Program-made: the position numbers and the translations under genes | Shown here: positions 1 through 64,000 of the stretch, one piece after another | Layout of the letters: the number at the start of each line of letters is the position of its first letter | How positions within the stretch are numbered: the first letter of the stretch is position 1 | The notes under the pieces: generated by a model | The model's input: only the letters and a program-made list of their open reading frames with translations | Database searches by the model: none | Told to the model about the DNA's origin: nothing | Source of the DNA: Mycolicibacterium litorale | Lineage (GTDB): Bacteria > Actinomycetota > Actinomycetes > Mycobacteriales > Mycobacteriaceae | Length of the DNA: 64,000 nt | Assembly: GCF_014218295.1 (NCBI RefSeq) | Contig: NZ_AP023287.1 | Location: forward strand, 3,658,001 to 3,722,000 | Reading direction: 5' to 3'

Positions 1-1539
1 GCCGAAGTAGAGCCCGTAGAAACCCGCGACGAACAACGTGAGCGCGACGATCGGGTGGGTGAGGGACCGCGACACCCGGGAGTGCAGCGCCGCCAGCAGC
101 CACTCCCGCGGGCCCGGCGGTTGCCCCTTGCCCGCCGTCGGCAGTGCGCGCAGCGCCATCGTCACCGGCGCACCGAGCACCAGCAGGATCGGCACCAGCA
201 TCGACAACAGCATGTGCGCGACCATGTGGACGCTGAACATCGCCGGCATGTAGCGCCCGAGACCGGAGGAGGTGGTGATCAGCAGCGTCGCGCAGCCGAG
301 GAGCCAGGCGACGGTGCGACCGACCGGCCACGCGTCGCCGCGCCGCCGCAGCCGCCACAGCCCGGCCAGGTAGACCGCGGCGAACACGATCGCCGCGGTG
401 CCGAGGATGAGGTCGAACCGCCAGTCGAACAGGATCCGGGACGCGGTCGGCGGGCCGGCGAGGTCGTATCCGATCTCGACCTCCACCGGGGACGGCTGCT
501 GCCCCGGCGGGGGCGGCGGCGTGCGGCCGAGCCCGACCGCGATCCCGAACGTCAACCCGAACAGGGCGGCTTCCATCAGCGCCAGCCGCACCAGTGGGCC
601 CCGCCGGTCGGGGTCGGCGGTGAGACCGGCGACGCCCTTGCGGCGCTGCAGGTAGCCGAGCACGCCGAGCACCGCGAGCGCCACCACTTTCGCGAGTACC
701 AGGACGCCGTACTCGGTGCGGAACAGGTCGGCGGGCGAGATCCGCACCAGCGCGTTGATCACCCCGCTGAGCGCCATCGCGACGAAGCACCACAGCGCCA
801 ACGCGGAGAACCGGCGCGCGGCCACCGCGCCGTGCTCACCGCCGCGCAGCGCGTGGACCAGCAGTACCAGCAGGCCACCGGCCCACAGGGAGCCGGCGAC
901 GAGGTGGATGAGCAGGCTGTTGGTGGCCAGGTCGTGTGCGCCGCCGGAGGACGAATGCCCGGTCAGGACCAACGGCATCAGGGTGAGCAGCGAACCGGCG
1001 AACAGCGGCGGAGTCCAGGCCCACCGCAACACCGGCAGGCTGGCGAGCGTCACCACGGCGGCCAGCAGCGCCGTCCACCGCCACGCGCCTGCCACGTCCA
1101 CCAGGCCGGCGACCGACCAGATCTCGAGCGGGTTGAGATGGTCGCGCAGTGGCTGCCCCGACACGTCCGACACGGTCAGCGGGACGAGCAGCACCGCGCA
1201 CACCGTCCACACCGCCGACGCCGCCGTGCCCAGCCGCAGCGCCCGGTAGCCGGCGACGTCGAGCACACCGTTGGGTTGCGGCGGCACCAGGAACGCGGCG
1301 AACAGGAACGCGCCGACGGCCGTCACGGCGGCGATCTCGCCCGCGGCGCGCACGAAGGGCAGCCCGTAGGTGGTGACGGGCCCCGGATCGGGCAGGCCGG
1401 TCGTGGTCAGGGCATCCGCCAGCGACAGCGCACCGATCCCGGCGGCGACGACGCCGGCCAGCACTGCCACACCGACCAGCACCGGCCACACCGGGCTCGT
1501 TCGGCGGCTGCTGTCCGCCTTCACCGCGACCGTGCTCAT
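1..1539 (-). CDS. CopD/CtaG-type integral membrane protein, 3' end cut by window edge
   Basis: Only the first 513 codons are present; the frame is still open at base 1. The translation is almost entirely hydrophobic helices. An N-terminal CopD-like half carries a helix with LIHLVAGSLWAGG near residue 215, and it leads into a Caa3_CtaG-like half that reaches the edge with THPIVALTLFVAGF. This layout matches mycobacterial two-domain proteins such as Rv0102 (661 residues), thought to act in copper handling and cytochrome c oxidase assembly; that role is inferred from family. The ATG at 1539 is chosen because a TACCCT box lies six bases upstream, which fits a leaderless transcript. It lies 41 bp downstream of plsB2 on the same strand. 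Family call is good, substrate unproven. Confidence 0.85.
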   Translation of the reverse strand, partial: MSTVAVKADSSRRTSPVWPVLVGVAVLAGVVAAGIGALSLADALTTTGLPDPGPVTTYGLPFVRAAGEIAAVTAVGAFLFAAFLVPPQPNGVLDVAGYRALRLGTAASAVWTVCAVLLVPLTVSDVSGQPLRDHLNPLEIWSVAGLVDVAGAWRWTALLAAVVTLASLPVLRWAWTPPLFAGSLLTLMPLVLTGHSSSGGAHDLATNSLLIHLVAGSLWAGGLLVLLVHALRGGEHGAVAARRFSALALWCFVAMALSGVINALVRISPADLFRTEYGVLVLAKVVALAVLGVLGYLQRRKGVAGLTADPDRRGPLVRLALMEAALFGLTFGIAVGLGRTPPPPPGQQPSPVEVEIGYDLAGPPTASRILFDWRFDLILGTAAIVFAAVYLAGLWRLRRRGDAWPVGRTVAWLLGCATLLITTSSGLGRYMPAMFSVHMVAHMLLSMLVPILLVLGAPVTMALRALPTAGKGQPPGPREWLLAALHSRVSRSLTHPIVALTLFVAGFYGLYFG

Positions 1540-1545
1540 GTTCCC

Positions 1546-1551
1546 AGGGTA
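1546..1551 (-). promoter_or_regulatory. -10 box of a leaderless promoter
   Basis: On the minus strand this reads TACCCT, a match to the mycobacterial TANNNT -10 element. It ends six bases before the ATG at 1539, so transcription would begin at or next to the start codon. Confidence 0.5.
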
Positions 1552-1580
1552 TGGCGTGTGCGCCGTCACGCCGGTGCGGG

Positions 1581-3926
1581 TCAGCCCGCCTTCGCGCGTT
1601 TGCGTTCGGCTTCGCGTTCCACGAACTGCTCGCGCGCGTACTGGTCGACCAGATCCATGTCCGCCAGGATGTCGCCGAGTTCCTCACAGAAGGCCCTGCG
1701 CCGCTGCTCCAGGTCGGGGCCGGGCTCGAACAACCGCTGATCCGCGGCGACCTGCCGAGCCGTCGCGAACAACAGTGCCGACACCGACTCGTTGCTGCGC
1801 ACCCGGTCCTGGGCCACGTACTGGCGGCCCAGACCAAGTGCCCGCGTCGTGAGCTCCTTCTCGTCGATCTCGGCGGGGGCGTCGCGCAGCGCGCTGGACA
1901 GGATCTCGTACGCCTCGAAGAACGGTCGCAGCATCGCACCGGCCATCAGCGGCCGCTTGGCACGCAGCAGCGCCAGGATCTGCTCACCGCCTGCGGCGAC
2001 GTGCGATTCCCAGTCGGCGTGCCACGACATCTCCTCTGCCAGGTGGTTGCGGAACGCCGCGGAGTCGGCGAAGTAGAACTCGAACTTCAGCAGATCGCGC
2101 AGCCGCGCCGTCTGCGCCCAGAACGCCTCCAGCGGGTCGCCGTCGGCCCGTGCCGCATACGCCAGGGCCAGTTCGACGATCGAGGTCTCGAGAAACGCGT
2201 GGATGAGAGTGTTGCGGTAGAACGCGGCTTGGTGCTCGTCTTCGGCGGCGATGTACCAGACCGGTTCGCGTCCGCTGTCCACCTTGGTGACGGGGTGACC
2301 GTTGGACAGTGCGTCGACCGCCGACAGCACGCCGTCGGTGGTGCGCAGCCGCAGCGCGCTGTTGGTCAGCGGCGTCTGTTTGCGCATCAGGTAGTCGAGG
2401 CCGTCCTGCAGCGTGTGGTGCAACTGCTCGAGCGTGAGCGCGACACCGCGGGTGGTCAACAGCAGCGCGGACACCAACGCCGTCGCGTTGATCGGGGTCA
2501 CCTGCAGAATGCGCCAGGCCACCTCGAATGCCATCTTCTGCATCGCCAGCCGTTTGGCGGCCTCGTCGGTGCTGCAGGGTCCGCCCGGCTCGCCGAGGTA
2601 CTGGCGCATCGAGACCGCCTCCGGAAAGCGGACGTAGATCTTGCCGTAGCTGCGCTCCCCCTGTGCCTTGATGTAGTTGTACAGCCAGCTCAGCCCTTCG
2701 GGCGTCTTCTCGCCGCCGCGCGCGTAGTCGGCGTACTCGGCGATCTCGTGCAACTGGTCGAAGCTGATCGACACCGGCTGCAGCAGGATGTCGTCGCTGC
2801 GGCCGGCGAGGTAGGCGTCGGCGACGTAGGCCAGCAGACCGAGTTTGGGCGGCAGCATCTTTCCGGTGCGCGAGCGGGTGCCCTCGATCGACCAGCTGAG
2901 GTTGAACCTCTTCTCGACGACGTAGCCCACGAACTCCTTGAGCACGTACTTGTAGAGCGGGTCCCCCGCGACGTTGCGCCGGATGAAGATGACGCCGGAT
3001 CGGCGCAGCAGCGGACCCATGAACCCGAAGGACAGGTTGATCCCGGCGAACATGTGCACCGGCGGCAACCGGTTCTCCTGCATCGCCGCGGGCACCACCG
3101 CGCCGTCGAGATAGGACCGGTGCGAGAACAGCAGCACCGCGGGGTGATTCTCGAGATCGCGGCGCAGCCGCGCGATCTCGGTCTGGTCGTAGTCGAAGTG
3201 CGGATCGAATCCGCGCCGGGTGATCAACCGGCTGAGGTTGGGGATCAGGTCGACCGACACCCGGCTCCATCCGGTGGCGAGCTCGTCGAGCATCTTGCCG
3301 GCTTGCTCGACCGTCGCGCCGGGGATCTCCTCCAGCCCGGCGCGGAACCTGGTGGAGGCAAGGATCTCCGGCTTCACCAGCCGGGGTGACTTGTACTCCG
3401 GTCCCAGCAGCCGGTACTCGACGCGCTCGATGGCCAGCACGGCGCGGCGGATGACGAAATGGGCGAAGTCGCGGGGATTCTCGGCGACCGTCTGGTCGTG
3501 CCACTGCTGACGCAGCTCGGAGACCTTCGCGGGTTCACCGGCGATGACGCGGGCGCGGGTCCGGTCCCGCTTGAGGATCCGGCGCTGCAGTGCCTGCGGT
3601 GGACGGTAGGTGTCACGCCCGGAGATCAGCGCGACCACCTTCGACCGCGTCGGCAGACCCGCGGGCACCCAGAACACCCGCACGGGTACGACGGTGCGGT
3701 CCTCGTCGGCCTCGAGCTCTTCGACCAGTTGCGCCAGCACGGCCGGCGACGGCTCGCCGTCGACGGGCAGCTGCAGCACGTCGACGTGGACGTCCGGATT
3801 GTCGCGGCGCTGCGCGGCCAGCCATTCGTCGAGCAGCTCCACCTCTGCCGGTGACGATGCGGCGGCGAGGACCAGCGCGTCGTCGGTCGTGGTGAAGCTG
3901 GCGTAGTAGTCGTCGGGGACCTTCAC
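1581..3926 (-). CDS. plsB2: Glycerol-3-phosphate 1-O-acyltransferase PlsB2
   Basis: Membrane-associated enzyme that transfers an acyl chain to position 1 of glycerol-3-phosphate, the first step to phospholipid and triacylglycerol. The 781-residue length fits the family (M. tuberculosis Rv2482c is about 789). The catalytic HX4D motif is visible as SHRSYLD near residue 265, followed by [13 protein letters not shown] and [11 protein letters not shown], the conserved substrate-binding blocks. The start is a GTG at 3926 that overlaps the stop of plsC (GTGA), so the two are translationally coupled. It is the last gene of the run WS/DGAT-plsC-plsB2, the same order as Rv2484c-Rv2483c-Rv2482c. Confidence is high. 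Confidence 0.95.
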
Positions 3927-5632
3927 TGTCGGCCTTTCACCCCGGACTGCGCCCGGCCATTGGTCGATGACTCATCCTGCGGCGCAGCCGATTCGGCGGG
4001 CTGCCTGCCAGCCTTTCTGGCGGGCGCCTTCTTGGTGGCCTTCTTGGCCGGCTTCTTGGCCGGCTTCTTGGCCGGCTTCTTGGCCGGCGTCTCCTGCGCG
4101 ATCTTCCTCGGCTCGACCGTCTCCCCCGGCGAGCGCTTGTAGAGCGCGGGGACCGGCAGCTTGTCCTGCGGCCACGCCTTGAGGGTGTCCAGATAGATCT
4201 GGCGTACCTCGGCGATGCGGTCCGGCAGGTCCTCCAGCGTCCAGTCGTCGGTCGGGATGGGCGGATAGACCGCGATGTCGACGGTGCCGGGGTTGAACGT
4301 GCTCGAATCGCGTGCGGCCACGACCTCCGCGTTGCGGATGACGATCGGCACGATCGGAATGCCCACCGACATCGCGATGCGGAACGGCCCCTTCTTGAAC
4401 TCGCCGACCTCGACGGTGTCCAGCCGGGTCCCCTCGGGGGCGATCAGAATCGAGATGCCTTTGCGCGCAAGGTCTTCGACTTTGCGCAGACCTTCGACCG
4501 CGGCTTGTGGATCCTCCCGGTCGATGAACGCCGCATCCATCACCTTCCCGATGGTGCCGATCAGCGGATCCTTCTCCAGCTCCTTCTTGCCGACCGAGGT
4601 GAAGTCCTTTTCGACCAGCCTCCCGGCGATCAACGGGTCGGCCTGGTTGCGATGGTTGAAGATGAACACCGCCGGCCGCTGCGCGGTGAGGTTTTCGCGG
4701 CCCAGCACATTGAGGTTGATGCCCGCCGTGGTCAGTAGCAACCGGGACCAGGTGGAGGTGAAGAAATTCACCCCGGTGCGCCGGTTCTGGGTCAGCAGAC
4801 CCACGCCCAGGGCGCTGGCGGCGACCGGGAGCACCGAGCCGATGGCGGCCACCGTCCGCAGCTGCGACAGCGGGTTGCTGCCGCTGCGGCTGGTGAACCG
4901 CAGGACGGGCCAGCCGCGTTTGGCGGCGACGGCGGCGAGTTTGCCCGCGGGGTTGGTGGGCCGCGGATTGCCGACGAGGTACATCAGCGCCACGTCCTCG
5001 TCGCCGTCGGCGTAGAAGTAGCTCTTCGACAGGTCGACGCCATTGCGGGCCGCGAAGGCCTGCACCGCATGGGCTTTGCCCGGACCCCACAGGATGGGAC
5101 GGACGACCTCGCCGGTGATGCACCCGTTGTCGTCGGTCTCGAACTTGTTGCTCAGTACGTTGTCGATGCCGAGGAACCGGGCGACGGGTTCGACCTGAAC
5201 CGTCAGCGCCGACGAGCTGAGGACGACGGTGTGCCCGCGCGCCATGTGCGCGCGGACCAAGGCACGCATCTCCGGATAGATGCGGTCGCGGATGTGTTGT
5301 TCGAAGAGCCGTTCGGCCAGTTCGTCGACGTCGCTGAGCGAGCTGCCGCGCAGCATCCGGGCACCCTTGCCGATGAGGTCCTCGAACTCCGAGCGGCCGA
5401 GTTGGTGGTTGAGCCCGGCCTGCACCATCCCGATGAACTCACCGACGCTCATCTGTCTGCGGCGCAGGCGATCCCGGGTCATGATGACCCCGGTGAACCC
5501 CGCCACCAGCGTGCCGTCGAGATCGAAGAACGCGCCGACCTGCGGCCCCTCCGGCGCTGCCATGATCTCCGCCACCGAGCCCGGCAGGCGCATGGCGCGT
5601 GGCTCGCTCTGCTGCCCCTCGTCGACACTCAT
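3923..5632 (-). CDS. plsC: Bifunctional HAD-hydrolase / 1-acylglycerol-3-phosphate acyltransferase PlsC
   Basis: A 569-residue two-domain protein. The N-terminal part is a HAD-IB phosphatase-like domain with DLDGT at residues 37-41. The C-terminal half is a PlsC acyltransferase with NHRNQAD (HX4D) near residue 327 and APEGTR further on; it would acylate lysophosphatidate at position 2. After residue about 510 it ends in a low-complexity basic tail of KKPA units. The ATG at 5632 overlaps the stop of the upstream WS/DGAT gene (ATGA) and its own stop overlaps plsB2. Corresponds to Rv2483c. Whether the HAD domain is active on phosphatidate or another phosphoester cannot be told from sequence. Confidence 0.93.
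4041..4088 (-). repeat. Four 12-bp tandem repeats coding the KKPA tail of PlsC
   Basis: The unit TTCTTGGCCGGC is repeated four times without change and in frame; on the minus strand it encodes repeated Ala-Lys-Lys-Pro. Exact identity at the DNA level suggests recent slippage or recombination, so copy number may vary between strains. Confidence 0.85.
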
Positions 5633-7110
5633 TGTGGCGCACTCCCGTTCGATGACGATGGATCCGATGGCAGGCTGAACGACGCCGGACTCGCCCGGCC
5701 CGGGCCGCCGATGGCGAGCACCTCGTCGAATCCCGCGAGCAGGCACCGGGCGAACAACTCGGGATCCCGCACGGCCGCGCGGTCGTAGCGGGCGGTCACC
5801 GTGCAGAACCCGGAGCGCGACACCAGCACGACCATCATCGCGACGCCGGGCAGCGGGCCGATCCCGTACTGCCGCAGTATCTTCGCCCCCGCGATGTAGG
5901 TGTCTCCGGCGTACACCGGCACGTTGCTCGCCTGCACGTCGGAGTTGACCACCGAGCCGGCCATCGCTTCGAGCACCGAATCGGGAAGCAGACTGGCGAC
6001 GGGGGCGACGGCGCCGATCATGTCGAGCGCGCGTTCCTCCCGCTTGCGCGTCATCTGTGCCCGGACCTTGGCGATGCGCTCCCTCGGGTCGACGACGCCG
6101 ATCGGGGCGGCGAGGTTCACGCCGACGAAGCGGTTGCCGCCCGCGGGATCGGCGTCGGAGCGCAGGCTGACGGGGACGGCCATCGGCAGCGTCGCGACCG
6201 GCACCCCCAGCGCGTCGTGGTAGAGCCGCAACGCCCCGCACACACCGGCGAGGTAGGCGTCGTTGATGGATCCGCCTGCCGCCTTGGCGGCTTTGTGCAG
6301 ATCGCCGAGCGCCATGTCGATCGCCTCACTGCGCGACGACAGGCTGCGGCGGCGCAGCAGCGGCGACGGTTGGGCCACCGAACCCACCACCCGCGCGCTG
6401 GAACGCGCGTAGTCGACCACTCCACCGACCGACGAGATCGGGTCGCGCACGACCTTGCCGACCACGTTCACCGCACCGCCGAGCGCACCGCGGACGCCGC
6501 CGAGAACGGAGAAAGGCAGCCGGTTCAGACCCTGGCGCATCAGGTCGTTCGGTGAGAGGTCCTGCGGGATCGGAAGCGGCGGCACCTCGTCGGGCGGTGG
6601 GTCGCGCTCCAGGTCGTACACGCTGGCGAACATCTCCACGCCCCCGACACCGTCGGTCACCGCGTGGCTGAAGTGCAGCATGGTCGCGGCGCGGCCGCCC
6701 TCGAGCCCTTCGACGAGCGTGGCGGTCCACAGGGGGCGCGAGATGTCCAGTGGCGACTGCAGCGCGATCTCGGCGAGGTCGATCAGTTGCCGCATGGTGC
6801 CGGACTCGGGGATACGGACCCGACGGACGTGAAAGTCGAGGTTGAAATCGGGGTCGACGACCCAGCGCGGCGCGGCGGTCGGCAGGGTCGGCGTCACCAC
6901 TTTCTGCCGCAGTCGCAGCACCTTGCGGGAGGCGTGCTCGAAGCGGGTCCGGAACCTGTCCCAGTCGGGCGTGGTGTCGAGGATCTCCAGGGTCAAGATC
7001 CCCGACCGAGTGCGCGGATTCGCCTCGCCGCGGTGCAGGATCTGGTCGAACGCACTGAGTTCCTCCGGCAACCCCGCGGCATCCAGTTCCGGCACGTCGC
7101 TCGTTGCCAC
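5629..7110 (-). CDS. WS/DGAT (wax ester synthase/diacylglycerol acyltransferase) family O-acyltransferase
   Basis: A 493-residue acyltransferase of the mycobacterial Tgs/WS-DGAT family, corresponding to Rv2484c (about 491 residues). The family transfers acyl-CoA chains to diacylglycerol or alcohols. The active-site region near residue 148 reads SHAVTDG: the second His and the Asp-Gly of the HHxxxDG signature are kept, but the first His is Ser, so activity may be weak or specificity altered. A GTG at 7110 is chosen over an upstream ATG because an AGGAG sequence sits just before it and the protein then begins where family members do. It leads the coupled run with plsC and plsB2, placing triacylglycerol-type chemistry with phosphatidate synthesis. 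Confidence 0.9.
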   Translation of the reverse strand: MATSDVPELDAAGLPEELSAFDQILHRGEANPRTRSGILTLEILDTTPDWDRFRTRFEHASRKVLRLRQKVVTPTLPTAAPRWVVDPDFNLDFHVRRVRIPESGTMRQLIDLAEIALQSPLDISRPLWTATLVEGLEGGRAATMLHFSHAVTDGVGGVEMFASVYDLERDPPPDEVPPLPIPQDLSPNDLMRQGLNRLPFSVLGGVRGALGGAVNVVGKVVRDPISSVGGVVDYARSSARVVGSVAQPSPLLRRRSLSSRSEAIDMALGDLHKAAKAAGGSINDAYLAGVCGALRLYHDALGVPVATLPMAVPVSLRSDADPAGGNRFVGVNLAAPIGVVDPRERIAKVRAQMTRKREERALDMIGAVAPVASLLPDSVLEAMAGSVVNSDVQASNVPVYAGDTYIAGAKILRQYGIGPLPGVAMMVVLVSRSGFCTVTARYDRAAVRDPELFARCLLAGFDEVLAIGGPGRASPASFSLPSDPSSSNGSAPQ

Positions 7111-7320
7111 CCGCTCTCCTCCCGTCGCCTGTGACTGCTGACACCACGCTAGTCCGCGCGCGTGTGACGAGGACAGCGTTTGGCAGGCGGGTCTCACCGA
7201 GCGCCACGACAGGCGGCATCTCTCGACATACCCCGGCGGGTAGCACGCGTCCGCCGTGATCCGTCGATGCGGACCGCGTCGCCGATAGTGCGACTTGGAG
7301 CCGGTCAGCACCCTTTCGGC

Positions 7321-7326
7321 TAAGGT
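7321..7326 (+). promoter_or_regulatory. -10 box of the tRNA-Arg promoter
   Basis: TAAGGT (TANNNT) lies nine bases before the mature 5' end of tRNA-Arg, the expected spacing for a short leader. Confidence 0.45.
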
Positions 7327-7335
7327 ATCTCCGCT

Positions 7336-7408
7336 GCCTCCGTAGCTCAGCGGATAGAGCAGCCGCCTTCTAAGCGGTTGGTCGCAGGTTCGATCCCTGC
7401 CGGGGGCG
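7336..7408 (+). tRNA. tRNA-Arg, anticodon TCT
   Basis: A complete cloverleaf can be drawn. The acceptor stem is GCCTCCG paired with CGGGGGC (one G-T pair), the D arm contains AGCTCAGCGGATAGAGC, and the anticodon stem GCCGC/GCGGT closes the loop CTTCTAA with TCT at its centre. The T arm is GCAGG-TTCGATC-CCTGC. The 3' CCA is not encoded. It would read the rare AGA (and AGG) arginine codons. Confidence 0.95.
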
Positions 7409-7416
7409 CTTCCCGC

Positions 7417-8298
7417 TCAGCGGCCGCGTGCCACGATCACCGGCGTGCGGGCGGCTTGCACCACCGCGGTGCTGACCGAGCCCAACAGCATGCCCGCGAA
7501 TCCACCCCGACCTCGGCTGCCCACGACGAGCAGTTGCGCCGACTCGGAGCGCTCGAGCAGGTGCTCGGCCGGACGGTCGAACACCGACTCACGGTGCACC
7601 GTCACGTCCGGATACCGCTCACAGAAACCGGCCAGGCTGATCGCCAGCGTCTCTTCGGCCGGGGCCTGCACCGTCGCCCAGTCGACGTACGGGTGCAGCG
7701 ATTCGCTGCGGTCACTCCAGCTGTGCAGCGCCACCAGGTCGACACCCTTCATCGACGCCTCTTCGAACGCGATCGCGACGGCGGCCTGGGAGGCCCGCGA
7801 TCCGTCCACACCGACCAGGATGGGGGCATCGGGCCGGTCCAGGTCCATGTCGGCGCCGACGACGGCCACGGGGCACCGGGCGTGATGCAGCACCCCGGTG
7901 CTCACCGAGCCGAGCAGCAGCCGTTTCACCGCCCCGTGCCCGCGGCTGCCGACCACCACCATGTCCGCCTCCTTGGAGACGTTCACCAGCGCGGGCACCG
8001 CCGCGTCCTTGACGAGCCGGTGGGTCACCTCGACGGCGCCGCTGTCCTTGGCGAGCGCTTCGGCATCGGCGAGCACACCGCGCGCGTCGCGCTCCCGGGC
8101 CTCGAAGTACTCATCGGGCAGCGGTGCGGCCGGAACAGCCATCGCCCATGCGGCCGTCATGTCGGTGGACAGGACATGGACGAGGACCAGGGGTACCTCA
8201 CGCATCGCCGCTTCGCGCGCGGACCAACGCACAGCGGCATTCGAGCTGGCGGATCCGTCGACTCCTACGACGATGCCGGGCTGCAGGGCAGTGGACAT
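7417..8298 (-). CDS. Tandem-domain universal stress protein
   Basis: A 293-residue cytoplasmic protein of two Usp domains. Each starts with a GVDGS segment (near residues 12 and 154) and ends with the ATP-binding pattern G-2x-G-9x-G-S; the second reads [15 protein letters not shown]. The size and arrangement match the DosR-regulated mycobacterial proteins Rv2623, Rv1996 and Rv2005c, which bind ATP and are induced in hypoxia. Two DosR-like boxes lie 68-112 bp upstream in the divergent intergenic region, which supports hypoxia or nitric-oxide control. Start at the ATG 8298. Confidence 0.93.
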
Positions 8299-8365
8299 GT
8301 GAGCATCCTTTCTGGCTTCGTCGCCTGGACGTGATCAGTCTGCTCCTGTGACGGTGTGCCGCGTA

Positions 8366-8379
8366 GGGCATTTGGTCCA
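8366..8379. promoter_or_regulatory. Candidate DosR box 1 (weaker)
   Basis: GGGCATTTGGTCCA matches 10 of 14 core positions of the published DosR consensus GGGACTWWAGTCCC. It lies 68 bp before the universal stress protein start and 31 bp (about three helical turns) from box 2, as in known two-box DosR promoters. Confidence 0.55.
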
Positions 8380-8396
8380 CGAGTGCCCCACTTTCG

Positions 8397-8410
8397 GGGA
8401 CTTATGCCCC
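8397..8410. promoter_or_regulatory. Candidate DosR box 2 (stronger)
   Basis: GGGACTTATGCCCC matches 12 of 14 core positions of the DosR consensus GGGACTWWAGTCCC. It is 86 bp upstream of the pyridoxamine-oxidase-like gene and in range of the divergent universal stress protein. Confidence 0.7.
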
Positions 8411-8495
8411 TTTCGCGGTGCCGGCTCCTGACGGACACTGGCGCATGCAGGAACGGCACACCGAACCGGTCCACCGCACAGGGAGATTGATCACC

Positions 8496-8933
8496 ATGTC
8501 CAAGGGACAACAACTCGACGTCCTCAACCGCAGGCAGTGTCTCGATCTGCTCCAGGAGGTTCGCGTCGGCCGGCTGGTGTTCACCGAGGACGGCCTACCC
8601 GCGGTGCAACCGGTCAATTTCCGGATGAAGCGCGACGACGTGATCATCCGGGTCGCCGGCGGGGCGAAGCTGGCCGCCGCCAACCAGAACATGGTGGTGG
8701 CGTTCGAGGCCGACGAACTCGACCCCGATCTGCGCACCGGATGGAGCGTGACGATCGTGGGAACGGCGCACCCCATCACCGATGTCGACGAATTGATGGA
8801 AGTGTCCGGGACTTTCCTCGAACCGTGGGTGGAGGGCCGTCGGGACCACTTCATCCGGATCGAGGCACAGAAGATGACCGGACGCCGCTTCCGCGAGCCA
8901 GGACTGCCGCAGTACCGGAGCGTGGGCGAATAA
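8496..8933 (+). CDS. Pyridoxamine 5'-phosphate oxidase-like flavin-binding protein
   Basis: A 145-residue split-barrel protein with the signature of the Pyridox_ox_2 group (GRLVFTEDGLPAVQPVNF near the start, then the GGAKL segment). These proteins bind FMN or F420. Small relatives such as Rv3129 are DosR-induced in M. tuberculosis, which fits the DosR-like boxes just upstream. The internal ATG at 8496 is preferred to an earlier ATG at 8418 because GGGAGA sits nine bases before it and the family begins near here. It heads a same-strand run with flavin reductase, RibD-like and methyltransferase genes. The true substrate is unknown. Confidence 0.85.
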   Translation: MSKGQQLDVLNRRQCLDLLQEVRVGRLVFTEDGLPAVQPVNFRMKRDDVIIRVAGGAKLAAANQNMVVAFEADELDPDLRTGWSVTIVGTAHPITDVDELMEVSGTFLEPWVEGRRDHFIRIEAQKMTGRRFREPGLPQYRSVGE

Positions 8934-8998
8934 CGCACGCCCGCCGCATCGAACGGGGTGGGTCAGCGCAAGTGCGCTGTGGCGTGGAGACTGTGACG

Positions 8999-9496
8999 AT
9001 GCCGGAATCCGGAGCGGAATCGTTCGAAGCGCTCGTCGCGCTACTCGACTACCCGATGTTCGTGGTCACCACCCGCGCAGGCGACGTCGTCTCGGGATGT
9101 CTCGTGGGTTTCGCGAGCCAGACCAGTATCAACCCGCCGCGCTTCCTGATCGGCTTGTCCAAGCGCAACATGACATTTCGCGTCGCCCAGGACGCGACAC
9201 ACCTGGCGGTACACGTCGTCGCCCGCGAACACATCGAGCTGGCCCGCCTCTTCGGCGGCGAAACCGGCGACGAGGCCGACAAATTCGCGCGCTGCAGGTG
9301 GCACAGCGGGCCCGAGGGCGTGCCGATCCTCGACGACGCCGGCGCCTGGTTCGTCGGCACGATCCTCGATCGCTTCGAGGTCGGCGACCACGTCGGACAC
9401 GTCCTCGACCCGATCGCGGGTCAGCCGCCCGGCGAGTTCACCGACTGGGTGACCTTCGCCGACGTCCGCGACCTCACCCCGGGACACGAGGCATAG
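8999..9496 (+). CDS. Flavin reductase-domain protein
   Basis: A 165-residue protein of the flavin-reductase-like FMN-binding family. The core YPMFVVTTRAG...GFASQTSINPP...IGLSKRNMTF and the C-terminal GDHVGHV segment are typical of enzymes that reduce FMN or FAD with NAD(P)H, often to supply a partner monooxygenase. The ATG at 8999 has GGAGA eight bases upstream; a GTG six bases earlier is too close to that site. The stop is immediately followed by the next start, so the two are co-translated. No partner monooxygenase is adjacent, so the electron acceptor is unknown. Confidence 0.85.
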   Translation: MPESGAESFEALVALLDYPMFVVTTRAGDVVSGCLVGFASQTSINPPRFLIGLSKRNMTFRVAQDATHLAVHVVAREHIELARLFGGETGDEADKFARCRWHSGPEGVPILDDAGAWFVGTILDRFEVGDHVGHVLDPIAGQPPGEFTDWVTFADVRDLTPGHEA

Positions 9497-10201
9497 ATGG
9501 TGCCGACACTGGCCACCGTCGCCGACCTCGACGAGCTGATCGGGTACTACCGCACACCGCCCGCCGGTGTGCGCGCCAACATGATCTTCAGCGCAGACGG
9601 TGCCGCCGCCTTCGCTGGGCGCGCCGGCCCCCTGTCCGACCCGCTCGATCAGGCGCTGCTGCGCGGACTGCGCGGGTTCGCCGACGTCGTGCTGGTCGGC
9701 GCGGGAACGGTGCGGGCTGAGCACTACGGCCCCGTCCGCGTCCAGGCGATGTCACACGGCTGGGCCCCCGGCCGGCCGATCCCGCCGATCGCGGTCGTCA
9801 GCCTGTCGGGTGTCCTGCCCGACTCGCTGTTCGCCGACCCCGCGCAGCGGGCGATCCTCGTCACCACACAGCGCGCCGCCGACGCACACGGGCTGAAGGC
9901 CGACGACCGGCGCGATGTCCTCATCGCCGGCGAGCGCACCGTCGACGTGTCCGAGGTGGTCGCCCGATTCCGGGAGCGTGGGCTGAACCGCATCCTGTGT
10001 GAGGGCGGCCCCACCCTGCTCGACGAACTCGTCGCCGCCGATGTGGTCGACGAGATCTGCGTGACCGTGTCACCGACGTTGGCGGGTGTGCAGGACATCG
10101 GCCACGGTGCCGCGGCGCTGACCTCGCCGAGGAGGATGCGCCTCGACCATGTGCTCACCCACGCCGACTACCTGTATCTCAAGTACTCACGTCATCGATG
10201 A
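9497..10201 (+). CDS. RibD C-terminal-domain reductase (dihydrofolate-reductase fold)
   Basis: A 234-residue protein with the RibD reductase fold: RANMIFSADGAAA near the N-terminus, VLVGAGTVRAEHYGP for NADPH binding, and ILCEGGPTLLDELVAADVVDE near the C-terminus. It has no deaminase half, so it is a stand-alone reductase like Rv2671, which can reduce dihydrofolate as well as riboflavin precursors. The ATG directly abuts the previous stop and the last four bases overlap the methyltransferase start (ATGA). Family call is firm; choice between pyrimidine and folate substrate is open. Confidence 0.85.
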   Translation: MVPTLATVADLDELIGYYRTPPAGVRANMIFSADGAAAFAGRAGPLSDPLDQALLRGLRGFADVVLVGAGTVRAEHYGPVRVQAMSHGWAPGRPIPPIAVVSLSGVLPDSLFADPAQRAILVTTQRAADAHGLKADDRRDVLIAGERTVDVSEVVARFRERGLNRILCEGGPTLLDELVAADVVDEICVTVSPTLAGVQDIGHGAAALTSPRRMRLDHVLTHADYLYLKYSRHR

Positions 10202-10818
10202 CCGCCCCGGTCTACTGGAATCACAACACCGCCTACCACCCGTGGCTGGTCCGGCTCGCAGCCGAGCAGCGCGGTGACGTGCTCGACGTCGGGTGCGGTG
10301 ACGGCCTGCTGGCCCGGCGACTGGCACCGGTGTCGCGGTCGGTGACAGGTTTGGACCCCGACGCCGCCGTGCTGCGTCGTGCCCGGGAGCGGTTGGCCGG
10401 CCTCGAGACGGTCGACGTGATGCATGCGGATTTCCTGTCGTTCGACCCGGCCGGCCGACGGTTCGACCTCGTCACGTTCGTGGCGAGTCTGCACCACATG
10501 CCGCTGCGGCCTGCCCTCGAACGCGCGCGGGAGCTGGTGTCGTCGCAAGGGCGCATCGCCGTCGTCGGCTTGTCGGCGAACAGGACCGTCCGCGACTGGC
10601 TGTGGTCGGCGATGTGTCTGCCCGCGGTTCGCGTCGCATCCCTCTGGCACCACGAGAGGCGCGACGTCGGCGTACACACCAGCGATCCGCGCGAGAGCCT
10701 CGACGAGATCCGGGACGTCGCCGGCGACGTGCTGCCCGGCGCCTGCATCCGCCGCGCGCTGTACTACCGGTATCTACTGCTCTGGTCCGCCCAGCCCGAA
10801 TTGGACATCACCACCTGA
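10198..10818 (+). CDS. Class I SAM-dependent methyltransferase
   Basis: A 206-residue cytoplasmic methyltransferase. Motif I is clear (VLDVGCGDGLLARRL, residues about 31-45), with the acidic end of beta-2 at GLDPD and a motif-II-like DLVTFVASLHHM. The extended C-terminal region with HHERRDVGVHT and aromatic residues near the end resembles the methyltransferase 11 group. It overlaps the RibD-like gene by four bases, so it is the last gene of the four-gene run. The substrate cannot be deduced. Confidence 0.8.
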   Translation: MTAPVYWNHNTAYHPWLVRLAAEQRGDVLDVGCGDGLLARRLAPVSRSVTGLDPDAAVLRRARERLAGLETVDVMHADFLSFDPAGRRFDLVTFVASLHHMPLRPALERARELVSSQGRIAVVGLSANRTVRDWLWSAMCLPAVRVASLWHHERRDVGVHTSDPRESLDEIRDVAGDVLPGACIRRALYYRYLLLWSAQPELDITT

Positions 10819-10865
10819 CCGACCGCACAGCGGACGGGGGCGAGGGTGGGAACGAGGAACCTGGT

Positions 10866-10871
10866 TAGGGT
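10866..10871 (+). promoter_or_regulatory. -10 box, probable leaderless promoter of echA14
   Basis: TAGGGT (TANNNT) ends six bases before the GTG at 10878, so the transcript would start at the initiation codon. It helps to fix that start, as no ribosome-binding site is visible. Confidence 0.45.
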
Positions 10872-10877
10872 GGGCGC

Positions 10878-11630
10878 GTGGCTGATTCCGTGCTGATGCA
10901 GGTCGACGATCACGTCGCCCTGATCACCGTCAATGACCCCGATCGCCGCAACGCGGTGACGTTCGAGATGTCGGCCGCCCTGCGCGCGGCTGTCGAGTCG
11001 GCCGAAGCCGACCCCGACGTGCACGCTCTGATCGTGACCGGCGCGGGCAGAGCGTTCTGCGCCGGAGCCGACCTCGCGGCGCTGGGCGAAGCGACCCAGG
11101 ACGGGCTGCGGCGGATCTACGACGGCTTCCTCGCCGTGGCGCAGTGCACGCTGCCGACCATCGCAGCGGTGAACGGACCGGCCGTGGGCGCCGGACTCAA
11201 CCTGGCGCTGGCCGCCGACCTCCGCATCGCAGGTCCGAATGCGTTGTTCGACCCCAGGTTTCAGAAACTCGGCATCCATCCCGGTGGCGGTGCGACCTGG
11301 ATGCTGCAGCGGGCGGTGGGTCCCGAGGTGGCGCGCGCGGCGCTGCTGTTCGGCAAGCGTTTCGACGCCGACGCCGCCGTGCGGTACGGCCTGGCCTTCG
11401 ACGTCGCCGACGATCCGGTCGCCGCGGCACGGGAGCTGGCCGCCGGACCCGCCGCGGCACCACGAGAGGTCGTGCTGGCGACGAAGGCCTCGATGCGCGC
11501 AACCGGCAATCCGGGCACCGTCGACGTCGAGCAGCACCGCGTCGCGGTGGACATCGAACTCGGCCCGCAGGCGGCGTCGATCGAATCCCCCGAGTTCGCC
11601 CGCCGCCTCGCCGCCGCCACACGGCGGTAG
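10878..11630 (+). CDS. echA14: Crotonase-family protein, EchA14 type
   Basis: A 250-residue enoyl-CoA hydratase/isomerase-fold protein; position beside the bkd operon matches Rv2486. The CoA/oxyanion segments [12 protein letters not shown] and [19 protein letters not shown] are present. The two glutamates that act in classical enoyl-CoA hydratase are absent: AGLNLAL replaces the CELA-type segment, and [12 protein letters not shown] replaces QPE...G.IPG. It may therefore be an isomerase, a hydrolase or a non-hydratase member. It converges on bkdC, with one base between the stops, so both transcripts must end within each other's genes. Confidence 0.82.
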
Positions 11631-11631
11631 A

Positions 11632-12801
11632 TCACAGGTCGAGCAGCGCGACCTCGGGCGTCTCGACAAGTTCCCGCAGCTCACCGAGGAACGCCGCCAC
11701 GGTGGCTCCGTCGGCGATGCGGTGGTCGAAGGCGCACGTCAGCGTCATCGTCGGACGCGCCACCACCTCGCCGTCGACCACCACCGCCCTCGGCTTGAGC
11801 GACCCCATCCCGAGGATCGCGGCCTCCGGATAGTTGATCACCGGAACCCCCTCGTCGACTCCGAGCGCGCCGAAGTTCGACACGGTGAACGTCGACCCGG
11901 ACAGCTCGGCGGGCCGCACCCGACCCGACCGCGTCTCCTGCACCAGCCGGGCCACCGCGGCTGCGAGTTCACGAGTCGTCTTGTCCTGGGCGTCGGCGAT
12001 GACCGGCACCAGCAACCCACGCGGTGCGGCCACCCCGAACCCGAGGTGAACCGCGGTGTGCCGGTGGATCTGCGGGCCGTCCGCGGTCTCGATCCACGTG
12101 GCGTTGAGCATCGGATGGCGCCGCAGCGCCAGCGTGAGCAGCCGCAACGTCAGCACGAACGGCGTCACCGGCGGCTCGGCGTCGCGCAGCCGGTCCCGCA
12201 GCCGCAGCAGTGCGCTGCCGTCCACCGTCACGCTCGCATGCGCGTCCGGGATCTCCCGGCGCGACAACGCCATCCGCCGCGCCATCTCGGCCTGGACGCC
12301 ACGCACCGCCGTCGTGTCGGCCGTGCCGACGGGAACCGTCCCCGCGACCGCATGCTCGACGTCCTCGCGCGTGATCACACCGTCCGGACCCGATGCGGGG
12401 ACCGCGGAGAGGTCCACGTTCAGCTCGGCGGCCAGTTTCCGCACCGGCGGTTTCGCGCGCGGCCGCGCCGACCGCGCGCCGGTGCGTCGACTCGTGTCCA
12501 TCGCCGAGTCGGCGCCGTATCCCACCAATACCGGTTTGCGCTGTGGCGCCGGTGATTCCGCCGTCGTCGCGATGCGGACCAGCAGCGATCCGACGTCGAG
12601 CGTCTGGCCTTCCTCTCCCCCGCGCTCGACGACCCGCCCCGCGTACGGACTGGGAATCTCCACCTCCGCCTTGTTCGTCTCGACCGTGCACAGCGTCTGG
12701 TTCAGCTCGACCTCGTCACCGACGTCGACCGACCACGAGGTGATGGTGGCGTCCTGCAGACCCTCACCGAGGTCCGGCACCAGGAAGTCCTGCACGCTCA
12801 T
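11632..12801 (-). CDS. bkdC: Branched-chain keto acid dehydrogenase E2 (dihydrolipoamide acyltransferase) BkdC
   Basis: A 389-residue E2 core subunit corresponding to Rv2495c (pdhC/bkdC). Domain order: N-terminal lipoyl domain with the lipoylated Lys44 in ETNKAEVE, a peripheral-subunit-binding domain at about residues 115-150 ([11 protein letters not shown]...GVITREDVE), then the acyltransferase domain ending in DHRIADG near residue 358. It moves the acyl group from E1 to CoA, giving isovaleryl-, isobutyryl- or 2-methylbutyryl-CoA. The ATG at 12801 is chosen because the lipoyl domain begins there and it overlaps the bkdB stop (ATGA). The E3 (Lpd) is encoded elsewhere. Confidence 0.93.
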
Positions 12802-13841
12802 GGCATCTCCAGTGTCCGCTGCACACAGTCGAGCAGCCGGTCCACCCCGGGCAGCCACAGTTTCTCCAGCCGCGCCGGCGGATACGGCGTGTCGAACCCG
12901 GTCGCGCGCAGCACCGGAGCCTCGAGATCGTAGAACAGCTCCTCGGAGATCCGCGCCGCGAGTTCCGCGCCGAAACCCAGCGTGCGTGGACCCTCGTGCA
13001 TGACCACCGCCCGGCCCGTCTTGGCCACCGACGCCGCGACGGTATCGAAGTCAAGCGGGTTCAGCGAACGGAGGTCGACGACCTCGAGCGACCAATCGGA
13101 TTCCGCCGCAGCATGTTCGGCGGCCGAAAGGGCTGTCGTCACGAGCGGCCCGTAGGTGAGCACGGTGACGTCGGTGCCCGTGCGGCGCACCGCCGCCCGG
13201 CCGATCGGCAGACCGGGCCGGTCGGTGTCCACCGGTTCGCGTGCCCAGTACCGTCGCTTGGGCTCGAGGTAGATCACCGGGTCACGGCCGGCGATGGCGT
13301 GCCGCAGCAACCAGTACGCATCCGCGGGACTCGACGGCGTCACGACCTTCAGGCCGGCGGTGTGCAGCCAGTACGTCTCCGTCGACTCCGAATGGTGTTC
13401 CACCGCACCGATCCCGCCGAACGACGGGATGCGGATGGTCACCGGCATGTCGACGTCACCACGGGTCCGCATGCGGTACTTGGCCAGATGGCTGACCACC
13501 TGGTCGAACGCCGGGGCGGCGAACCCGTCGAACTGGATCTCGGGCACCGGGACGAAACCGCGGATCGCCATCCCGATCGCGATCCCGACGATCGCCGACT
13601 CGGCCAGCGGAGTGTCGAAACACCGCTGCGGTCCAAAGGTCTGGGCGAGCCCGTCGGTCACCCGGAACACCCCGCCCAGCGTCGCGACATCCTCCCCGAA
13701 CACCAGCACCCGGTCGTCGGCGGCCATCGCATCGTGCAGCGCGCGGTTGACCGCCTGCACCGTCGTCAGCTCCGGGACGGTGGTGAGGAACGGCTGGTCG
13801 TCGCCGTCGGCGCCGGCGGGCCGCTCGATCAGCTGCGTCAT
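12798..13841 (-). CDS. bkdB: Branched-chain keto acid dehydrogenase E1 beta subunit BkdB
   Basis: A 347-residue transketolase-type beta subunit, corresponding to Rv2496c. Visible family segments include the [18 protein letters not shown] region near residue 47, [15 protein letters not shown], and the C-terminal transketolase domain with DLRSLNPLD. With BkdA it forms the thiamine-diphosphate E1 that decarboxylates branched 2-keto acids. The start ATG at 13841 lies one base from the bkdA stop, with GGAGG upstream, and the stop overlaps bkdC. In M. tuberculosis this set, first named pdhABC, was shown to be the branched-chain complex. Confidence 0.94.
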
Positions 13842-13842
13842 C

Positions 13843-14916
13843 TCACGCCTCCTTCGCCAACTCGGCGAGCAACCGGTCGCGCTGCTCCGCCAGATCCGGG
13901 GTGATGTCGCGATAGACCGTGTCGAACACCTCGGCCACGTCGAAGTCCGGCGCACCGACGACCGCATCACGCAACTCCGCGCGCAGCCGCTTCGATCTGG
14001 CGGCCACCCGCTCCTCCAGCCGTTCGCTCCACACGCCGACGCCCTCGAGATAGGCGCGGTACCGCGGGATGGGGTCCAGCGCCCGCCACCGCTCCACCTC
14101 CTGCGGATCGCGATAGCGGCTCGGGTCGTCGGACGTCGTGTGCGGGCCGAGCCGATAGGTGACCGCCTCGACGAGGGTAGGACCGCCACCGCCGCGCGCC
14201 CGTGCCGCGGCCTCGGCCATCACCGTGAAGCAGGCCAGCACGTCGTTGCCGTCGACACGCACGCCCGGCATGCCGTATCCGGCGGCGCGGTGCGCGATGG
14301 ACGGCCCGGCGACCTGGCGCTCGACCGGCACCGAGATCGCCCACTGGTTGTTCTGCACGAAGAACACGCACGGCACCTGGTAGACCGCGGCGAGGTTCAT
14401 CGCCTCGTGCACGTCACCCTCGCTGGTGGCGCCGTCGCCGAGGAAGACCACCGTCACCGAGTCCTCGCCGAGCCGCTGGGCGGCCATGGCCGCGCCGACG
14501 GCGTGCAGGCCCTGGGTGCCGATCGGGATCGAGATCGGCGCACAGCACTTCGCGGTGAAACCCAACCCGCCGTGCCACGCGCCCCGCCACACCGCGGCCA
14601 TCTGCGCCGGCGAGATGCCGCGCAGCAGGAACGCCCCGATCTCCCGGTACTGGGGGAACAGCCAGTCGGTCTTGCGCAGACATGCGGTGGCGCCGACCTG
14701 GGCGGCTTCCTGGCCGCGGCACGAGGCGTACAGCGCGAGTTCGCCCTGCCGCTGCAGGTGGACGAACTCGGTGTCGAGGTCGCGGGTGACGACCATCGTC
14801 TCGTAGAGCCAGCTGAGGGTTTCGGGAGGAGGCAGGTCCAGCGTGTCACGGTGCTGTGCGCTCGGTGTGCCATCGGCACCCACCAGCTGCACGGGGTCCA
14901 TCACGACGCCGGCCAT
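13843..14916 (-). CDS. bkdA: Branched-chain keto acid dehydrogenase E1 alpha subunit BkdA
   Basis: A 357-residue E1 alpha subunit (Rv2497c type). The thiamine diphosphate motif GDG...NN is complete: GDGATSEGDVHEAMN followed by FFVQNNQW. RYRDPQEVERW and the phosphorylation-loop-like HTTSDDPSRY are also present. The ATG at 14916 is preferred to one ten codons earlier because a near-perfect AAGGAGG precedes it by five bases. A 103-bp gap separates it from citE, so a secondary promoter is possible, though I see no convincing box there. Confidence 0.94.
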   Translation of the reverse strand: MAGVVMDPVQLVGADGTPSAQHRDTLDLPPPETLSWLYETMVVTRDLDTEFVHLQRQGELALYASCRGQEAAQVGATACLRKTDWLFPQYREIGAFLLRGISPAQMAAVWRGAWHGGLGFTAKCCAPISIPIGTQGLHAVGAAMAAQRLGEDSVTVVFLGDGATSEGDVHEAMNLAAVYQVPCVFFVQNNQWAISVPVERQVAGPSIAHRAAGYGMPGVRVDGNDVLACFTVMAEAAARARGGGGPTLVEAVTYRLGPHTTSDDPSRYRDPQEVERWRALDPIPRYRAYLEGVGVWSERLEERVAARSKRLRAELRDAVVGAPDFDVAEVFDTVYRDITPDLAEQRDRLLAELAKEA

Positions 14917-15019
14917 ACCGCCTCCTTCAGGTCGCATCGACGGCATGTTTGGCCGTCCGACGACTTCAGGTGCTCAGCGTGTGGCGGTCAGAGCAGACTC
15001 CCTGGTGTAGGGGTGTCGG

Positions 15020-15835
15020 CTAGCTACCGGGGTGTGGTGCCAGCGCGACGATGCGCTCTGCTCGCCTCAGCACTGGGGCATCCACCATTATGCCCTCGAA
15101 CTGGAAGACGCCCCGTTGATCGCGCGCCGTGTCCAGAACCCGGCGGGCCCAGTCGGCCTGCTCGTCGGTGGGGAGATACCCGTCGCGGATCACCGCCACC
15201 TGGGTGGGATGGATCGCGACTTTGGCGTCGAAGCCGACGGCGACCGCGTCGTCGGTCTCGGCCCGTAGGCCGTCGAGATCCTTGATGTCGAGGTAGACCG
15301 AGTCCAGCGCCATCCGGCCGTAGGCCTTGGCGGCGAGCAGCGACTGGGAACGGACGTGCACCGCGAAGTCGCGGTAAGAGTTGTCGGGCCGCCGGCTCGA
15401 CGTCCCCCCGAGCACCGCCAGCAGGTCCTCGGCGCCCCACATCACCGCGACGGTGTTCTCCACGCGGGCCGTGTCGACGACGGTCAGCGCACCCAGCGGC
15501 GTCTCGATCAGGGTCACGACGTCCAGCGGGGCGAGTGCACTCACCTGCTCGGCGCTCTCCGTCTTCGCCAGCATCACGGTGGTGTAGTCCGTGCGCGCCA
15601 GCGCCTCCAGGTCGAGGCGGTGGTCCGGGGTGGTCGCCGGGTTCACCCGCACCACCGTGCGCGACGGATCGAGCGGCGTGTCGATCAGCGCCCGTCGGGC
15701 GGCCTCGCGGTGTTTGGCGGCCACTCCGTCCTCGAGGTCGAGGATCACCACATCCGCTGCCGCGGCGGCCTTCTCGAACCGCTCGGGCCGGTCGGCCGGA
15801 CAGAACAGCCAGCCGGGGCCGTTGTTGCCGAGCAT
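15020..15835 (-). CDS. citE: CitE-like beta-hydroxyacyl-CoA lyase (HMG-CoA/citramalyl-CoA lyase)
   Basis: A 271-residue HpcH/HpaI-fold Mg-dependent lyase, the counterpart of Rv2498c. Signature segments are DLEDGVAAKHREAAR (metal/CoA site), LIETPLGAL and MWGAEDL. Stand-alone CitE proteins lack the CitD/CitF partners of citrate lyase. Rv2498c cleaves (R)-3-hydroxy-3-methylglutaryl-CoA to acetyl-CoA and acetoacetate and also acts on citramalyl-CoA. Inside a leucine operon the HMG-CoA role is the better reading. The start ATG overlaps the maoC stop by one base (TGATG). Confidence 0.9.
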   Translation of the reverse strand: MLGNNGPGWLFCPADRPERFEKAAAAADVVILDLEDGVAAKHREAARRALIDTPLDPSRTVVRVNPATTPDHRLDLEALARTDYTTVMLAKTESAEQVSALAPLDVVTLIETPLGALTVVDTARVENTVAVMWGAEDLLAVLGGTSSRRPDNSYRDFAVHVRSQSLLAAKAYGRMALDSVYLDIKDLDGLRAETDDAVAVGFDAKVAIHPTQVAVIRDGYLPTDEQADWARRVLDTARDQRGVFQFEGIMVDAPVLRRAERIVALAPHPGS

Positions 15836-16323
15836 CAGTCCTCCCCCACAGGCCGCTTGCGCACCATGGTCTTCCGGGATGCGGTGGCGACGACGTCACC
15901 GTGTTGATTGCGCCCGGTGTGGACGAACGTCACGATGCCCTCACCCGGCCGGCTTTTCGACTCCCTCTTCTCGAGCACCTCCGTCTCGGCGTACAGCGTG
16001 TCCCCGTGGAACAGCGGTTTGGGGAACGCCACCTCACCGAACCCGAGGTTGCCGACGATCGTGCCCTGCGTGAGCTGCGCGACCGACAGCCCGACCAGCG
16101 TCGACAGCGTGAACATCGAGTTGACCAGCCGCTGATTGAACGGCGGCAGCGCGTCGGAGAACGCGGCGTCGAGGTGCAGCGCCTGGGTGTTCATCGTCAG
16201 CGTGGTGAACAGGACGTTGTCGGCCTCGGTGATCGTGCGCCCCGGCCGGTGCTGGTACAGCACCCCGGTCTCGAACTCCTCGAACCACAGCCCGCGCTGG
16301 GTCACCACCCGCTTGTCGGTCAC
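15835..16323 (-). CDS. MaoC-like hot-dog dehydratase/hydratase
   Basis: A 162-residue hot-dog-fold protein, counterpart of Rv2499c. The catalytic stretch TEADNVLFTTLTMNTQALHLD carries the Asp and His expected for (R)-specific hydratases. Placed between an acyl-CoA dehydrogenase and an (R)-specific HMG-CoA lyase, it probably hydrates 3-methylglutaconyl-CoA to (R)-HMG-CoA; this is an inference from pathway position. It is slightly shorter than the M. tuberculosis protein. The stop overlaps citE and the start overlaps the fadE19 stop by four bases. Confidence 0.88.
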   Translation of the reverse strand: MTDKRVVTQRGLWFEEFETGVLYQHRPGRTITEADNVLFTTLTMNTQALHLDAAFSDALPPFNQRLVNSMFTLSTLVGLSVAQLTQGTIVGNLGFGEVAFPKPLFHGDTLYAETEVLEKRESKSRPGEGIVTFVHTGRNQHGDVVATASRKTMVRKRPVGED

Positions 16324-17480
16324 AGGCCGGCCTGCCGTGCGATCAGCATCAGCTGGACTTCGGTTGTGCCCTCGCCGATTTCGAGGATCTTGCTGTCGCG
16401 GTAGTGCCGCGCGACGGTGAACTCGTTCATGAACCCGTACCCGCCGAAGATCTGGGTGGCGTCGCGCGCGTTGTCCATCGCGGCCTCGCTCGCCACGAGC
16501 TTGGCGATCGCGGCCTCCTTCTTGAACGGTTTACCGGACAGCATCAGCGCCGCGGCGTCGTAGTAGGCCGTGCGGGCGACGTGGGCACGAGTCTCCATGC
16601 GCGCGATCTTGAACGCGATCGCCTGGTTGCTCCCGATCGTGCGGCCGAAGGCTTCCCGCTCCTTGGCATAGCGGACGCTCTCGTCCACACAGCCCTGGGC
16701 CGCGCCGACCGACAGCGCGGCGATCGCGATGCGGCCCTCGTCGAGGATGCGCAGGAAGTTGGCGTAGCCGCGGCCGCGTTCGCCGAGCAGGTTCTCCTGC
16801 GGCACCCGGACGTCGTCGAAGCTCAGCGGATGGGTGTCCGAGGCGTTCCAGCCGACCTTGTTGTAGGCCGGTTCGGCGGTGAATCCCTCGGTGGGCACCG
16901 GGACGAGGATCGACGAGATCTCCTTGCGGCCCTCGGACTCTCCGGTGACCGCGGTGACGGTGACGAGCTTGGTGATGTCGGTGCCCGAGTTGGTGATGAA
17001 CTGCTTGCTGCCGTTGATCACCCAGTGCCCGTCGTCGAGGCGGGCGGTGGTCTTGGTGGCACCGGCGTCGCTGCCGCCGCCCGGCTCGGTCAACCCGAAC
17101 GCGGCGAGCGCCTGTCCACTGGTCAACCGCGGCAACCACTCCCGCTTCTGGGCCTCGTTGCCGAAGCGGTACACCGGCATCGCGCCGAGTGACACTCCGG
17201 CCTCCAGCGTGATCGCCACGCTCTGGTCCACCTTGCCGAGTTCCTCGAGCGCCAGGCACAGCGCGAAGTAGTCACCGCCCATGCCGCCGTACTCCTCCGG
17301 GAACGGCAGCCCGAACAGCCCCATGTCGGCCATGCCGCGCACCACTTCATAGGGGAACGAATGCTCCTCGTCGTGTTTGGCCGCCACCGGCGCTACGACG
17401 GTGCGCGCGAAGTCGCGCACGGTCTTGGCGAGCTGTTCGTAGTGGTCCGGCAGCGTGCCGGACGACAAGAAGTCGGTCAC
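16320..17480 (-). CDS. fadE19: Acyl-CoA dehydrogenase FadE19 (isovaleryl-CoA dehydrogenase role)
   Basis: A 386-residue flavin acyl-CoA dehydrogenase matching Rv2500c. FAD/substrate segments include [19 protein letters not shown] and [12 protein letters not shown]. The C-terminal GEGTTEVQ carries a glutamate at the position used as catalytic base by short- and medium-chain enzymes. In human isovaleryl-CoA dehydrogenase the base sits elsewhere, so 2-methylbutyryl- or isobutyryl-CoA are also possible substrates. Operon position still argues for leucine degradation. The GTG start at 17480 overlaps the accA1 stop (GTGA). Confidence 0.9.
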
Positions 17481-19467
17481 TGTTGTTCTCCTCTGTCGGT
17501 AGCGACGATCCGTGCCAGCGGCTGGCCCACCTTCACCTGGTCGCCGACGCCGACGAGCAGCTCCACCACACCGTCGACGGGCGCGGTCAGGGCGTGTTCC
17601 ATCTTCATCGCCTCGACCGTGACGACCACGGCGCCTGTCGTCACCGTCGCCCCCGCTTCGACGCCGACCTCCACCACCGACCCGGGCATCGGGCTGGTCA
17701 GTTCGGCGTCGCCGCTGTGGGCGTCGTCCTGGCGCACCGGGGCTTCGCGGACTTCGGCGACCGCCACGGTGTGGCCGGCACCGGCGAGCCACATCTGCGG
17801 ACCGTCGGCGGCGACGAGGTACTCGGCGCGCAGGCCGTCGATGGTGGCGACCAGCCGGTCACCGTTCAAAGTGGCCGAGAGACAGCGGGTTTCGCCGTCC
17901 TCGATTCTGGCGGTGGCAGCATCGGGGGGGCCGGTCAGGTGGACGTGGTCGGTGCGCTCGCCGGAGCTCAGGCGGTGCGTGGTGGGAGCGTGGTCACCGA
18001 TACGCCAGCCGGACGGCACCGCCCAGAGATCACCGCCGGGGGCGGGCCACTGCCGCAACCAGAGGTAGGCCGCGGCGGCGATGAGCTCGTCGTCGGTCAC
18101 CGGGGCGGGCGCATAGTCCGGCGCTCTACGGTCGAGCAGACCGGTGTCGAGCCGGCCCGCGGCGACGTCGGGGTCGGTGAGCAGGAACCGCAGGAATTCG
18201 ACGTTGGTGTCCACGCCGAGGATCGCCGTCTGCGTCAGCGCGCGGTCGAGTGTGCGCTGCGCGGCCGGCCGATCGGCCCCGTGGGCGATCACCTTGGCCA
18301 GCATCGGGTCGTAGTCGCTGCCCACCACCGCACCGGGACTCAGACCCGAGTCCACGCGCACCCCGGCCCCCGCGGGTTCGGACAGCGCGTGGACGGTGCC
18401 GCCGGTGGGCAGGAAGCCGCGGCCGGGGTCCTCGGCGTACACGCGCGCCTCGACGGCGTGTCCGTGCAGCACGACGTCGTCCTGGGCGATCGGCAGCTTC
18501 TCGCCGGCCGCGATGCGGACCTGCTGTTCGACCAGGTCGATGCCGGTGACCAGTTCGGTCACCGGATGCTCGACCTGCAGGCGGGTGTTCATCTCCATGA
18601 AGAAGAACTCGTCGGGCCGGTCCGCCGACACGATGAACTCGACCGTGCCGGCCCCGGTGTAGTCCACGCTACGCGCGGTGTCGCATGCGGCCGCACCGAT
18701 CCTGGCGCGGGTGGCGTCGTCGAGCAGTGGCGACGGCGCCTCCTCGATCACCTTCTGGTGACGGCGCTGCAGGCTGCACTCACGTTCGCCGAGGTGGACG
18801 ACGTTGCCGAAACCGTCGGCGAGGACCTGCACCTCGATGTGGCGGGGATTGAGGACGAATCGTTCCAGGAACAAGGTGTCGTCACCGAACGCGGCGGCCG
18901 CCTCCCGGCGTGCCGAGACCAGTGCCGCAGGCAGATCGGCGGCGTCGTGCACCACGCGCATTCCCTTACCGCCGCCACCGGCCGACGGTTTCACCAGCAC
19001 CGGGAAGCCCACCTCGGCGGCACCGCCGATGAGGTCGTCGTCGGTCAGGCCCGGACGCGAGATGCCGGGGACCACGGGGACCCCGAACGCCGAGACCGCG
19101 GCCTTGGCCGCGATCTTGTCCCCCATGGTCTGGATCGCGGCGACGGGCGGGCCGATGAAGACAATGCCCGCGGCCTGCAGTGCGGCGGCGAATTCGGCGT
19201 TCTCCGAGAGGAATCCGTAACCGGGGTGCACGGCCTGGGCGCCGCTGCGGTGGGCGGCTGCCACCACCGCGTCGATGTCGAGGTAGCTCTGCCGCGCAGC
19301 GGCGGGACCGATGCGGATGGCGACGTCGGCCTCGGCGACGTGGCGGGCCCCGGCGTCGGCGTCGCTGAACACCGCCACCGAGCGGATACCCATCGTGCGC
19401 AGGGTGCGGATCACCCGGACGGCGATCTCCCCGCGATTGGCCACCAGTACTGTGCTGAAGCTCATCA

Positions 19468-19468
<1 letters not shown>
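17477..19468 (-). CDS. accA1: 3-methylcrotonyl-CoA carboxylase biotin-carboxylase/carrier subunit AccA1
   Basis: A 663-residue biotin-dependent subunit (Rv2501c type). The biotin carboxylase domain starts at once with [17 protein letters not shown]. It contains the ATP-grasp glycine loop GGGGKGMR and the [14 protein letters not shown] active-site strand. The C-terminal biotin carrier domain has the biotinylated lysine in EAMKMEH. It would carboxylate 3-methylcrotonyl-CoA together with AccD1. Start choice is uncertain among GTG 19471, ATG 19468 and ATG 19465; 19468 overlaps the accD1 stop as TGATG and is used here. Confidence 0.93.
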
Positions 19469-21055
<1,587 letters not shown>

Positions 21056-21061
21056 GTGGTA

Positions 21062-21079
21062 TGTTAATCACGATTAACA
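21062..21079. promoter_or_regulatory. TetR-type operator 2, near-perfect palindrome
   Basis: TGTTAATCACGATTAACA matches its own reverse complement at 16 of 18 positions. Its centre is 25 bp from that of operator 1. It overlaps a TATGTT (21060-21065) that could be the -10 box of the divergent regulator, which would give autoregulation. Confidence 0.75.
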
Positions 21080-21112
21080 GCCGGTGTCCACCCCCGACCG
21101 CAAAGGCCTGCC

Positions 21113-21727
21113 ATGGCGTCGACGTCCATCGCGAACACCCGCCGCAGCCAGGCGAAGTCGGACCGACGCGGCCAGCTGATCGCCGCGGCGGAACGGCTCG
21201 TCGCCGAGAAGGGCTATCTGGCGGTCCGGCTGGAGGACATCGGCGCCGCGGTCGGGGTGAGCGGGCCGGCGATCTACCGGCACTTCCCCAACAAGGAGGC
21301 GCTGCTGGTCGAACTGCTGGTGGGCATCAGCACCCGGTTGCTCGCCGGGGCGCGTGAGGTGCTGGACCGGTCCGCCGACGCGGCGGCCGCCCTCGACGGG
21401 CTGATCGACTTCCACCTCGACTTCGCACTCGGCGAGTCGGATCTCATCCGCATCCAGGACCGTGACCTCGGCCACCTGCCCGACCCCGCCAAACGGCAGG
21501 TGCGCCGCGCGCAGCGGCAGTACGTCGAGATCTGGGTCGAGGTGTTGCGCGAGGTGCATTCCGGTCTCGACGAGGCGCACGCCCGGTTGATGGCCCACGC
21601 GGCGTTCGGTCTCCTCAACTCGACCCCGCACAGCGTCAAGCCCGGCACCAACAAAACGGCCGAGGCCGGCTCGCGCACTGTCCTGCGGGAGATGACAGTG
21701 GCGGCGCTGGCCTCGGCCGCTCGTTGA
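21113..21727 (+). CDS. bkaR: TetR-family repressor of branched-chain keto acid genes, BkaR type
   Basis: A 204-residue regulator with an N-terminal TetR helix-turn-helix (LIAAAERLVAEKGYLAVRLE, then VGVSGPAIYRHFPNKEALL at about residues 50-68) and a C-terminal TetR_C ligand domain. It is divergent from accD1, the arrangement of Rv2506 (BkaR), a known repressor of the M. tuberculosis leucine/branched-chain locus. The two palindromes in the shared 79-bp gap are its likely sites. The ligand is presumably a pathway acyl-CoA, which is not established here. Confidence 0.88.
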   Translation: MASTSIANTRRSQAKSDRRGQLIAAAERLVAEKGYLAVRLEDIGAAVGVSGPAIYRHFPNKEALLVELLVGISTRLLAGAREVLDRSADAAAALDGLIDFHLDFALGESDLIRIQDRDLGHLPDPAKRQVRRAQRQYVEIWVEVLREVHSGLDEAHARLMAHAAFGLLNSTPHSVKPGTNKTAEAGSRTVLREMTVAALASAAR

Positions 21728-21739
21728 CGCGGTTAGGCG

Positions 21740-21892
21740 TCAATACCAGACTTTTCGCCCGCCGACGGCCCGTCCGGTGCTGCCGAGCACCCAGAAGACC
21801 GCGCCGATGACGATGAGCGCGATACCGATGTACATCAGCGGCGCCCAGAGGAAGTATCCGAGGATCGCAAGGATCACTCCGAGAATAATCAT
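21740..21892 (-). CDS. Small membrane protein, DUF6131-like
   Basis: A 50-residue protein: a short N-terminal helix (MIILGVILAILGYFLWA), a second helix ending VIGAVFWVLG, and a conserved-looking basic tail GRAVGGRKVWY. This pattern is common in mycobacteria as a small hypothetical membrane protein. Its ATG overlaps the stop of the next gene upstream (ATGA), so the two are translated together. Two membrane helices are predicted by eye. Function unknown. It converges on bkaR, only 12 bp from its stop. Confidence 0.75.
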   Translation of the reverse strand: MIILGVILAILGYFLWAPLMYIGIALIVIGAVFWVLGSTGRAVGGRKVWY

Positions 21893-22152
21893 GCTGGCAC
21901 TCCAATCTCGAGATCAACGTCCCGGTCGACCATTTCGCTCACGCCACCGGCACTGGGCTCGGGGACGTTCACATTGCAGTCGACCTTCGGGTTGACACCC
22001 ATGTAGTTGAGCGGACCCGCGACGACGGTCAAAGCGACCCGAGCTGCCGTGGCACAGTTGGCATCTCCGGTCTTGAAATAATCGCGCTGAAAGGCGGCCA
22101 CGACGCCGATCAGCAACCAGACGAGCACGATGACGCCGATGATTCCTCTCAT
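21889..22152 (-). CDS. Small hypothetical membrane protein
   Basis: An 87-residue protein with one N-terminal hydrophobic helix (GIIGVIVLVWLLIGVVAAF) followed by a polar domain with two cysteines (DANCATAARV and KVDCNVNV) that could form a disulfide outside the membrane. A GGAGG ribosome-binding site precedes the ATG at 22152. It is coupled with the DUF6131-like gene. I do not recognise a function; co-translation suggests that the two small proteins act together in the envelope. Confidence 0.75.
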   Translation of the reverse strand: MRGIIGVIVLVWLLIGVVAAFQRDYFKTGDANCATAARVALTVVAGPLNYMGVNPKVDCNVNVPEPSAGGVSEMVDRDVDLEIGVPA

Positions 22153-22244
22153 GCCGTGCCTCCATCCTGTTCGCGCCGCACTGACGCGCAGAACCGTTTA
22201 CCCTGCGGGCAATTTCTCCAAACCCGCAGTGGGCGATGGCAACG

Positions 22245-24137
22245 TCAGTGCACGACGGTCGGCGCGAAGGCCTTGAGCAGCCACGCCGTCATCGCATTGA
22301 CCAGCGCGGCGCGGTTCTCCCGCTTGACGATCTCGTGACCGTCGTCGTCGAACACCAGCAGTTCGACGGTGCGGTCCAGCGCGCGCAAGGCGTCGAACAT
22401 CTGCTGCGACTCGCTCGGCGGCACGTTGGTGTCGTTGCCTCCGTGCACGAGCAGCAGCGGTGCGGTCAGCGCCGACACCCGCAACAGAGGGGACAGCCGT
22501 TCGAGGAGGTCGCGGTCCCCGATCGGATGTCCGTACTTCGGGTAGGCGGCCGCGGCGATCCACGGTTCCGTGGTGCGGTACCAGGTGTTCAGATCGCTCA
22601 TCCCGCAGATGCTGATGCCCGCGGCGAACAGCTCCGGATGGAACGTCAACGCCGCCTGGGTGAGGTATCCGCCGTAGGACCAGCCGCAGCAGGCGATGCG
22701 GTCGGCGGGTACGGCTTCGCGGTCGATCAGGTACTGCACGCAGTCGGCGACGTCGTCGATCGCGGCGAACCGCAGGTCCTTGTCGTCGGCGTGCATGAAC
22801 GCGCGGCCGAATCCGCCGGAGCCCCGCACATTCGGCGTGAACACGGTGATCCCGGCGGCCAGCAGCGCCGGGTAGTACTCGTTGTATCCCGGCCGCGACT
22901 GGCCCTCGGGACCGCCGTGCAGGAAGATCATCGCGCCGACCGGCTCGACCGGCGCGGGCGGCCGGTACAGCCAGCCGGTCAGCTCCATACCGTCGCGGGC
23001 GGTGACCACCTCGAGGGTGGGATCCGCCGTCAGCGGGCCCTCACTGGGCTCGCGGTCGACCCGCTGCCATTCGCGCGACCGCGGGTCGACCAGCTCGACG
23101 GTCGGGGGCAGCGACGGGCTCTCCACCGTCATCGCGACCATCGAACCGCCCGCACTGATGGTCAGTTCCGTCGCGACCAGACCTGGAAGCGGAATCGGGT
23201 CCGACAGCGTGTTGTCCGCGTACTCCAGGATCTGGAGTTCACTGCAGCCGTTGACATTCCACAGCATCGCGAGCGTGGACAGGTCGTCGCTGACCACGAA
23301 CTCGTCGAGATCGAACCCCGGCTTCTCGGCGACGACGTGATAGCTGACGCCGTCCGCGGTCGCGGTGATCTCGATGAGCCGGGCGTGCGTGCCGCCGTTG
23401 TCGCTGCGGATCAGCGCCCGCACATAGCCCTCGGTGCTGTTGAGGCCGTAGTCCTTCGCCGGGTGGTAGAGCTCGAACGTCTCTCCGGTCGGGCCCGAGC
23501 GCAGCCGCCGCGGGCTGTGGTCGTCGAGGATGTATCCCATGTCCGTCGTCGAGCCCGGATCGTAGGGCAGCAGTGCCATCTCGGTGAGACCGCGCAACAG
23601 GATGAGATCCCGGTAGCCGCGCGGACCGACGCGCACCAGCGCGGCACCGGCCCACGCGTCGACGAGCCGGCCGGCGGTGCGGCGGTCCAAGACGATGGTG
23701 TCGCCGTTGGCCGGGTTGATCAGGCAGGAACTGCCGACCCCGTCCTCACCGGTGAGGATCGCCGCGACCTGCGTGCCGTCCCACCCGACGAGTTCGGCGC
23801 TGCCCTCCGGGGCCCCTTCGGGCCACGAGTCGATGCGGCGCGCATCGCGGTCGTCGGGATCGGTTGTGACGACCCAGATCTGGAAGCGGTCGCTGCCGTC
23901 GGGAGCGACCTGGCAGGCCAGCCAGTGTCCGTCGGCGGAGTGCATGACCCGGGTGACCGGGCCCTCCACCGGTAATTCGACGTCACGGGAGGAGCTGGCA
24001 CGCCAGCCGAGGAGGAACCGCTGCACCGCCCGGGGGAAGCCGCCGTCGTCGACGAGGTGGGCGAACGCCGTCGCATCCGGCGACAGCGAGGCACCGTAGT
24101 TCGCCCGCACCTGACGTCTCACGCGTTGATTCTCCAT
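22245..24137 (-). CDS. S9-family serine peptidase (prolyl-oligopeptidase-like alpha/beta hydrolase)
   Basis: About 630 residues: a beta-propeller-like N-terminal two thirds (many short beta repeats with Asp/Gly turns) and a C-terminal alpha/beta hydrolase. The nucleophile elbow is GWSYGGY, the catalytic Asp lies in VHGGNDTNVPPSES, and the His in DDDGHEIVKREN. HGGPEGQSRPGYNEY supplies the oxyanion region. No signal peptide is seen, so it is probably cytoplasmic. Start is uncertain: ATG 24137 is used, and ATG 24170 would add 11 residues; neither has a strong ribosome-binding site. Physiological substrate is unknown. Confidence 0.88.
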   Translation of the reverse strand: MENQRVRRQVRANYGASLSPDATAFAHLVDDGGFPRAVQRFLLGWRASSSRDVELPVEGPVTRVMHSADGHWLACQVAPDGSDRFQIWVVTTDPDDRDARRIDSWPEGAPEGSAELVGWDGTQVAAILTGEDGVGSSCLINPANGDTIVLDRRTAGRLVDAWAGAALVRVGPRGYRDLILLRGLTEMALLPYDPGSTTDMGYILDDHSPRRLRSGPTGETFELYHPAKDYGLNSTEGYVRALIRSDNGGTHARLIEITATADGVSYHVVAEKPGFDLDEFVVSDDLSTLAMLWNVNGCSELQILEYADNTLSDPIPLPGLVATELTISAGGSMVAMTVESPSLPPTVELVDPRSREWQRVDREPSEGPLTADPTLEVVTARDGMELTGWLYRPPAPVEPVGAMIFLHGGPEGQSRPGYNEYYPALLAAGITVFTPNVRGSGGFGRAFMHADDKDLRFAAIDDVADCVQYLIDREAVPADRIACCGWSYGGYLTQAALTFHPELFAAGISICGMSDLNTWYRTTEPWIAAAAYPKYGHPIGDRDLLERLSPLLRVSALTAPLLLVHGGNDTNVPPSESQQMFDALRALDRTVELLVFDDDGHEIVKRENRAALVNAMTAWLLKAFAPTVVH

Positions 24138-24260
24138 GGTCTGTGTCGCGGTGACCGGACGGCCACCCATCCGACGGTATCGGCGTGCGCAAGGACCGGC
24201 ACACCCAACACCACGACGGCGCGACGGGATCCGCAGGTACCCTGCGACCATGAGGTGGGT

Positions 24261-25034
24261 ATGACCGAGTCACCACGTCGTGACGGCGCCGGGCCGACCC
24301 AGCCGCTGGGGAACAGCTACCAGGGTCCGCCCGATCCGGCGTATGCCAACCAGACCCCCTACGGTCCGGCATACCAGCCTCCGGGCGCGCCGAATCCCAC
24401 CGAGCGACTGTCGCCGTACTACCAGTACGGCCAGTACGGATACGACCCGTACGCCACCGGACAGTACGGACCCGGCTATCCCCCCGGTGGTCCGCAGCAA
24501 CCGCCCCCGGAAGGCCCCAAATCGCCGATGTGGTTGTGGGTGCTCGCCGGCGCGGTGGTGTTGCTCGTCGTCGCGCTGGTGATCGCTCTGGTCATCACCA
24601 ACAGCTCGCGTCAGCAGACCGTCGTCGCCCCCGCGCCGTCGATGCCCGAACCCACGGCGACCACGACGCCGCGCCCGACGACCCCGAGCCGCACCCCGAC
24701 GCCGGTGGTCCCGCTGCCGACCACGCCGCCGTCGTCGCCGGCTCCGCCGACGTCGGCGCCGTCCGAGGGGACGGAGACGGTGACCTACGACGTCAGCGGG
24801 GAGGGCCGCGTCATCAACATCACCTACACCGACACCGGCGGGGTGCCGCAGACGGAGTTCAACGTGGCGCTGCCCTGGAGCAAGCAGGTCGAGCTGCCGT
24901 CGCCGGCGCGCAGTTCCGCGCGCATCAGCATCATCAACGTCGGCCGCGACGTGACCTGCTCGGTGACGATCAACGGCGCCCAGGTCGAGCAGAACACCGG
25001 GTCAGGGCTGACCTTCTGCGTCGGCACCCGCTGA
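24261..25034 (+). CDS. Proline-rich membrane protein with MmpS-like exported domain (Rv2507 type)
   Basis: A 257-residue protein in three parts. The first is a cytoplasmic Pro/Tyr/Gly-rich region with repeated PY and QYG steps (residues 1-90), then one transmembrane helix (WLWVLAGAVVLLVVALVIAL). An external Pro/Thr-rich linker follows, then a beta-rich domain of the MmpS type with two cysteines (VTCSVTING and LTFCVG). Position and layout match Rv2507 (273 residues). The ATG at 24261 follows a GAGGTG ribosome-binding site. Role unproven; the domain is that of envelope transport accessory proteins. Its last 33 bases overlap the end of the convergent MFS gene. Confidence 0.85.
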   Translation: MTESPRRDGAGPTQPLGNSYQGPPDPAYANQTPYGPAYQPPGAPNPTERLSPYYQYGQYGYDPYATGQYGPGYPPGGPQQPPPEGPKSPMWLWVLAGAVVLLVVALVIALVITNSSRQQTVVAPAPSMPEPTATTTPRPTTPSRTPTPVVPLPTTPPSSPAPPTSAPSEGTETVTYDVSGEGRVINITYTDTGGVPQTEFNVALPWSKQVELPSPARSSARISIINVGRDVTCSVTINGAQVEQNTGSGLTFCVGTR

Positions 25035-26363
25035 CGCCCGTGGGCGCCGATGCGGTGCCCGCACGGCCAGCATGGCCACCAGACCGGCGGCCAGGACGAC
25101 GCACAGCCCGCCCATCCCGGCGCGGTCGCTGCCGAACAGGTCGATGAACATGAAGAACAGCCACGGCGCCAGGAAGGACACCGCCCGGCCCGTCGTGGTG
25201 TACAGCCCGAATGCCACCCCCTCCTTGCCGGCCGCCGACATCCGCAGCATCAGCGTGCGCGCTGAGGACTGCGTCGGGCCGATGAACAGGCACAGCAGCA
25301 GCCCGCACACCCAGAACGCCAGCGCCCCGGACAGCGTCAGCAGGGTCAGCCCCACCACGATCATCGCGGCCAGCGACACCACGATGACCGGTTTGGACCC
25401 GACCCGGTCGTCGAGCAGACCGCCGACGACCGCGCCGATCGCGGCCACCACCGACGCGCTGACCCCGAACAGCAGAACGTCGGCCTCGGAGATGCCGTAG
25501 ACGCTCACCCCGAGCACCGCGCCGAAGGCGAACACCCCGGCCAGGCCGTCGCGGAACACCGCGCTGGCGAGCAGGTAGTAGACCACGTTGCGGTCGCGCC
25601 GCCATTCGCCGACGATCTCGGTCCACAGCTTGCGGTAGGCGGACAACACCCCGGAGGGCTGATCGGGGTCGACGGATTCCGTGGCGGGTTCACGGGCCGT
25701 GACGAGCAGCGGCAAGGCGAAGAGGACGAACCAGGCCGCGGCCATCAGCATCGCCGCGCGCACGTTCTGACCGTCGGCGGCGGGCAGGGCCAGCAGTCCG
25801 CGGGTCTCGCCGTCACCGCGGATGAAACCCAGGTACACCACCAGGAGCAGCAGAACGCTGCCGAAATAGCCCATCGCCCAGCCGATCCCGGAGATCCGTC
25901 CGGAGGTCTGCGGGGTGGAGAGCTGCCGCAGCATCGCGTTGTACGGCACGCTGGCCAGATCGCTGCAGGCCGCCGTGCACGCCAACAACACCAGACCGGG
26001 CCACAGATAGCGGTGGTCGTCGCGAATCAGGCTCATCGACGCGGTCAGCGCCACCGCGGCGCCGGTCAGCACGGTCAGCGCGACGCGGCGCCGTCGCGGC
26101 GCCTCGACCCATACGCCGGTCACCGGCGCGAGCAGCGCCACGAGCAGCCCGGCGGCCGTCATCGCGCGGCCGAGCCAGCTCGTCGCGGAGGTGTCGCCGG
26201 GCAGGTCGGAGCCGACCGCGCCGGTGAGGTAGACCGCGAACACGAACGTGACGACGATGGCGTTCAGCCCCGTCGAGCCGCAGTCCCACAGCGCCCACGC
26301 CAGGATGCGGGAGCGGCCCGCGGCCGGGGCCGAGGGTGGGCTGGCCGGCGCGGGTTGGGTCAC
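25002..26363 (-). CDS. MFS transporter, Rv2508c type (UMF1-like)
   Basis: A 453-residue protein with about twelve hydrophobic helices. The N-terminal segment ILAWALWDCGSTGLNAIVVTFVFAVYLTG resembles the UMF1/autophagy-related-22-like branch of the major facilitator superfamily. Rv2508c in the same location is 445 residues. The GTG at 26363 is chosen because a TATCGT box lies eight bases upstream on the same strand; an earlier ATG at 26390 would overlap the divergent gene's start. The substrate is unknown. Confidence 0.85.
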   Translation of the reverse strand: MTQPAPASPPSAPAAGRSRILAWALWDCGSTGLNAIVVTFVFAVYLTGAVGSDLPGDTSATSWLGRAMTAAGLLVALLAPVTGVWVEAPRRRRVALTVLTGAAVALTASMSLIRDDHRYLWPGLVLLACTAACSDLASVPYNAMLRQLSTPQTSGRISGIGWAMGYFGSVLLLLVVYLGFIRGDGETRGLLALPAADGQNVRAAMLMAAAWFVLFALPLLVTAREPATESVDPDQPSGVLSAYRKLWTEIVGEWRRDRNVVYYLLASAVFRDGLAGVFAFGAVLGVSVYGISEADVLLFGVSASVVAAIGAVVGGLLDDRVGSKPVIVVSLAAMIVVGLTLLTLSGALAFWVCGLLLCLFIGPTQSSARTLMLRMSAAGKEGVAFGLYTTTGRAVSFLAPWLFFMFIDLFGSDRAGMGGLCVVLAAGLVAMLAVRAPHRRPRASAGADAEGQP

Positions 26364-26371
26364 GCTCGCCC

Positions 26372-26381
26372 ACGATATAGT
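26372..26381. promoter_or_regulatory. Overlapping divergent -10 boxes
   Basis: The plus strand carries TATAGT at 26376-26381, seven bases before the ATG of the short-chain dehydrogenase. The minus strand carries TATCGT (26377-26372), eight bases before the MFS GTG. The two boxes share two base pairs, so the promoters should exclude each other, and both mRNAs would be leaderless. Confidence 0.55.
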
Positions 26382-26388
26382 CCGGCGC

Positions 26389-27195
26389 ATGCCAGTACCC
26401 GCACCCAGACCCGATGCCCGCGCGGTCGTCACCGGCGCCTCTCAGAACATCGGCGAAGCGCTGGCCACCGAACTGGCCGCGCGCGGTCACCATCTCATCA
26501 TCACGGCCCGCCGCGAGGACGTCCTGACCGGGCTGGCGCAACGGCTGACCGACCGCTACGGCGTCACCGTCGAGGTGCGTCCGGTCGACCTGGCCGATCC
26601 GACGGCGCGCACGGCGATGTGCGACGAGCTGGCCGCCCGGGAGATCTCGATCCTGTGCGCCAACGCGGGCACCGCCACGTTCGGGCCCGTCGCCCGGCTG
26701 GATCCGGCCGACGAGAAGGCGCAGGTGCAGCTGAACGTGCTGGGCGTTCACGACCTGGTGCTCGCCGTGCTGCCGGGCATGGTGGCCCGCCGCTCCGGCG
26801 GCATCCTGATCTCCGGATCCGCCGCGGGCAACTCCCCCATCCCGAACAACGCGACCTACGCGGCGACCAAGGCGTTCGTCAACACGTTCAGCGAGTCGCT
26901 GCGCGGCGAGCTCAAGGGCGTCGGGGTGCACGTCACGCTGCTGGCCCCCGGACCGGTCCGCGAGACGCTGCCCGACGAGCACGAGCAGTCGCTGGTGGAG
27001 AAGCTCATCCCCGACTTCCTGTGGATCTCGACCGAGTACACCGCGAAGCTCTCGCTCGACGGCCTGGAGCGCAACAAGATGCGGGTGGTGCCCGGGGTGA
27101 CCTCGAAGGCGATGTCGGTCGCCAGCGGCTACACCCCGCGCGCGATCGTGACGCCGATCGTCGGCGCGGTCTACAAGAAGCTCGGCGGCGACTAG
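26389..27195 (+). CDS. Short-chain dehydrogenase/reductase, Rv2509 type
   Basis: A 268-residue NAD(P)-dependent oxidoreductase, the same length as Rv2509. The Rossmann motif is VVTGASQNIGEALATELA (TGxxxNIG variant of TGxxxGIG), CANAGTATFG follows, and the catalytic Tyr-Lys is in ATYAATKAFVN. Rv2509 is a relative of the mycolate beta-keto reductase MabA/CmrA group and affects cell envelope and growth in M. tuberculosis, so a lipid reductase role is plausible. The gene is divergent from the MFS gene and probably leaderless. Confidence 0.92.
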   Translation: MPVPAPRPDARAVVTGASQNIGEALATELAARGHHLIITARREDVLTGLAQRLTDRYGVTVEVRPVDLADPTARTAMCDELAAREISILCANAGTATFGPVARLDPADEKAQVQLNVLGVHDLVLAVLPGMVARRSGGILISGSAAGNSPIPNNATYAATKAFVNTFSESLRGELKGVGVHVTLLAPGPVRETLPDEHEQSLVEKLIPDFLWISTEYTAKLSLDGLERNKMRVVPGVTSKAMSVASGYTPRAIVTPIVGAVYKKLGGD

Positions 27196-27291
27196 CCCTA
27201 GACGTGCGAATCGGCGCCCCGGCGCGTCACACGTCCGATCTCGGCGGCCTCGAGCGGTAGGTGTCCCGCGCGCGGACTCAGCGGAGGCGAA

Positions 27292-27297
27292 TACCCT
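27292..27297 (+). promoter_or_regulatory. -10 box of leaderless orn promoter
   Basis: TACCCT (TANNNT) ends eight bases before the orn GTG at 27306; no ribosome-binding site is present, in line with a leaderless message. Confidence 0.45.
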
Positions 27298-27305
27298 GAG
27301 ACCCT

Positions 27306-27935
27306 GTGCGTGACGAATTGGTGTGGATCGACTGCGAGATGACCGGGCTCGATCTGAGTAAGGATCTGCTCATCGAGATCGCGGTGCTGGTCACCGATGC
27401 CGACCTCAACATCCTCGGCGACGGGCTCGACGTGGTGATCCACGCGCCCGACGAGGCGCTGGACGCGATGATCCCGGTGGTGACCGACATGCACACCCGG
27501 TCGGGGCTGATCCAGGAGGTGCGCGCCTCGACCGTCGACCTGGCGACCGCCGAGGAGATGGTGCTCGACTTCATCCGCGGGCACGTCAAGCAGGCCAAGA
27601 CCGCCCCGCTCGCCGGCAACTCGATCGCCACCGACCGCGGGTTCATCGCCCGCGACATGGCCAAGCTCGACGAGTACCTGCACTACCGGATGATCGACGT
27701 CAGCTCGATCAAGGAGCTGTGCCGCCGGTGGTATCCGCGGATCTACTTCGGCCAGCCGGAGAAGGGCCTCGCCCACCGCGCCCTGGCCGACATCCACGAG
27801 TCGATCCGCGAGCTGAAGTACTACCGGCGGACCGCCTTCGTCGCCCCGCCGGGGCCCTCGACCAGCGACATCGCCGCGATCGCGGCCGAGCTCGGACCGC
27901 CAGGGAACGACGCGGCGGGAACCGATTCGGTCTGA
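27306..27935 (+). CDS. orn: Oligoribonuclease Orn
   Basis: A 209-residue DEDDh 3'-5' exoribonuclease that finishes RNA decay by cutting 2-5-nt oligomers, including pGpG from cyclic-di-GMP. All DEDDh motifs are visible: [10 protein letters not shown] at residues 7-16, [14 protein letters not shown] near 104, and [10 protein letters not shown] near 158. Length and neighbourhood match Rv2511 (215 residues). The GTG start is supported by the -10 box just upstream. It is followed by tRNA-His. Confidence 0.96.
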
Positions 27936-27950
27936 AGGCACCCGACCGGT

Positions 27951-27956
27951 TAAGAT
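27951..27956 (+). promoter_or_regulatory. -10 box of the tRNA-His promoter
   Basis: TAAGAT (TANNNT) lies 35 bp upstream of tRNA-His, in the 56-bp gap after orn, and would give a short 5' leader. Confidence 0.4.
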
Positions 27957-27991
27957 CGACGGGCTGCACGGCCCGACGGGTCAGCAGCGAT

Positions 27992-28065
27992 GGTGGCTGT
28001 AGTTCAGTTGGTAGAGCACCAGGTTGTGATCCTGGCTGTCGCGGGTTCGAGTCCCGTCAGCCACC
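27992..28065 (+). tRNA. tRNA-His, anticodon GTG
   Basis: The acceptor stem GTGGCTG pairs with CAGCCAC, with the extra 5' G (base 27992) opposite C at the discriminator, typical of tRNA-His. The anticodon stem CCAGG/CCTGG closes the loop TTGTGAT with GTG at its centre. The T arm is GCGGG-TTCGAGT-CCCGT. CCA is not encoded. Confidence 0.96.
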
Positions 28066-28071
28066 CCGAGT

Positions 28072-28115
28072 ACGACGAAGCGCCTCACCCCCGAGAGGGT
28101 GAGGCGCTTCGTCGT
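28072..28115. terminator. Strong bidirectional hairpin terminator
   Basis: Bases 28072-28090 and 28097-28115 are a perfect 19-bp inverted repeat (arm from ACGACGAAG to CCTCACCC) with a 6-nt loop CCGAGA. There is no long T run, as usual in mycobacteria. It lies between tRNA-His and the convergent ldtB, so it should end both transcripts. Confidence 0.85.
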
Positions 28116-28127
28116 TGGAGCGGAGCG

Positions 28128-29348
28128 TCAGACGCCCGCGTTACCGGCCTTCCACTGCTCCCACGGGATGTTCCAGTCCCCCAGGCCGTCGGTGCCCGGC
28201 AGAACCGATCCGACGGTGTTGACCACCTCGACGATGTCGCCGCGCTTGGTGTTGTCGTAGAACCACTTCGCGTTGGCCGGGCTCACGTTCAGGCAGCCAT
28301 GGCTGACGTTGCTGCTGCCCTGGCTGCCCACCGACCACGGTGCGGAGTGCACGTAGATGCCGCTGTAGGACATCTGGGTGGCCCAATCCACCTCGGTGCG
28401 GTAGCCGTTGGGTGAGTTGACCGGAACCCCGTACGTGGACGAATCCATCACCAGATGCGAATAGCGGTCGCCGATGATGTACGTCCCGTTGTTGGTCGGG
28501 GTGCTGTTCTTGCCCATCGAGATCGGCATGGTCTTGACGACCTCACCGTTGCGCCGCACGGTCAGCGTCTTGGTGGTGTCGTCGGCGGTCGCGACGACCT
28601 GGTCGCCGATCGTGAACGACGTCTTCACGTTGTCTTGACCGAACAGCCCGTCGCCGAGGTCCACGCCGTAGGTGTTGACCGCCACGGACACCTTCGTGCC
28701 GGGCTTCCAGTACTCCTCGGGGCGCCAGCGCACCTCGCGGTTGCTCAGCCAGTAGAAGGCCCCCTCGACCGGCGGATCGGTCTTCACCGTGATCGCGCGC
28801 TGCGCCGCCAGCCGGTTGGTGATGTTCTCGTCGAACCGGATCGCCACCGGCTGGCCGACCCCGACGACCTCACCCTCGTTGGGCAGGACGTAGGGCATCG
28901 TCAGGTTCTCCGGCGAATGCGTCTCGAACGTCATCTGCCGGCTGGTGACACCGCCGAGGCCCATCGACTTCGCGGTGAGCGTGTAGCTCTTGTTGTAGCC
29001 GAGCGGCTCGGTGGTGGCCCAAGTCAGACCGTCCGGGCTGAGCTCGCCGGAGACCGGCTCACCGTCTTCGTTGACCATCGTGACCGAGCCGAGCACACCG
29101 CCCTCGGCGCCGACGGTGACCGGGCTGTCGACCGCGACCCCCACGGCGCCGTCGGTGACCGACGATGTGAGCTTCGGCACCAGGAGGTCCCCGAACGGGG
29201 TGCCCTTGTCCGAAATCACCTGCGGGGCCTCGGGTTCGGCGTCACTCGAGCAAGAGGTGAGTCCCAGCACCACGGCGGGGACCACCAGCATGCCCGCCCA
29301 CCAGGCTCGTTGCCGACGCGGACGGGTCTCTGAACGGACCTGCCACAT
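28128..29348 (-). CDS. ldtB: L,D-transpeptidase 2 (LdtMt2 type) lipoprotein
   Basis: A 406-residue exported enzyme that makes 3-3 cross-links in peptidoglycan and resists most beta-lactams except carbapenems. The N-terminus has a basic region, a hydrophobic stretch and a lipobox (GLTSC), so it is anchored as a lipoprotein. Two Ig-like domains follow, then the YkuD catalytic domain with HSAPWS and the SHGCLN motif (Cys at about 351; C354 in LdtMt2). Rv2518c has 408 residues. The ATG at 29348 has GGAGAA just upstream; a GTG four codons earlier is less likely. Its 3' end faces the terminator shared with tRNA-His. Confidence 0.96.
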
Positions 29349-29492
29349 TGTCTTCTCCACCTCACACCCAGGGTTCTACTCACACGGATTCGTAGTGACA
29401 GAGTCTACTGGCAGCTCCGACATCGGGCCCGTCGCGAGACTGCTCCGAGACCTCGGGGAGGCTGCGATTTCACGTCTCGGTCGGTGGCCTGT

Positions 29493-29498
29493 TAATGT
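29493..29498 (+). promoter_or_regulatory. -10 box of the tRNA-Lys promoter
   Basis: TAATGT (TANNNT) ends nine bases before the mature 5' end of tRNA-Lys. Confidence 0.45.
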
Positions 29499-29507
29499 TT
29501 CTCCCGC

Positions 29508-30313
<806 letters not shown>

Positions 30314-30599
30314 CCGGCCGCCTTCTCGGTGAACACCACCACACCGTCGCACGGGCCCTCGAGGCGGTGAGCCGATTCTGCGATTCGCGATTCGCTCGAA
30401 CTCGATCACCGAATGTGCTGTTTTCCCTCGTCAGCAGCATCGCGACTGCGCCAGCGGAGGTCCAGTCCGTTGCGGAAATGGCTCCGATTCCCGAGAATGC
30501 CCGCCACGAGCTGGCCTCTTGCGAATCTGGCTGGTACCGTCAGCTGTTAGCTGACGAGTTTGCGGCTTGTGACAGATCGAGGGAACGGGGTCTTAGCTG
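30314..30599. other. Intergenic stretch of lower GC
   Basis: No convincing gene on either strand. GC is visibly lower than around it, with short direct repeats of GCGATTC near 30375-30395, and the only strong structure is the inverted repeat at 30539-30555. It may be a remnant of insertion next to tRNA-Lys. Confidence 0.5.
30539..30555. promoter_or_regulatory. Perfect inverted repeat before a small ORF
   Basis: GTCAGCT-GTT-AGCTGAC has perfect 7-bp arms and a 3-bp spacer, 45 bp upstream of the small ORF at 30600. The symmetry suits a dimeric repressor site or a short hairpin; no regulator is adjacent. Confidence 0.4.
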
Positions 30600-30755
30600 A
30601 TGTCCACAGCGCGCGTACCACGCATTCCCGACTCGACCGCGCCGCACGAGGTCACCGGGCCGCTGTCGGTGGTGAGCTGCAGCCGACTGGGCCGGCAGGC
30701 CAACCCGCCGCGGCTCTCGCTCGCCGACTGGCTGCTCCCGTCGCGCCGGCGCTGA
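30600..30755 (+). CDS. Possible small protein of 51 residues, unrecognised
   Basis: An open frame starting MSTARVPRIPDSTAPHE and ending LSLADWLLPSRRR. Codons are GC-rich in the third position, like neighbouring real genes. A purine-rich GAGGGAACGGGG lies upstream, though its spacing is long. The stop is six bases from the convergent DUF3618 stop. There is no membrane helix or signal peptide, a single cysteine, and a net basic charge. I do not recognise it; it may be a conserved mycobacterial small protein or chance. Confidence 0.4.
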   Translation: MSTARVPRIPDSTAPHEVTGPLSVVSCSRLGRQANPPRLSLADWLLPSRRR

Positions 30756-30761
30756 GCCGCC

Positions 30762-30986
30762 CTAGCGGCGGGACCGCCGCACCGCCACGACCACGATGAG
30801 CAGCGTGACGCCGGCCAGCGAGGCCGCCACCGGCGGCTGTGAGACGAACTGGATCACCTTGGCCTTGACATCGTCGGCCAGCCGGCGCGGATTGGCCCGC
30901 TCGGCGAGGGTGTCGACGGTCAGCGCCAGCTGATCGCGGGCAGCGTCGATGTCCTTCTTGATGGCCTCGGGATCCCGGTCCGCCAC
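30762..30986 (-). CDS. DUF3618 small membrane protein (Rv2520c type)
   Basis: A 74-residue protein: an acidic and basic amphipathic N-terminal half (DPEAIKKDIDAARDQLALTV, then DTLAERANPRRLADDVKAK) typical of DUF3618, then a single C-terminal helix VAASLAGVTLLIVVVAVRR ending in arginines. Rv2520c, at the same place beside bcp, is 75 residues. It is probably a tail-anchored inner-membrane protein; function is not known. A GGAGG precedes the ATG. Confidence 0.88.
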   Translation of the reverse strand: MADRDPEAIKKDIDAARDQLALTVDTLAERANPRRLADDVKAKVIQFVSQPPVAASLAGVTLLIVVVAVRRSRR

Positions 30987-31042
30987 GTCATGTCCTCCAA
31001 GTCCCGTGCTGGGTCCCCAATCTGGTCCCCGCCTTGCCGAAC

Positions 31043-31048
31043 TACCCT
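31043..31048 (+). promoter_or_regulatory. -10 box likely for bcp
   Basis: TACCCT (TANNNT) lies 50 bp upstream of bcp, giving a leader of about 45 nt that includes the GAAGGGA ribosome-binding site. Confidence 0.4.
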
Positions 31049-31098
31049 AGATCAGCCGGTGTGACCCGGACGGCACCGGTCGACCAGAAGGGACAGCC

Positions 31099-31572
31099 AT
31101 GCCTCAGACCCCGCGCCTGGCGGTGGGCGACATCGCACCCGCCTTCAGCCTGCCCGACGCCGACGGCAACACCGTCAGCCTGTCGGACTACAAGGGCCGC
31201 AAGGTCATCGTCTACTTCTACCCCGCCGCCTCCACGCCGGGCTGCACCAAGCAGGCGTGCGATTTCCGGGACAGCCTCGCCGAACTCAACGACGCAGGGC
31301 TCGACGTGGTCGGCATCTCCCCCGACAAGCCGGCGAAACTCGCGAAGTTCCGCGATGCCGAGGGGCTGACGTTCCCGCTGCTGTCCGACCCCGACAAGGA
31401 GGTCCTCACCGCCTGGGGCGCCTTCGGGGAGAAGACGATGTACGGCAAGACCGTCCAGGGCGTCATCCGGTCCACGTTCGTCGTCGACGAGGACGGCCGA
31501 ATCGCCGAAGCGCAGTACAACGTCCGCGCCACCGGTCACGTCGCCAAACTGCGTCGCGACCTGTCGGTCTAG
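31099..31572 (+). CDS. bcp: Thiol peroxidase Bcp (peroxiredoxin Q)
   Basis: A 157-residue thioredoxin-fold peroxiredoxin, the same length as Rv2521. The peroxidatic cysteine is Cys49 in STPGCTKQACDF and Cys54 is the resolving cysteine of the atypical 2-Cys type. It reduces hydrogen and organic peroxides in the cytoplasm using thioredoxin. A GAAGGGA site precedes the ATG at 31099. Its stop overlaps that of the convergent M20 peptidase by four bases. Confidence 0.95.
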   Translation: MPQTPRLAVGDIAPAFSLPDADGNTVSLSDYKGRKVIVYFYPAASTPGCTKQACDFRDSLAELNDAGLDVVGISPDKPAKLAKFRDAEGLTFPLLSDPDKEVLTAWGAFGEKTMYGKTVQGVIRSTFVVDEDGRIAEAQYNVRATGHVAKLRRDLSV

Positions 31573-32900
31573 CGCGAGCCCAGCTTCTCCAACAGCAGCG
31601 CCTCCGCCGTGGCGGCGCGTTCGAGCACCCCGAGGTGCAGGCTCTCGTTCACGCTGTGTGCCTGCGTGCCCGGGTCCTCCACACCGGTGACGAGGATCGT
31701 CGCCTCCGGGAACGCCGCGGCGAATTCTGCGATGAACGGTATGGACCCGCCCATCCCCATGTCGACCGGTTCGGCGCCCCACGCCTCGGTGAAGGCGGAG
31801 CGGGCGGCCTCGTAGACCGGACCGGACGCGTCGATCGCGTACGGCTGGCCGAGATCGCCCGGCGTCACGGTCAACTGCGCGCCCCACGGCACATGCGCTT
31901 CGAGGTGGCGGGTCAGTGCGTCGAGATGCGCCTTGGCGTCACCGCCCGGCGCCACCCGCATGCTGATCTTCGCCCGCGCCCGCGGGATCAACGTGTTCGA
32001 CGATCTGTCGATCGGCGTGGTGTCGATGCCGATCACCGTGATCGCCGGTTTGGCCCACAGCCGCTGCACTACAGTGCCCGAACCGATTTCGCGAACTCCG
32101 GGCAGCAGCCCCGACTCCTCACGAACCCAGTCCGCACCGCGGTCGACGTCCGCGGCGGTGCCCTCGTGCAGTCCTTCGACCGCCACGTTGCCGTCGTCGT
32201 CGTGCAGGCTGGAAAGCAGCCGCACCAGCACGCTCAGCGCATCGGGCACCACACCGCCCCACAGCCCGGAGTGCAGGCCGTGGTCGAGGGTGGCGACCTC
32301 GACGACGCAGTCGGCGAGGCCGCGCAGCGATACCGTCAGCGCGGGGCGGTCGGTGCTCCAGTTGTCGGAGTCGGCGATGACGATCACGTCGGCGGCCAGC
32401 AGATCCTTGTGCGCGGTAAGCAGATTGGCCAGCGACGGCGATCCGGACTCCTCCTCGCCCTCGACGAACACGGTCACCCCGACAGGCGGCAGGCCACCGA
32501 AGGCGCGGATCGCCGCCAGATGCGTGGCGATGCCGGCCTTGTCGTCGGCGGTGCCGCGGCCGTACAGGCGTCCGTCGCGCTCGGTCGGCTGGAACGGCGG
32601 TGACGACCACTGGCCCGGATCACCCTCGGGCTGCACATCGTGGTGGGCGTAGAGCAGCACCGTCGGCGCGCCGGGCGGCGCGGGGTGCCGCGCGATCACC
32701 GCGGGCGCCCCACCCTCGGCGACGATGCGGATGTCGGCGAATCCCGCGGCGCCCAGTAGGTCGGCGACCGCTTGGGCGCTGCGCTGCACCTCGCCGCGCC
32801 GGGCCGGATCGGCCCACACCGACTCGATGCGCACCAGATCCTCCAGATCGGACCGGACCGACGGGAGGACCTCCTGCACCCGAGTCACGACATCGCTCAT
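31569..32900 (-). CDS. M20-family metallopeptidase/dipeptidase (Rv2522c type)
   Basis: A 443-residue zinc peptidase. Metal-binding motifs are complete: LLYAHHDVQPEGDPGQW (His), YGRGTADDKAG (bridging Asp), VEGEEESGSPS (catalytic and metal Glu) and a C-terminal HSVNES segment. The central dimerisation domain is present. No signal peptide is seen. The closest known type is cytosolic dipeptidase or carboxypeptidase of M20; Rv2522c has the same position. The exact substrate is unknown. Confidence 0.9.
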   Translation of the reverse strand: MSDVVTRVQEVLPSVRSDLEDLVRIESVWADPARRGEVQRSAQAVADLLGAAGFADIRIVAEGGAPAVIARHPAPPGAPTVLLYAHHDVQPEGDPGQWSSPPFQPTERDGRLYGRGTADDKAGIATHLAAIRAFGGLPPVGVTVFVEGEEESGSPSLANLLTAHKDLLAADVIVIADSDNWSTDRPALTVSLRGLADCVVEVATLDHGLHSGLWGGVVPDALSVLVRLLSSLHDDDGNVAVEGLHEGTAADVDRGADWVREESGLLPGVREIGSGTVVQRLWAKPAITVIGIDTTPIDRSSNTLIPRARAKISMRVAPGGDAKAHLDALTRHLEAHVPWGAQLTVTPGDLGQPYAIDASGPVYEAARSAFTEAWGAEPVDMGMGGSIPFIAEFAAAFPEATILVTGVEDPGTQAHSVNESLHLGVLERAATAEALLLEKLGSR

Positions 32901-32943
32901 GGAGACGAGGGTAGTGGGACACCCGCCCGCCGCGAGAGCAGGT

Positions 32944-33762
32944 TCAGTCCGACTCGGCCGCGCTGCGTTCCTGTTGCAGCCGGTCCTTGCTGCGCAGCAG
33001 CCGCAGCAACGTCACCAGGCCCAGCCCGCCGACGATGTTGCCGACCACCGTGTAGCCGAACCACTGCAGCCAGTCGAGGTATCCGAACGGGGCGTCACCG
33101 GCGATCAACGCGCCGAAGATCAACAGCGAATCCAGGATCGAGTGGAACATCTGCAGACCCGCCAGCATGAAGGCGCCCGCAACGGCCGCCGCGATCTTGC
33201 CGAGCACCGAATCGGTGCCGTGCTGCATCCGCGTCATCAGCGTGATCACCATGCCGCCGAGCAGCGCCAGCGCGAACGTCTCCCCCGACAGTGGTGCGGT
33301 GGCGTAGTGCGCGGCCGACTCGATGGTCTGCGCGTGCAGCTTCGGGAACGCCGCCATGATCAACCACATCAGCACCCAGCCGCCGACAAGGTTGGCCACC
33401 AGCGTGCCGCTCCACAGCTTGAGCAGCTGCGCGGCGCTGGCACGTTTGGCCGCCACCGTCGTGACGGGCACCAGGAAGCCCTCGGTGAACAACTCGCTGC
33501 GGCCCAGCAGCAGCGCCAGGAAGCCGATCGAAAACGCGAGCCCCGCCAGCAGCGGATCGTGCGTCGCGTGCAACACCGACAGGTAGGCCAGTACGCCGAC
33601 GGCGATCTCAGTGCCCCCGAAGAAGCCGGTGACCAGCACCTCGCGCCAGCTGCGGTGCAGCCGCTGGGTGCCCTCGTCGACCATCCTGCGGAAGGCGTGT
33701 TCCAGCGCGTCCTCGATGGGACTGTCCGAGTCTCCCAGCTCGCGCTGGCTGGTCTCGCTCAC
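32944..33762 (-). CDS. Formate/nitrite transporter (FNT) family membrane protein
   Basis: A 272-residue protein with a cytosolic N-terminus of about 40 residues and six hydrophobic helices. FNT-like segments are VTGFFGGTEIAVGVLAY, GRSELFTEGFLVPV and the conserved NLVGGWVLMWL. FNT proteins are pentameric channels for formate, nitrite, hydrosulfide or small weak acids; the E. coli YfdC-like branch fits best. In M. tuberculosis nothing of this type lies between Rv2522c and acpS, so it is an insertion here. It is same-strand with acpS, 76 bp away. Confidence 0.85.
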   Translation of the reverse strand: MSETSQRELGDSDSPIEDALEHAFRRMVDEGTQRLHRSWREVLVTGFFGGTEIAVGVLAYLSVLHATHDPLLAGLAFSIGFLALLLGRSELFTEGFLVPVTTVAAKRASAAQLLKLWSGTLVANLVGGWVLMWLIMAAFPKLHAQTIESAAHYATAPLSGETFALALLGGMVITLMTRMQHGTDSVLGKIAAAVAGAFMLAGLQMFHSILDSLLIFGALIAGDAPFGYLDWLQWFGYTVVGNIVGGLGLVTLLRLLRSKDRLQQERSAAESD

Positions 33763-33838
33763 GGTGGGTCCTCACGGTGTCGGCGACGGGCGAACCGCAC
33801 GGGTACCCGATGCCTCCGTGGTCAAGCGGCCGCGCGGC

Positions 33839-34231
33839 TCACGGTTCCTCGATGACCGCGACGGCCGCCGCCGTATCGCCTTCGTGCGTGAGCGACACGT
33901 GGATCGTCGCCTCCTTGAGGTGCTCGGCGATGTCGCCGGTGAGCCGCACCTTGGGCCGGCCCCACATGTCGGTGACGACCTCGATGTCGCGGTGGATGCC
34001 CTCCGGCAGCGCCGGGCGCTTGGCGAACCGCGACCCCGACCACGCCTTGATGACGGCCTCCTTCGCCGCCCACCGCGCCGCGAGGTGCCGCGCCGCCGAC
34101 GAACTCTTGTCGGCGGCGTCGCGGCGCTCCCCCGGTGTGAACGTCTCGGCGAACACCGTGCCCGGACGGTCCACCTGCTCGGCGAAATCCGGAATGGAAA
34201 CGAGATCGATGCCCACTCCCACTATCGCCAC
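33839..34231 (-). CDS. acpS: Holo-[acyl-carrier-protein] synthase AcpS
   Basis: A 130-residue phosphopantetheinyl transferase, the same length as Rv2523c. VGIDLVSIPDFAEQ carries the Mg-binding Asp and RWAAKEAVIKAW the catalytic Glu-Lys. It attaches the 4'-phosphopantetheine arm to the carrier domain of FAS-I. It lies nine bases after the fas stop on the same strand, so synthase and activator are made together. ATG at 34231. Confidence 0.95.
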   Translation of the reverse strand: MAIVGVGIDLVSIPDFAEQVDRPGTVFAETFTPGERRDAADKSSSAARHLAARWAAKEAVIKAWSGSRFAKRPALPEGIHRDIEVVTDMWGRPKVRLTGDIAEHLKEATIHVSLTHEGDTAAAVAVIEEP

Positions 34232-34240
34232 GCAGCGACC

Positions 34241-37200
34241 CTATCGGACGTAGACGTCGCCATCGCCCAGCCTCGACGCCGCGTCGAGCAGCATCGCGGC
34301 CTCCTGGCGCTTCTCCGGTGCATCGTGGCTGAACCGGCGGTCGGCGGGCCGCTCGTACATCGGCCGCCCACCGGCGATCGCCGACGCCAGCCTGCGCTGA
34401 CCGGCCAGCGCCCGCTGCTCGGCCCGGCGGGCGTAGTCCTCGCGCTGCTCGGGATCGAGCGTCGCCAGGAACGCCTGCGGATGCACCAGCGCGATCAGCC
34501 CGGAGACGTGGCCGAACCCGAGGCTGGTCACCAGACCGGCCTTGAGCGGGAACTTCTCGCCCATCCGCAGCGTCTCCCGCGGCCACACGAAGTGCCCGGA
34601 GGTGGCCATCTCGTCGTCGACGCAGTCCAGGCTGCGGTTGGGCGGGATGACCCCGTCGCGCAGCACCTGGCACAGCCCCATCATCTGGAAGACCGCGGCA
34701 CCGCCCTTGGAGTGGCCGGTCAGCGTCTTCTGGCTGACGATGAACAGCGGCGCCCCCTCGGACCGGCCCATCGAGTCGGCGAGCCGCTCGTGCAGTTCGG
34801 TCTCGTTGGGGTCGTTGGCCAGCGTCGAGGTGTCGTGCTTGTAGATGACCGAGATGTCGTCGGCCCCCACACCGAGCTTGGCCAGTGAACGGGCCAGCAC
34901 CGAATCCTTGCCGCCGCGACCGGCGCCCAGCGCACCGAGCCCCGGAGCCGGGATCGAGGTGTGCACCCCGTCGGCGAAGCTCTGCGCGTACCCGACGACC
35001 GCCAGCACCGGCAGTCCCATCTTCAGGGCCAGGTCGCCGCGGGCCAGCAGGATCGTGCCGCCACCCTGGGCCTCGACGAAGCCGAGACGACGACGGTCGT
35101 TGGCGCGCGAGAACTTCCCGTCGCTGATGCCCTTGGCCCGCATCATCGCGGTGTCGGCGGTGGCCGCCATGTCACCGAAGCCGATGACGGCTTCCAGCGT
35201 CATGTCGTCGAACCCGCCGGCGACCACGAACTCGGCCTTGCCGAGCCGGATCTTGTCCATACCCTCCTCGACCGACACCGCCGCGGTGGCGCAGGCGCCG
35301 ACCGGGTGGATCATCGCGCCGTAGGAGCCGATGTAGGACTGGACCACATGCGCGGCAACGACGTTCGGCAGCACTTCCTGCAGGATGTCGTTCGGCTTGC
35401 TCCGGCCGAGCAGGTTGCCGTGGTACATCGTCTGCATCGAGGTCATGCCGCCCATGCCGGTGCCCTGCGTGCTGGCCACCAGGCTCGGGTGCACCCAGCG
35501 CATCAGCTCGGTCGGCGTGAAGCCCGCCGACAGGAACGCATCGACGGTGGCCACGATGTTCCACAGCGCCACCCGGTCGATCGAGTTGGCCATGTCCGGC
35601 GTGATGCCCCAGACCGTCGGGTCGAAGCCCGTCGGGATCTGCGCGCCGACCGTGCGGGACAGCTTGGTCTTCCGCGGAACCCGGACCTCAGTGCCCGCCT
35701 TGCGCGTGACCTGCCAGTCACCCGAATCCGGCACCGGCCGGACCACGGTGTGCTCCGGATCGACCTCGACGAACGCGCGCGCCTCCTCCTCGGAGGACAC
35801 CACGAAGGTGAAGTCCTTGTCGAGGAACACGCTGACCAGTAGCGGTGACGCGTGATCGGGGTCGATCGCGCCGTCGTCGACGAACTCTCGAATACCACAG
35901 CGCCGCACCACTTCGTCGTGGTAGCGCTCGACGAGTTCCTCCTCGGGCACCAGGTCACCGCTGGCGGTGTCGTACCAGCCCGGCTTGGGGTCGTCCTCCC
36001 ACTTGATCATGCCTGTGGTCCACGCCAATTCGAGGACCCCGGCGGCCGACAGTTCGTTGTCGACCTCCATCTCGTAGCGGGTGCGCGACGAACCGTAGGG
36101 GCCGAGTTCGGCACCGCCGACGATCACGACCAGGTCGGCCGGGTCGACGTCGAGATCGGCCCACTCCGGTGCCGGCGCAGGCGAGAAGCCCCGCGGCGGC
36201 GACGGCAGCGCCGCGATGGTGCCCGGCGCGGGTGCGTCGGCGTCCTCGTCGGCGGCGCCCCCGGCCATCTCCTCGCGGGCCTTGGCGGCCAGTGCGGCCA
36301 TGTCGAGCTGGACGTCGCCGAGACCACCGGTCAGGTCGGCCTGGATCGGCTCGCGGGCCGCGGCGACCTTGGACTCGACATCGCACAGCGACAACAGCAT
36401 CGAGGCCATCTCGGCGGTGGTGTAGGTGGTCACCCCGGCTTCCTCGACGGCGCCCGCGACGGCGTCGTTGTGGCCCATCAGACCGGTGCCCTTGGTCCAG
36501 CCGATCAGCGCGTGCGCCAGCGAAACCCGCTGCGCCCACGACGATTCCGCGTGCCACCTGGTCACCAGTGCATCGAGGGCCGACTTCGCCTCGCCGTAGG
36601 CGCCGTCACCGCCGAACATGCCGCGGTTCGGCGAACCGGGCAGCACGACGTGCAGTCGCGAGGCGATGTCACGCTCCGCGCCGATCGACGACAGCCCGCC
36701 GATGAGCCGCTGCACGGCCCACAGCAGCACCTTCATCTCCATCTCGGCGCGCGCGCCGACCTCCGACATGTCACCGGCCACACGCGGCGCGGCGAACGGG
36801 AACAGCAGTGTCGGGGTCTGGGCGTCCTTGAGGTGAATCGACTGCGGCCCAAGGCTTTCGGTCTGCTCGGTGCCGACCCACGACACCAGCGCGTCGATGT
36901 CGGAGTACGACGCCATGTTGGCGGGCACCACCCACAACTTCGCGCCGTAGCGGGCGTTGTCCCGGTAGAGCGCCTTGTAGAACTCGAGCCGGGTGTCATC
37001 GAGACGAGACGTGGTTGCGATGACGCTGGCGCCGCCGTCGAGCAGCTGGCCCACCACGGCCGCGGCGATCGAGCCCTTCGACGCGCCCGTCACCACCGCC
37101 ACCTCGTCGCTGTAGCGGCCCTTACCCGGGTTCTCCGCACCCGCGGCGATGCGGCCGAACAGCGACGCGTGGACGTTGCGACCCGCCGCGAGCGCCTTGC

Positions 37201-40200
37201 CCTGCCACCAGTTCGCCTGTGTCGCCACGACGTGGCCGGCACCTTCGAACCGCTCCGACAGCCTCGGCCAGTCGCGGTCGATGTCGTCCTCGTCGGCGAG
37301 CCAGATCTTGACCAGGTCCTCGCGGGCGCTGGCCCACCGGTCGTCGAACACCACGGCCTTGCGCGCGTCGAACGCCGGCGCCACCAGCCGCGGCCAGTCC
37401 GACCCGAGTTCCGCGGTGACCAGATCGATCAGCTCGGCGTCGGTCGCCGACTGCGGCACCGTGACCGGTGCGTCCAGACCGAGCTGCCCCAGCACCAGGC
37501 GTGCCGCGTTGGCCAGCACACCGTCGGGTCCGGTGACCTTCTCGGCGAACTCGCCGAGGGCGGCCGAATCGACCACGCCACCACCGCCGCCGCCCGCCGA
37601 CGGCAGGGAGACCGCGACACCCTTGCGGGCGGCCACCGCGGCCACCGCGGCGTCGATCACCTTGTCGACGGTCGCGGCATCGGCCAGCGCGCCCTCGTGC
37701 AGACCGCCGAGGCTGCCGCCGCGGACGCTGCTGCCCTCGCGGGTGCCCAGCGCGACCTCCACGGTCACGTGCTTGGCCCAGCCGGCACCGAGTTCCCATG
37801 CCTTGCCGACACGTTCGGCGATGTAGGCCGGGCGCTTACCGGACGGACCGAGCACCGTGCGCAACTGGTCGTTGATCGCGTCGGTCAGCACCGGGCCGAA
37901 CGGCTTGTAGGTGCGCGCCAGCTTCGTGACCTGACCCTTGAGCGCACCGAGGTCGGCCTCGGCCGCACCGTCGATCGCGCCGAGGTTCAGCTCGGAGCCG
38001 AGGTCGACCAGCATCTGGTTGCGCCGCGACGACGCACCGTCGGTGATGGTCTCGATGGAGTCGAGCGCCTCGATCTGGTCCAGCCGCATCTTCGCCGACA
38101 GCGCGATCAGCGCGACGGTGGCATCCGCGGCATCGAACGTGAGGTCGTCCGGACGCGGCCCACCCGACGGAGCCGCCGGTGCGGCGGGAGCGGACGGAGC
38201 CGCCTCCGCCGGGGCGGCGGCCGGTGTCGCCTCGGCGACCGGTGCCGCCTCCTCGGGCTCCGGTTCCGGATCGGTGTCGGTCGCGAACAGCACCGCGGCG
38301 TCGCGCTCGGTGTTGAGCACCTCCACCGTGCTGTGCGAGTACTCTGGCAGCTTGAGCGTGTTGGTGGCCAGGCCGGCCACGGTCGGCGCCGACTTCACGC
38401 CGATCTCGACGAACCGCTCGACACCGAGTCCGCCCGCGGCCTCCTCGATGAACAGCAGGTCCTGCGTCTCGATCCACCGCACCGGGCTGGCGAACTGCCA
38501 GGCCAGCAACTCGATGACGATCTTGCGGCACAGCTCTCGCGGCTTCTCGTTACGCCAGGTGTCGTAGTCGGCGAGGATCTCGTCGAGCGGTTCGGCCGGC
38601 ACCAGGTCCCGGATCTCCTGGATGAAGTCGCGGTCGAGGGTGAACGGCCGCGGCACCAGGTTGGGGATGTAGCGCCCGACGATCAGGTCGGGATCCTGGT
38701 CGCGCGGCATGACCCGCTCCAGGGAGCGGCGGAAGTCGGCGACACCGACCCGCAGCACCGAGGAGTGGAACGGCACGTCGATGCCGGGCACGAGGATGAA
38801 CGACCGCTTGCCGCCGCTGATTTCGCGGCGCCGTTCGATCTCCTCCTCGAGCGCCTCGAGCCCGCGGACCGTGCCGGCGATGGCGTACTGCGAGCCACGC
38901 AGGTTGAAGTTCACGATCTCAAGGAATTCTCCAGTACGAACCGCAATTTCGGCGACGAACTCCTTGACGTCGGCGTCGTCGAGGTCGATCTGGCTCGGCC
39001 GGATCGCGGCCAGCCGGTAGTTGGAGCGCCCGAGTTCGTCGCGCGGCACGATGTCGTGCATCTTGCTGCCGCGGTGGAACACCACCTCGAGCAGCGCCTC
39101 GAGTTCGTAGACACCCGACACGCAGGCCAGGGCGGTGTACTCGCCGACCGAGTGGCCGCACGCGATCGCCCCTTCGACGAACGCACCCTGCTCGCGCATC
39201 TCGGCGACCTGCGCCGCGGCGACGGTCGCCATCGCGACCTGCGTGAACTGCGTCAGGTACAGCACGCCCTCGGGGTGCTGGTAGTGCACACCCGACGCGA
39301 TGAGGCTGGTCGGGTTGTCGCGCACCACGTGCAGCACTGAGAAGCCCAGGGTCTCGCGGGTGAACTTGTCCGCGGAGTCCCAGACCTTGCGGGCCGCCTT
39401 GCTGCGGGCCCTGACCTCCATGCCCATGCCCTTGTGCTGGATGCCCTGACCGGGGAAGGCGTAGACGGTCTTCGGCGCCGCCAGGCGCGCGGTCGCCGAC
39501 ATCACCAGGTCCGTACCGACCTTCGCGGTCACCTCGAGCACCTCGGCGCCGACGTCGATACCGACCCGGTCGACGCGGAAGTCGATCTCGTCGCCGGGCA
39601 GCACCATGCCGAGGAACCGCGCGGTCCACCCCACCAGGCGGGCCGGCGGGACCGCCCGACCGTCGGTGGCGGTGACGACGTGCTGGGCGGCGGCCGACAG
39701 CCACATGCCGTGAACGATCGGCGACTCCAGGCCGGCCAGCAGCGCGGCGGCGCGGTCGGTGTGGATCGGGTTGTGGTCACCGGAGACCACGGCGAACGGC
39801 CGCATGTCGACCGGCGCGCCGACCGTGACGTCACGACGACGACGGCGCGGGGTGTCGGTGGCGTTGTCGGAGATCGCACCGCCCGCGCGGACGGGGTCGC
39901 TCAGCTCCGCGGCACCGGTCCGGCCGCGGATTGCGAAGCGCTCCTCGAGCGTGGCCAGCAGCGTGCCGACGGCGTCGGTGACGGTGACGGACACGGGGAC
40001 GACGCGGCCCACCTCGGTGTCGGTGGCCGTACCCGCCGTGGCGGTGACGGTCAGGTCCGCCCGGTCCTCGGGCAGCGCCGCGACGAGCTGTGCGCCGTGG
40101 TCGAGGTGCACCAGGCTCAGCAGACCCTCGACGACCGGGAAGCCGGTGTCGGTGACGGCCGAGCCGATGGCGGCGAACACCGCGGGCCAGCACCGGCCGA

Positions 40201-43200
40201 CCAGGGCGTCGGGCACCACGGTCAGGGTCGGCGCCAGGGGTGCGCCGAACGTCGCGGTGACACCGGTGTGGTCGGCGACCAGCTCCGGATCCCAGGTGAC
40301 GGTGGCGGTCGCGGTGCCGTCGTGAACCGGAGGAAGGCCCGACGGACCTTCTTCCACGCCGGCGGCGATCGCCAGCACCGACCGCATCGCGGTGGCGGCG
40401 TCCTCGGTGGTGACCAGCGGCGCACCGCCGGTGCGGACGACGTCGGTGAGGGTGAAGCGGATCTCGATCCACGTGCCGGACAACGGGACGCTCAGCGTCA
40501 CGTGCTGGTCGTCGGCCACCTCGAGCCGGGCGCCGGTGGACGCGTGGGTGGCCGTGCGGCCCTGGTCGCGGACCTGCCACTCGGCGGGGGCCGCGATGCG
40601 GTGCACGGGGTTGACCGCCGTGCGGCCGGCCCACAGCACGTCGTGCGCGTCGAGCACCACCGCCAGCGGACCGTCCACGTCGGTGCGGCCCTGGCGGCGG
40701 CTGGTCACCGGCTGCGGATCGCCGTCACGCGCCAGCACCTCGTCGACCGCGGCCCGCTCGAAGCGGTCGAGCAGCTCGCCGACGGGCTCGTCGACACGGG
40801 TGATACCCGCGACGGCGGCGGTGCCGGGGATGATGCAGACCTGGTCGGCGGTGTAGCGGGCGTCGTGGGCCTGCCACAGCGAATCGCTGCGCCACCAGCG
40901 GCGCACGTCCTTGTCGATGACCGGGACGAAGTTGACCGGCTTGCCCGGCGTCTTGCACAGCTGGACGAAGAACGGCACGTCGGCCGGGTGCAGTTGGACG
41001 GTCTCGGCGTCGGGGTAGCGGTTCACCAGTTCGGTGATCGCGGCCTCGGGGTTCTCGAGCAGCGCTTCGTCGGTGAACAGGGTCTCGATCGGCCCGTGGT
41101 CGCGCGGATGCAGCCGGGCCTCGGCCCGCTTGAGCATCTGCTCGAACCGGTCGCGCCAGGTGATGTCCAGCCACGGCGAGTCGCCCTTGCGGGTGTCGGC
41201 GGTGCTGTCGCCGTCGCCGATCGACAGCTCGACGAAGCGGCGCACCCACTGCAGGTACGTCATGTCCTCGACGTCGCCGAAGTACGGCTTGGCCGTGGCG
41301 GCCATCGCGGCGATGATCTCGTCGCGGCGGGCGGCGACGGCGTCGGCGTCACCGGCGACGTCGTCGAGCAGGCGGCCGCAGCGTGACGCGGCGTTGTCGA
41401 TCTCGTGGATGTCGGCGCCGAGCTGGCTGCGCCCGGAGGCCATCCCGCCCTGCGCCTTGCCGGCACCGACCCACTGATCGGTGCCCTTGGTGTCGACCAG
41501 CAGCTGCTTGACCGCGGGCGAGGTGGTGGCCTCCAGGGTGGCCATCGCCGCGGTGCCGACCAGGATGCCGTCGACCGGCATCACCGGGAAACCGTAGGAC
41601 TGCGACCAGCGGCCGGACAGGTACTCGGCCGCCCGCTCCGGGGTGCCGATGCCGCCACCGACGCAGATCGTGATGTTGGCCCGTGACCGCAGCTCGGAGT
41701 ACGTGGTGAGCAGCAGGTCGTCGAGGTCCTCCCACGAGTGGTGGCCACCGGCGCGGCCGCCCTCGATGTGGACGATGACCGGCTTGGTGGGCACCTCCGC
41801 GGCGATCCGGATGACCGAGCGGATCTGCTCGACCGTGCCCGGCTTGAACACCACGTGGCTGATGCCGATGCCGTTCAGCTCGTCGATGAGGTCGACGGCC
41901 TCTTCGAGGTCGGGGATGCCCGCGGTGACGACGACGCCGTCGATGGGGGCGCCGGACTGGCGCGCCTTCTGCACCAGCCGCTTGCCACCGAGCTGCAGCT
42001 TCCACAGGTACGGGTCGAGGAACAGCGAGTTGAACTGGATCGCCCGGCCGGGTTCGAGGAGCTCGGTCAGTTCGGCGATGCGGTTGGTGAAGATCTCTTC
42101 GGTCACCTGGCCGCCGCCGGCGAGCTCCGCCCAGTGACCGGCGTTGGCGGCGGCGGCGACGATCTTGGCGTCGACGGTCGTCGGCGTCATCCCGGCCAGC
42201 AGGATCGGTGAGCGACCGGTCAGGCGGGTGAACTTGGTTGACAGCTTCACCGAACCGTCGGGCAGGCGCACGGCGGTCGGGGTGTAGCTCGACCACGGGC
42301 GGGCCACCTCCGGTACGGCGCCGACGGTGAAGAGGTTGCGCTGGCCACCGCGGGTGGCGGCGGGCACGATGCCAACCCCGAGTCCGCGGATCACCGGGGC
42401 GGTCAGCCGGGTCAGGATGTCGCCCGGCCCCAGGTCCAAGATCCAGCGGGCGCCGGCGTCGTGGAGTTCGGTGACCTCGTCGACCCAGTCGACCTGGCTG
42501 ACGAGGATGGCCTCGGTCATCTGACGGGCCAGCGTGACGTCCAGGCCGACCACCTCGGCCCAGCGGCCGACGATGTCGATGCCGTCGGCCAGGCGCGGGG
42601 TGTGGAAGCCGACCTCGACCTGGACAGGATCGAAGGCCGGGGCGAACACCGCGCCGCCGCGCAGCTTGTTCTTGCGCTCGGCCTCTTCCCTCTCGGCGAT
42701 CTGCTTGCAGTACAGCTCGAAACGCGACAGCTGCTCGGGGGTCCCGGTGATCACGACCGAGCGACGGCCGTTGCGGATCGACAGCACCGGCGGCAGCACG
42801 GTGCGCACGTCGGAGGAGAACTCCTCGAGCAGTTCGTAGATGCGCTCGGGGTCGGCGTTGGTGACCGAGACCATCGGTGGGCGGTCCCCGAGCACCGTGA
42901 TGCCGCGGCGACGGGCGACCAGCGTGCCCGCGGCGCCGATCAGCTGCGCCAGTGCGAGCAGCTCGACGTCGTTGGCGCCCTTGGCGGCCAGCGCCTCGAC
43001 GGCCAGGACACCCTGCGAGTGGCCGGCCGTCGCGACAGGCGGATTCTCGAACAGGTTCATGCCCTGGCGCGCCAGTGCGCGCACCGCGGCGATCTGGGTC
43101 AGCAGCACGCCCGGCACGGACACCGCGGCGGAGGTCAGCTGCTTGGCGGTCGGGACCGGCTCCTCGGCGGCCAGCGCGCGCACCCAGCGCAGCGGTTCGA

Positions 43201-43465
43201 AGCCGATCGGGCGGACGACGACCAGTTCCTTGGCCACCGGCTCCAGCAGCAGTTCGGCCTCACCGGCGAGTGTGGCCAGTTCCGATTCGATGCCCGTCGA
43301 GGACACCAGTTCCTCGAGTGTCTCCAGCCATGCACTGCCCTGCCCACCGAAGGCGACCGCGAACGGCTCACCCGCAGTCAGGCGATCCACAAGTGCATGG
43401 GTGGACCTGGCCCCGGACTCGTCGTCCCAACCGGTGGACACCCTGTCATGCTCGTAGATCGTCAC
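34241..43465 (-). CDS. fas: Type I fatty acid synthase (FAS-I)
   Basis: A single 3074-residue multifunctional enzyme (Rv2524c is 3069) that makes C16-C26 acyl-CoAs for phospholipids and mycolate precursors. Domains in order: acetyltransferase (GHSQG near residue 148), enoyl reductase (ILLAGMTPTTVDAK near 423), MaoC-type dehydratase (GDHNPIHTD near 1230), malonyl/palmitoyl transferase (GHSVGEYTA near 1437), acyl carrier (GASSRRNQMLVDLG near 1810, Ser carries the pantetheine), ketoreductase (VVTGASKGSIAAAV near 2125), ketosynthase (GACATAAVS near 2722; TGHSKGG near 2917). All key motifs are intact. The start is GTG 43465. The Ala/Pro/Glu-rich linker at about residues 1730-1780 precedes the carrier domain. 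Confidence 0.98.
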   Translation of the reverse strand: MTIYEHDRVSTGWDDESGARSTHALVDRLTAGEPFAVAFGGQGSAWLETLEELVSSTGIESELATLAGEAELLLEPVAKELVVVRPIGFEPLRWVRALAAEEPVPTAKQLTSAAVSVPGVLLTQIAAVRALARQGMNLFENPPVATAGHSQGVLAVEALAAKGANDVELLALAQLIGAAGTLVARRRGITVLGDRPPMVSVTNADPERIYELLEEFSSDVRTVLPPVLSIRNGRRSVVITGTPEQLSRFELYCKQIAEREEAERKNKLRGGAVFAPAFDPVQVEVGFHTPRLADGIDIVGRWAEVVGLDVTLARQMTEAILVSQVDWVDEVTELHDAGARWILDLGPGDILTRLTAPVIRGLGVGIVPAATRGGQRNLFTVGAVPEVARPWSSYTPTAVRLPDGSVKLSTKFTRLTGRSPILLAGMTPTTVDAKIVAAAANAGHWAELAGGGQVTEEIFTNRIAELTELLEPGRAIQFNSLFLDPYLWKLQLGGKRLVQKARQSGAPIDGVVVTAGIPDLEEAVDLIDELNGIGISHVVFKPGTVEQIRSVIRIAAEVPTKPVIVHIEGGRAGGHHSWEDLDDLLLTTYSELRSRANITICVGGGIGTPERAAEYLSGRWSQSYGFPVMPVDGILVGTAAMATLEATTSPAVKQLLVDTKGTDQWVGAGKAQGGMASGRSQLGADIHEIDNAASRCGRLLDDVAGDADAVAARRDEIIAAMAATAKPYFGDVEDMTYLQWVRRFVELSIGDGDSTADTRKGDSPWLDITWRDRFEQMLKRAEARLHPRDHGPIETLFTDEALLENPEAAITELVNRYPDAETVQLHPADVPFFVQLCKTPGKPVNFVPVIDKDVRRWWRSDSLWQAHDARYTADQVCIIPGTAAVAGITRVDEPVGELLDRFERAAVDEVLARDGDPQPVTSRRQGRTDVDGPLAVVLDAHDVLWAGRTAVNPVHRIAAPAEWQVRDQGRTATHASTGARLEVADDQHVTLSVPLSGTWIEIRFTLTDVVRTGGAPLVTTEDAATAMRSVLAIAAGVEEGPSGLPPVHDGTATATVTWDPELVADHTGVTATFGAPLAPTLTVVPDALVGRCWPAVFAAIGSAVTDTGFPVVEGLLSLVHLDHGAQLVAALPEDRADLTVTATAGTATDTEVGRVVPVSVTVTDAVGTLLATLEERFAIRGRTGAAELSDPVRAGGAISDNATDTPRRRRRDVTVGAPVDMRPFAVVSGDHNPIHTDRAAALLAGLESPIVHGMWLSAAAQHVVTATDGRAVPPARLVGWTARFLGMVLPGDEIDFRVDRVGIDVGAEVLEVTAKVGTDLVMSATARLAAPKTVYAFPGQGIQHKGMGMEVRARSKAARKVWDSADKFTRETLGFSVLHVVRDNPTSLIASGVHYQHPEGVLYLTQFTQVAMATVAAAQVAEMREQGAFVEGAIACGHSVGEYTALACVSGVYELEALLEVVFHRGSKMHDIVPRDELGRSNYRLAAIRPSQIDLDDADVKEFVAEIAVRTGEFLEIVNFNLRGSQYAIAGTVRGLEALEEEIERRREISGGKRSFILVPGIDVPFHSSVLRVGVADFRRSLERVMPRDQDPDLIVGRYIPNLVPRPFTLDRDFIQEIRDLVPAEPLDEILADYDTWRNEKPRELCRKIVIELLAWQFASPVRWIETQDLLFIEEAAGGLGVERFVEIGVKSAPTVAGLATNTLKLPEYSHSTVEVLNTERDAAVLFATDTDPEPEPEEAAPVAEATPAAAPAEAAPSAPAAPAAPSGGPRPDDLTFDAADATVALIALSAKMRLDQIEALDSIETITDGASSRRNQMLVDLGSELNLGAIDGAAEADLGALKGQVTKLARTYKPFGPVLTDAINDQLRTVLGPSGKRPAYIAERVGKAWELGAGWAKHVTVEVALGTREGSSVRGGSLGGLHEGALADAATVDKVIDAAVAAVAARKGVAVSLPSAGGGGGGVVDSAALGEFAEKVTGPDGVLANAARLVLGQLGLDAPVTVPQSATDAELIDLVTAELGSDWPRLVAPAFDARKAVVFDDRWASAREDLVKIWLADEDDIDRDWPRLSERFEGAGHVVATQANWWQGKALAAGRNVHASLFGRIAAGAENPGKGRYSDEVAVVTGASKGSIAAAVVGQLLDGGASVIATTSRLDDTRLEFYKALYRDNARYGAKLWVVPANMASYSDIDALVSWVGTEQTESLGPQSIHLKDAQTPTLLFPFAAPRVAGDMSEVGARAEMEMKVLLWAVQRLIGGLSSIGAERDIASRLHVVLPGSPNRGMFGGDGAYGEAKSALDALVTRWHAESSWAQRVSLAHALIGWTKGTGLMGHNDAVAGAVEEAGVTTYTTAEMASMLLSLCDVESKVAAAREPIQADLTGGLGDVQLDMAALAAKAREEMAGGAADEDADAPAPGTIAALPSPPRGFSPAPAPEWADLDVDPADLVVIVGGAELGPYGSSRTRYEMEVDNELSAAGVLELAWTTGMIKWEDDPKPGWYDTASGDLVPEEELVERYHDEVVRRCGIREFVDDGAIDPDHASPLLVSVFLDKDFTFVVSSEEEARAFVEVDPEHTVVRPVPDSGDWQVTRKAGTEVRVPRKTKLSRTVGAQIPTGFDPTVWGITPDMANSIDRVALWNIVATVDAFLSAGFTPTELMRWVHPSLVASTQGTGMGGMTSMQTMYHGNLLGRSKPNDILQEVLPNVVAAHVVQSYIGSYGAMIHPVGACATAAVSVEEGMDKIRLGKAEFVVAGGFDDMTLEAVIGFGDMAATADTAMMRAKGISDGKFSRANDRRRLGFVEAQGGGTILLARGDLALKMGLPVLAVVGYAQSFADGVHTSIPAPGLGALGAGRGGKDSVLARSLAKLGVGADDISVIYKHDTSTLANDPNETELHERLADSMGRSEGAPLFIVSQKTLTGHSKGGAAVFQMMGLCQVLRDGVIPPNRSLDCVDDEMATSGHFVWPRETLRMGEKFPLKAGLVTSLGFGHVSGLIALVHPQAFLATLDPEQREDYARRAEQRALAGQRRLASAIAGGRPMYERPADRRFSHDAPEKRQEAAMLLDAASRLGDGDVYVR

Positions 43466-43696
43466 GTCTCGTTATCTCCTCGGTGGTGCTCTCGCGCTCG
43501 CGTGCATCGCTCGCGGACGTCGGTGTGTCGGGTGGTCGTCTCCGGCGCGGCCCGCGCCTCTCTGCTGCGGGCCGACGGCGATTCGGCGTCGAATCCGGCC
43601 GGTGCCGTCGCGTGCGGACATCGATTCCGTCCGCGGGGAGACAAGCCAGCCCCACTAAGAGTGTCATAAGAGGAGGGCGCTCCCGGGGGAGCGAAA

Positions 43697-43845
43697 CGGT
43701 TACTGGCGAGTTCTACGCACGGGTAACCCGCACTTGGGTAACACCCTGTTCAGAGGCCGCGCCCGGCTTCCCGGACAAACGTCCTGTTGGCAGGTGGTTA
43801 CGGTCGAGTAGCTATAACTCCCCTGATCACGGCAGCATTGTTACC
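43697..43845. promoter_or_regulatory. Cluster of five GGTAAC/GTTACC elements upstream of fas
   Basis: GGTTAC at 43698 and 43796, GGTAACC at 43722, GGTAAC at 43737 and GTTACC at 43840. Together they form several inverted pairs within 150 bp, 230-380 bp before the fas start. A TetR-type regulator, FasR, is known to bind inverted repeats in mycobacterial fas promoters; whether these are its sites here is inferred. Confidence 0.5.
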
Positions 43846-43966
43846 AAATCGTTATATGCAATTTCACTCACACGAACGGCGAGGTCAGAGCCAGTGACGG
43901 GTCGACGACACCGCCTGATCCGTCCAGTCGACCACCCGATCGCGGCGCCAGAGTTTGCTGTGTTTA

Positions 43967-43982
43967 CTTACTGATCGGTAAG
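43967..43982. promoter_or_regulatory. TetR-type palindrome without an adjacent target gene
   Basis: CTTACTGATCGGTAAG matches its reverse complement at 14 of 16 positions, the classic form of a TetR-family operator. No TetR gene or clear open frame flanks it. Confidence 0.5.
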
Positions 43983-44393
43983 GTTTCTCGCTCCACTCAC
44001 CGCATCCCGGCCGCAGGCTCGTGGCCGACGTCCATGCCGACGCTCGCGACCCGCCATTCGTCGATTCCGACCTGGTGCGGTGCACGGCGGGGTGGGACAC
44101 CCGGCCGGGCGAACCCCGGTCGTGTTGCCGCACGGAGGTGACCCACCGCGGCGACGTGCGGTTCCCCGCCGCGCTCGGCGTGCTGCGCTCGGCCCATCCG
44201 GCCATCCAGCCAATCGGCGACGTCGACCTTCCGAACTGGTCGCACCAGACATCTCGGCCCCGCGCCGGTCCAGATCCCGCGCCTCGGGCAACCGGCTCGG
44301 CTGGCCGAGCAGCCATGCGCGCCCCGGGCGGCGGTCAGGGACATGCCGAATAGCTCGATGGCGCCGGGCGCGCGGATGTCGCCGGCGTAGACC

Positions 44394-45134
44394 TCAGTTT
44401 CGCTCGTGCACCGCGTGCGGCGCCGGCCGACCGCTTCCGTCGGCGCTCTCCTCGCCACACCACGACGCCATCTGCGCGTGCAGGGCGTCGTCGAGGTGGC
44501 GCGCGACGAGTCGGTTCGCCAGCTCGCGGTAGTCCTGCACCACGCGGTGCATCTCCAGCGGATCGGGTGTCTGGTCGGACCCGAACCGCGCCTCCATGCA
44601 CTCCTGCAGGGCGTCGGCCACCACGCCGGCCAACGTGTCGACGTCGCGGCGGGTCGAGGCCACGATGCGCAGAATGGCCCTGATGTAGAGCATCGGGTCG
44701 GGGGCACGGCCGACGATCTCGGCGATCGTCGGATCTACGAAGACCACCCGTCCGTCGACGATCTCGGCCAGCCCGTAGGCGACGAGCTGACCTGCCTCGT
44801 CGCCGGCGGTGTCGATGTCGAGCGCCCGCGCCGTCGGCGGATCGTCGTCACGTCCGGCTTCGGCGGCGAACAGCGAACGCTGCAAGCCGAGGATGTCGGC
44901 CAGGTCGGCACCGGCTCGCATGCTCGCGAAGAACTCCGCGATGTGCGCCGAGCTGAACCCTCTGCGCAGCAGCTGGTTGATCGTGTCGAGCTGGGCGAGG
45001 TGATAGGCGTTGTAGAAAGCCGAGCGGCCCTGACGGCGCGGCGGGTCGAGCAGTCCGCGTTCCCGGTACGCGCGGATGTTGCGAGTACTGACCCCCGAGA
45101 TTCGCGCCAACTCGTTCAGCCGGTACTCGATCAC
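44394..45134 (-). CDS. MerR-family transcriptional regulator
   Basis: A 246-residue regulator with an N-terminal MerR winged helix (YRLNELARISGVSTRNIRAY, then RERGLLDPPRRQGRSAFYN) and a dimerisation helix, followed by a long C-terminal ligand domain that I do not recognise. No cysteine cluster is present, so metal sensing is unlikely; a small-molecule or drug sensor is more probable. The GTG at 45134 has AGGAG seven bases upstream; another GTG at 45140 would leave only one base. It is divergent from the MFS transporter, 318 bp away, and probably controls it. Confidence 0.85.
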   Translation of the reverse strand: MIEYRLNELARISGVSTRNIRAYRERGLLDPPRRQGRSAFYNAYHLAQLDTINQLLRRGFSSAHIAEFFASMRAGADLADILGLQRSLFAAEAGRDDDPPTARALDIDTAGDEAGQLVAYGLAEIVDGRVVFVDPTIAEIVGRAPDPMLYIRAILRIVASTRRDVDTLAGVVADALQECMEARFGSDQTPDPLEMHRVVQDYRELANRLVARHLDDALHAQMASWCGEESADGSGRPAPHAVHERN

Positions 45135-45187
45135 GTTCACGCTCCTCTCACGCGCGAGTCGTGCTTCGAACCGCGGCACAATTCACT

Positions 45188-45200
45188 GTACCCGCGGTAC
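45188..45200. promoter_or_regulatory. Candidate MerR-regulator operator
   Basis: GTACC-CGC-GGTAC is a perfect inverted repeat 54 bp before the MerR-type gene, in the gap shared with the MFS gene. MerR proteins usually bind dyads inside a long promoter spacer. No clear -35/-10 pair was identified around it. Confidence 0.4.
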
Positions 45201-45452
45201 GGCGAAACGAGCGAAGTCGGGCGCAGTTACGGCTACATTCCGCGGCAACGCCCCCATGGCCAGTGAGCTGGAACAACATCGCACCCCATTCGCAACATTG
45301 AACACTTGTGTGCGTTTTCAGCCAACTATCAGGCGGTAGCCGCCGGTCACCGCCATGGCGCCGCAGCGAATGTCACAGCCGGGGAGGTCGTCAACGGCAA
45401 CCCTCATGCGACACCATGGAAACCATCCCCGACCGTCGACGAGAGGACCCGT

Positions 45453-46733
45453 GTGCGCCCCTGGATCGTGTGGGCCACCGGACTCCTGGCCTACATCGTC
45501 GCGGTGATGGACCGCACGACGCTGGGGGTTTCCGGTCTCGACGCCGGTGAGCGCTTCTCTGCCACTCCCAGCGTGCTGGCCACGTTCGTCGTCCTGCAGG
45601 TCGTGGTGTACGCCGCCGCACAGGTGCCCGCCGGGCTCCTGCTGGACCGGTTCGGTTCGAAGGCGCTCATCGTCTCCGGTGCCGCGCTGATGGCGTCCGG
45701 TCAGCTGACGTTGGCGGTCAGTGAATCGCTGCCGGCCGCCATCGCAGCGAGGGCGGTGCTGGGTCTCGGTGACGCGCTGACGTTCATCTCGGTCCTGCGG
45801 CTGGTGCCGCACTGGTTCCCCACCAAGCAGGTTCCCCTGGTCACCCAGCTGACGGGGATCTGCGGGCAGCTCGGTCAGGTGCTGTCGGCAGTGCCGTTCC
45901 TGGCGATCCTCGGCTTCGCCGGATGGACGGTGGCCTACACGTCCGTGGCCGCCTTCGGTGTCGTGTCCTTGCTGCTGACACTCGTACTCGTCAAGGACAC
46001 CCCCACGGGCCGCCACGTGCCGGAGTCGACGTCCTCGGTCCGGGACACGCTGCGCAGCGTGAAGACGGTGTGGCTGCGGCCCGGGACCCGGCTCGGGTTC
46101 TTCACCCACATGGGCACGCAGTTCTCGGTGACGGTCTTCGCGCTGATGTGGGGACTTCCGTATCTGACCGTGGCGCAGGGCCTGTCGACGTCGGCGGCAG
46201 GCTCCCTGCTGTCGGTCTCGGTGGTCGTGGCCATCGCCGCCGGTGTGGTCATCGGCATCCTCACCGGTAGGCATCCGCACCGCAGATCGTGGCTCGTGCT
46301 GGGGATCATCGGCTCGAACGCACTCGTCTGGACGGTGGTGCTCGCACTGCCCGGACCCGCGCCACTGTGGTTGTTGGTGACCCTGGTGGTCGTCATCTCG
46401 GTCGGCGGGCCCGGATCGATGGTCGGATTCGACTTCGCCCGCACCTTCAACCCCAGCGCCACCCTCGGCACCGCGCAGGGCATGGTGAACATGGGCGGAT
46501 TCCTCGCCTCACTGCTCGTGATGCAGGCGATGGGCCAGATCCTCGACGCCGCGGGCGGCTATTCGTTCGACACGTTCCGGTGGGCGTGGACCGCCCAGTA
46601 CGCGGTGTGGACGCTGGCCACCATCGGCATCCTCATCACACGGCGCAAGGCGCGGCGGGTGATGCGGCAAGAGCAGGAGCGCATGCTGCTCGAGAGCTTC
46701 GACGCCCGCCTGAGCCCAGGCGAGGAACGCTAG
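45453..46733 (+). CDS. MFS transporter
   Basis: A 426-residue major facilitator with about twelve helices, starting VRPWIVWATGLLAYIVAVMD. The loop between helices 2 and 3 has GLLLDRFGSKALIVSG, the expected Gly-x-x-x-Asp-Arg-x-Gly motif. The GTG at 45453 is chosen because GAGAGGA sits five bases before it; a longer frame opens at 45306 but adds a hydrophilic stretch unlike the family. It is divergent from the MerR regulator, so an inducible exporter or uptake system is likely. Substrate unknown. Its TAG stop lies in the palindrome CTAG shared with the convergent gene. Confidence 0.85.
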   Translation: MRPWIVWATGLLAYIVAVMDRTTLGVSGLDAGERFSATPSVLATFVVLQVVVYAAAQVPAGLLLDRFGSKALIVSGAALMASGQLTLAVSESLPAAIAARAVLGLGDALTFISVLRLVPHWFPTKQVPLVTQLTGICGQLGQVLSAVPFLAILGFAGWTVAYTSVAAFGVVSLLLTLVLVKDTPTGRHVPESTSSVRDTLRSVKTVWLRPGTRLGFFTHMGTQFSVTVFALMWGLPYLTVAQGLSTSAAGSLLSVSVVVAIAAGVVIGILTGRHPHRRSWLVLGIIGSNALVWTVVLALPGPAPLWLLVTLVVVISVGGPGSMVGFDFARTFNPSATLGTAQGMVNMGGFLASLLVMQAMGQILDAAGGYSFDTFRWAWTAQYAVWTLATIGILITRRKARRVMRQEQERMLLESFDARLSPGEER

Positions 46734-47149
46734 CGCTTACGGGCGGATTCGCGCCGGTTCGCCTTCTTGATCGCCTCGACCAGTTCGTCCTTGGTCATGG
46801 TGGAACGGCCGGAGATGTCCAGGCGCCGGGCCACCTCCACCAGGTGCTTCTTCGACGCGTTCGCGTTCACACCTTCCGCGGAGTCCCCCTTGGCGTTGGG
46901 GCCGCCGCTCTTGGCCCGACTGTCCGACGGACCCTTCTTGCCCTTCGGCTCCCAGTGGTCGCCGACCTTCTCATAGCTGTGCTTGAGTGCGCTGTACGCC
47001 ACCCGGTGCGCCCGTTCGCCTTCGCCGTACTCCTCGGCCGCGGAGTCGTGGGCCTTGGCGAAGGTGCGCTGGGCCTTCTCATCGGACTTCTTCAGGGTGC
47101 TGGGCAACTCACTCTTCTTGGCCTGACCGCTCTTCGTGGTCTTCGGCAT
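46730..47149 (-). CDS. ChaB-like and Rho_N/SAP-type small protein
   Basis: A 139-residue very basic and acidic protein. Residues about 10-60 fit the ChaB fold (ELPSTLKKSDEKAQRTFAKA, then HDSAAEEYGEGERAHRVAYS). A Lys/Gly-rich linker follows, and the C-terminal helices KHLVEVARRLDISGRSTMTK and DELVEAIKKANRR match the Rho-termination N-domain/SAP-like fold that binds nucleic acid. Such proteins are often stress-related; role unknown. GGGAGG precedes the ATG at 47149. Its stop overlaps the MFS stop by four bases. Confidence 0.8.
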   Translation of the reverse strand: MPKTTKSGQAKKSELPSTLKKSDEKAQRTFAKAHDSAAEEYGEGERAHRVAYSALKHSYEKVGDHWEPKGKKGPSDSRAKSGGPNAKGDSAEGVNANASKKHLVEVARRLDISGRSTMTKDELVEAIKKANRRESARKR

Positions 47150-47171
47150 CGTGGCCTCCCGTGTCTGTCGA

Positions 47172-48380
47172 CTACTCCGGGCGAGATACCCCTGCGTCCG
47201 GGCCGGCAAACCGCTGCACCAGCCAGGCCCGGACCGCGACCGTGAGCACCGGGGCGGCGGTCACGACCAGCAGACACCACGCCATCGGCATCCCCGCCGC
47301 GGCCACCAGCACCGCCACGCTCAGCACCGCGGTGCACACCACGGTCGACGACACCGCCGTCCGCACCCGGTCACCGGTGAGCAGGACGCGCGACACCGCC
47401 ACCAGAACGACGTACACGCCGACCGGCACGGCGACCGACGCCACGGTGCCGGTCGCGCCGAGTTCGGAGCGGTGCTCGATGTAGTAGGCCGCGGTGTGCA
47501 GGCCGGCTCCGGTGGCGACGATGGCGCCGAACACCGGGATGTGCAGGTACCCGAACGTGAACGAGCGGTCCCGGCGCTCGTGCAGCAGCGGCCCGAACGG
47601 CGCGGCGAAGTAGACCCACCACATCCCGAAGGTCAGCGCCGTACCGGCCACCGCGACGAGCACGGTGTCGGTCGACCACCCCAGCGCCTCGACGGCGGCG
47701 GTCAAGGATGCCACCGTGCCGACCACGCCCTCCCCCAGCGCGATGATCGCCAGCAGCCCGTACCGCTCGGCGATGTGGTGGGCATGCCACGGCGTACCGC
47801 CCATCCGCCGCTCGGCCAGCAGCGGACCCGACATCTCGATCAGGGCGAGCACCGCAGCGATCACCAGGCTGACGGTCACCGCCGTGTCCACGAAGATCGA
47901 CGCGATCCAGCCGACCTGGGCGACAGCCACCGCGGTGGCATAGGTCAGGCATGCGGTGCGCCGGGGCGGATCCTGGTACGCCGCGCGTAACCACTGGGCC
48001 ACCAATGCGATTCGCATCACGACGTAGCCCGCCACGACGATCCGGTTGTCGAGGTGCCCGCCGCGGTCGATGGACGCCGTCAGCTGCGGGAGCCCAAGCG
48101 CCAGGATGAGCACCCCGACCATCTGGATCATCGTGGTCAACCGGTACGCCCAGTCGTCGGTGTCGTACGCCGAGGCGAACCAGCTGAAGTTGATCCACGC
48201 CCAGCTGACGGCGAAGGTGGCGAAGCAGAATCCGGCCAGCGCACCGGCCAGGTGTCCCTCGGCGAGCAGGTGGGCGAACTGCGACGCGGCCACCCCGAAC
48301 GCCACCACGAACGTCAGATCGAACAGCAGCTCGAGCGGTGTCGCGACGCGGTGTTCCTCGTGCGGGTCCCGCCCCTGCAT
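47172..48380 (-). CDS. Low temperature requirement protein A (LtrA) family membrane protein
   Basis: A protein of about 402 residues with ten or more hydrophobic helices. The family signature TPLELLFDLTFVVAFGVAA stands near the N-terminus, and FATFAVSWAWINFSWFASAYD and the RYGLLAIIALGEGVVG segment follow. LtrA was first found in Listeria as needed for growth in the cold; the molecular function is not known. ATG 48380 is used; a GTG at 48413 is an alternative. It ends 23 bp from the ChaB-like gene. Confidence 0.85.
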   Translation of the reverse strand: MQGRDPHEEHRVATPLELLFDLTFVVAFGVAASQFAHLLAEGHLAGALAGFCFATFAVSWAWINFSWFASAYDTDDWAYRLTTMIQMVGVLILALGLPQLTASIDRGGHLDNRIVVAGYVVMRIALVAQWLRAAYQDPPRRTACLTYATAVAVAQVGWIASIFVDTAVTVSLVIAAVLALIEMSGPLLAERRMGGTPWHAHHIAERYGLLAIIALGEGVVGTVASLTAAVEALGWSTDTVLVAVAGTALTFGMWWVYFAAPFGPLLHERRDRSFTFGYLHIPVFGAIVATGAGLHTAAYYIEHRSELGATGTVASVAVPVGVYVVLVAVSRVLLTGDRVRTAVSSTVVCTAVLSVAVLVAAAGMPMAWCLLVVTAAPVLTVAVRAWLVQRFAGPDAGVSRPE

Positions 48381-48423
48381 GGGGCGAACGCCCCTTCGAC
48401 CGTGCGTCAGCACGGGTCGATCG

Positions 48424-49035
48424 TCACACGGGGTCGAAGGACGAGATCAGCCAGGTGCCGTCCACCTTGGTCATTCCGACCTTGATACTGCTCGAGGCGA
48501 ATGCGCCGTCCGGGTTCTCGGTGCTGGTGGTGGCCTGGTTGACGAACAGCAACGCGACCGCCGACTCCGGCGTGATCTCCGACATCGCGGCCTGCGCGAC
48601 CGTCGCCTCGGTCTTCACCGACTTCTGTTTGGCAGCCGGCGCGACCACTTTCTCGGTGAAGTCGGTGTAGTAGTCCAGGAAGTCACCGGTGAGCCGCGAC
48701 TTCGCCGTCGCAAAATCCGCGTCCAGCGTCTCGGGCGCATAGGACAGCAGCGCGACCGTACCGTCCCTGGCCGCATCGAGCGCCACCCGGGACGCGTCGG
48801 CGTCGGTCTGCTCGTCGACTCGGTACTGGAAGAAGTACAGCCACCCGGCCGCGGACGCCGCCGCGAGGACGACGGCTACCGCCGCGACGGGGACGATCCA
48901 CCGGCGCGCACGGCGAGCGGGCCGGGCCGGTTCGGCCGGTTCGGCCGGTTCGGCCGGTTCTGCCGCGGATTGCTCGGTCTCGTCGACGTCGGCCTGCGAG
49001 TTGTCGTCGGCTTGCGAGTTGTCGTTGTCGGTCAC
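48424..49035 (-). CDS. Orphan Mce-associated membrane protein (Omam), shorter member
   Basis: A 203-residue protein: an acidic N-terminus with repeated Ala-Glu-Pro, one transmembrane helix (WIVPVAAVAVVLAAASAAGW, residues about 46-65), and a periplasmic beta-rich domain of the Mas/VirB8-like type (RVALDAARDGTVALLSYAPE...DFLDYYTDFTEKVVAPAA). Size and pairing match Rv1362c. Orphan Mas proteins stabilise MCE lipid transporters. The GTG start overlaps the stop of the companion gene (GTGA), so the two are co-translated. Confidence 0.87.
   Translation of the reverse strand: MTDNDNSQADDNSQADVDETEQSAAEPAEPAEPAEPARPARRARRWIVPVAAVAVVLAAASAAGWLYFFQYRVDEQTDADASRVALDAARDGTVALLSYAPETLDADFATAKSRLTGDFLDYYTDFTEKVVAPAAKQKSVKTEATVAQAAMSEITPESAVALLFVNQATTSTENPDGAFASSSIKVGMTKVDGTWLISSFDPV
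48927..48962 (-). repeat. 9-bp tandem repeat coding Ala-Glu-Pro units
   Basis: About four copies of a GGTTCGGCC unit encode repeated AEP in the acidic N-terminus of the shorter Mas protein. Exact units imply recent expansion. Confidence 0.7.
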
Positions 49036-49901
49036 GGCGCGAACTCCACCTTCGACATCTTGATCCGGTCACCGTCGCGGACCACGTCCACGATCAGCCG
49101 CCAGGTGCGGGGGTCCTGCTTAGCACCGGTCTCGTTGGTGATCCTCGAGGTCGCCGCGACCAGCACCACCGCCGAGTCGTCGGTCATCGACTGCACTGCG
49201 GTCGCGTTCACGTTGGCCTCGGTGATCACCTTCGACCGCTCCGCCACCGTGGTGAAATCCTGGGCGCTGGCTTCGAAGTCCTCTTTGAACTGCCCGGCCG
49301 CGTTGTCGATGATGCGCTGCACGTCGTCCTTGGCGGTGCTGAAGTTCAGCGACATCAGCGTGACGACGCCCTGTCGTGCGGCCGCAGCGAATTCGGCGGC
49401 ACGCTGCTGTTCGGCCTGCGCCTGACGGTGGTGGACGACCATCAACGCGCTGAGGGCCAGCAGGGCGATGGTGGCGACCGCGGCGAAGCCGACTCCGAGC
49501 GCCCGCCACCGCACCCGGCGGGGCCGCGGGATCCGTCGGCGGACCGGCGCGGCGTCGGACTGTCCCTGCTCCCCGGCGTTGTCGTCGACGGTCTCGACGG
49601 TCTCGACAGTCTCGGCGTCGTCGACCGTGGCGGAATCGACGGACTCCGTGGTGACCGGCGTGGCCTCCGGCGCCTCGACGCGGGCCTTCTCGGCGACCGC
49701 GGCCTGCGCCTCCCGGCGCAGGCGCAGGGCGCGCGCACGCGCGCGGGCGGCCGACGCGACGGCCTCCGCCTCGGCGGCCTCGGCCTCGGCTTCCTCGGCG
49801 CGGGCCAGTACGTCGTCGATGGCGGCGAGATCGGCGTCGGCGGTCGGGTCGTCGACCCGGTCCCCGTCGAGCACCGATGAGGGTCGCTTGCGGAAAGCCA
49901 C
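49032..49901 (-). CDS. Orphan Mce-associated membrane protein (Omam), longer member
   Basis: A 289-residue protein: residues about 20-75 are an Ala/Glu coiled-coil (DDVLARAEEAEAEAAEAEAV), then an acidic linker, one transmembrane helix (GVGFAAVATIALLALSALMV), and a Mas-type exported domain (GVVTLMSLNFSTAKDDVQRI). It corresponds to Rv1363c by layout and partner. The GTG at 49901 has AAGGAGG four bases upstream; an earlier ATG at 49946 lies in an operator-like palindrome and is rejected. No mce genes are adjacent; the nearest MCE gene is 14 kb away. Two palindromes lie in front. Confidence 0.87.
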   Translation of the reverse strand: MAFRKRPSSVLDGDRVDDPTADADLAAIDDVLARAEEAEAEAAEAEAVASAARARARALRLRREAQAAVAEKARVEAPEATPVTTESVDSATVDDAETVETVETVDDNAGEQGQSDAAPVRRRIPRPRRVRWRALGVGFAAVATIALLALSALMVVHHRQAQAEQQRAAEFAAAARQGVVTLMSLNFSTAKDDVQRIIDNAAGQFKEDFEASAQDFTTVAERSKVITEANVNATAVQSMTDDSAVVLVAATSRITNETGAKQDPRTWRLIVDVVRDGDRIKMSKVEFAP

Positions 49902-49935
49902 GCGACCTCCTTGTCCGTTGAGCTCTCGATGCAAT

Positions 49936-49950
49936 GAGAATGCCATTACC
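49936..49950. promoter_or_regulatory. GAGAAT-family operator A
   Basis: GAGAATGCCATTACC is an imperfect palindrome 35 bp before the Mas pair and belongs to the GAGAATGnCATTCTC-like motif seen at five promoters here. Confidence 0.6.
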
Positions 49951-50014
49951 TGTTCAGGATATCGCCGCGACGATACCTCATGTCCGAATCGGTGCAGAAG
50001 GGCGTTTTGCCAGC

Positions 50015-50029
50015 GGAAATGTCATTTCC
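50015..50029. promoter_or_regulatory. GAGAAT-family operator B
   Basis: GGAAATG-T-CATTTCC is a perfect palindrome with 7-bp arms, 114 bp before the Mas pair and 16 bp after the ligase stop. It differs from the other sites by A to G in the outer arms. Confidence 0.55.
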
Positions 50030-50044
50030 GCGCTGGGCACCCGC

Positions 50045-51514
50045 TCAGTGCAATCGATCCTTCATCACCTTCCCGGTGGCGTTCAGCGGCAGCTCGTCGC
50101 GGAACTCGACGTAGCGCGGCACCTTGTACCCGGCCATCCTGTCGCGGGCCCAGCCAATCAGATCCTCGGCGCTCACACGGGCGTTCGGGTCTTTTCGCAC
50201 GACGAACGCCTTCCCCACCTGTCCGAGCCGTTCGTCGTCCACACCGATCACGGCGACCTGGGCGACGGCCGGATGCTCGAGCAGGAAGCCCTCGATCTCG
50301 GCCGGATAGGCGTTGAAGCCGCCGACGATGAACATGTCCTTCTTGCGGCCGACGATGCGCAGCCGCCCGGCGCCGTCGAGGGTGCCGAGGTCGCCCGTGT
50401 GCAACCAGCCCTCGGCGTCGATGGCTTCGGCGGTCGCGTCCGGATCGTCGAGGTACCCCTGCATGACGCTGTACCCGCGCACCAGTACCTCACCGTCGTC
50501 GGCGATGCGCACCTCGACGCCGTCGCAGGCGGTGCCCACCGTGGTGGCGATGTCGGTGAACGAATCCCCGGGCCGCGACAGCGTGGCCGTGCCCGCCTCG
50601 GTGAGGCCGTAGCCGGTCGCCAGCGTCTGGAACGGCAGTTCCTGCAGGACGCGGCGGACCAGCTCGACCGGGATGTCGGCCGCGCCGGTGACACCGGCCC
50701 GCAGGGTGGCGAGCTTGGCCTTGTCCTCGACCGCCAGCAGCGAGTGGTACAGCGTCGGCGGGCCCGGCAGCATCGTGATGCGCTCGCCTGCGATCAGGTC
50801 CACGACGCGGTCGACGTCGAACACCGCGACCGGCAGCATCGTCGCGCCGCGGATGAACGAGGCGATCAGCCCGGCCTTGTAGCCGAACGTGTGGAAGTAG
50901 GGGTTCACCATCAGATAGCGGTCACCCCGCCGCAGGTCGGCGAGGTCGCACCACTCCCGGTAGAGCCGCAGGTTCTGCCGGTGGTTCATCATCACACCCT
51001 TCGGCCGGCCGGTCGTCCCGGAGGTGAAGATGATGTCGGAGACGTCGGAGCCCTCGACGCGTCGCTCGAAAGGGCCTGCGCTGGAGAGGAAGTCGGATTT
51101 GAGGTCGATGACCGGCGGCACCGGCCCCGGCATCGAGGAGGGCAACGTGAAGTCCTGGTCGAGGAAACCCTGCTGGACGAGCACCGCTTTGGCACCACTG
51201 CGCCCGATGACGTCGGCCGCTTCCTCGGTCTTGAAGCGGGTGTTGACCGGCACCAGCACACCGCCCGCGGTCAGCAGCCCGAAGGCGGCGATGATCCACT
51301 CGGCGGAGTTGGGCGCCCAGATCGCCGCGCGGTCGCCCTTGTCGATGCCGAGTTCGGCGAATGCACCTGCCGCACAGCGGATCCGGTTCACCAGCTGCGC
51401 GAAGGACAGGCGCAGCGGACCGTCGACGACCGCTTCCGCGTCGCCGAACCGGTCCGCTGCGCTGCAGACCATCTCGGGGATGGTCTGCCACTGATCGATT
51501 GCGCCACTTCTCAT
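50045..51514 (-). CDS. Acyl-CoA ligase, FadD3-like
   Basis: A 489-residue AMP-forming ligase that activates a carboxylate to its CoA ester. Motifs in order: P-loop TSGTTGRPKGVMMNH, TGYGLTEAG, GWLHTGDLG, GGFNAYPAEIE and the C-terminal catalytic lysine in NATGKVMKD. Length and sequence style are close to FadD3, which in steroid degradation activates a propionyl side chain; the substrate here need not be a steroid. It lies 46 bp downstream of the amidohydrolase on the same strand, so the two form one transcription unit behind operator C. Confidence 0.85.
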   Translation of the reverse strand: MRSGAIDQWQTIPEMVCSAADRFGDAEAVVDGPLRLSFAQLVNRIRCAAGAFAELGIDKGDRAAIWAPNSAEWIIAAFGLLTAGGVLVPVNTRFKTEEAADVIGRSGAKAVLVQQGFLDQDFTLPSSMPGPVPPVIDLKSDFLSSAGPFERRVEGSDVSDIIFTSGTTGRPKGVMMNHRQNLRLYREWCDLADLRRGDRYLMVNPYFHTFGYKAGLIASFIRGATMLPVAVFDVDRVVDLIAGERITMLPGPPTLYHSLLAVEDKAKLATLRAGVTGAADIPVELVRRVLQELPFQTLATGYGLTEAGTATLSRPGDSFTDIATTVGTACDGVEVRIADDGEVLVRGYSVMQGYLDDPDATAEAIDAEGWLHTGDLGTLDGAGRLRIVGRKKDMFIVGGFNAYPAEIEGFLLEHPAVAQVAVIGVDDERLGQVGKAFVVRKDPNARVSAEDLIGWARDRMAGYKVPRYVEFRDELPLNATGKVMKDRLH

Positions 51515-51560
51515 CGGGCGCGGGGGGCCCGTGATCGTCGCAGCGCGGGTAGCGGGTACG

Positions 51561-52751
51561 TCACGTCGTGACGAGACGTCCCAGATTGCCGCCCATGATC
51601 TTGGCCTGGTCCTCGACCGAGAGGTGCTCGAGTGCGGTCACGTAGTGCGTCGGCTCCGCGAGCCCTTCGGGATGGGGCCAGTCCGACCCGTAGAGCACCT
51701 GGTCCACGCCGATCAGGTTGATCAGGTCGTCGATGCCCTCCTCGTAGAACGGGCTGACGTAGATGCGGTTCTTGATCTCCTCCATCGGATTGCCGAGGAA
51801 CGCCTCGGGGGCCTTCTTGTAGACCTCGGCCATGGAGTCGAGCAGCGGGAACATCCACTTCGACCCGGCTTCCACGATGCCGACCTTGAGCTTCGGGAAG
51901 CGGAACAGCGCACCGTGGATCACCCAGGAGGCCACCGCATCCTGGATCGGGCGCCACTCGTTGAGGATCGACATCGCGTTGGTCTGGAACGGCAGCATCT
52001 CCTGGGCCTTGCCGTCCCACTCGGAGGTGTAGCGCGAGTAGCCACTGTCCGACGAGTGCATGCCGACGAAGATGTCGTGGTGCACGACCCGCTCCCAGAA
52101 CGGATCGAATTCCGGCAGGGCGAAGGATCGCGGGCCGCGGAAGCCGGGCACCGGTGCGGGACGGATCAGGATGGCCCGGGCACCGCGCTTGACCGCCCAT
52201 TCGAGCTCCTCGATCGCCTTCTCGACGATCGGCAGCGTGATGACCGGGGTGGTGAAGATGCGGTTCTGGTAGTTGAAGCCCCAGACCTCGTCCAGCCACT
52301 GGTTGAGCGCGTGGATCAGCACGTGGATCGCCACGGGATCGTCGGACAGCCGCTCCTCGATGAGGCTGGCCAGCGTCGGGAACATCAGGCTGCGGTCGAC
52401 GCCCAGCTCGTCCATCACCTTGATGCGGGGTTCGGGTTCGAAGAAGGCGGGGATGGCCTTCATCGGCTCACCGAACAGCTCGCGCTTGCTCTTGCCGTCG
52501 GGGTTGCCGAACTTGAAGTACTCCTCCCACGCGCCCGGTTTGGCGACGACCGAGAAGGTCGGGTTCGGGATGTAGTTGCTGATCTGACCCTTCAGCGCGA
52601 TCTTCGTCCGGCCGTTGACCTCGACGTACTGGACGACGTCCTTGTACTCCTTCGGGAGGTACTTGGTCATCGCCTCCGGCGGCTCGTAGAGATGGTTGTC
52701 CGCGTCGAACAGCGGAAACGGTATGTCGACCCGGTGCGACAGTTGCCCCAT
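51561..52751 (-). CDS. Amidohydrolase_2 family metal-dependent hydrolase/decarboxylase
   Basis: A 396-residue TIM-barrel protein. DADNHLYEPP at residues 16-25 gives the N-terminal metal ligands and YGSDWPHPEG near residue 365 the C-terminal Asp and His, both typical of the ACMSD/amidohydrolase_2 family. Such enzymes decarboxylate or hydrolyse ring-cleavage products and are widespread in mycobacterial steroid and aromatic gene clusters. The gene is first in the pair with the FadD3-like ligase. Operator C lies 23 bp in front of the ATG, so transcription should be repressed by whatever binds it. The substrate is unknown. Confidence 0.87.
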   Translation of the reverse strand: MGQLSHRVDIPFPLFDADNHLYEPPEAMTKYLPKEYKDVVQYVEVNGRTKIALKGQISNYIPNPTFSVVAKPGAWEEYFKFGNPDGKSKRELFGEPMKAIPAFFEPEPRIKVMDELGVDRSLMFPTLASLIEERLSDDPVAIHVLIHALNQWLDEVWGFNYQNRIFTTPVITLPIVEKAIEELEWAVKRGARAILIRPAPVPGFRGPRSFALPEFDPFWERVVHHDIFVGMHSSDSGYSRYTSEWDGKAQEMLPFQTNAMSILNEWRPIQDAVASWVIHGALFRFPKLKVGIVEAGSKWMFPLLDSMAEVYKKAPEAFLGNPMEEIKNRIYVSPFYEEGIDDLINLIGVDQVLYGSDWPHPEGLAEPTHYVTALEHLSVEDQAKIMGGNLGRLVTT

Positions 52752-52773
52752 GAAACACTCCTTTTCTTATTGC

Positions 52774-52788
52774 GAGAATCGTATTCTC
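52774..52788. promoter_or_regulatory. GAGAAT-family operator C, perfect palindrome
   Basis: GAGAAT-CGT-ATTCTC has perfect 6-bp arms and a 3-bp spacer. It lies 23 bp upstream of the amidohydrolase start and touches the stop of the next ligase. It is the best site of the motif family. Confidence 0.75.
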
Positions 52789-54361
52789 AATTCGCGACGG
52801 CTGCAACGCCCTGCTGTGCGGCGCGGTGCACCTGCTGTCGGATGAGGACCTTCTGCACCTTGCCGCTGGCGGTCCTCGGGTAGTCCTGTCCGTCGGGGAC
52901 ACGGTGCAGTTCCTCGGGCCACTTCTGCCTGGCCACGCCGGCGCGTTCGAAGTGGACCCGTACGTCGTCGAGGGTCGGCATCGCGTGCCCGCTGCGGATG
53001 CGCAGCACCGCGGCGGCGTGCTCGCCGAGACGCGGGTCCGGCCCGGAGACCACCACCGCCTCGGCGACGGCAGGCATGCTCAGCAGCACCTCTTCGACCT
53101 CGAGCGCACTGATGTTCTCGCCGCCGCGGATGATCACGTCGGCCTTGCGGTCGGTGATGGTGAGGTATCCGTCCTCGTCGAGAACGCCGACGTCTCCGGT
53201 GTGGTACCAGCCGTCGTCGTCGAACGCCTTCGCCGTCAGCGCGTCATCGGTGTAGCCGAGGCACAGATCGGGTCCGCGAGACAAGATCTCGCCGTCCTCA
53301 CCGAGCTTGATCTCGACACCGGGCCGACAGTTGCCGTCGGTGTAGAGCCGCTTGGCCTCGGGCGCATCCGGGCCTGATCCCGTGATCGAGGGATGTTCGG
53401 TGCTGCCGTAGGAGCGGAACACGAACAGTCCGAGGTCGGCCAACCGCCGCGTCACGGCCGCGGGAACCGTCGAGCCGCCGAGGCCGACCGTCGAGAAGCG
53501 TGCCACGTGGGCGTCGGTGCAGTCGGGGTGATCGAGCAGGCTGGTGACGAAGTAGGGCGGCCCGCCGCCGATCGACAACCCCTCGGTCTCCATCAGCGCG
53601 AGCACCTTGCCGGGATCCCAGACGTCGCACAGGTCGATCGGCGCGTTCTCCAGCACGGGGATCAGGAACGCGCCGACCATCCCGATGAAGTGCCCGACCG
53701 GTGTGGCCGTCAGTTGGCGGCCACGGTCGGGTGGGTAGTTGGCCAGCAACTGGCGCGTCTCGAATCCCAGGGTCTGGTGGCTGTGGACGACGCCCTTGGG
53801 GTCACGGGTGGTTCCCGAGGTGAACGCGATGAGGGCGGGGCCCGCCGGATCGGTGTGGAGCGTCGCCGACATCGGCTCTTCGTCGAAGAGGTCCTCGAAG
53901 CTGGTCTGCCCGACCAGTCCGACGATCGGGACGTCGGCGCACAGATCCGGCTGAAACGTCATGCGGCCGAACTCCGCCGTGGTGATGAACACCTTCGGCC
54001 GTGCGGTGGCGAGGATGTGGCCGAGTTCCTTGCGGCCGTAGAAGTGCACGATCGGCACCACCACCGCGCCGAGGAACGCCGACGCCCAGAACGTCATCGC
54101 CGCCTCTGCCCAGTTCGGCAGCTGGAAGGCGATGACATCGCCCGGGCCGACACCACGCCGGCGCAGGCCGGCCGCGAGCCGGCGAGCCTGGGCTTCCACG
54201 TCACCGAAGGTGCCGCGGTACGGACGCAGCTCGGAGTGCACGTAGAAGCCTGTGTCCGGCCCCGTCGCCAGATGCCGCGCCAGGAGTTCGCCGAGCGTTT
54301 CGGGCGTCCACCACCCCTCGCGCTCGTACCGTTCGATCAGCTCGACCGGAATGTTGCGCAT
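52787..54361 (-). CDS. AMP-forming acyl-CoA ligase, cyclohexanecarboxylate/FadD-like
   Basis: A 524-residue ligase, sequence-distinct from the neighbouring FadD3-like one. The P-loop is TSGTTRDPKGVVHSH (Arg-Asp in place of Gly-Arg), followed by RSYGSTEHPS, GWYHTGDVG, RGGENISALEVEE and the catalytic lysine in TASGKVQK. It begins MRNIPVELIERYER, usual for ligases that act on cyclic or branched acids. ATG 54361 is used; a TTG at 54382 is possible. It is divergent from the crotonase gene over operator D. Two different ligases imply at least two CoA activation steps. Confidence 0.86.
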   Translation of the reverse strand: MRNIPVELIERYEREGWWTPETLGELLARHLATGPDTGFYVHSELRPYRGTFGDVEAQARRLAAGLRRRGVGPGDVIAFQLPNWAEAAMTFWASAFLGAVVVPIVHFYGRKELGHILATARPKVFITTAEFGRMTFQPDLCADVPIVGLVGQTSFEDLFDEEPMSATLHTDPAGPALIAFTSGTTRDPKGVVHSHQTLGFETRQLLANYPPDRGRQLTATPVGHFIGMVGAFLIPVLENAPIDLCDVWDPGKVLALMETEGLSIGGGPPYFVTSLLDHPDCTDAHVARFSTVGLGGSTVPAAVTRRLADLGLFVFRSYGSTEHPSITGSGPDAPEAKRLYTDGNCRPGVEIKLGEDGEILSRGPDLCLGYTDDALTAKAFDDDGWYHTGDVGVLDEDGYLTITDRKADVIIRGGENISALEVEEVLLSMPAVAEAVVVSGPDPRLGEHAAAVLRIRSGHAMPTLDDVRVHFERAGVARQKWPEELHRVPDGQDYPRTASGKVQKVLIRQQVHRAAQQGVAAVAN

Positions 54362-54434
54362 GTTCCCCAAACCGCATCCCAACTGTCGGCGGCGCGCGGT
54401 GCCCCGCCGCCGTCACCACACCGGCGCCATTGTC

Positions 54435-54471
54435 GGTGATGTTATTCTCCACAACCGAGAATGCCAATACC
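54435..54471. promoter_or_regulatory. GAGAAT-family operator D, probably double
   Basis: One half-conserved site (54435-54449, right arm ATTCTC) and one site GAGAATGCCAATACC (54457-54471) lie 22 bp apart, centre to centre, between the divergent ligase and crotonase starts. The ATTCTC and GAGAAT units also form an inverted pair with a 7-bp gap, the same as at operator E. Confidence 0.6.
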
Positions 54472-54489
54472 GGACCGGGAGAACCGCTG

Positions 54490-55206
54490 ATGGTCGACCT
54501 TGACATCGAGGACGGTCTGGCCGTCATCACCATCGATCGCCCGCACGCCCGCAATGCCATCTCGCTGGAGACGATGGGCCAGCTGGAGAAGGCGCTCGAC
54601 GGCGCCGACGGCGCGCGTGCGCTGGTCATCACCGGGGCGGGCGACCGGGCGTTCGTCTCCGGCGGCGACCTCAAGGAGCTGGCGGCGCTGCGCACCGAAC
54701 CCGAGGCCGCCGCGATGGCCTGGCGGATGCGCGGGATCTGCGACCGGATCGCGGAGTTCCCCGGACCCGTCATCGCGGCGGTCAACGGCCACGCGCTGGG
54801 CGGCGGCGCCGAGGTCGCGGTGTCGGCCGACATCCGCCTGGCCGCCGATGACATCAGGATCGGCTTCAACCAGGTCTCGCTGGAGATCATGCCGGCGTGG
54901 GGCGGTGCCGAACGGCTGGCCGCGCTGGTGGGCAAGAGCCGGGCACTGCTGCTCGCCGGTACCGGCCGCATCCTGACCGCGGCGGAGGCATACCAGCTCG
55001 GGCTCGTCGACCACGTACTGCCCAGGGAGAGTTTCGACGAGGGATGGCGAACCATCGCCCGCTCCCTCGCCGGCCGGCCCGCCGGAGAGATCAAACGCGT
55101 CATCGACGGCGTGCCCGCCACCGAGGCGATCGCCGCGTTCGCCCGGCTCTGGGTCGCCGATGCCCACTGGGCCGCGGCCGAGAAGGTCATGAAGCGCCAG
55201 AAGTGA
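54490..55206 (+). CDS. Crotonase-family enoyl-CoA hydratase/isomerase
   Basis: A 238-residue crotonase-fold enzyme with the CoA-binding SGGDLKELAAL and oxyanion GHALGGGAEVAVSADIRLA. The first catalytic glutamate (GGGAEV) is kept, but the second, normally in QPE, is replaced (FNQVSLEIMP), as in several isomerases, hydrolases and dehalogenases of the family. GGGAGA precedes the ATG at 54490. It is divergent from the cyclic-acid ligase over operator D and 110 bp before the DUF35-thiolase operon. The exact reaction is not determined. Confidence 0.85.
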   Translation: MVDLDIEDGLAVITIDRPHARNAISLETMGQLEKALDGADGARALVITGAGDRAFVSGGDLKELAALRTEPEAAAMAWRMRGICDRIAEFPGPVIAAVNGHALGGGAEVAVSADIRLAADDIRIGFNQVSLEIMPAWGGAERLAALVGKSRALLLAGTGRILTAAEAYQLGLVDHVLPRESFDEGWRTIARSLAGRPAGEIKRVIDGVPATEAIAAFARLWVADAHWAAAEKVMKRQK

Positions 55207-55222
55207 CGGGACGGCCGACTCG

Positions 55223-55250
55223 ATTCTCTCTAGACGAGAATGTCATTTCC
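55223..55250. promoter_or_regulatory. GAGAAT-family operator E
   Basis: ATTCTC (55223) and GAGAATGTCATTTCC (55236-55250) lie 66-93 bp before the DUF35 gene, the first of a six-gene operon. The inverted ATTCTC-7 bp-GAGAAT spacing repeats that of operator D. Confidence 0.65.
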
Positions 55251-55315
55251 CACTAGTGTCACCGTTGTGCAGGCCCGCTCGGGGTGCGGCCTGCCCCGGA
55301 CACGGAGGACGACGC

Positions 55316-55729
55316 ATGGCGAAGGCGCTCGCGCCCGAGATCTCGACCTGGCCCGAGGACCGACCGCAGTTGATCGGCAGCCGCTGCGCACGCTGCGCGG
55401 CCACCACCTTCCCCGTGCAGGAACGCTGCCCGAGATGCAGCGCCGGGGAGATGACGCAGGTGCTGCTGCCCCGGCGCGGCACGCTCGTCGCCTGGACCAC
55501 CCAGGGCTTCCCGCCCGGCCCGCCCTACAAGGGGCCCACCGGTAAGGACTTCGTGCCGTTCGGGGTGGGGCTGGTCCAACTCGACGACGTGGTGCGGGTC
55601 GAGGGGCGGCTGACCGAGAACGATCCCGACAAGCTCGAGTTCGGAATGCCGGTCGAGTTGACCATGGTGCCGTTCACCAAGGACGAGGACGGCGAGGACG
55701 TCGTCACCTTCGCCTTCCAGCCGATCTGA
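55316..55729 (+). CDS. DUF35 zinc-ribbon/OB-fold protein, thiolase partner
   Basis: A 137-residue protein with an N-terminal zinc ribbon (Cys24, Cys27, Cys38, Cys41 in CARC...CPRC) and a C-terminal OB fold. DUF35 proteins bind and complete the active site of SCP2-type thiolases and related retro-aldolases, as ChsH2 does with Ltp2 in steroid side-chain degradation. The thiolase begins 28 bp later. GGAGG sits seven bases before the ATG at 55316. It heads the operon that follows operator E. Confidence 0.88.
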   Translation: MAKALAPEISTWPEDRPQLIGSRCARCAATTFPVQERCPRCSAGEMTQVLLPRRGTLVAWTTQGFPPGPPYKGPTGKDFVPFGVGLVQLDDVVRVEGRLTENDPDKLEFGMPVELTMVPFTKDEDGEDVVTFAFQPI

Positions 55730-55757
55730 GCCGGCCGACGAGAGAAAGAGCCGAAAC

Positions 55758-56900
55758 ATGAACGACGTAGCCATCATCGGCGTCGGCCTGCACCCGTTCG
55801 GCAGGTTCGACAAGACGGCGATGCAGATGGGCGCCGAAGCGATCCAGTCCGCACTCACCGATGCCAAGCTCGAGTGGAAGGACATCCAGTTCGGCTTCGG
55901 CGGCAGCTACGAGGTGTCCAACCCCGATGCGGTCACCCGGCTGGTGGGCCTGACCGGCATCACCTTCACCAACGTGTTCAACGCCTGCGCCACCGCGGCC
56001 AGCGCCATCCAGCAGACCGCCGACACGATCCGCCTCGGCAAGTACGACATCGGCATCGCGATCGGGTTGGACAAGCATCCGCGCGGTGCGTTCACCGACG
56101 ATCCCGCCAAACTCGCGCTCCCCCAGTGGTACGCGGAGAACGGCCAGTTCGTCACCACGAAGTTCTTCGGGATGAAGGCCAACCACTACCTGCACAGGCA
56201 CGGCATCTCGCAGGCCACGCTGGCCAAGGTCGCGGCCAAGAACTTCCGCAACGGTGCGATCAACCCGAATGCGTTCCGCCGCAAGCCCATCTCGGAGGAC
56301 GAGATCCTCAACTCGACCGTGCTGAACTACCCGCTGACCCAGTACATGTTCTGCGCACCGGACGAGGGTGCGGCCGCGGTGATCATGTGCCGCGGTGACA
56401 TCGCGCACCGCTACACCGACAAGCCGGTGTTCTTGCGGGCCAGTGAGATCCGCACGCGGACCTACGGCGCTTACGAGGTGCACGCGACCTCGGCCCCGCT
56501 CGACGAGGATCCCTCCCCCACCGTCTACGCCGCGCGTGCGGCCTATGAGATCGCCGGTATCGGTCCCGAAGACGTCGACATCGCGCAGTTGCAGGACACC
56601 GACGCCGGCGCCGAGGTCATTCACATGGCCGAAACGGGCCTGTGCGCAGACGGCGAACAGGAGAAGCTGCTTGCCGACGGCGCCACCGAGATCGGCGGCT
56701 CGATCCCGGTCAACACCGACGGCGGGTTGATCGCCAACGGTGAGCCCATCGGCGCGTCCGGTCTGCGACAGGTGCACGAGATCGTGCGGCAGCTGCGCGG
56801 CGAGGCGGGTGAGCGGCAGGTCCCCAGTGAACCGAAAGTCGGTCTGGCGCAGGTGTACGGCGCCCCTGGCACCGCCTCGGCGACCATCCTGTCCGTGTAG
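55758..56900 (+). CDS. Thiolase-superfamily (SCP2/Ltp-like) enzyme
   Basis: A 380-residue thiolase-fold protein. The nucleophile region is FNACATAAS with Cys77. The usual GHPxGxTG is GEPIGASG. Near the C-terminus, where biosynthetic thiolases have a second Cys in CxG, this one has a tyrosine, Tyr367 (QVYGAPG). Replacement of catalytic residues by tyrosine is a feature of the Ltp2-type retro-aldolases that work with DUF35 partners. Because Cys77 is kept, both thiolase and aldolase chemistry are possible. It follows DUF35 directly and precedes the membrane-protein genes by eight bases. Confidence 0.87.
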   Translation: MNDVAIIGVGLHPFGRFDKTAMQMGAEAIQSALTDAKLEWKDIQFGFGGSYEVSNPDAVTRLVGLTGITFTNVFNACATAASAIQQTADTIRLGKYDIGIAIGLDKHPRGAFTDDPAKLALPQWYAENGQFVTTKFFGMKANHYLHRHGISQATLAKVAAKNFRNGAINPNAFRRKPISEDEILNSTVLNYPLTQYMFCAPDEGAAAVIMCRGDIAHRYTDKPVFLRASEIRTRTYGAYEVHATSAPLDEDPSPTVYAARAAYEIAGIGPEDVDIAQLQDTDAGAEVIHMAETGLCADGEQEKLLADGATEIGGSIPVNTDGGLIANGEPIGASGLRQVHEIVRQLRGEAGERQVPSEPKVGLAQVYGAPGTASATILSV

Positions 56901-56908
56901 CCGACACG

Positions 56909-57649
56909 ATGACCACGGTGGCCGGGCCCGCGACGACAGCGTCGGCTGACGTCAGGACACAGACCATCGGCCTGTGGACGGGTCTGTGCGCGGGGGTCGT
57001 CGTTCTGGTCGGATTCCTGGTCTACCCGGGGTTCTTTCCGCCGATGTCGCCGTCGATGCCGGCCGACGAGGTCGCGGCGTTCTACCGCGACAACGCCACG
57101 ATGGTCCGCGCCACGATGATCACCTGGAATCTGGTGGGCATCATGGTGTTGCCACTGTTCATGGTCATCGTCGTGCAGATGAAGCGGATGGCCACGCAGA
57201 GCCACGTGCTGGCCTACTGCTACCTGACCGCCGCTGTGAGCGGTGCGACGATCTTCGCCCTCGCCGACATCTTCTTCCTGGTCGCCGCATTCCGTCCGAA
57301 CCGCAGCCCGGAGCTGGTCCAGCTGCTCAACGACATGGCGTGGATCGTCTTCGTCGCGCCGGTCGGCATGCTGGTGGCCCAGAACCTGTTGCTGGCCTTG
57401 GCCGTTCACCTCGACGCCGGTCCACACCGGGTGTTCCCCCGATGGGTCGGGCCCTTCGCACTGATCACCGGGTTGGCCATGGCGCCCGCCGCGGGTGCCG
57501 CGGCGTTTCCGGACGGTCCCCTCGCCTGGGATGGAGCCGTGTCGTTCTGGCTGCGCAACGGTGCCTTCGTGAGTTTCGTCGTCGTGATGTTCTTCGTCCT
57601 GCGGACAACGCTGCGGCGCCAGGCGGCCGAGGAAGGCGCCACACCGTGA
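56909..57649 (+). CDS. Six-helix membrane protein, paralogue 1
   Basis: A 246-residue protein with six predicted helices. After helix 1 there is a short exported loop (PSMPADEVAAFYRDN) and an internal MKRMATQSH. Conserved points shared with the next gene are MKRMxxxS, AFRPNRSPELVQLL, FPRWVGPF and GPLAWDGAVSFW. I recognise no named family. The gene begins eight bases after the thiolase and its stop overlaps the next start (GTGA). It may anchor a respiratory or catabolic complex; there are no heme-ligand histidine pairs, so it is probably not a cytochrome itself. Confidence 0.8.
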   Translation: MTTVAGPATTASADVRTQTIGLWTGLCAGVVVLVGFLVYPGFFPPMSPSMPADEVAAFYRDNATMVRATMITWNLVGIMVLPLFMVIVVQMKRMATQSHVLAYCYLTAAVSGATIFALADIFFLVAAFRPNRSPELVQLLNDMAWIVFVAPVGMLVAQNLLLALAVHLDAGPHRVFPRWVGPFALITGLAMAPAAGAAAFPDGPLAWDGAVSFWLRNGAFVSFVVVMFFVLRTTLRRQAAEEGATP

Positions 57650-58395
57650 GTGCGCTGCTGTCCGACCGGTCGACGGCACCCGAGCGCACCCGCCCGGCGG
57701 CCAAACGCGACCTCTGGATCGTCTTCTGGATCGTGCCGGCGTTCTACACCACCTTCGGGGCCATCTTCTTCGCCCTGGCGCGGGTGATGCCGCCGCCGCG
57801 ACCGGACGTCACGACGGCGGGCAAGGTCGAGTTCTTCACCGCCCACTCCGCCACCATCCAGCTCGGATTCGGCCTTCTCATCCTGGTCGTCGGGGGCGCC
57901 GGGGTGGCCAACGGCATCGTCGTCTATCACATGAAGCGGATGACGGCGGGTTCCGTATGCGCCTACGTCTACCTGGGCGGCATGGCGGTCGGTGCGCTGC
58001 CGGGCTGTCTGCTGGTCGCGTTCTGCTTCCTCACCGCCGTTTACCGTCCCGGCCGCGACCCCGATCTCCTCGCGCTGCTCTACGATCTCGGCTGTCTGTC
58101 CTACGTGGGATCGCTGGGGTGTTTCACCGCCGCCTATTTCGGCTTCGCGATCGCGATCCTCTATGACCGCAACGGCATCTTCCCGAAATGGCTCGCCTAC
58201 GTGACGGTGTGGCAGATCGTCACCGAGATCATGGCCATCCCGGTCTTCGTCACCACGGCCGGCCCGTTCGCGTGGAACGGGTCGATGTCGTTCTGGACCG
58301 GCACGGTGATCTTCGGGTTCTGGTTGTCCTGCGTGATCTACTTCCTGAAGAAGGCCAACGAACACCAGTCGGCAGACGAGACACCGCTGGACTGA
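57646..58395 (+). CDS. Six-helix membrane protein, paralogue 2
   Basis: A 249-residue protein that aligns with the preceding one over its full length: YHMKRMTAGS, VYRPGRDPDLLALLYD, FPKWLAYVTV and GPFAWNGSMSFW fall at matching places between matching helices. The pair therefore arose by tandem duplication, though identity is now low. The GTG at 57646 overlaps the previous stop, giving translational coupling and probably a one-to-one complex. Function unknown; neighbours suggest a link with the COX III/IV-like pair that follows. Confidence 0.8.
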   Translation: MSALLSDRSTAPERTRPAAKRDLWIVFWIVPAFYTTFGAIFFALARVMPPPRPDVTTAGKVEFFTAHSATIQLGFGLLILVVGGAGVANGIVVYHMKRMTAGSVCAYVYLGGMAVGALPGCLLVAFCFLTAVYRPGRDPDLLALLYDLGCLSYVGSLGCFTAAYFGFAIAILYDRNGIFPKWLAYVTVWQIVTEIMAIPVFVTTAGPFAWNGSMSFWTGTVIFGFWLSCVIYFLKKANEHQSADETPLD

Positions 58396-58400
58396 CGCCG

Positions 58401-58988
58401 ATGACCGAGACCCGCGCCGCGCCGCCCGCCTCTCCCGCCCCACCGGTGACCCACCTGCCGGGTGACGGGGCGATGTGGGTGATGGTGCTGGGCGACCTGG
58501 TCATCTTCGGCGCCTACTTCGTCATCTACATGGTGCACCGGGCGATGGCGCCCGATGCGTTCCTCACCGCCCAGCAGCACCTCAGCCTGACCGCGGGCGT
58601 ACTCAACACCGTTGTGTTGCTCACCAGTTCGTGGTTCGTCGCACGCGCTGTGCTCGCGGCGCGCGCCGGTGATCACACCCGCGCACTGCGCCTCACCTAC
58701 GTCGCGGGCCTGTGTGGCGCCGTCTTCATCGGCATCAAGGTCTACGAGTGGTCGACGAAGATCGCCCAGGGATATTCGCTGGGCAGTGGTGAGTTCTTCG
58801 GCTTCTACTACATGCTCACCGGCGTCCACCTGTTCCACGTCGCCCTCGGCCTGCTGATCCTCGGCATCGTGGGGCGCGAGCTGCGGACCCGGCAGCGCAT
58901 GTCGATGGTCGAATCCGGCGCCACCTACTGGCACATGGTCGATCTGCTCTGGATCGTCATCTTCGCCCTGCTCTACGTGATGAGATGA
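58401..58988 (+). CDS. Heme-copper oxidase subunit III-like protein (NorE type)
   Basis: A 195-residue protein with five predicted helices of the COX3 family: MWVMVLGDLVIFGAYFVIY, the conserved YEWSTKIAQG loop, FYYMLTGVHLFHVALGL and ATYWHMVDLLWIVIFALLY. The short five-helix form resembles NorE, found with nitric-oxide reductases, rather than the CtaE of the aa3 oxidase. Subunit III binds no heme or copper and stabilises catalytic subunits. No subunit I or II gene is in the window. It starts five bases after paralogue 2 and precedes the subunit IV-like gene by three bases. Confidence 0.87.
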   Translation: MTETRAAPPASPAPPVTHLPGDGAMWVMVLGDLVIFGAYFVIYMVHRAMAPDAFLTAQQHLSLTAGVLNTVVLLTSSWFVARAVLAARAGDHTRALRLTYVAGLCGAVFIGIKVYEWSTKIAQGYSLGSGEFFGFYYMLTGVHLFHVALGLLILGIVGRELRTRQRMSMVESGATYWHMVDLLWIVIFALLYVMR

Positions 58989-58991
58989 CCG

Positions 58992-59285
58992 ATGGCGACC
59001 ACACCCTCGCACACCACCGCCCCGCGGCGGGCGATCACCGCGGTCTGGCTGATCCTGGTCGCCATCACCGTGGCGTCGGTGTGGCTGGCACCCGCACACG
59101 TCGACGGGCCGCCGCCGACCGACGCGCGCCTCACGGTGGCGGTCGTCGTGCTGGCAGTGGTCAAGAGCCGCTTGATCATCCGGTACTTCATGGAGGTGCG
59201 TCACGCACCACGCTGGTTGCGGGCATCCACCGACGCCTGGTTGTTCGTGCTGTGGGCCGCGATCCTCGGGGTGTATCTGTGGTGA
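58992..59285 (+). CDS. Prokaryotic cytochrome c oxidase subunit IV-like protein (NorF type)
   Basis: A 97-residue protein with three helices (AVWLILVAITVASVWL, LTVAVVVLAVVKSRLIIRYF and LFVLWAAILGVYLW). The VVKSRLIIRYFMEVRHAPRW segment is typical of the COX4_pro/NorF family, small partners of subunit III. It is the last gene of the operon that begins with DUF35 and ends 20 bp before the convergent TetR gene. Confidence 0.87.
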   Translation: MATTPSHTTAPRRAITAVWLILVAITVASVWLAPAHVDGPPPTDARLTVAVVVLAVVKSRLIIRYFMEVRHAPRWLRASTDAWLFVLWAAILGVYLW

Positions 59286-59305
59286 GCACCCACCCGAGCG
59301 GGCCG

Positions 59306-59917
59306 TCAGGCCGGGGAGGCGGTGTCCTCCGGCCGGTAGTCGCCCTCCAGCCGGCGCAGCCACTGTTCGCAGAACGCCCAGGTCTCGGCATGTCCGGCGG
59401 ACATCCCCAGCGCCCGCTCCATCACCAGCACCCGCGACACGCTCGTCGCGAACACCGTCCACACCACGGGCGGGACGTCCGTCACGTCGGCGCCGTAGCG
59501 CTGCAGTGCGGCGGTGAGGACCTTGTTCTGTTCGTCACGGAACCGTTCGGCGTAGTAGGCGATGTCGTCGCGAAGCGCGTGCCGATGGTTGGCCAGGCCC
59601 ATGAACTCCATGGTCAGCCGCGTGGCCGCGGGGTCGGTGCTGAACCGCCACAGCGCCCAGAGGGGTTGCGCGGACTGCAGCACGCGCGCCTGCACTTCCA
59701 GGCCCTGTTCGGCCCTGCGCCGGAACACCGCCGAGAACAGTTCGTCCATGGTGCGGAAGTAGTAGTGCACCAACTGCGGTTTGAGCCCCGCGCGTTCGGC
59801 CACCCGCCGCGACGTCACGGCCGCGTAACCCTCTTCGACCATCATCTGCTCGGCCGCGTCGAGCAGCACACCGCGGTTCTTCGCGTCGGGCGCACCGATC
59901 CTTCGCTGCGAAGCCAT
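59306..59917 (-). CDS. TetR-family transcriptional regulator
   Basis: A 203-residue TetR protein. The helix-turn-helix is GVLLDAAEQMMVEEGYAAVT and ERAGLKPQLVHYYFRTMDEL near residues 45-64; the rest is a ligand-binding helical domain that I cannot assign. The ATG at 59917 has GGAG five bases upstream; a GTG two codons earlier is less likely. It is divergent from the P450 gene over the palindrome at 60024 and convergent with the oxidase-like operon. It could control the P450, itself, or the GAGAAT sites; the P450 palindrome differs in sequence from those. Confidence 0.87.
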   Translation of the reverse strand: MASQRRIGAPDAKNRGVLLDAAEQMMVEEGYAAVTSRRVAERAGLKPQLVHYYFRTMDELFSAVFRRRAEQGLEVQARVLQSAQPLWALWRFSTDPAATRLTMEFMGLANHRHALRDDIAYYAERFRDEQNKVLTAALQRYGADVTDVPPVVWTVFATSVSRVLVMERALGMSAGHAETWAFCEQWLRRLEGDYRPEDTASPA

Positions 59918-60023
59918 CGTCACTCCACCTCCTCACGTCCTGGGCTCCTCGGGTCTGCCCGCGGCACAACAGGAATGGTAGGCGCCGCACCCCAGTCGAC
60001 CTTGACCAAGACTCTACCGCCAT

Positions 60024-60041
60024 GCTAAGCAGGTGCTCAGC
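60024..60041. promoter_or_regulatory. Candidate operator of the TetR/P450 pair
   Basis: GCTAAGCAGGTGCTCAGC matches its reverse complement at 14 of 18 positions, 31 bp before the P450 start and 107 bp before the TetR start. Divergent layout and symmetry make it the likely TetR target. Confidence 0.65.
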
Positions 60042-60071
60042 AACCATGCGCAGGTTCGGGAAGGAACAACC

Positions 60072-61352
60072 ATGACAACCGATTTCGACAACGTCGACTA
60101 CTTCACGGACCCATCGCTCGTCCCCGACCCGCACCCGTATTTCGACTATCTGAGGTCCAAGTGCCCGGTGGTCCGAGAACCGCACCACGGGGTCGTCGCG
60201 GTCACCGGGTGGGAGGAGGCCAACGCCGTCTACCGCGACACCGAGTCGTTCTCCTCGTGCATCTCGGTCATGGGTCCGTTCACGCCGATGCCGTTCACCC
60301 CCGAGGGCGACGACATCTGCGCCCAGATCGAAGCGCACCGCACCGAGATCCCGATGTTCGAGCACATGGTGACGATGGATCCGCCGCAGCACACCGATGC
60401 TCGGTCGATCCTGTCGAGGTTGCTGACGCCCAAGCGGCTCAAGGAGAACGAGGATTTCATGTGGCGGCTGGCCGACCGTCACATCGACGAGTTCATCGCC
60501 GACGGCAAGTGCGAGTTCCTCGCCGCGTACGCGAAACCGTTCTCGCTGCTGGTGGTCGCCGACCTGCTCGGCGTGCCCGAAGAGGATCACGAGGAGTTCC
60601 GCGAGGCGTTCGGCGCCGAGCGGCCCGGGTCCCGCATCGGCGCCCTCGACCACGAGACCATCTCGGTCAACCCACTGGCCTGGGCCGACGAGAAGTTCAG
60701 CCAGTACATCGAGGATCGCAGGAGGAATCCCCGCGAAGACGTGCTGACCTCGATCGCGACCGCGAAGTACCCGGACGGTTCGACACCGGAGGTGGTCGAC
60801 GTCGTCCGCACCGCGACCTTCCTGTTCGCGGCGGGTCAGGAGACGACGGCCAAACTGCTCAGCGCCGCACTGCGGGTGCTCGGGGACCGGCCGGATCTGC
60901 AGGAGACGCTGCGGTCCGACCGCAGCCGCATCCCGAACTTCATCGAGGAGTGCCTACGGATGGACAGTCCCGTCAAGACCGTCTTCCGGATGGCCCGCAA
61001 GACCACCACCGTCGGCGAGGTCGACACTCCCGCGGGCACCACGGTGATGGTGAGTCCCGGTGCGGTGAACCGCGATCCGCGCCGGTTCGACAATCCGCAC
61101 GAGTTCGACCTCAATCGCCGCAATGTGCGCGAACACCTCGCCTTCAGCCGCGGCATCCATTCGTGTCCCGGCGCACCGCTCGCGCGGGTCGAAGGCCGGG
61201 TGTCGATCGAGCGGCTGCTGGACCGCTTGGGCGAGATCAGCATCGACGAGGAGCGGCACGGTCCCCGCGACGACCGCAGCTACACCTACGAACCCACGTT
61301 CATCCTCCGGGGGCTGACCGATCTGCACATCACCTTCAACCCGCCGGCCTAG
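60072..61352 (+). CDS. Cytochrome P450
   Basis: A 426-residue soluble heme monooxygenase. The heme-ligand motif is complete: FSRGIHSCPGAPLAR with Cys near 365. The K-helix ExxR is EECLRM. The I-helix reads FAAGQETTAKL, with Gln where most P450s have an acidic or variable residue before Glu-Thr. Bacterial class I P450s need a ferredoxin and a reductase; neither is adjacent. AAGGA lies seven bases before the ATG at 60072. Clustering with two ligases and a thiolase suggests that it hydroxylates a hydrophobic substrate for entry into the pathway. The CYP family number cannot be given. Confidence 0.93.
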   Translation: MTTDFDNVDYFTDPSLVPDPHPYFDYLRSKCPVVREPHHGVVAVTGWEEANAVYRDTESFSSCISVMGPFTPMPFTPEGDDICAQIEAHRTEIPMFEHMVTMDPPQHTDARSILSRLLTPKRLKENEDFMWRLADRHIDEFIADGKCEFLAAYAKPFSLLVVADLLGVPEEDHEEFREAFGAERPGSRIGALDHETISVNPLAWADEKFSQYIEDRRRNPREDVLTSIATAKYPDGSTPEVVDVVRTATFLFAAGQETTAKLLSAALRVLGDRPDLQETLRSDRSRIPNFIEECLRMDSPVKTVFRMARKTTTVGEVDTPAGTTVMVSPGAVNRDPRRFDNPHEFDLNRRNVREHLAFSRGIHSCPGAPLARVEGRVSIERLLDRLGEISIDEERHGPRDDRSYTYEPTFILRGLTDLHITFNPPA

Positions 61353-61400
61353 CGCGGCCCGCATCGCGCCGTTCCGCCGCTACCACACCTCGTTGATTGG

Positions 61401-61406
61401 TATTCT
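61401..61406 (+). promoter_or_regulatory. -10 box of a leaderless promoter
   Basis: TATTCT (TANNNT) ends six bases before the ATG at 61413, so the exported-protein gene would have a leaderless message. It also contains a GAGAAT-type half site (reverse strand), which may be chance. Confidence 0.45.
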
Positions 61407-61412
61407 CCGCCC

Positions 61413-61925
61413 ATGAGAAAGCCGATCTCGCCATGGCGAGCAAGGGTTTTCAGCCCGGGCCGGCGCGCGGCGGGATGCGTCCTGGCCGGCGTCGCACTGC
61501 TGACGGCGGCGACACTCGGCGCTCCGCCGGCGTCGGCGATGTACATGGGCAACTACGCGCTGCACATTCCGGACCGCAGGGATTTCCACACCTGGATCTG
61601 GTCGGCGAACGCACCGTGCCGCTTGGCAGACAACACCAAGCGCACCGACTGCCTGCGGGTGATCACGATACCCCAGCCGATCGCCAAGGCGATCTACTCG
61701 AACGTCGAAGCGACGCTGAATGACGGCCGCTACACGATGGTCATCGACGATCCGTTCGGGCTGCGGTGTGGTGACATCTACTACGGGCCGACCATCCCCA
61801 CCCACGACGTCTACACCTGGGACGCCACGACGTTGACCGGAGAGCTGGTCTCGTCGTTCGGCGCCGGATGTGACGGCGCGCCGGGCGGCCAGCGCGTGTA
61901 TCCCTTCTCCCTGACCAGGATGTGA
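61413..61925 (+). CDS. Exported protein of unknown function
   Basis: A 170-residue secretory protein. A basic N-region (MRKPISPWRARVFSPGRRAA), a hydrophobic core (GCVLAGVALLTAATLGA) and an AxA site (PPASA) give a Sec signal peptide of about 42 residues. The mature part has four cysteines (APCRL, DCLRV, LRCGD, GCDGA), enough for two disulfides, and is rich in aromatic residues. No known domain. The stop overlaps the next start (GTGA), so the two exported proteins are translated together. Confidence 0.8.
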   Translation: MRKPISPWRARVFSPGRRAAGCVLAGVALLTAATLGAPPASAMYMGNYALHIPDRRDFHTWIWSANAPCRLADNTKRTDCLRVITIPQPIAKAIYSNVEATLNDGRYTMVIDDPFGLRCGDIYYGPTIPTHDVYTWDATTLTGELVSSFGAGCDGAPGGQRVYPFSLTRM

Positions 61926-62344
61926 CGATGCGATCCACGATGGCGGTCGCCGCAGTGCTGACATTGGCGGGTGCGGCGGTCGGCACGGCAGCGCCCGCGG
62001 CCGCACAACCGGTGCTGCACCAGGTTCGGTACACCGTCACCGCGGACGCGCCGTTCTATGCCGACATCTACTACCGCGACACCGAACCCGCGACGTTCTC
62101 CGACTACAGCCACAACCCCTACATCTTCAGCCCGAAGGCGGAGGCGGACATCGCGCCGGACCGACCGTGGGTGCTCGAGACGCGGCTCGCCGATCCGAAC
62201 CTCTGGGCGATGGTGCTCGTCCAGAGCGGCGAGTCACCGGAGATCGCGACGCCGATGCTGCGATGCGAACTGGCCGTTGACGGTACGGTCGTCAAGACCG
62301 ACAGTGGCAGCCGCGGAGCGCTCTGCTCGATCCGGAACTGGTGA
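61922..62344 (+). CDS. Exported protein, MmpS-like beta domain
   Basis: About 140 residues. The signal peptide TMAVAAVLTLAGAAVGTAAPAAAQ ends in AAA; the mature domain (VRYTVTADAPFYADIYYRD...) is beta-rich with two cysteines (LRCELAV, ALCSIRN) near the end, the arrangement of the periplasmic part of MmpS proteins. GTG 61922 or ATG 61928 may be the start; GTG is given as it overlaps the preceding stop. Function unknown; probably works with the upstream exported protein. Confidence 0.78.
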   Translation: MTMRSTMAVAAVLTLAGAAVGTAAPAAAQPVLHQVRYTVTADAPFYADIYYRDTEPATFSDYSHNPYIFSPKAEADIAPDRPWVLETRLADPNLWAMVLVQSGESPEIATPMLRCELAVDGTVVKTDSGSRGALCSIRNW

Positions 62345-62351
62345 GACGCCG

Positions 62352-62741
62352 CTAGGCGTCACCGCGGCGCCAGAGCGTCTGGCCGTTCATCGGAACGCAC
62401 GCGAGGAACAGGCCGTCGGGCGCCTGGGCCACCTGATCCAGGTAGTTGGTGCAGTCACTGCCCTCGGTGCGGATACCCGCCATCGGCGGCGACCGGAACC
62501 AACGGGGTTCGTACCGCCGGGCCGAACCGCAGAAGAGCAACCTGCCGGCCCGCGTCGACGCTCCCGCCACGGCGGTGCCGAACACGTAGTAACTGGTGTT
62601 CGAGCAGTACGAGCCCTGCACCACGTTCGGCGTGATCCCCGGAACGCAGAACGGGTCGTTGCAGCTTTGCGGCTCGGCATTCGCCTGCGGCGCAGTCAAC
62701 GTCGCGGCCACGATCGCCGACACGGCCGCCAGCATGGTCAT
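62352..62741 (-). CDS. Exported protein of unknown function
   Basis: A 129-residue secretory protein read toward the preceding pair. The signal peptide MTMLAAVSAIVAATLTAPQANA ends in ANA. The mature part has six cysteines (QSCNDPFCVPG, SYCSNTS, LLFCGSA, SDCTNYL, LACVPMN), so it should be disulfide-rich. GAGG lies before the ATG at 62741. No family is recognised. The gap to the convergent gene's stop is seven bases. Confidence 0.78.
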   Translation of the reverse strand: MTMLAAVSAIVAATLTAPQANAEPQSCNDPFCVPGITPNVVQGSYCSNTSYYVFGTAVAGASTRAGRLLFCGSARRYEPRWFRSPPMAGIRTEGSDCTNYLDQVAQAPDGLFLACVPMNGQTLWRRGDA

Positions 62742-62919
62742 ACGCACCTCGCGATTTTCCCACACACAGCGACGAAACTCTCGGGTTCGGCGAAGATCGC
62801 CCACCCGTCGGCGCCACCCGAACTCCGACGAATCGCGTTGATACGCAACGGTGTTCTGCGGAAACTGATATCCTCACGGATCGAGTACCGCACGTCAGCT
62901 GGACAGAGGAGTCACGCCA

Positions 62920-63426
62920 ATGTCGGCCAAGATGAGAGTCGGCGCCGCGATCGCCGGAGTCACCGCGGTGGTCGGTCTGACATCCGCGACTCCCGCCGCC
63001 GCCGGCAACGACTGGGGCATCAACGGCACGTTTGCCGTGTCGTCCAACGGCGACCGCGCGAAGGTCAACGAACGCTTCGAGATCCAGCCCGGCGAACGCA
63101 GTACGTGGACGATCACCACGGTGTGCAGCTCCCCCACCGACTGCGCGGGCACCGTCAACAGCGACGCCGGCTGGAGCGCGCCGATCTACACCAACAACGG
63201 GCTGTGGTACGTCAAGAGGGTGGTCCCGGACTGGCGCTACTGCGCCGACGGACAGCCGGTCGAAGGCCTGCGCATCTACAAGATCTACCCGGTCGGGTTC
63301 GACGGCCACTACAGCGCCGGTTCCCACGAATTCACCGGCGAGAACCAGACCATCGGTCCGAGCGGATCCTGCGGCCGCAACCAGTGGCCGCAGATCCGGA
63401 TGCCGTTCTACATGGTCAAGCTGTAA
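62920..63426 (+). CDS. Exported protein of unknown function
   Basis: A 168-residue secretory protein with the signal peptide MRVGAAIAGVTAVVGLTSATPAAA (residues about 5-28). The mature protein starts GNDWGINGTFAVSSNGDRAK, with four cysteines (TVCSS, DCAG, RYCADG, GSCGRN). This repeats a pattern seen in mycobacterial secreted 15-18 kDa proteins. GAGGAG precedes the ATG by nine bases and TATCCT at 62868 may be its -10 box. It is followed by a strong terminator. Confidence 0.8.
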   Translation: MSAKMRVGAAIAGVTAVVGLTSATPAAAGNDWGINGTFAVSSNGDRAKVNERFEIQPGERSTWTITTVCSSPTDCAGTVNSDAGWSAPIYTNNGLWYVKRVVPDWRYCADGQPVEGLRIYKIYPVGFDGHYSAGSHEFTGENQTIGPSGSCGRNQWPQIRMPFYMVKL

Positions 63427-63445
63427 ATCACACTCACGCAACCTA

Positions 63446-63477
63446 AACCGGCCCGGAGCGATCGCTCCGGGCCGGTT
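63446..63477. terminator. Bidirectional terminator hairpin, perfect palindrome
   Basis: Thirty-two bases that equal their own reverse complement (half AACCGGCCCGGAGCGA). The hairpin has a 14-bp stem with a GATC loop. It lies between the convergent exported-protein and MCE genes and should stop both. Confidence 0.85.
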
Positions 63478-63488
63478 CGCGTACCACG

Positions 63489-64000
63489 TCAGGTGGGCAT
63501 CAGCTCCTGCCACGACTTCGGTTGCGTGACCAGATCCGACTGGCGGTACATGTTGCCGTCCGGACCCATGTACTCCCCGGTCCTCGGGTTGTACTTGGCG
63601 ATGCCGACCGACGGGCCCGTCGGACCGGTGCCCTCGAACGCCGCGGGCGCGGGGACCGGCGCCGGTGACGGTACCGGCTCGGCACCGGGTGGCAGGGGTA
63701 TGTCCTCCGGCGCCAGCCCGGGCGGCACCGGAACCTGCGTCGCCTGCGGAAGCTGGGCGGGCGGTGCGGGAACGGCGTCCGGCACCGTCACCTGCGCGGG
63801 GCCGGGCGGAATCACCGGCGGCGAGGTGTAGAGCGGCCGGCCCGGCAGCAGGGGGCCCGGGCCCGTTCCCGCGAAGTTCGGCGGCGGTGACGGAGGTGGC
63901 GGGATGTCGGGTGGCCGCTCGGTCACCCCCGGCGGCAACGGAGTGCCCTCGATGGGCCCGAACGTGTTGGAATCCACCAGCGCCCGGCTGTCGGGCGGCA
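63489..64000 (-). CDS. MCE-family protein, C-terminal part only (5' end beyond window)
   Basis: The last 170 codons of a gene entering from the right edge. The sequence is very proline-rich (PPPPSPPPNF, VPAPPAQLP, VPSPAPVPAPAA) and ends GPDGNMYRQSDLVTQPKSWQ, a tail typical of mycobacterial MCE proteins of the C/D type, which thread lipids across the envelope. DSNTFGPIEGTPLPPGV near the edge supports this. The MCE domain itself is outside the window. It is the last gene before the terminator. Assignment rests on the tail only. Confidence 0.65.
   Translation of the reverse strand, partial: PPDSRALVDSNTFGPIEGTPLPPGVTERPPDIPPPPSPPPNFAGTGPGPLLPGRPLYTSPPVIPPGPAQVTVPDAVPAPPAQLPQATQVPVPPGLAPEDIPLPPGAEPVPSPAPVPAPAAFEGTGPTGPSVGIAKYNPRTGEYMGPDGNMYRQSDLVTQPKSWQELMPT

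Follow-up and report, generated by a model that had tools for sequence, protein, structure and literature searches.

A conserved palindrome as the probable operator of a TetR-type repressor of lipid-like catabolism in Mycolicibacterium litorale and related bacteria

The palindrome GAGAATnnnATTCTC of Mycolicibacterium litorale is very probably the operator of a TetR repressor of a lipid-like catabolism programme, encoded at genome 3820705-3821358 (TetR 3820705), outside the stretch of DNA analysed (the window; 64,000 nucleotides, genome 3,658,001 to 3,722,000). Sites of this form cluster in one part of the chromosome (3600000-3870000; hereafter the region), lie in promoters, are conserved between genomes and co-occur with the gene for TetR 3820705. 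The repressor probably governs a large set of genes for uptake and breakdown of lipid-like compounds. Regulator and motif are common to many mycobacteria and related bacteria, and the regulon is not local.

Sites in the window

A sequence-only reading of the window had proposed that a repeated GAGAAT/ATTCTC palindrome marks a regulon in one gene cluster. The motif was confirmed at every place quoted, with 0-3 mismatches to GAGAATnnnATTCTC at the main sites, and the Mas pair, the amidohydrolase-FadD3 operon, the ligase/crotonase pair and the DUF35 operon do have a common repressor-type site in their promoters (Table 1). The Mas, amidohydrolase, ligase, crotonase and DUF35 promoters are putatively under joint control.

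Table 1. Genes of the window cluster, operator-like sites and the candidate regulator (window positions unless marked genome; gene calls were made within the present analysis)
Feature	Position	Strand	Remarks
TetR candidate regulator	genome 3820705-3821358	+	217 aa; 98.7 kb outside the window
Mas (MCE-associated) protein 2	48424..49035	-	ORF, no Pfam match; name from the sequence-only reading
Mas (MCE-associated) protein 1	49032..49901	-	ORF, no Pfam match; name from the sequence-only reading
Operator-like site GAGAATGCCATTACC	49936..49950	.	main site 5' of Mas pair; 2 mismatches
Variant palindrome GGAAATGTCATTTCC	50015..50029	.	79 bp from main Mas site
FadD3-family acyl-CoA ligase	50045..51514	-	NF005801, 770 bits, cut-off 657
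Amidohydrolase (Amidohydro_2)	51561..52751	-	Pfam; PDB relatives 4dzi, PtmU3, DitZ
Operator-like site GAGAATCGTATTCTC	52774..52788	.	perfect; before amidohydrolase-FadD3 operon
AMP-binding acyl-CoA ligase	52787..54361	-	Pfam
Imperfect site A GGTGATGTTATTCTC	54435..54449	.	ligase-crotonase intergenic pair; 3 mismatches
Imperfect site B GAGAATGCCAATACC	54457..54471	.	22 bp from site A; 3 mismatches
Crotonase-fold enzyme	54490..55206	+	ECH_1
Site GAGAATGTCATTTCC	55236..55250	.	before DUF35 operon; 2 mismatches; weak partner 55214-55228 (4 mismatches) 22 bp upstream
DUF35 / ChsH2 C-terminal-like protein	55316..55729	+	OB_ChsH2_C + zf-ChsH2
Thiolase-like (lipid-transfer) protein	55758..56900	+	NCBIfam thiolase families; all below cut-off among the matches listed
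Two proteins without Pfam match, then COX3-like (PF00510) and COX4_pro-like (PF03626)	56909..59285	+	
TetR proposed by the sequence-only reading	59306..59917	-	promoter without site; different shared near-palindrome there

The perfect site before the amidohydrolase is also perfect in 9/9 relatives' loci of the genus, and the amidohydrolase orthologue has a perfect site in 5/5 genomes of two other genera (in both cases the loci were fetched for holding perfect sites). The FadD3-family ligase, the second gene of this operon, has no site of its own; none with fewer than four mismatches was found upstream of it, here or in eight relatives. In seven of those eight, a site with up to three mismatches lies behind the FadD3-like gene, at the expected Mas start; Mas orthologues as such gave no match in the relatives' loci compared. 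The GGAAAT/ATTTCC variant allowed for by the sequence-only reading, of which GGAAATGTCATTTCC is a perfect palindrome, recurs in 4/8 relatives with the same 79-bp distance to the main site and is perfect in three of them. Sites A and B keep their 22-bp spacing, with 2-4 mismatches each, in 7/7 crotonase and 5/5 ligase orthologues found. All three exact copies of GAGAATGCCAATACC in the 5.63-Mb genome lie in promoters of the region, and its sole one-mismatch copy genome-wide is the Mas site. A three-mismatch site precedes 3/3 DUF35 homologues found, two of them at another locus, and the genes at 56909..59285 lie 3' of the DUF35 promoter. A pair-like match at 61393-61429 was judged too weak; its second half falls within the beginning of an ORF that has no Pfam match.

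Clustering, conservation and co-occurrence with a TetR gene

Inside the window alone, sites at three mismatches are moderately in excess: there are 12, shuffled sequence has 6.6 on average, and 3 shuffles in 100 give at least as many. Clustering over the region is decisive. The whole genome holds six perfect and five one-mismatch sites, and nine of these eleven fall in the region's 270 kb, 4.8% of the chromosome (binomial P = 7e-11). By our gene calls, on which the split depends, the region has 9 intergenic and 0 coding sites at up to one mismatch, 13 and 3 at up to two, and 23 and 32 at up to three. None of 59 permuted half-sites matched the intergenic counts (their means were 0.07, 0.42 and 3.9, with maxima of 1, 3 and 15, respectively), and spacers of 0-8 bases other than 3 gave no site of up to one mismatch in the region. 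Clustering and the permuted half-site control together reject a chance origin of the motif. A reversed-motif control (7 versus 53 at two mismatches) was left aside as unfair, because it is low for a degenerate motif in regulator-less genomes too. The sites extend through about 260 kb, occur at two further places far away and recur across the family, so the regulon is wider than the local one first proposed.

In related genomes, too, perfect sites precede orthologous genes; 166 of 198 genomes of the genus have such sites, and so do genomes of other genera. Among sites of up to one mismatch, 53/65 in stretches of nine genomes of the genus and 26/34 in stretches of five genomes of two other genera precede a homologue (at least 55% identical) of a gene of the region. 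These stretches were chosen for perfect sites, on which the perfect-site counts in them are conditioned; neighbouring sites outside the selection criterion are conserved as well.

The gene for TetR 3820705 follows the motif across 198 genomes of the genus and 230 of other genera. At least two perfect sites occur in 196 of its 212 carriers, which span nine genera, versus 1 of 216 non-carriers. Within the genus, 164 genomes have both gene and motif, 2 the motif only, 4 the gene only and 28 neither; outside it, all 34 genomes with at least two perfect sites carry the gene. Fisher P values, computed on related genomes that are not independent, are 2e-27 (any site, within the genus) and 5e-32 (two or more sites, outside it). 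Presence was called at a best E < 1e-80 in the genus and E <= 1e-40 in the family search, where all carriers were < 1e-80 as well. There are counter-cases. G196 has a TetR 74% identical and no perfect site in the genome, nor any site near the gene; G082 has the gene with a decayed site only; and G291, G394 and G401 have the TetR without a perfect site. Conversely, no orthologue was found in G139 (8 sites; 700 contigs, 93% complete) or G039 (1 site), and, outside the genus, a single perfect site occurs in 16 of 186 non-carriers.

TetR 3820705 contains a TetR_N domain (PF00440, 33.8 bits, cut-off 24) and would have 239 residues if started 22 codons earlier, as in many database entries. Of 405 orthologues found, the 80 most similar were fetched, and all 80 have a perfect site in the promoter, at -136 to -139 relative to the 217-residue start, against 11 of 1448 random 400-base stretches of the same loci. 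The 15-mer hardly changes between them, unlike the DNA further upstream. Such strong conservation of a palindrome in the promoter of a TetR gene usually indicates that the protein regulates itself. Among more distant orthologues, G003, G015, G050 and G169 have a one-mismatch promoter site, in a comparison that used G050 alone of the minus-strand loci, the others being distant paralogues. In G216 and G241, of another genus, a perfect site lies about 130 bp from the gene; in G427 and G340 the nearest perfect site is behind the gene and a one-mismatch site in front. The predicted fold (pLDDT 75.6) resembles acyl-CoA-binding FadR-type TetRs and KstR2. Scores against the NCBIfam equivalogs FasR (33.8 bits, cut-off 330), ScbR (37.3, cut-off 150) and FadR (27, cut-off 200) were all below cut-off.

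Putative regulon and mechanism

Putative members of the regulon include an mce operon, korAB, a B12-dependent mutase, Rieske and P450 enzymes, amidohydrolases, ligases and acyl-CoA dehydrogenases. In this genome, membership of the mce operon, the mutase and an IclR/hydrolase unit is based on sites with 2-3 mismatches. The site before the IclR-type gene 3848546 is weak here and perfect before its orthologue in G017; a further TetR gene, 3836851-3837510, lies in an apparent operon behind the one-mismatch site 3839258.

We infer that a dimer of TetR 3820705 would bind the 15-bp palindrome, usually within 75 bp of the gene start (the korA site is 248 bp from the called start). The palindrome often includes a -10-like TAnnnT hexamer, found across the spacer in 64 of 80 perfect sites versus about 32% expected from intergenic base frequencies, and the bound dimer would block the promoter, in many cases for both directions of transcription. 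Where imperfect sites are paired 22 bp (two DNA turns) apart, as at some promoters, two dimers may bind cooperatively. The TetR would also repress the gene that encodes it. Release would probably come from a CoA thioester of the pathway, turning on the uptake-and-degradation programme, comprising the mce transporter, amidohydrolases, ligases, acyl-CoA dehydrogenases, Rieske/P450 oxygenases, the acyl-CoA mutase and KorAB. As a lead, the substrate may be cyclic terpenoid-like compounds; the literature searched on CYP150 and terpenes, on DitZ, and on cyclic terpenes and mce gave nothing further. A bolder proposal, which we regard as possible yet doubtful, is a third large Mycobacteriaceae lipid regulon beside KstR and KstR2, in which the autoregulated TetR senses a cyclic isoprenoid (diterpenoid-like) CoA thioester and controls mce import, ring oxidation, beta-oxidation, the B12-dependent carbon-skeleton mutase and KorAB.

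If the assignment to TetR 3820705 is true, dozens of catabolic genes of environmental mycobacteria, otherwise annotated separately, would belong to one programme whose regulator and operator could be recognised, and an mce transporter would be tied to a pathway. Release of the repressor from DNA would then be a handle for finding the substrate, and the promoters a source of inducible promoters for non-pathogenic mycobacteria.

Alternative regulators and known systems

The sequence-only reading had named the TetR at 59306 as a candidate. It lies inside the cluster and, within the genus, tracks the motif as well as TetR 3820705 does: it is present in 162/166 motif-positive and 2/32 motif-negative genomes (162 with both, 4 motif only, 2 gene only, 30 neither, at E <= 1e-40, a threshold that admits paralogues), and G139 has it together with 8 sites. 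Its promoter, however, lacks the site here and in the two relatives compared; what these promoters share is another near-palindrome. G130 (4 sites), G022 and G057 (1 each) lack it and have TetR 3820705. Of the 34 genomes outside the genus with at least two perfect sites, five (G227, G241, G276, G325 and G417, with 2-6 perfect sites) have no match at E <= 1e-40, four more have only matches that are 42-48% identical, and G404 and G247 have partial matches only. Also outside the genus, G300 has the gene and no site. With no promoter site, and with absences from motif-rich genomes outside the genus, it was rejected as the general regulator; that the operator belongs to it is very improbable, and it is probably a separate local regulator. 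Co-occurrence was compared for these two regulators only, and they are equal within the genus, so that some other protein might bind the motif while TetR 3820705 is one target travelling with the cluster; the TetR 3836851 and the IclR-type regulator, each behind a site, could be such proteins. But an alternative regulator would need to occur in almost the same set of 212 genomes from nine genera, and the TetR 3820705 promoter bears the autoregulation sign, as described for KstR, KstR2 and BkaR in the parts of PMC1995591, PMC3068626 and PMC3920632 consulted. We therefore hold this explanation to be improbable.

That the sites are KstR, KstR2 or BkaR operators, and so part of a known regulon, would fit the similar layout and gene types, and four one-mismatch sites of the region (GAGAACnnnATTCTC) resemble the KstR half-site AGAAC. 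Yet the KstR and KstR2 operators are 14-bp palindromes with a 2-base spacer (PMC1995591 and PMC3068626, in part), whereas the sites here need three bases. The exact core of the KstR operator TnnAACnnGTTnnA has no intergenic match in the region and differs at 3-5 positions from the nine best sites, and TetR 3820705 fails the KstR model NF033703 (20.8 bits, cut-off 280). The KstR2 operator AnCAAGnnCTTGnT has no exact match in the region and one intergenic one-mismatch match (3768197), away from the motif sites. The BkaR motif GTTAnTnnnnAnTAAC has two exact sites there, at window 21038-21078 (genome 3679038 and 3679063), before another TetR gene, and no further match of up to one mismatch. Since all three operators are absent at the motif sites, this reading was rejected and is extremely improbable.

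TetR 3820705 remains the preferred candidate regulator. The KstR2 regulon includes fadD3, and a FadD3-family ligase is likewise a putative target here; the KstR2 regulon differs in its motif and in its size (15 genes, 3 sites). As described in the parts of PMC1995591 and PMC3068626 consulted, the KstR and KstR2 regulons of cholesterol catabolism are alike in having an autoregulated TetR repressor, KstR with a palindrome partly over the -10 element and a large lipid-catabolism regulon conserved in actinomycetes, KstR2 with sites in divergent promoters; KstR is a different protein with a different palindrome. BkaR, of branched-chain keto-acid metabolism, is another autoregulated mycobacterial TetR with paired palindromes (PMC3920632, in part) and has a different motif. 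The predicted model's best fold matches include the acyl-CoA-responsive FadR-type TetRs of Bacillus and Thermus, at only 16-23% identity over aligned parts. The sequence-only reading knew of no described mycobacterial regulon with this motif, and neither a description of the regulon or motif nor a paper with the motif string was found in the literature searched, in which subscription journals are thinly covered and the papers matching the half-sites are covered in part. In the portions consulted, PMC4757040 has two GAGAAT strings as 8-base predicted sites of another regulator, and PMC4482099 searched palindromes for 30 TetRs, with motifs not spelled in letters in the text. The particular regulator-motif pair appears new to the literature searched, while the regulon would resemble the KstR-type repressor regulons in kind.

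Palindromic sites and the genes behind them

The sequence-only reading had drawn attention to a 15-bp palindrome, GAGAAT/ATTCTC with a 3-base spacer (variant GGAAAT/ATTTCC), and every site it quoted is present in the sequence. In the window alone, genome positions 3658001-3722000, the excess of sites with up to three mismatches to the perfect palindrome is modest (12 sites versus 6.6 expected; 3 of 100 shuffles were as high). Across the surrounding 270 kb (genome positions 3600000-3870000 of a single contig of 5,634,149 bases) the excess is overwhelming: at up to one mismatch there are nine intergenic sites and no coding ones in a sequence of which called intergenic DNA makes up only 7.5%, while 59 permuted half-sites averaged 0.07 and never gave more than 1. 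This enrichment is restricted to the 3-base spacer. A called gene start lies within 75 bases of 17 of the 19 listed sites (taking the crotonase start as window 54490), the more distant ones being those of korA (248 bases) and the variant palindrome at window 50015 (about 115), and many sites are flanked by divergent gene pairs. The best sites outside the 270-kb region are two: genome 1889117, between divergently read luciferase-like monooxygenase and crotonase genes, and 2044500, inside overlapping open frames and flanked by luciferase-like monooxygenase matches on opposite strands. Both look like promoter positions.

Putative regulon members (families assigned by Pfam) and their sites
Genes	Site	Mismatches	Remarks
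Mas (MCE-associated protein) pair	window, in promoter		
amidohydrolase-FadD3 operon	window, in promoter		
ligase/crotonase pair	window, in promoter (sites)		
DUF35-thiolase-membrane-COX operon	window, in promoter		
korAB	genome 3605128	1	perfect in G030 and G017
aldehyde dehydrogenase-CoA transferase-thiolase-mce operon	genome 3736232	2	1 mismatch before orthologue in G148; encodes one MlaE and six MlaD proteins
acyl-CoA dehydrogenase pair/amidohydrolase	genome 3742414	perfect	
P450 near CYP150A6	genome 3763288	1	PDB 6dcd, E 6e-154
DitZ-near amidohydrolase; divergent carboxymuconolactone-decarboxylase-like and Rieske genes	genome 3811480	1	amidohydrolase close to DitZ (PDB 8uyr, E 3.5e-109)
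TetR 3820705/acyl-CoA dehydrogenase pair	genome 3820568	perfect	
hydrolase operon including another TetR	genome 3839258	1	other TetR at genome 3836851-3837510 (L021:6851-7510), in apparent operon behind the site
IclR-type gene/hydrolase	genome 3848435	3	perfect in G017
thiolase/dehydrogenase	genome 3854591	perfect	
ligase/ferredoxin	genome 3860385	perfect	
B12-dependent mutase pair	genome 3864921 and 3865069	3	2-hydroxyisobutyryl-CoA mutase (4r3u, E 7.7e-150) is the best match of the large subunit, methylmalonyl-CoA mutase a close second (3e-140); orthologue preceded by perfect site in G427 and G340

Two further features of the window may be recorded here. Two proteins without any Pfam match are encoded at 56909-58395, between the thiolase and COX3/COX4-like genes, and ATTCTC and GAGAAA half-sites at 61393-61429, in the 22-bp arrangement of the ligase/crotonase pair, overlap the start of an open frame (61413-61925) that also has no Pfam match.

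Conservation of the sites

In stretches of nine genomes of the genus, 53 of 65 sites with at most one mismatch precede, by no more than 400 bp, the start of a gene at least 55% identical to one from the 270-kb region, as do 26 of 34 in stretches of five genomes of two other genera; because these stretches were chosen around perfect sites, the counts show that the same promoters are targeted, not a rate of retention. Retention is better judged from sites for which the stretches were not chosen. The ligase/crotonase double site, 22 bp apart, is kept in all orthologues found (7/7 crotonase, 5/5 ligase), with two to four mismatches per site. Behind the FadD3-like gene, where the Mas pair is expected to start, seven of eight relatives have a site with at most three mismatches, and four of the eight a GGAAAT/ATTTCC palindrome at the exact 79-bp distance from it; the Mas proteins themselves were unmatched in the orthologue comparison, and these counts refer to that position. 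Upstream of the FadD3-like gene no site with fewer than four mismatches was found in this genome or the eight relatives, which fits the second gene of an operon.

A candidate regulator and its rival

We set the 11 best sites against the positions of the TetR_N matches in the genome, which number at least 122 with 150 of 230 first-look candidates scored. TetR 3820705 (genome 3820705-3821358, 98.7 kb beyond the window) was the sole gene among the listed matches with a best-class site directly in its promoter. A perfect site, 136-139 bases from the start, precedes its orthologue in all of the 80 most similar of 405 loci, every one from Mycobacterium or Mycolicibacterium, for which reason the genus is taken here as Mycobacterium in the broad sense; the operator is nearly invariant there and the upstream flank variable. 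The stretch from operator to called start (genome 3820568-3820705; L020:10568-10704) is also strongly conserved and is probably partly coding, because many database entries of orthologues (239 aa) begin 22 residues earlier, which suggests that translation starts 22 codons before the called start. The genome also holds a paralogue (2314192-2314749, 34% identical); genomes lacking TetR 3820705 (G006, G091, G147, G194) hold relatives 29-39% identical, and two close copies, 81-82% identical to the one here, occur in G094 and G079.

Among 198 genomes of the genus, 164 have both motif and TetR 3820705 and 28 neither. Two (G039, G139) have the motif only, and four have the gene without a perfect motif: G050 and G169 with a one-mismatch site before it, G082 (3.2 Mb) with a decayed one, and G196 with no site before the orthologue. 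Of 230 genomes from elsewhere in the family, 44 from eight genera carry the gene, with at least two perfect sites in 34, one in seven and none in three; of the 186 non-carriers, 16 have one perfect site and none has two. Both sets together, at least two perfect sites are found in 196/212 carriers versus 1/216 non-carriers (G139), a co-occurrence whose P values are not literal because species share ancestry.

The sequence-only reading had named among its candidates a TetR inside the window, TetR 59306 (59306-59917, minus strand). Within the genus this gene follows the motif equally well (both in 162 genomes, motif only in four, gene only in two, neither in 30), so that co-occurrence there cannot separate the two. 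Its own promoter lacks a GAGAAT/ATTCTC site in this genome and in two relatives' loci (L127, L142), and these promoters share a different near-palindrome, GCTAAGCAGGTGCTC, which here lies in window 59918-60071, the promoter that TetR 59306 has in common with the divergent P450 gene at 60072. This near-palindrome may be the operator of TetR 59306; upstream of the divergent P450 gene in a third relative, L122, the string was absent among the best matches. Carriage is also incomplete outside the genus: among the 34 genomes with at least two sites, five have no TetR 59306 match at E<=1e-40, four have only paralogue-like matches of 42-48% identity, and G404 and G247 only partial ones. We judge TetR 59306 to be a separate local regulator, with TetR 3820705 the best candidate for the palindrome.

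Mechanism, substrate and known regulators

In 64 of 80 perfect sites one strand or both read TAnnnT, the mycobacterial -10 hexamer, across the spacer, versus about 32% expected from intergenic base frequencies, which makes it probable that the operator sits over the -10 element; in this genome, though, several sites lack the hexamer. The predicted fold of TetR 3820705 (pLDDT 75.6, from a shallow alignment of 17 close sequences) is nearest FadR-type acyl-CoA-responsive TetRs; YvdT, EthR2 and KstR2 likewise rank high among the fold matches. This gives a weak hint of a CoA thioester as inducer, weak because most TetRs share the fold. The putative regulon includes DitZ-like and PtmU3-like amidohydrolases, proteins presumably linked to diterpenoids. 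Together with several P450s, Rieske oxygenases, an mce transporter and a carbon-skeleton mutase, they tentatively suggest that the substrate is a branched, ring-containing lipid, for example a terpenoid, although this reading is less likely than not to be right.

Elsewhere in the window, two exact BkaR-type palindromes (GTTAnTnnnnAnTAAC) at 21038-21078 directly precede a TetR gene (21113-21727), which for this reason is probably a BkaR orthologue. A literature search found no description of the TetR 3820705 regulator or of the GAGAAT/ATTCTC operator. Large catabolic regulons under an autoregulated TetR are already known as a kind, and the interest of this putative regulon lies in its breadth across the family. 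The placement proposed for its operator is likewise that of KstR, whose operator lies partly over the -10 element according to an excerpt of PMC1995591.
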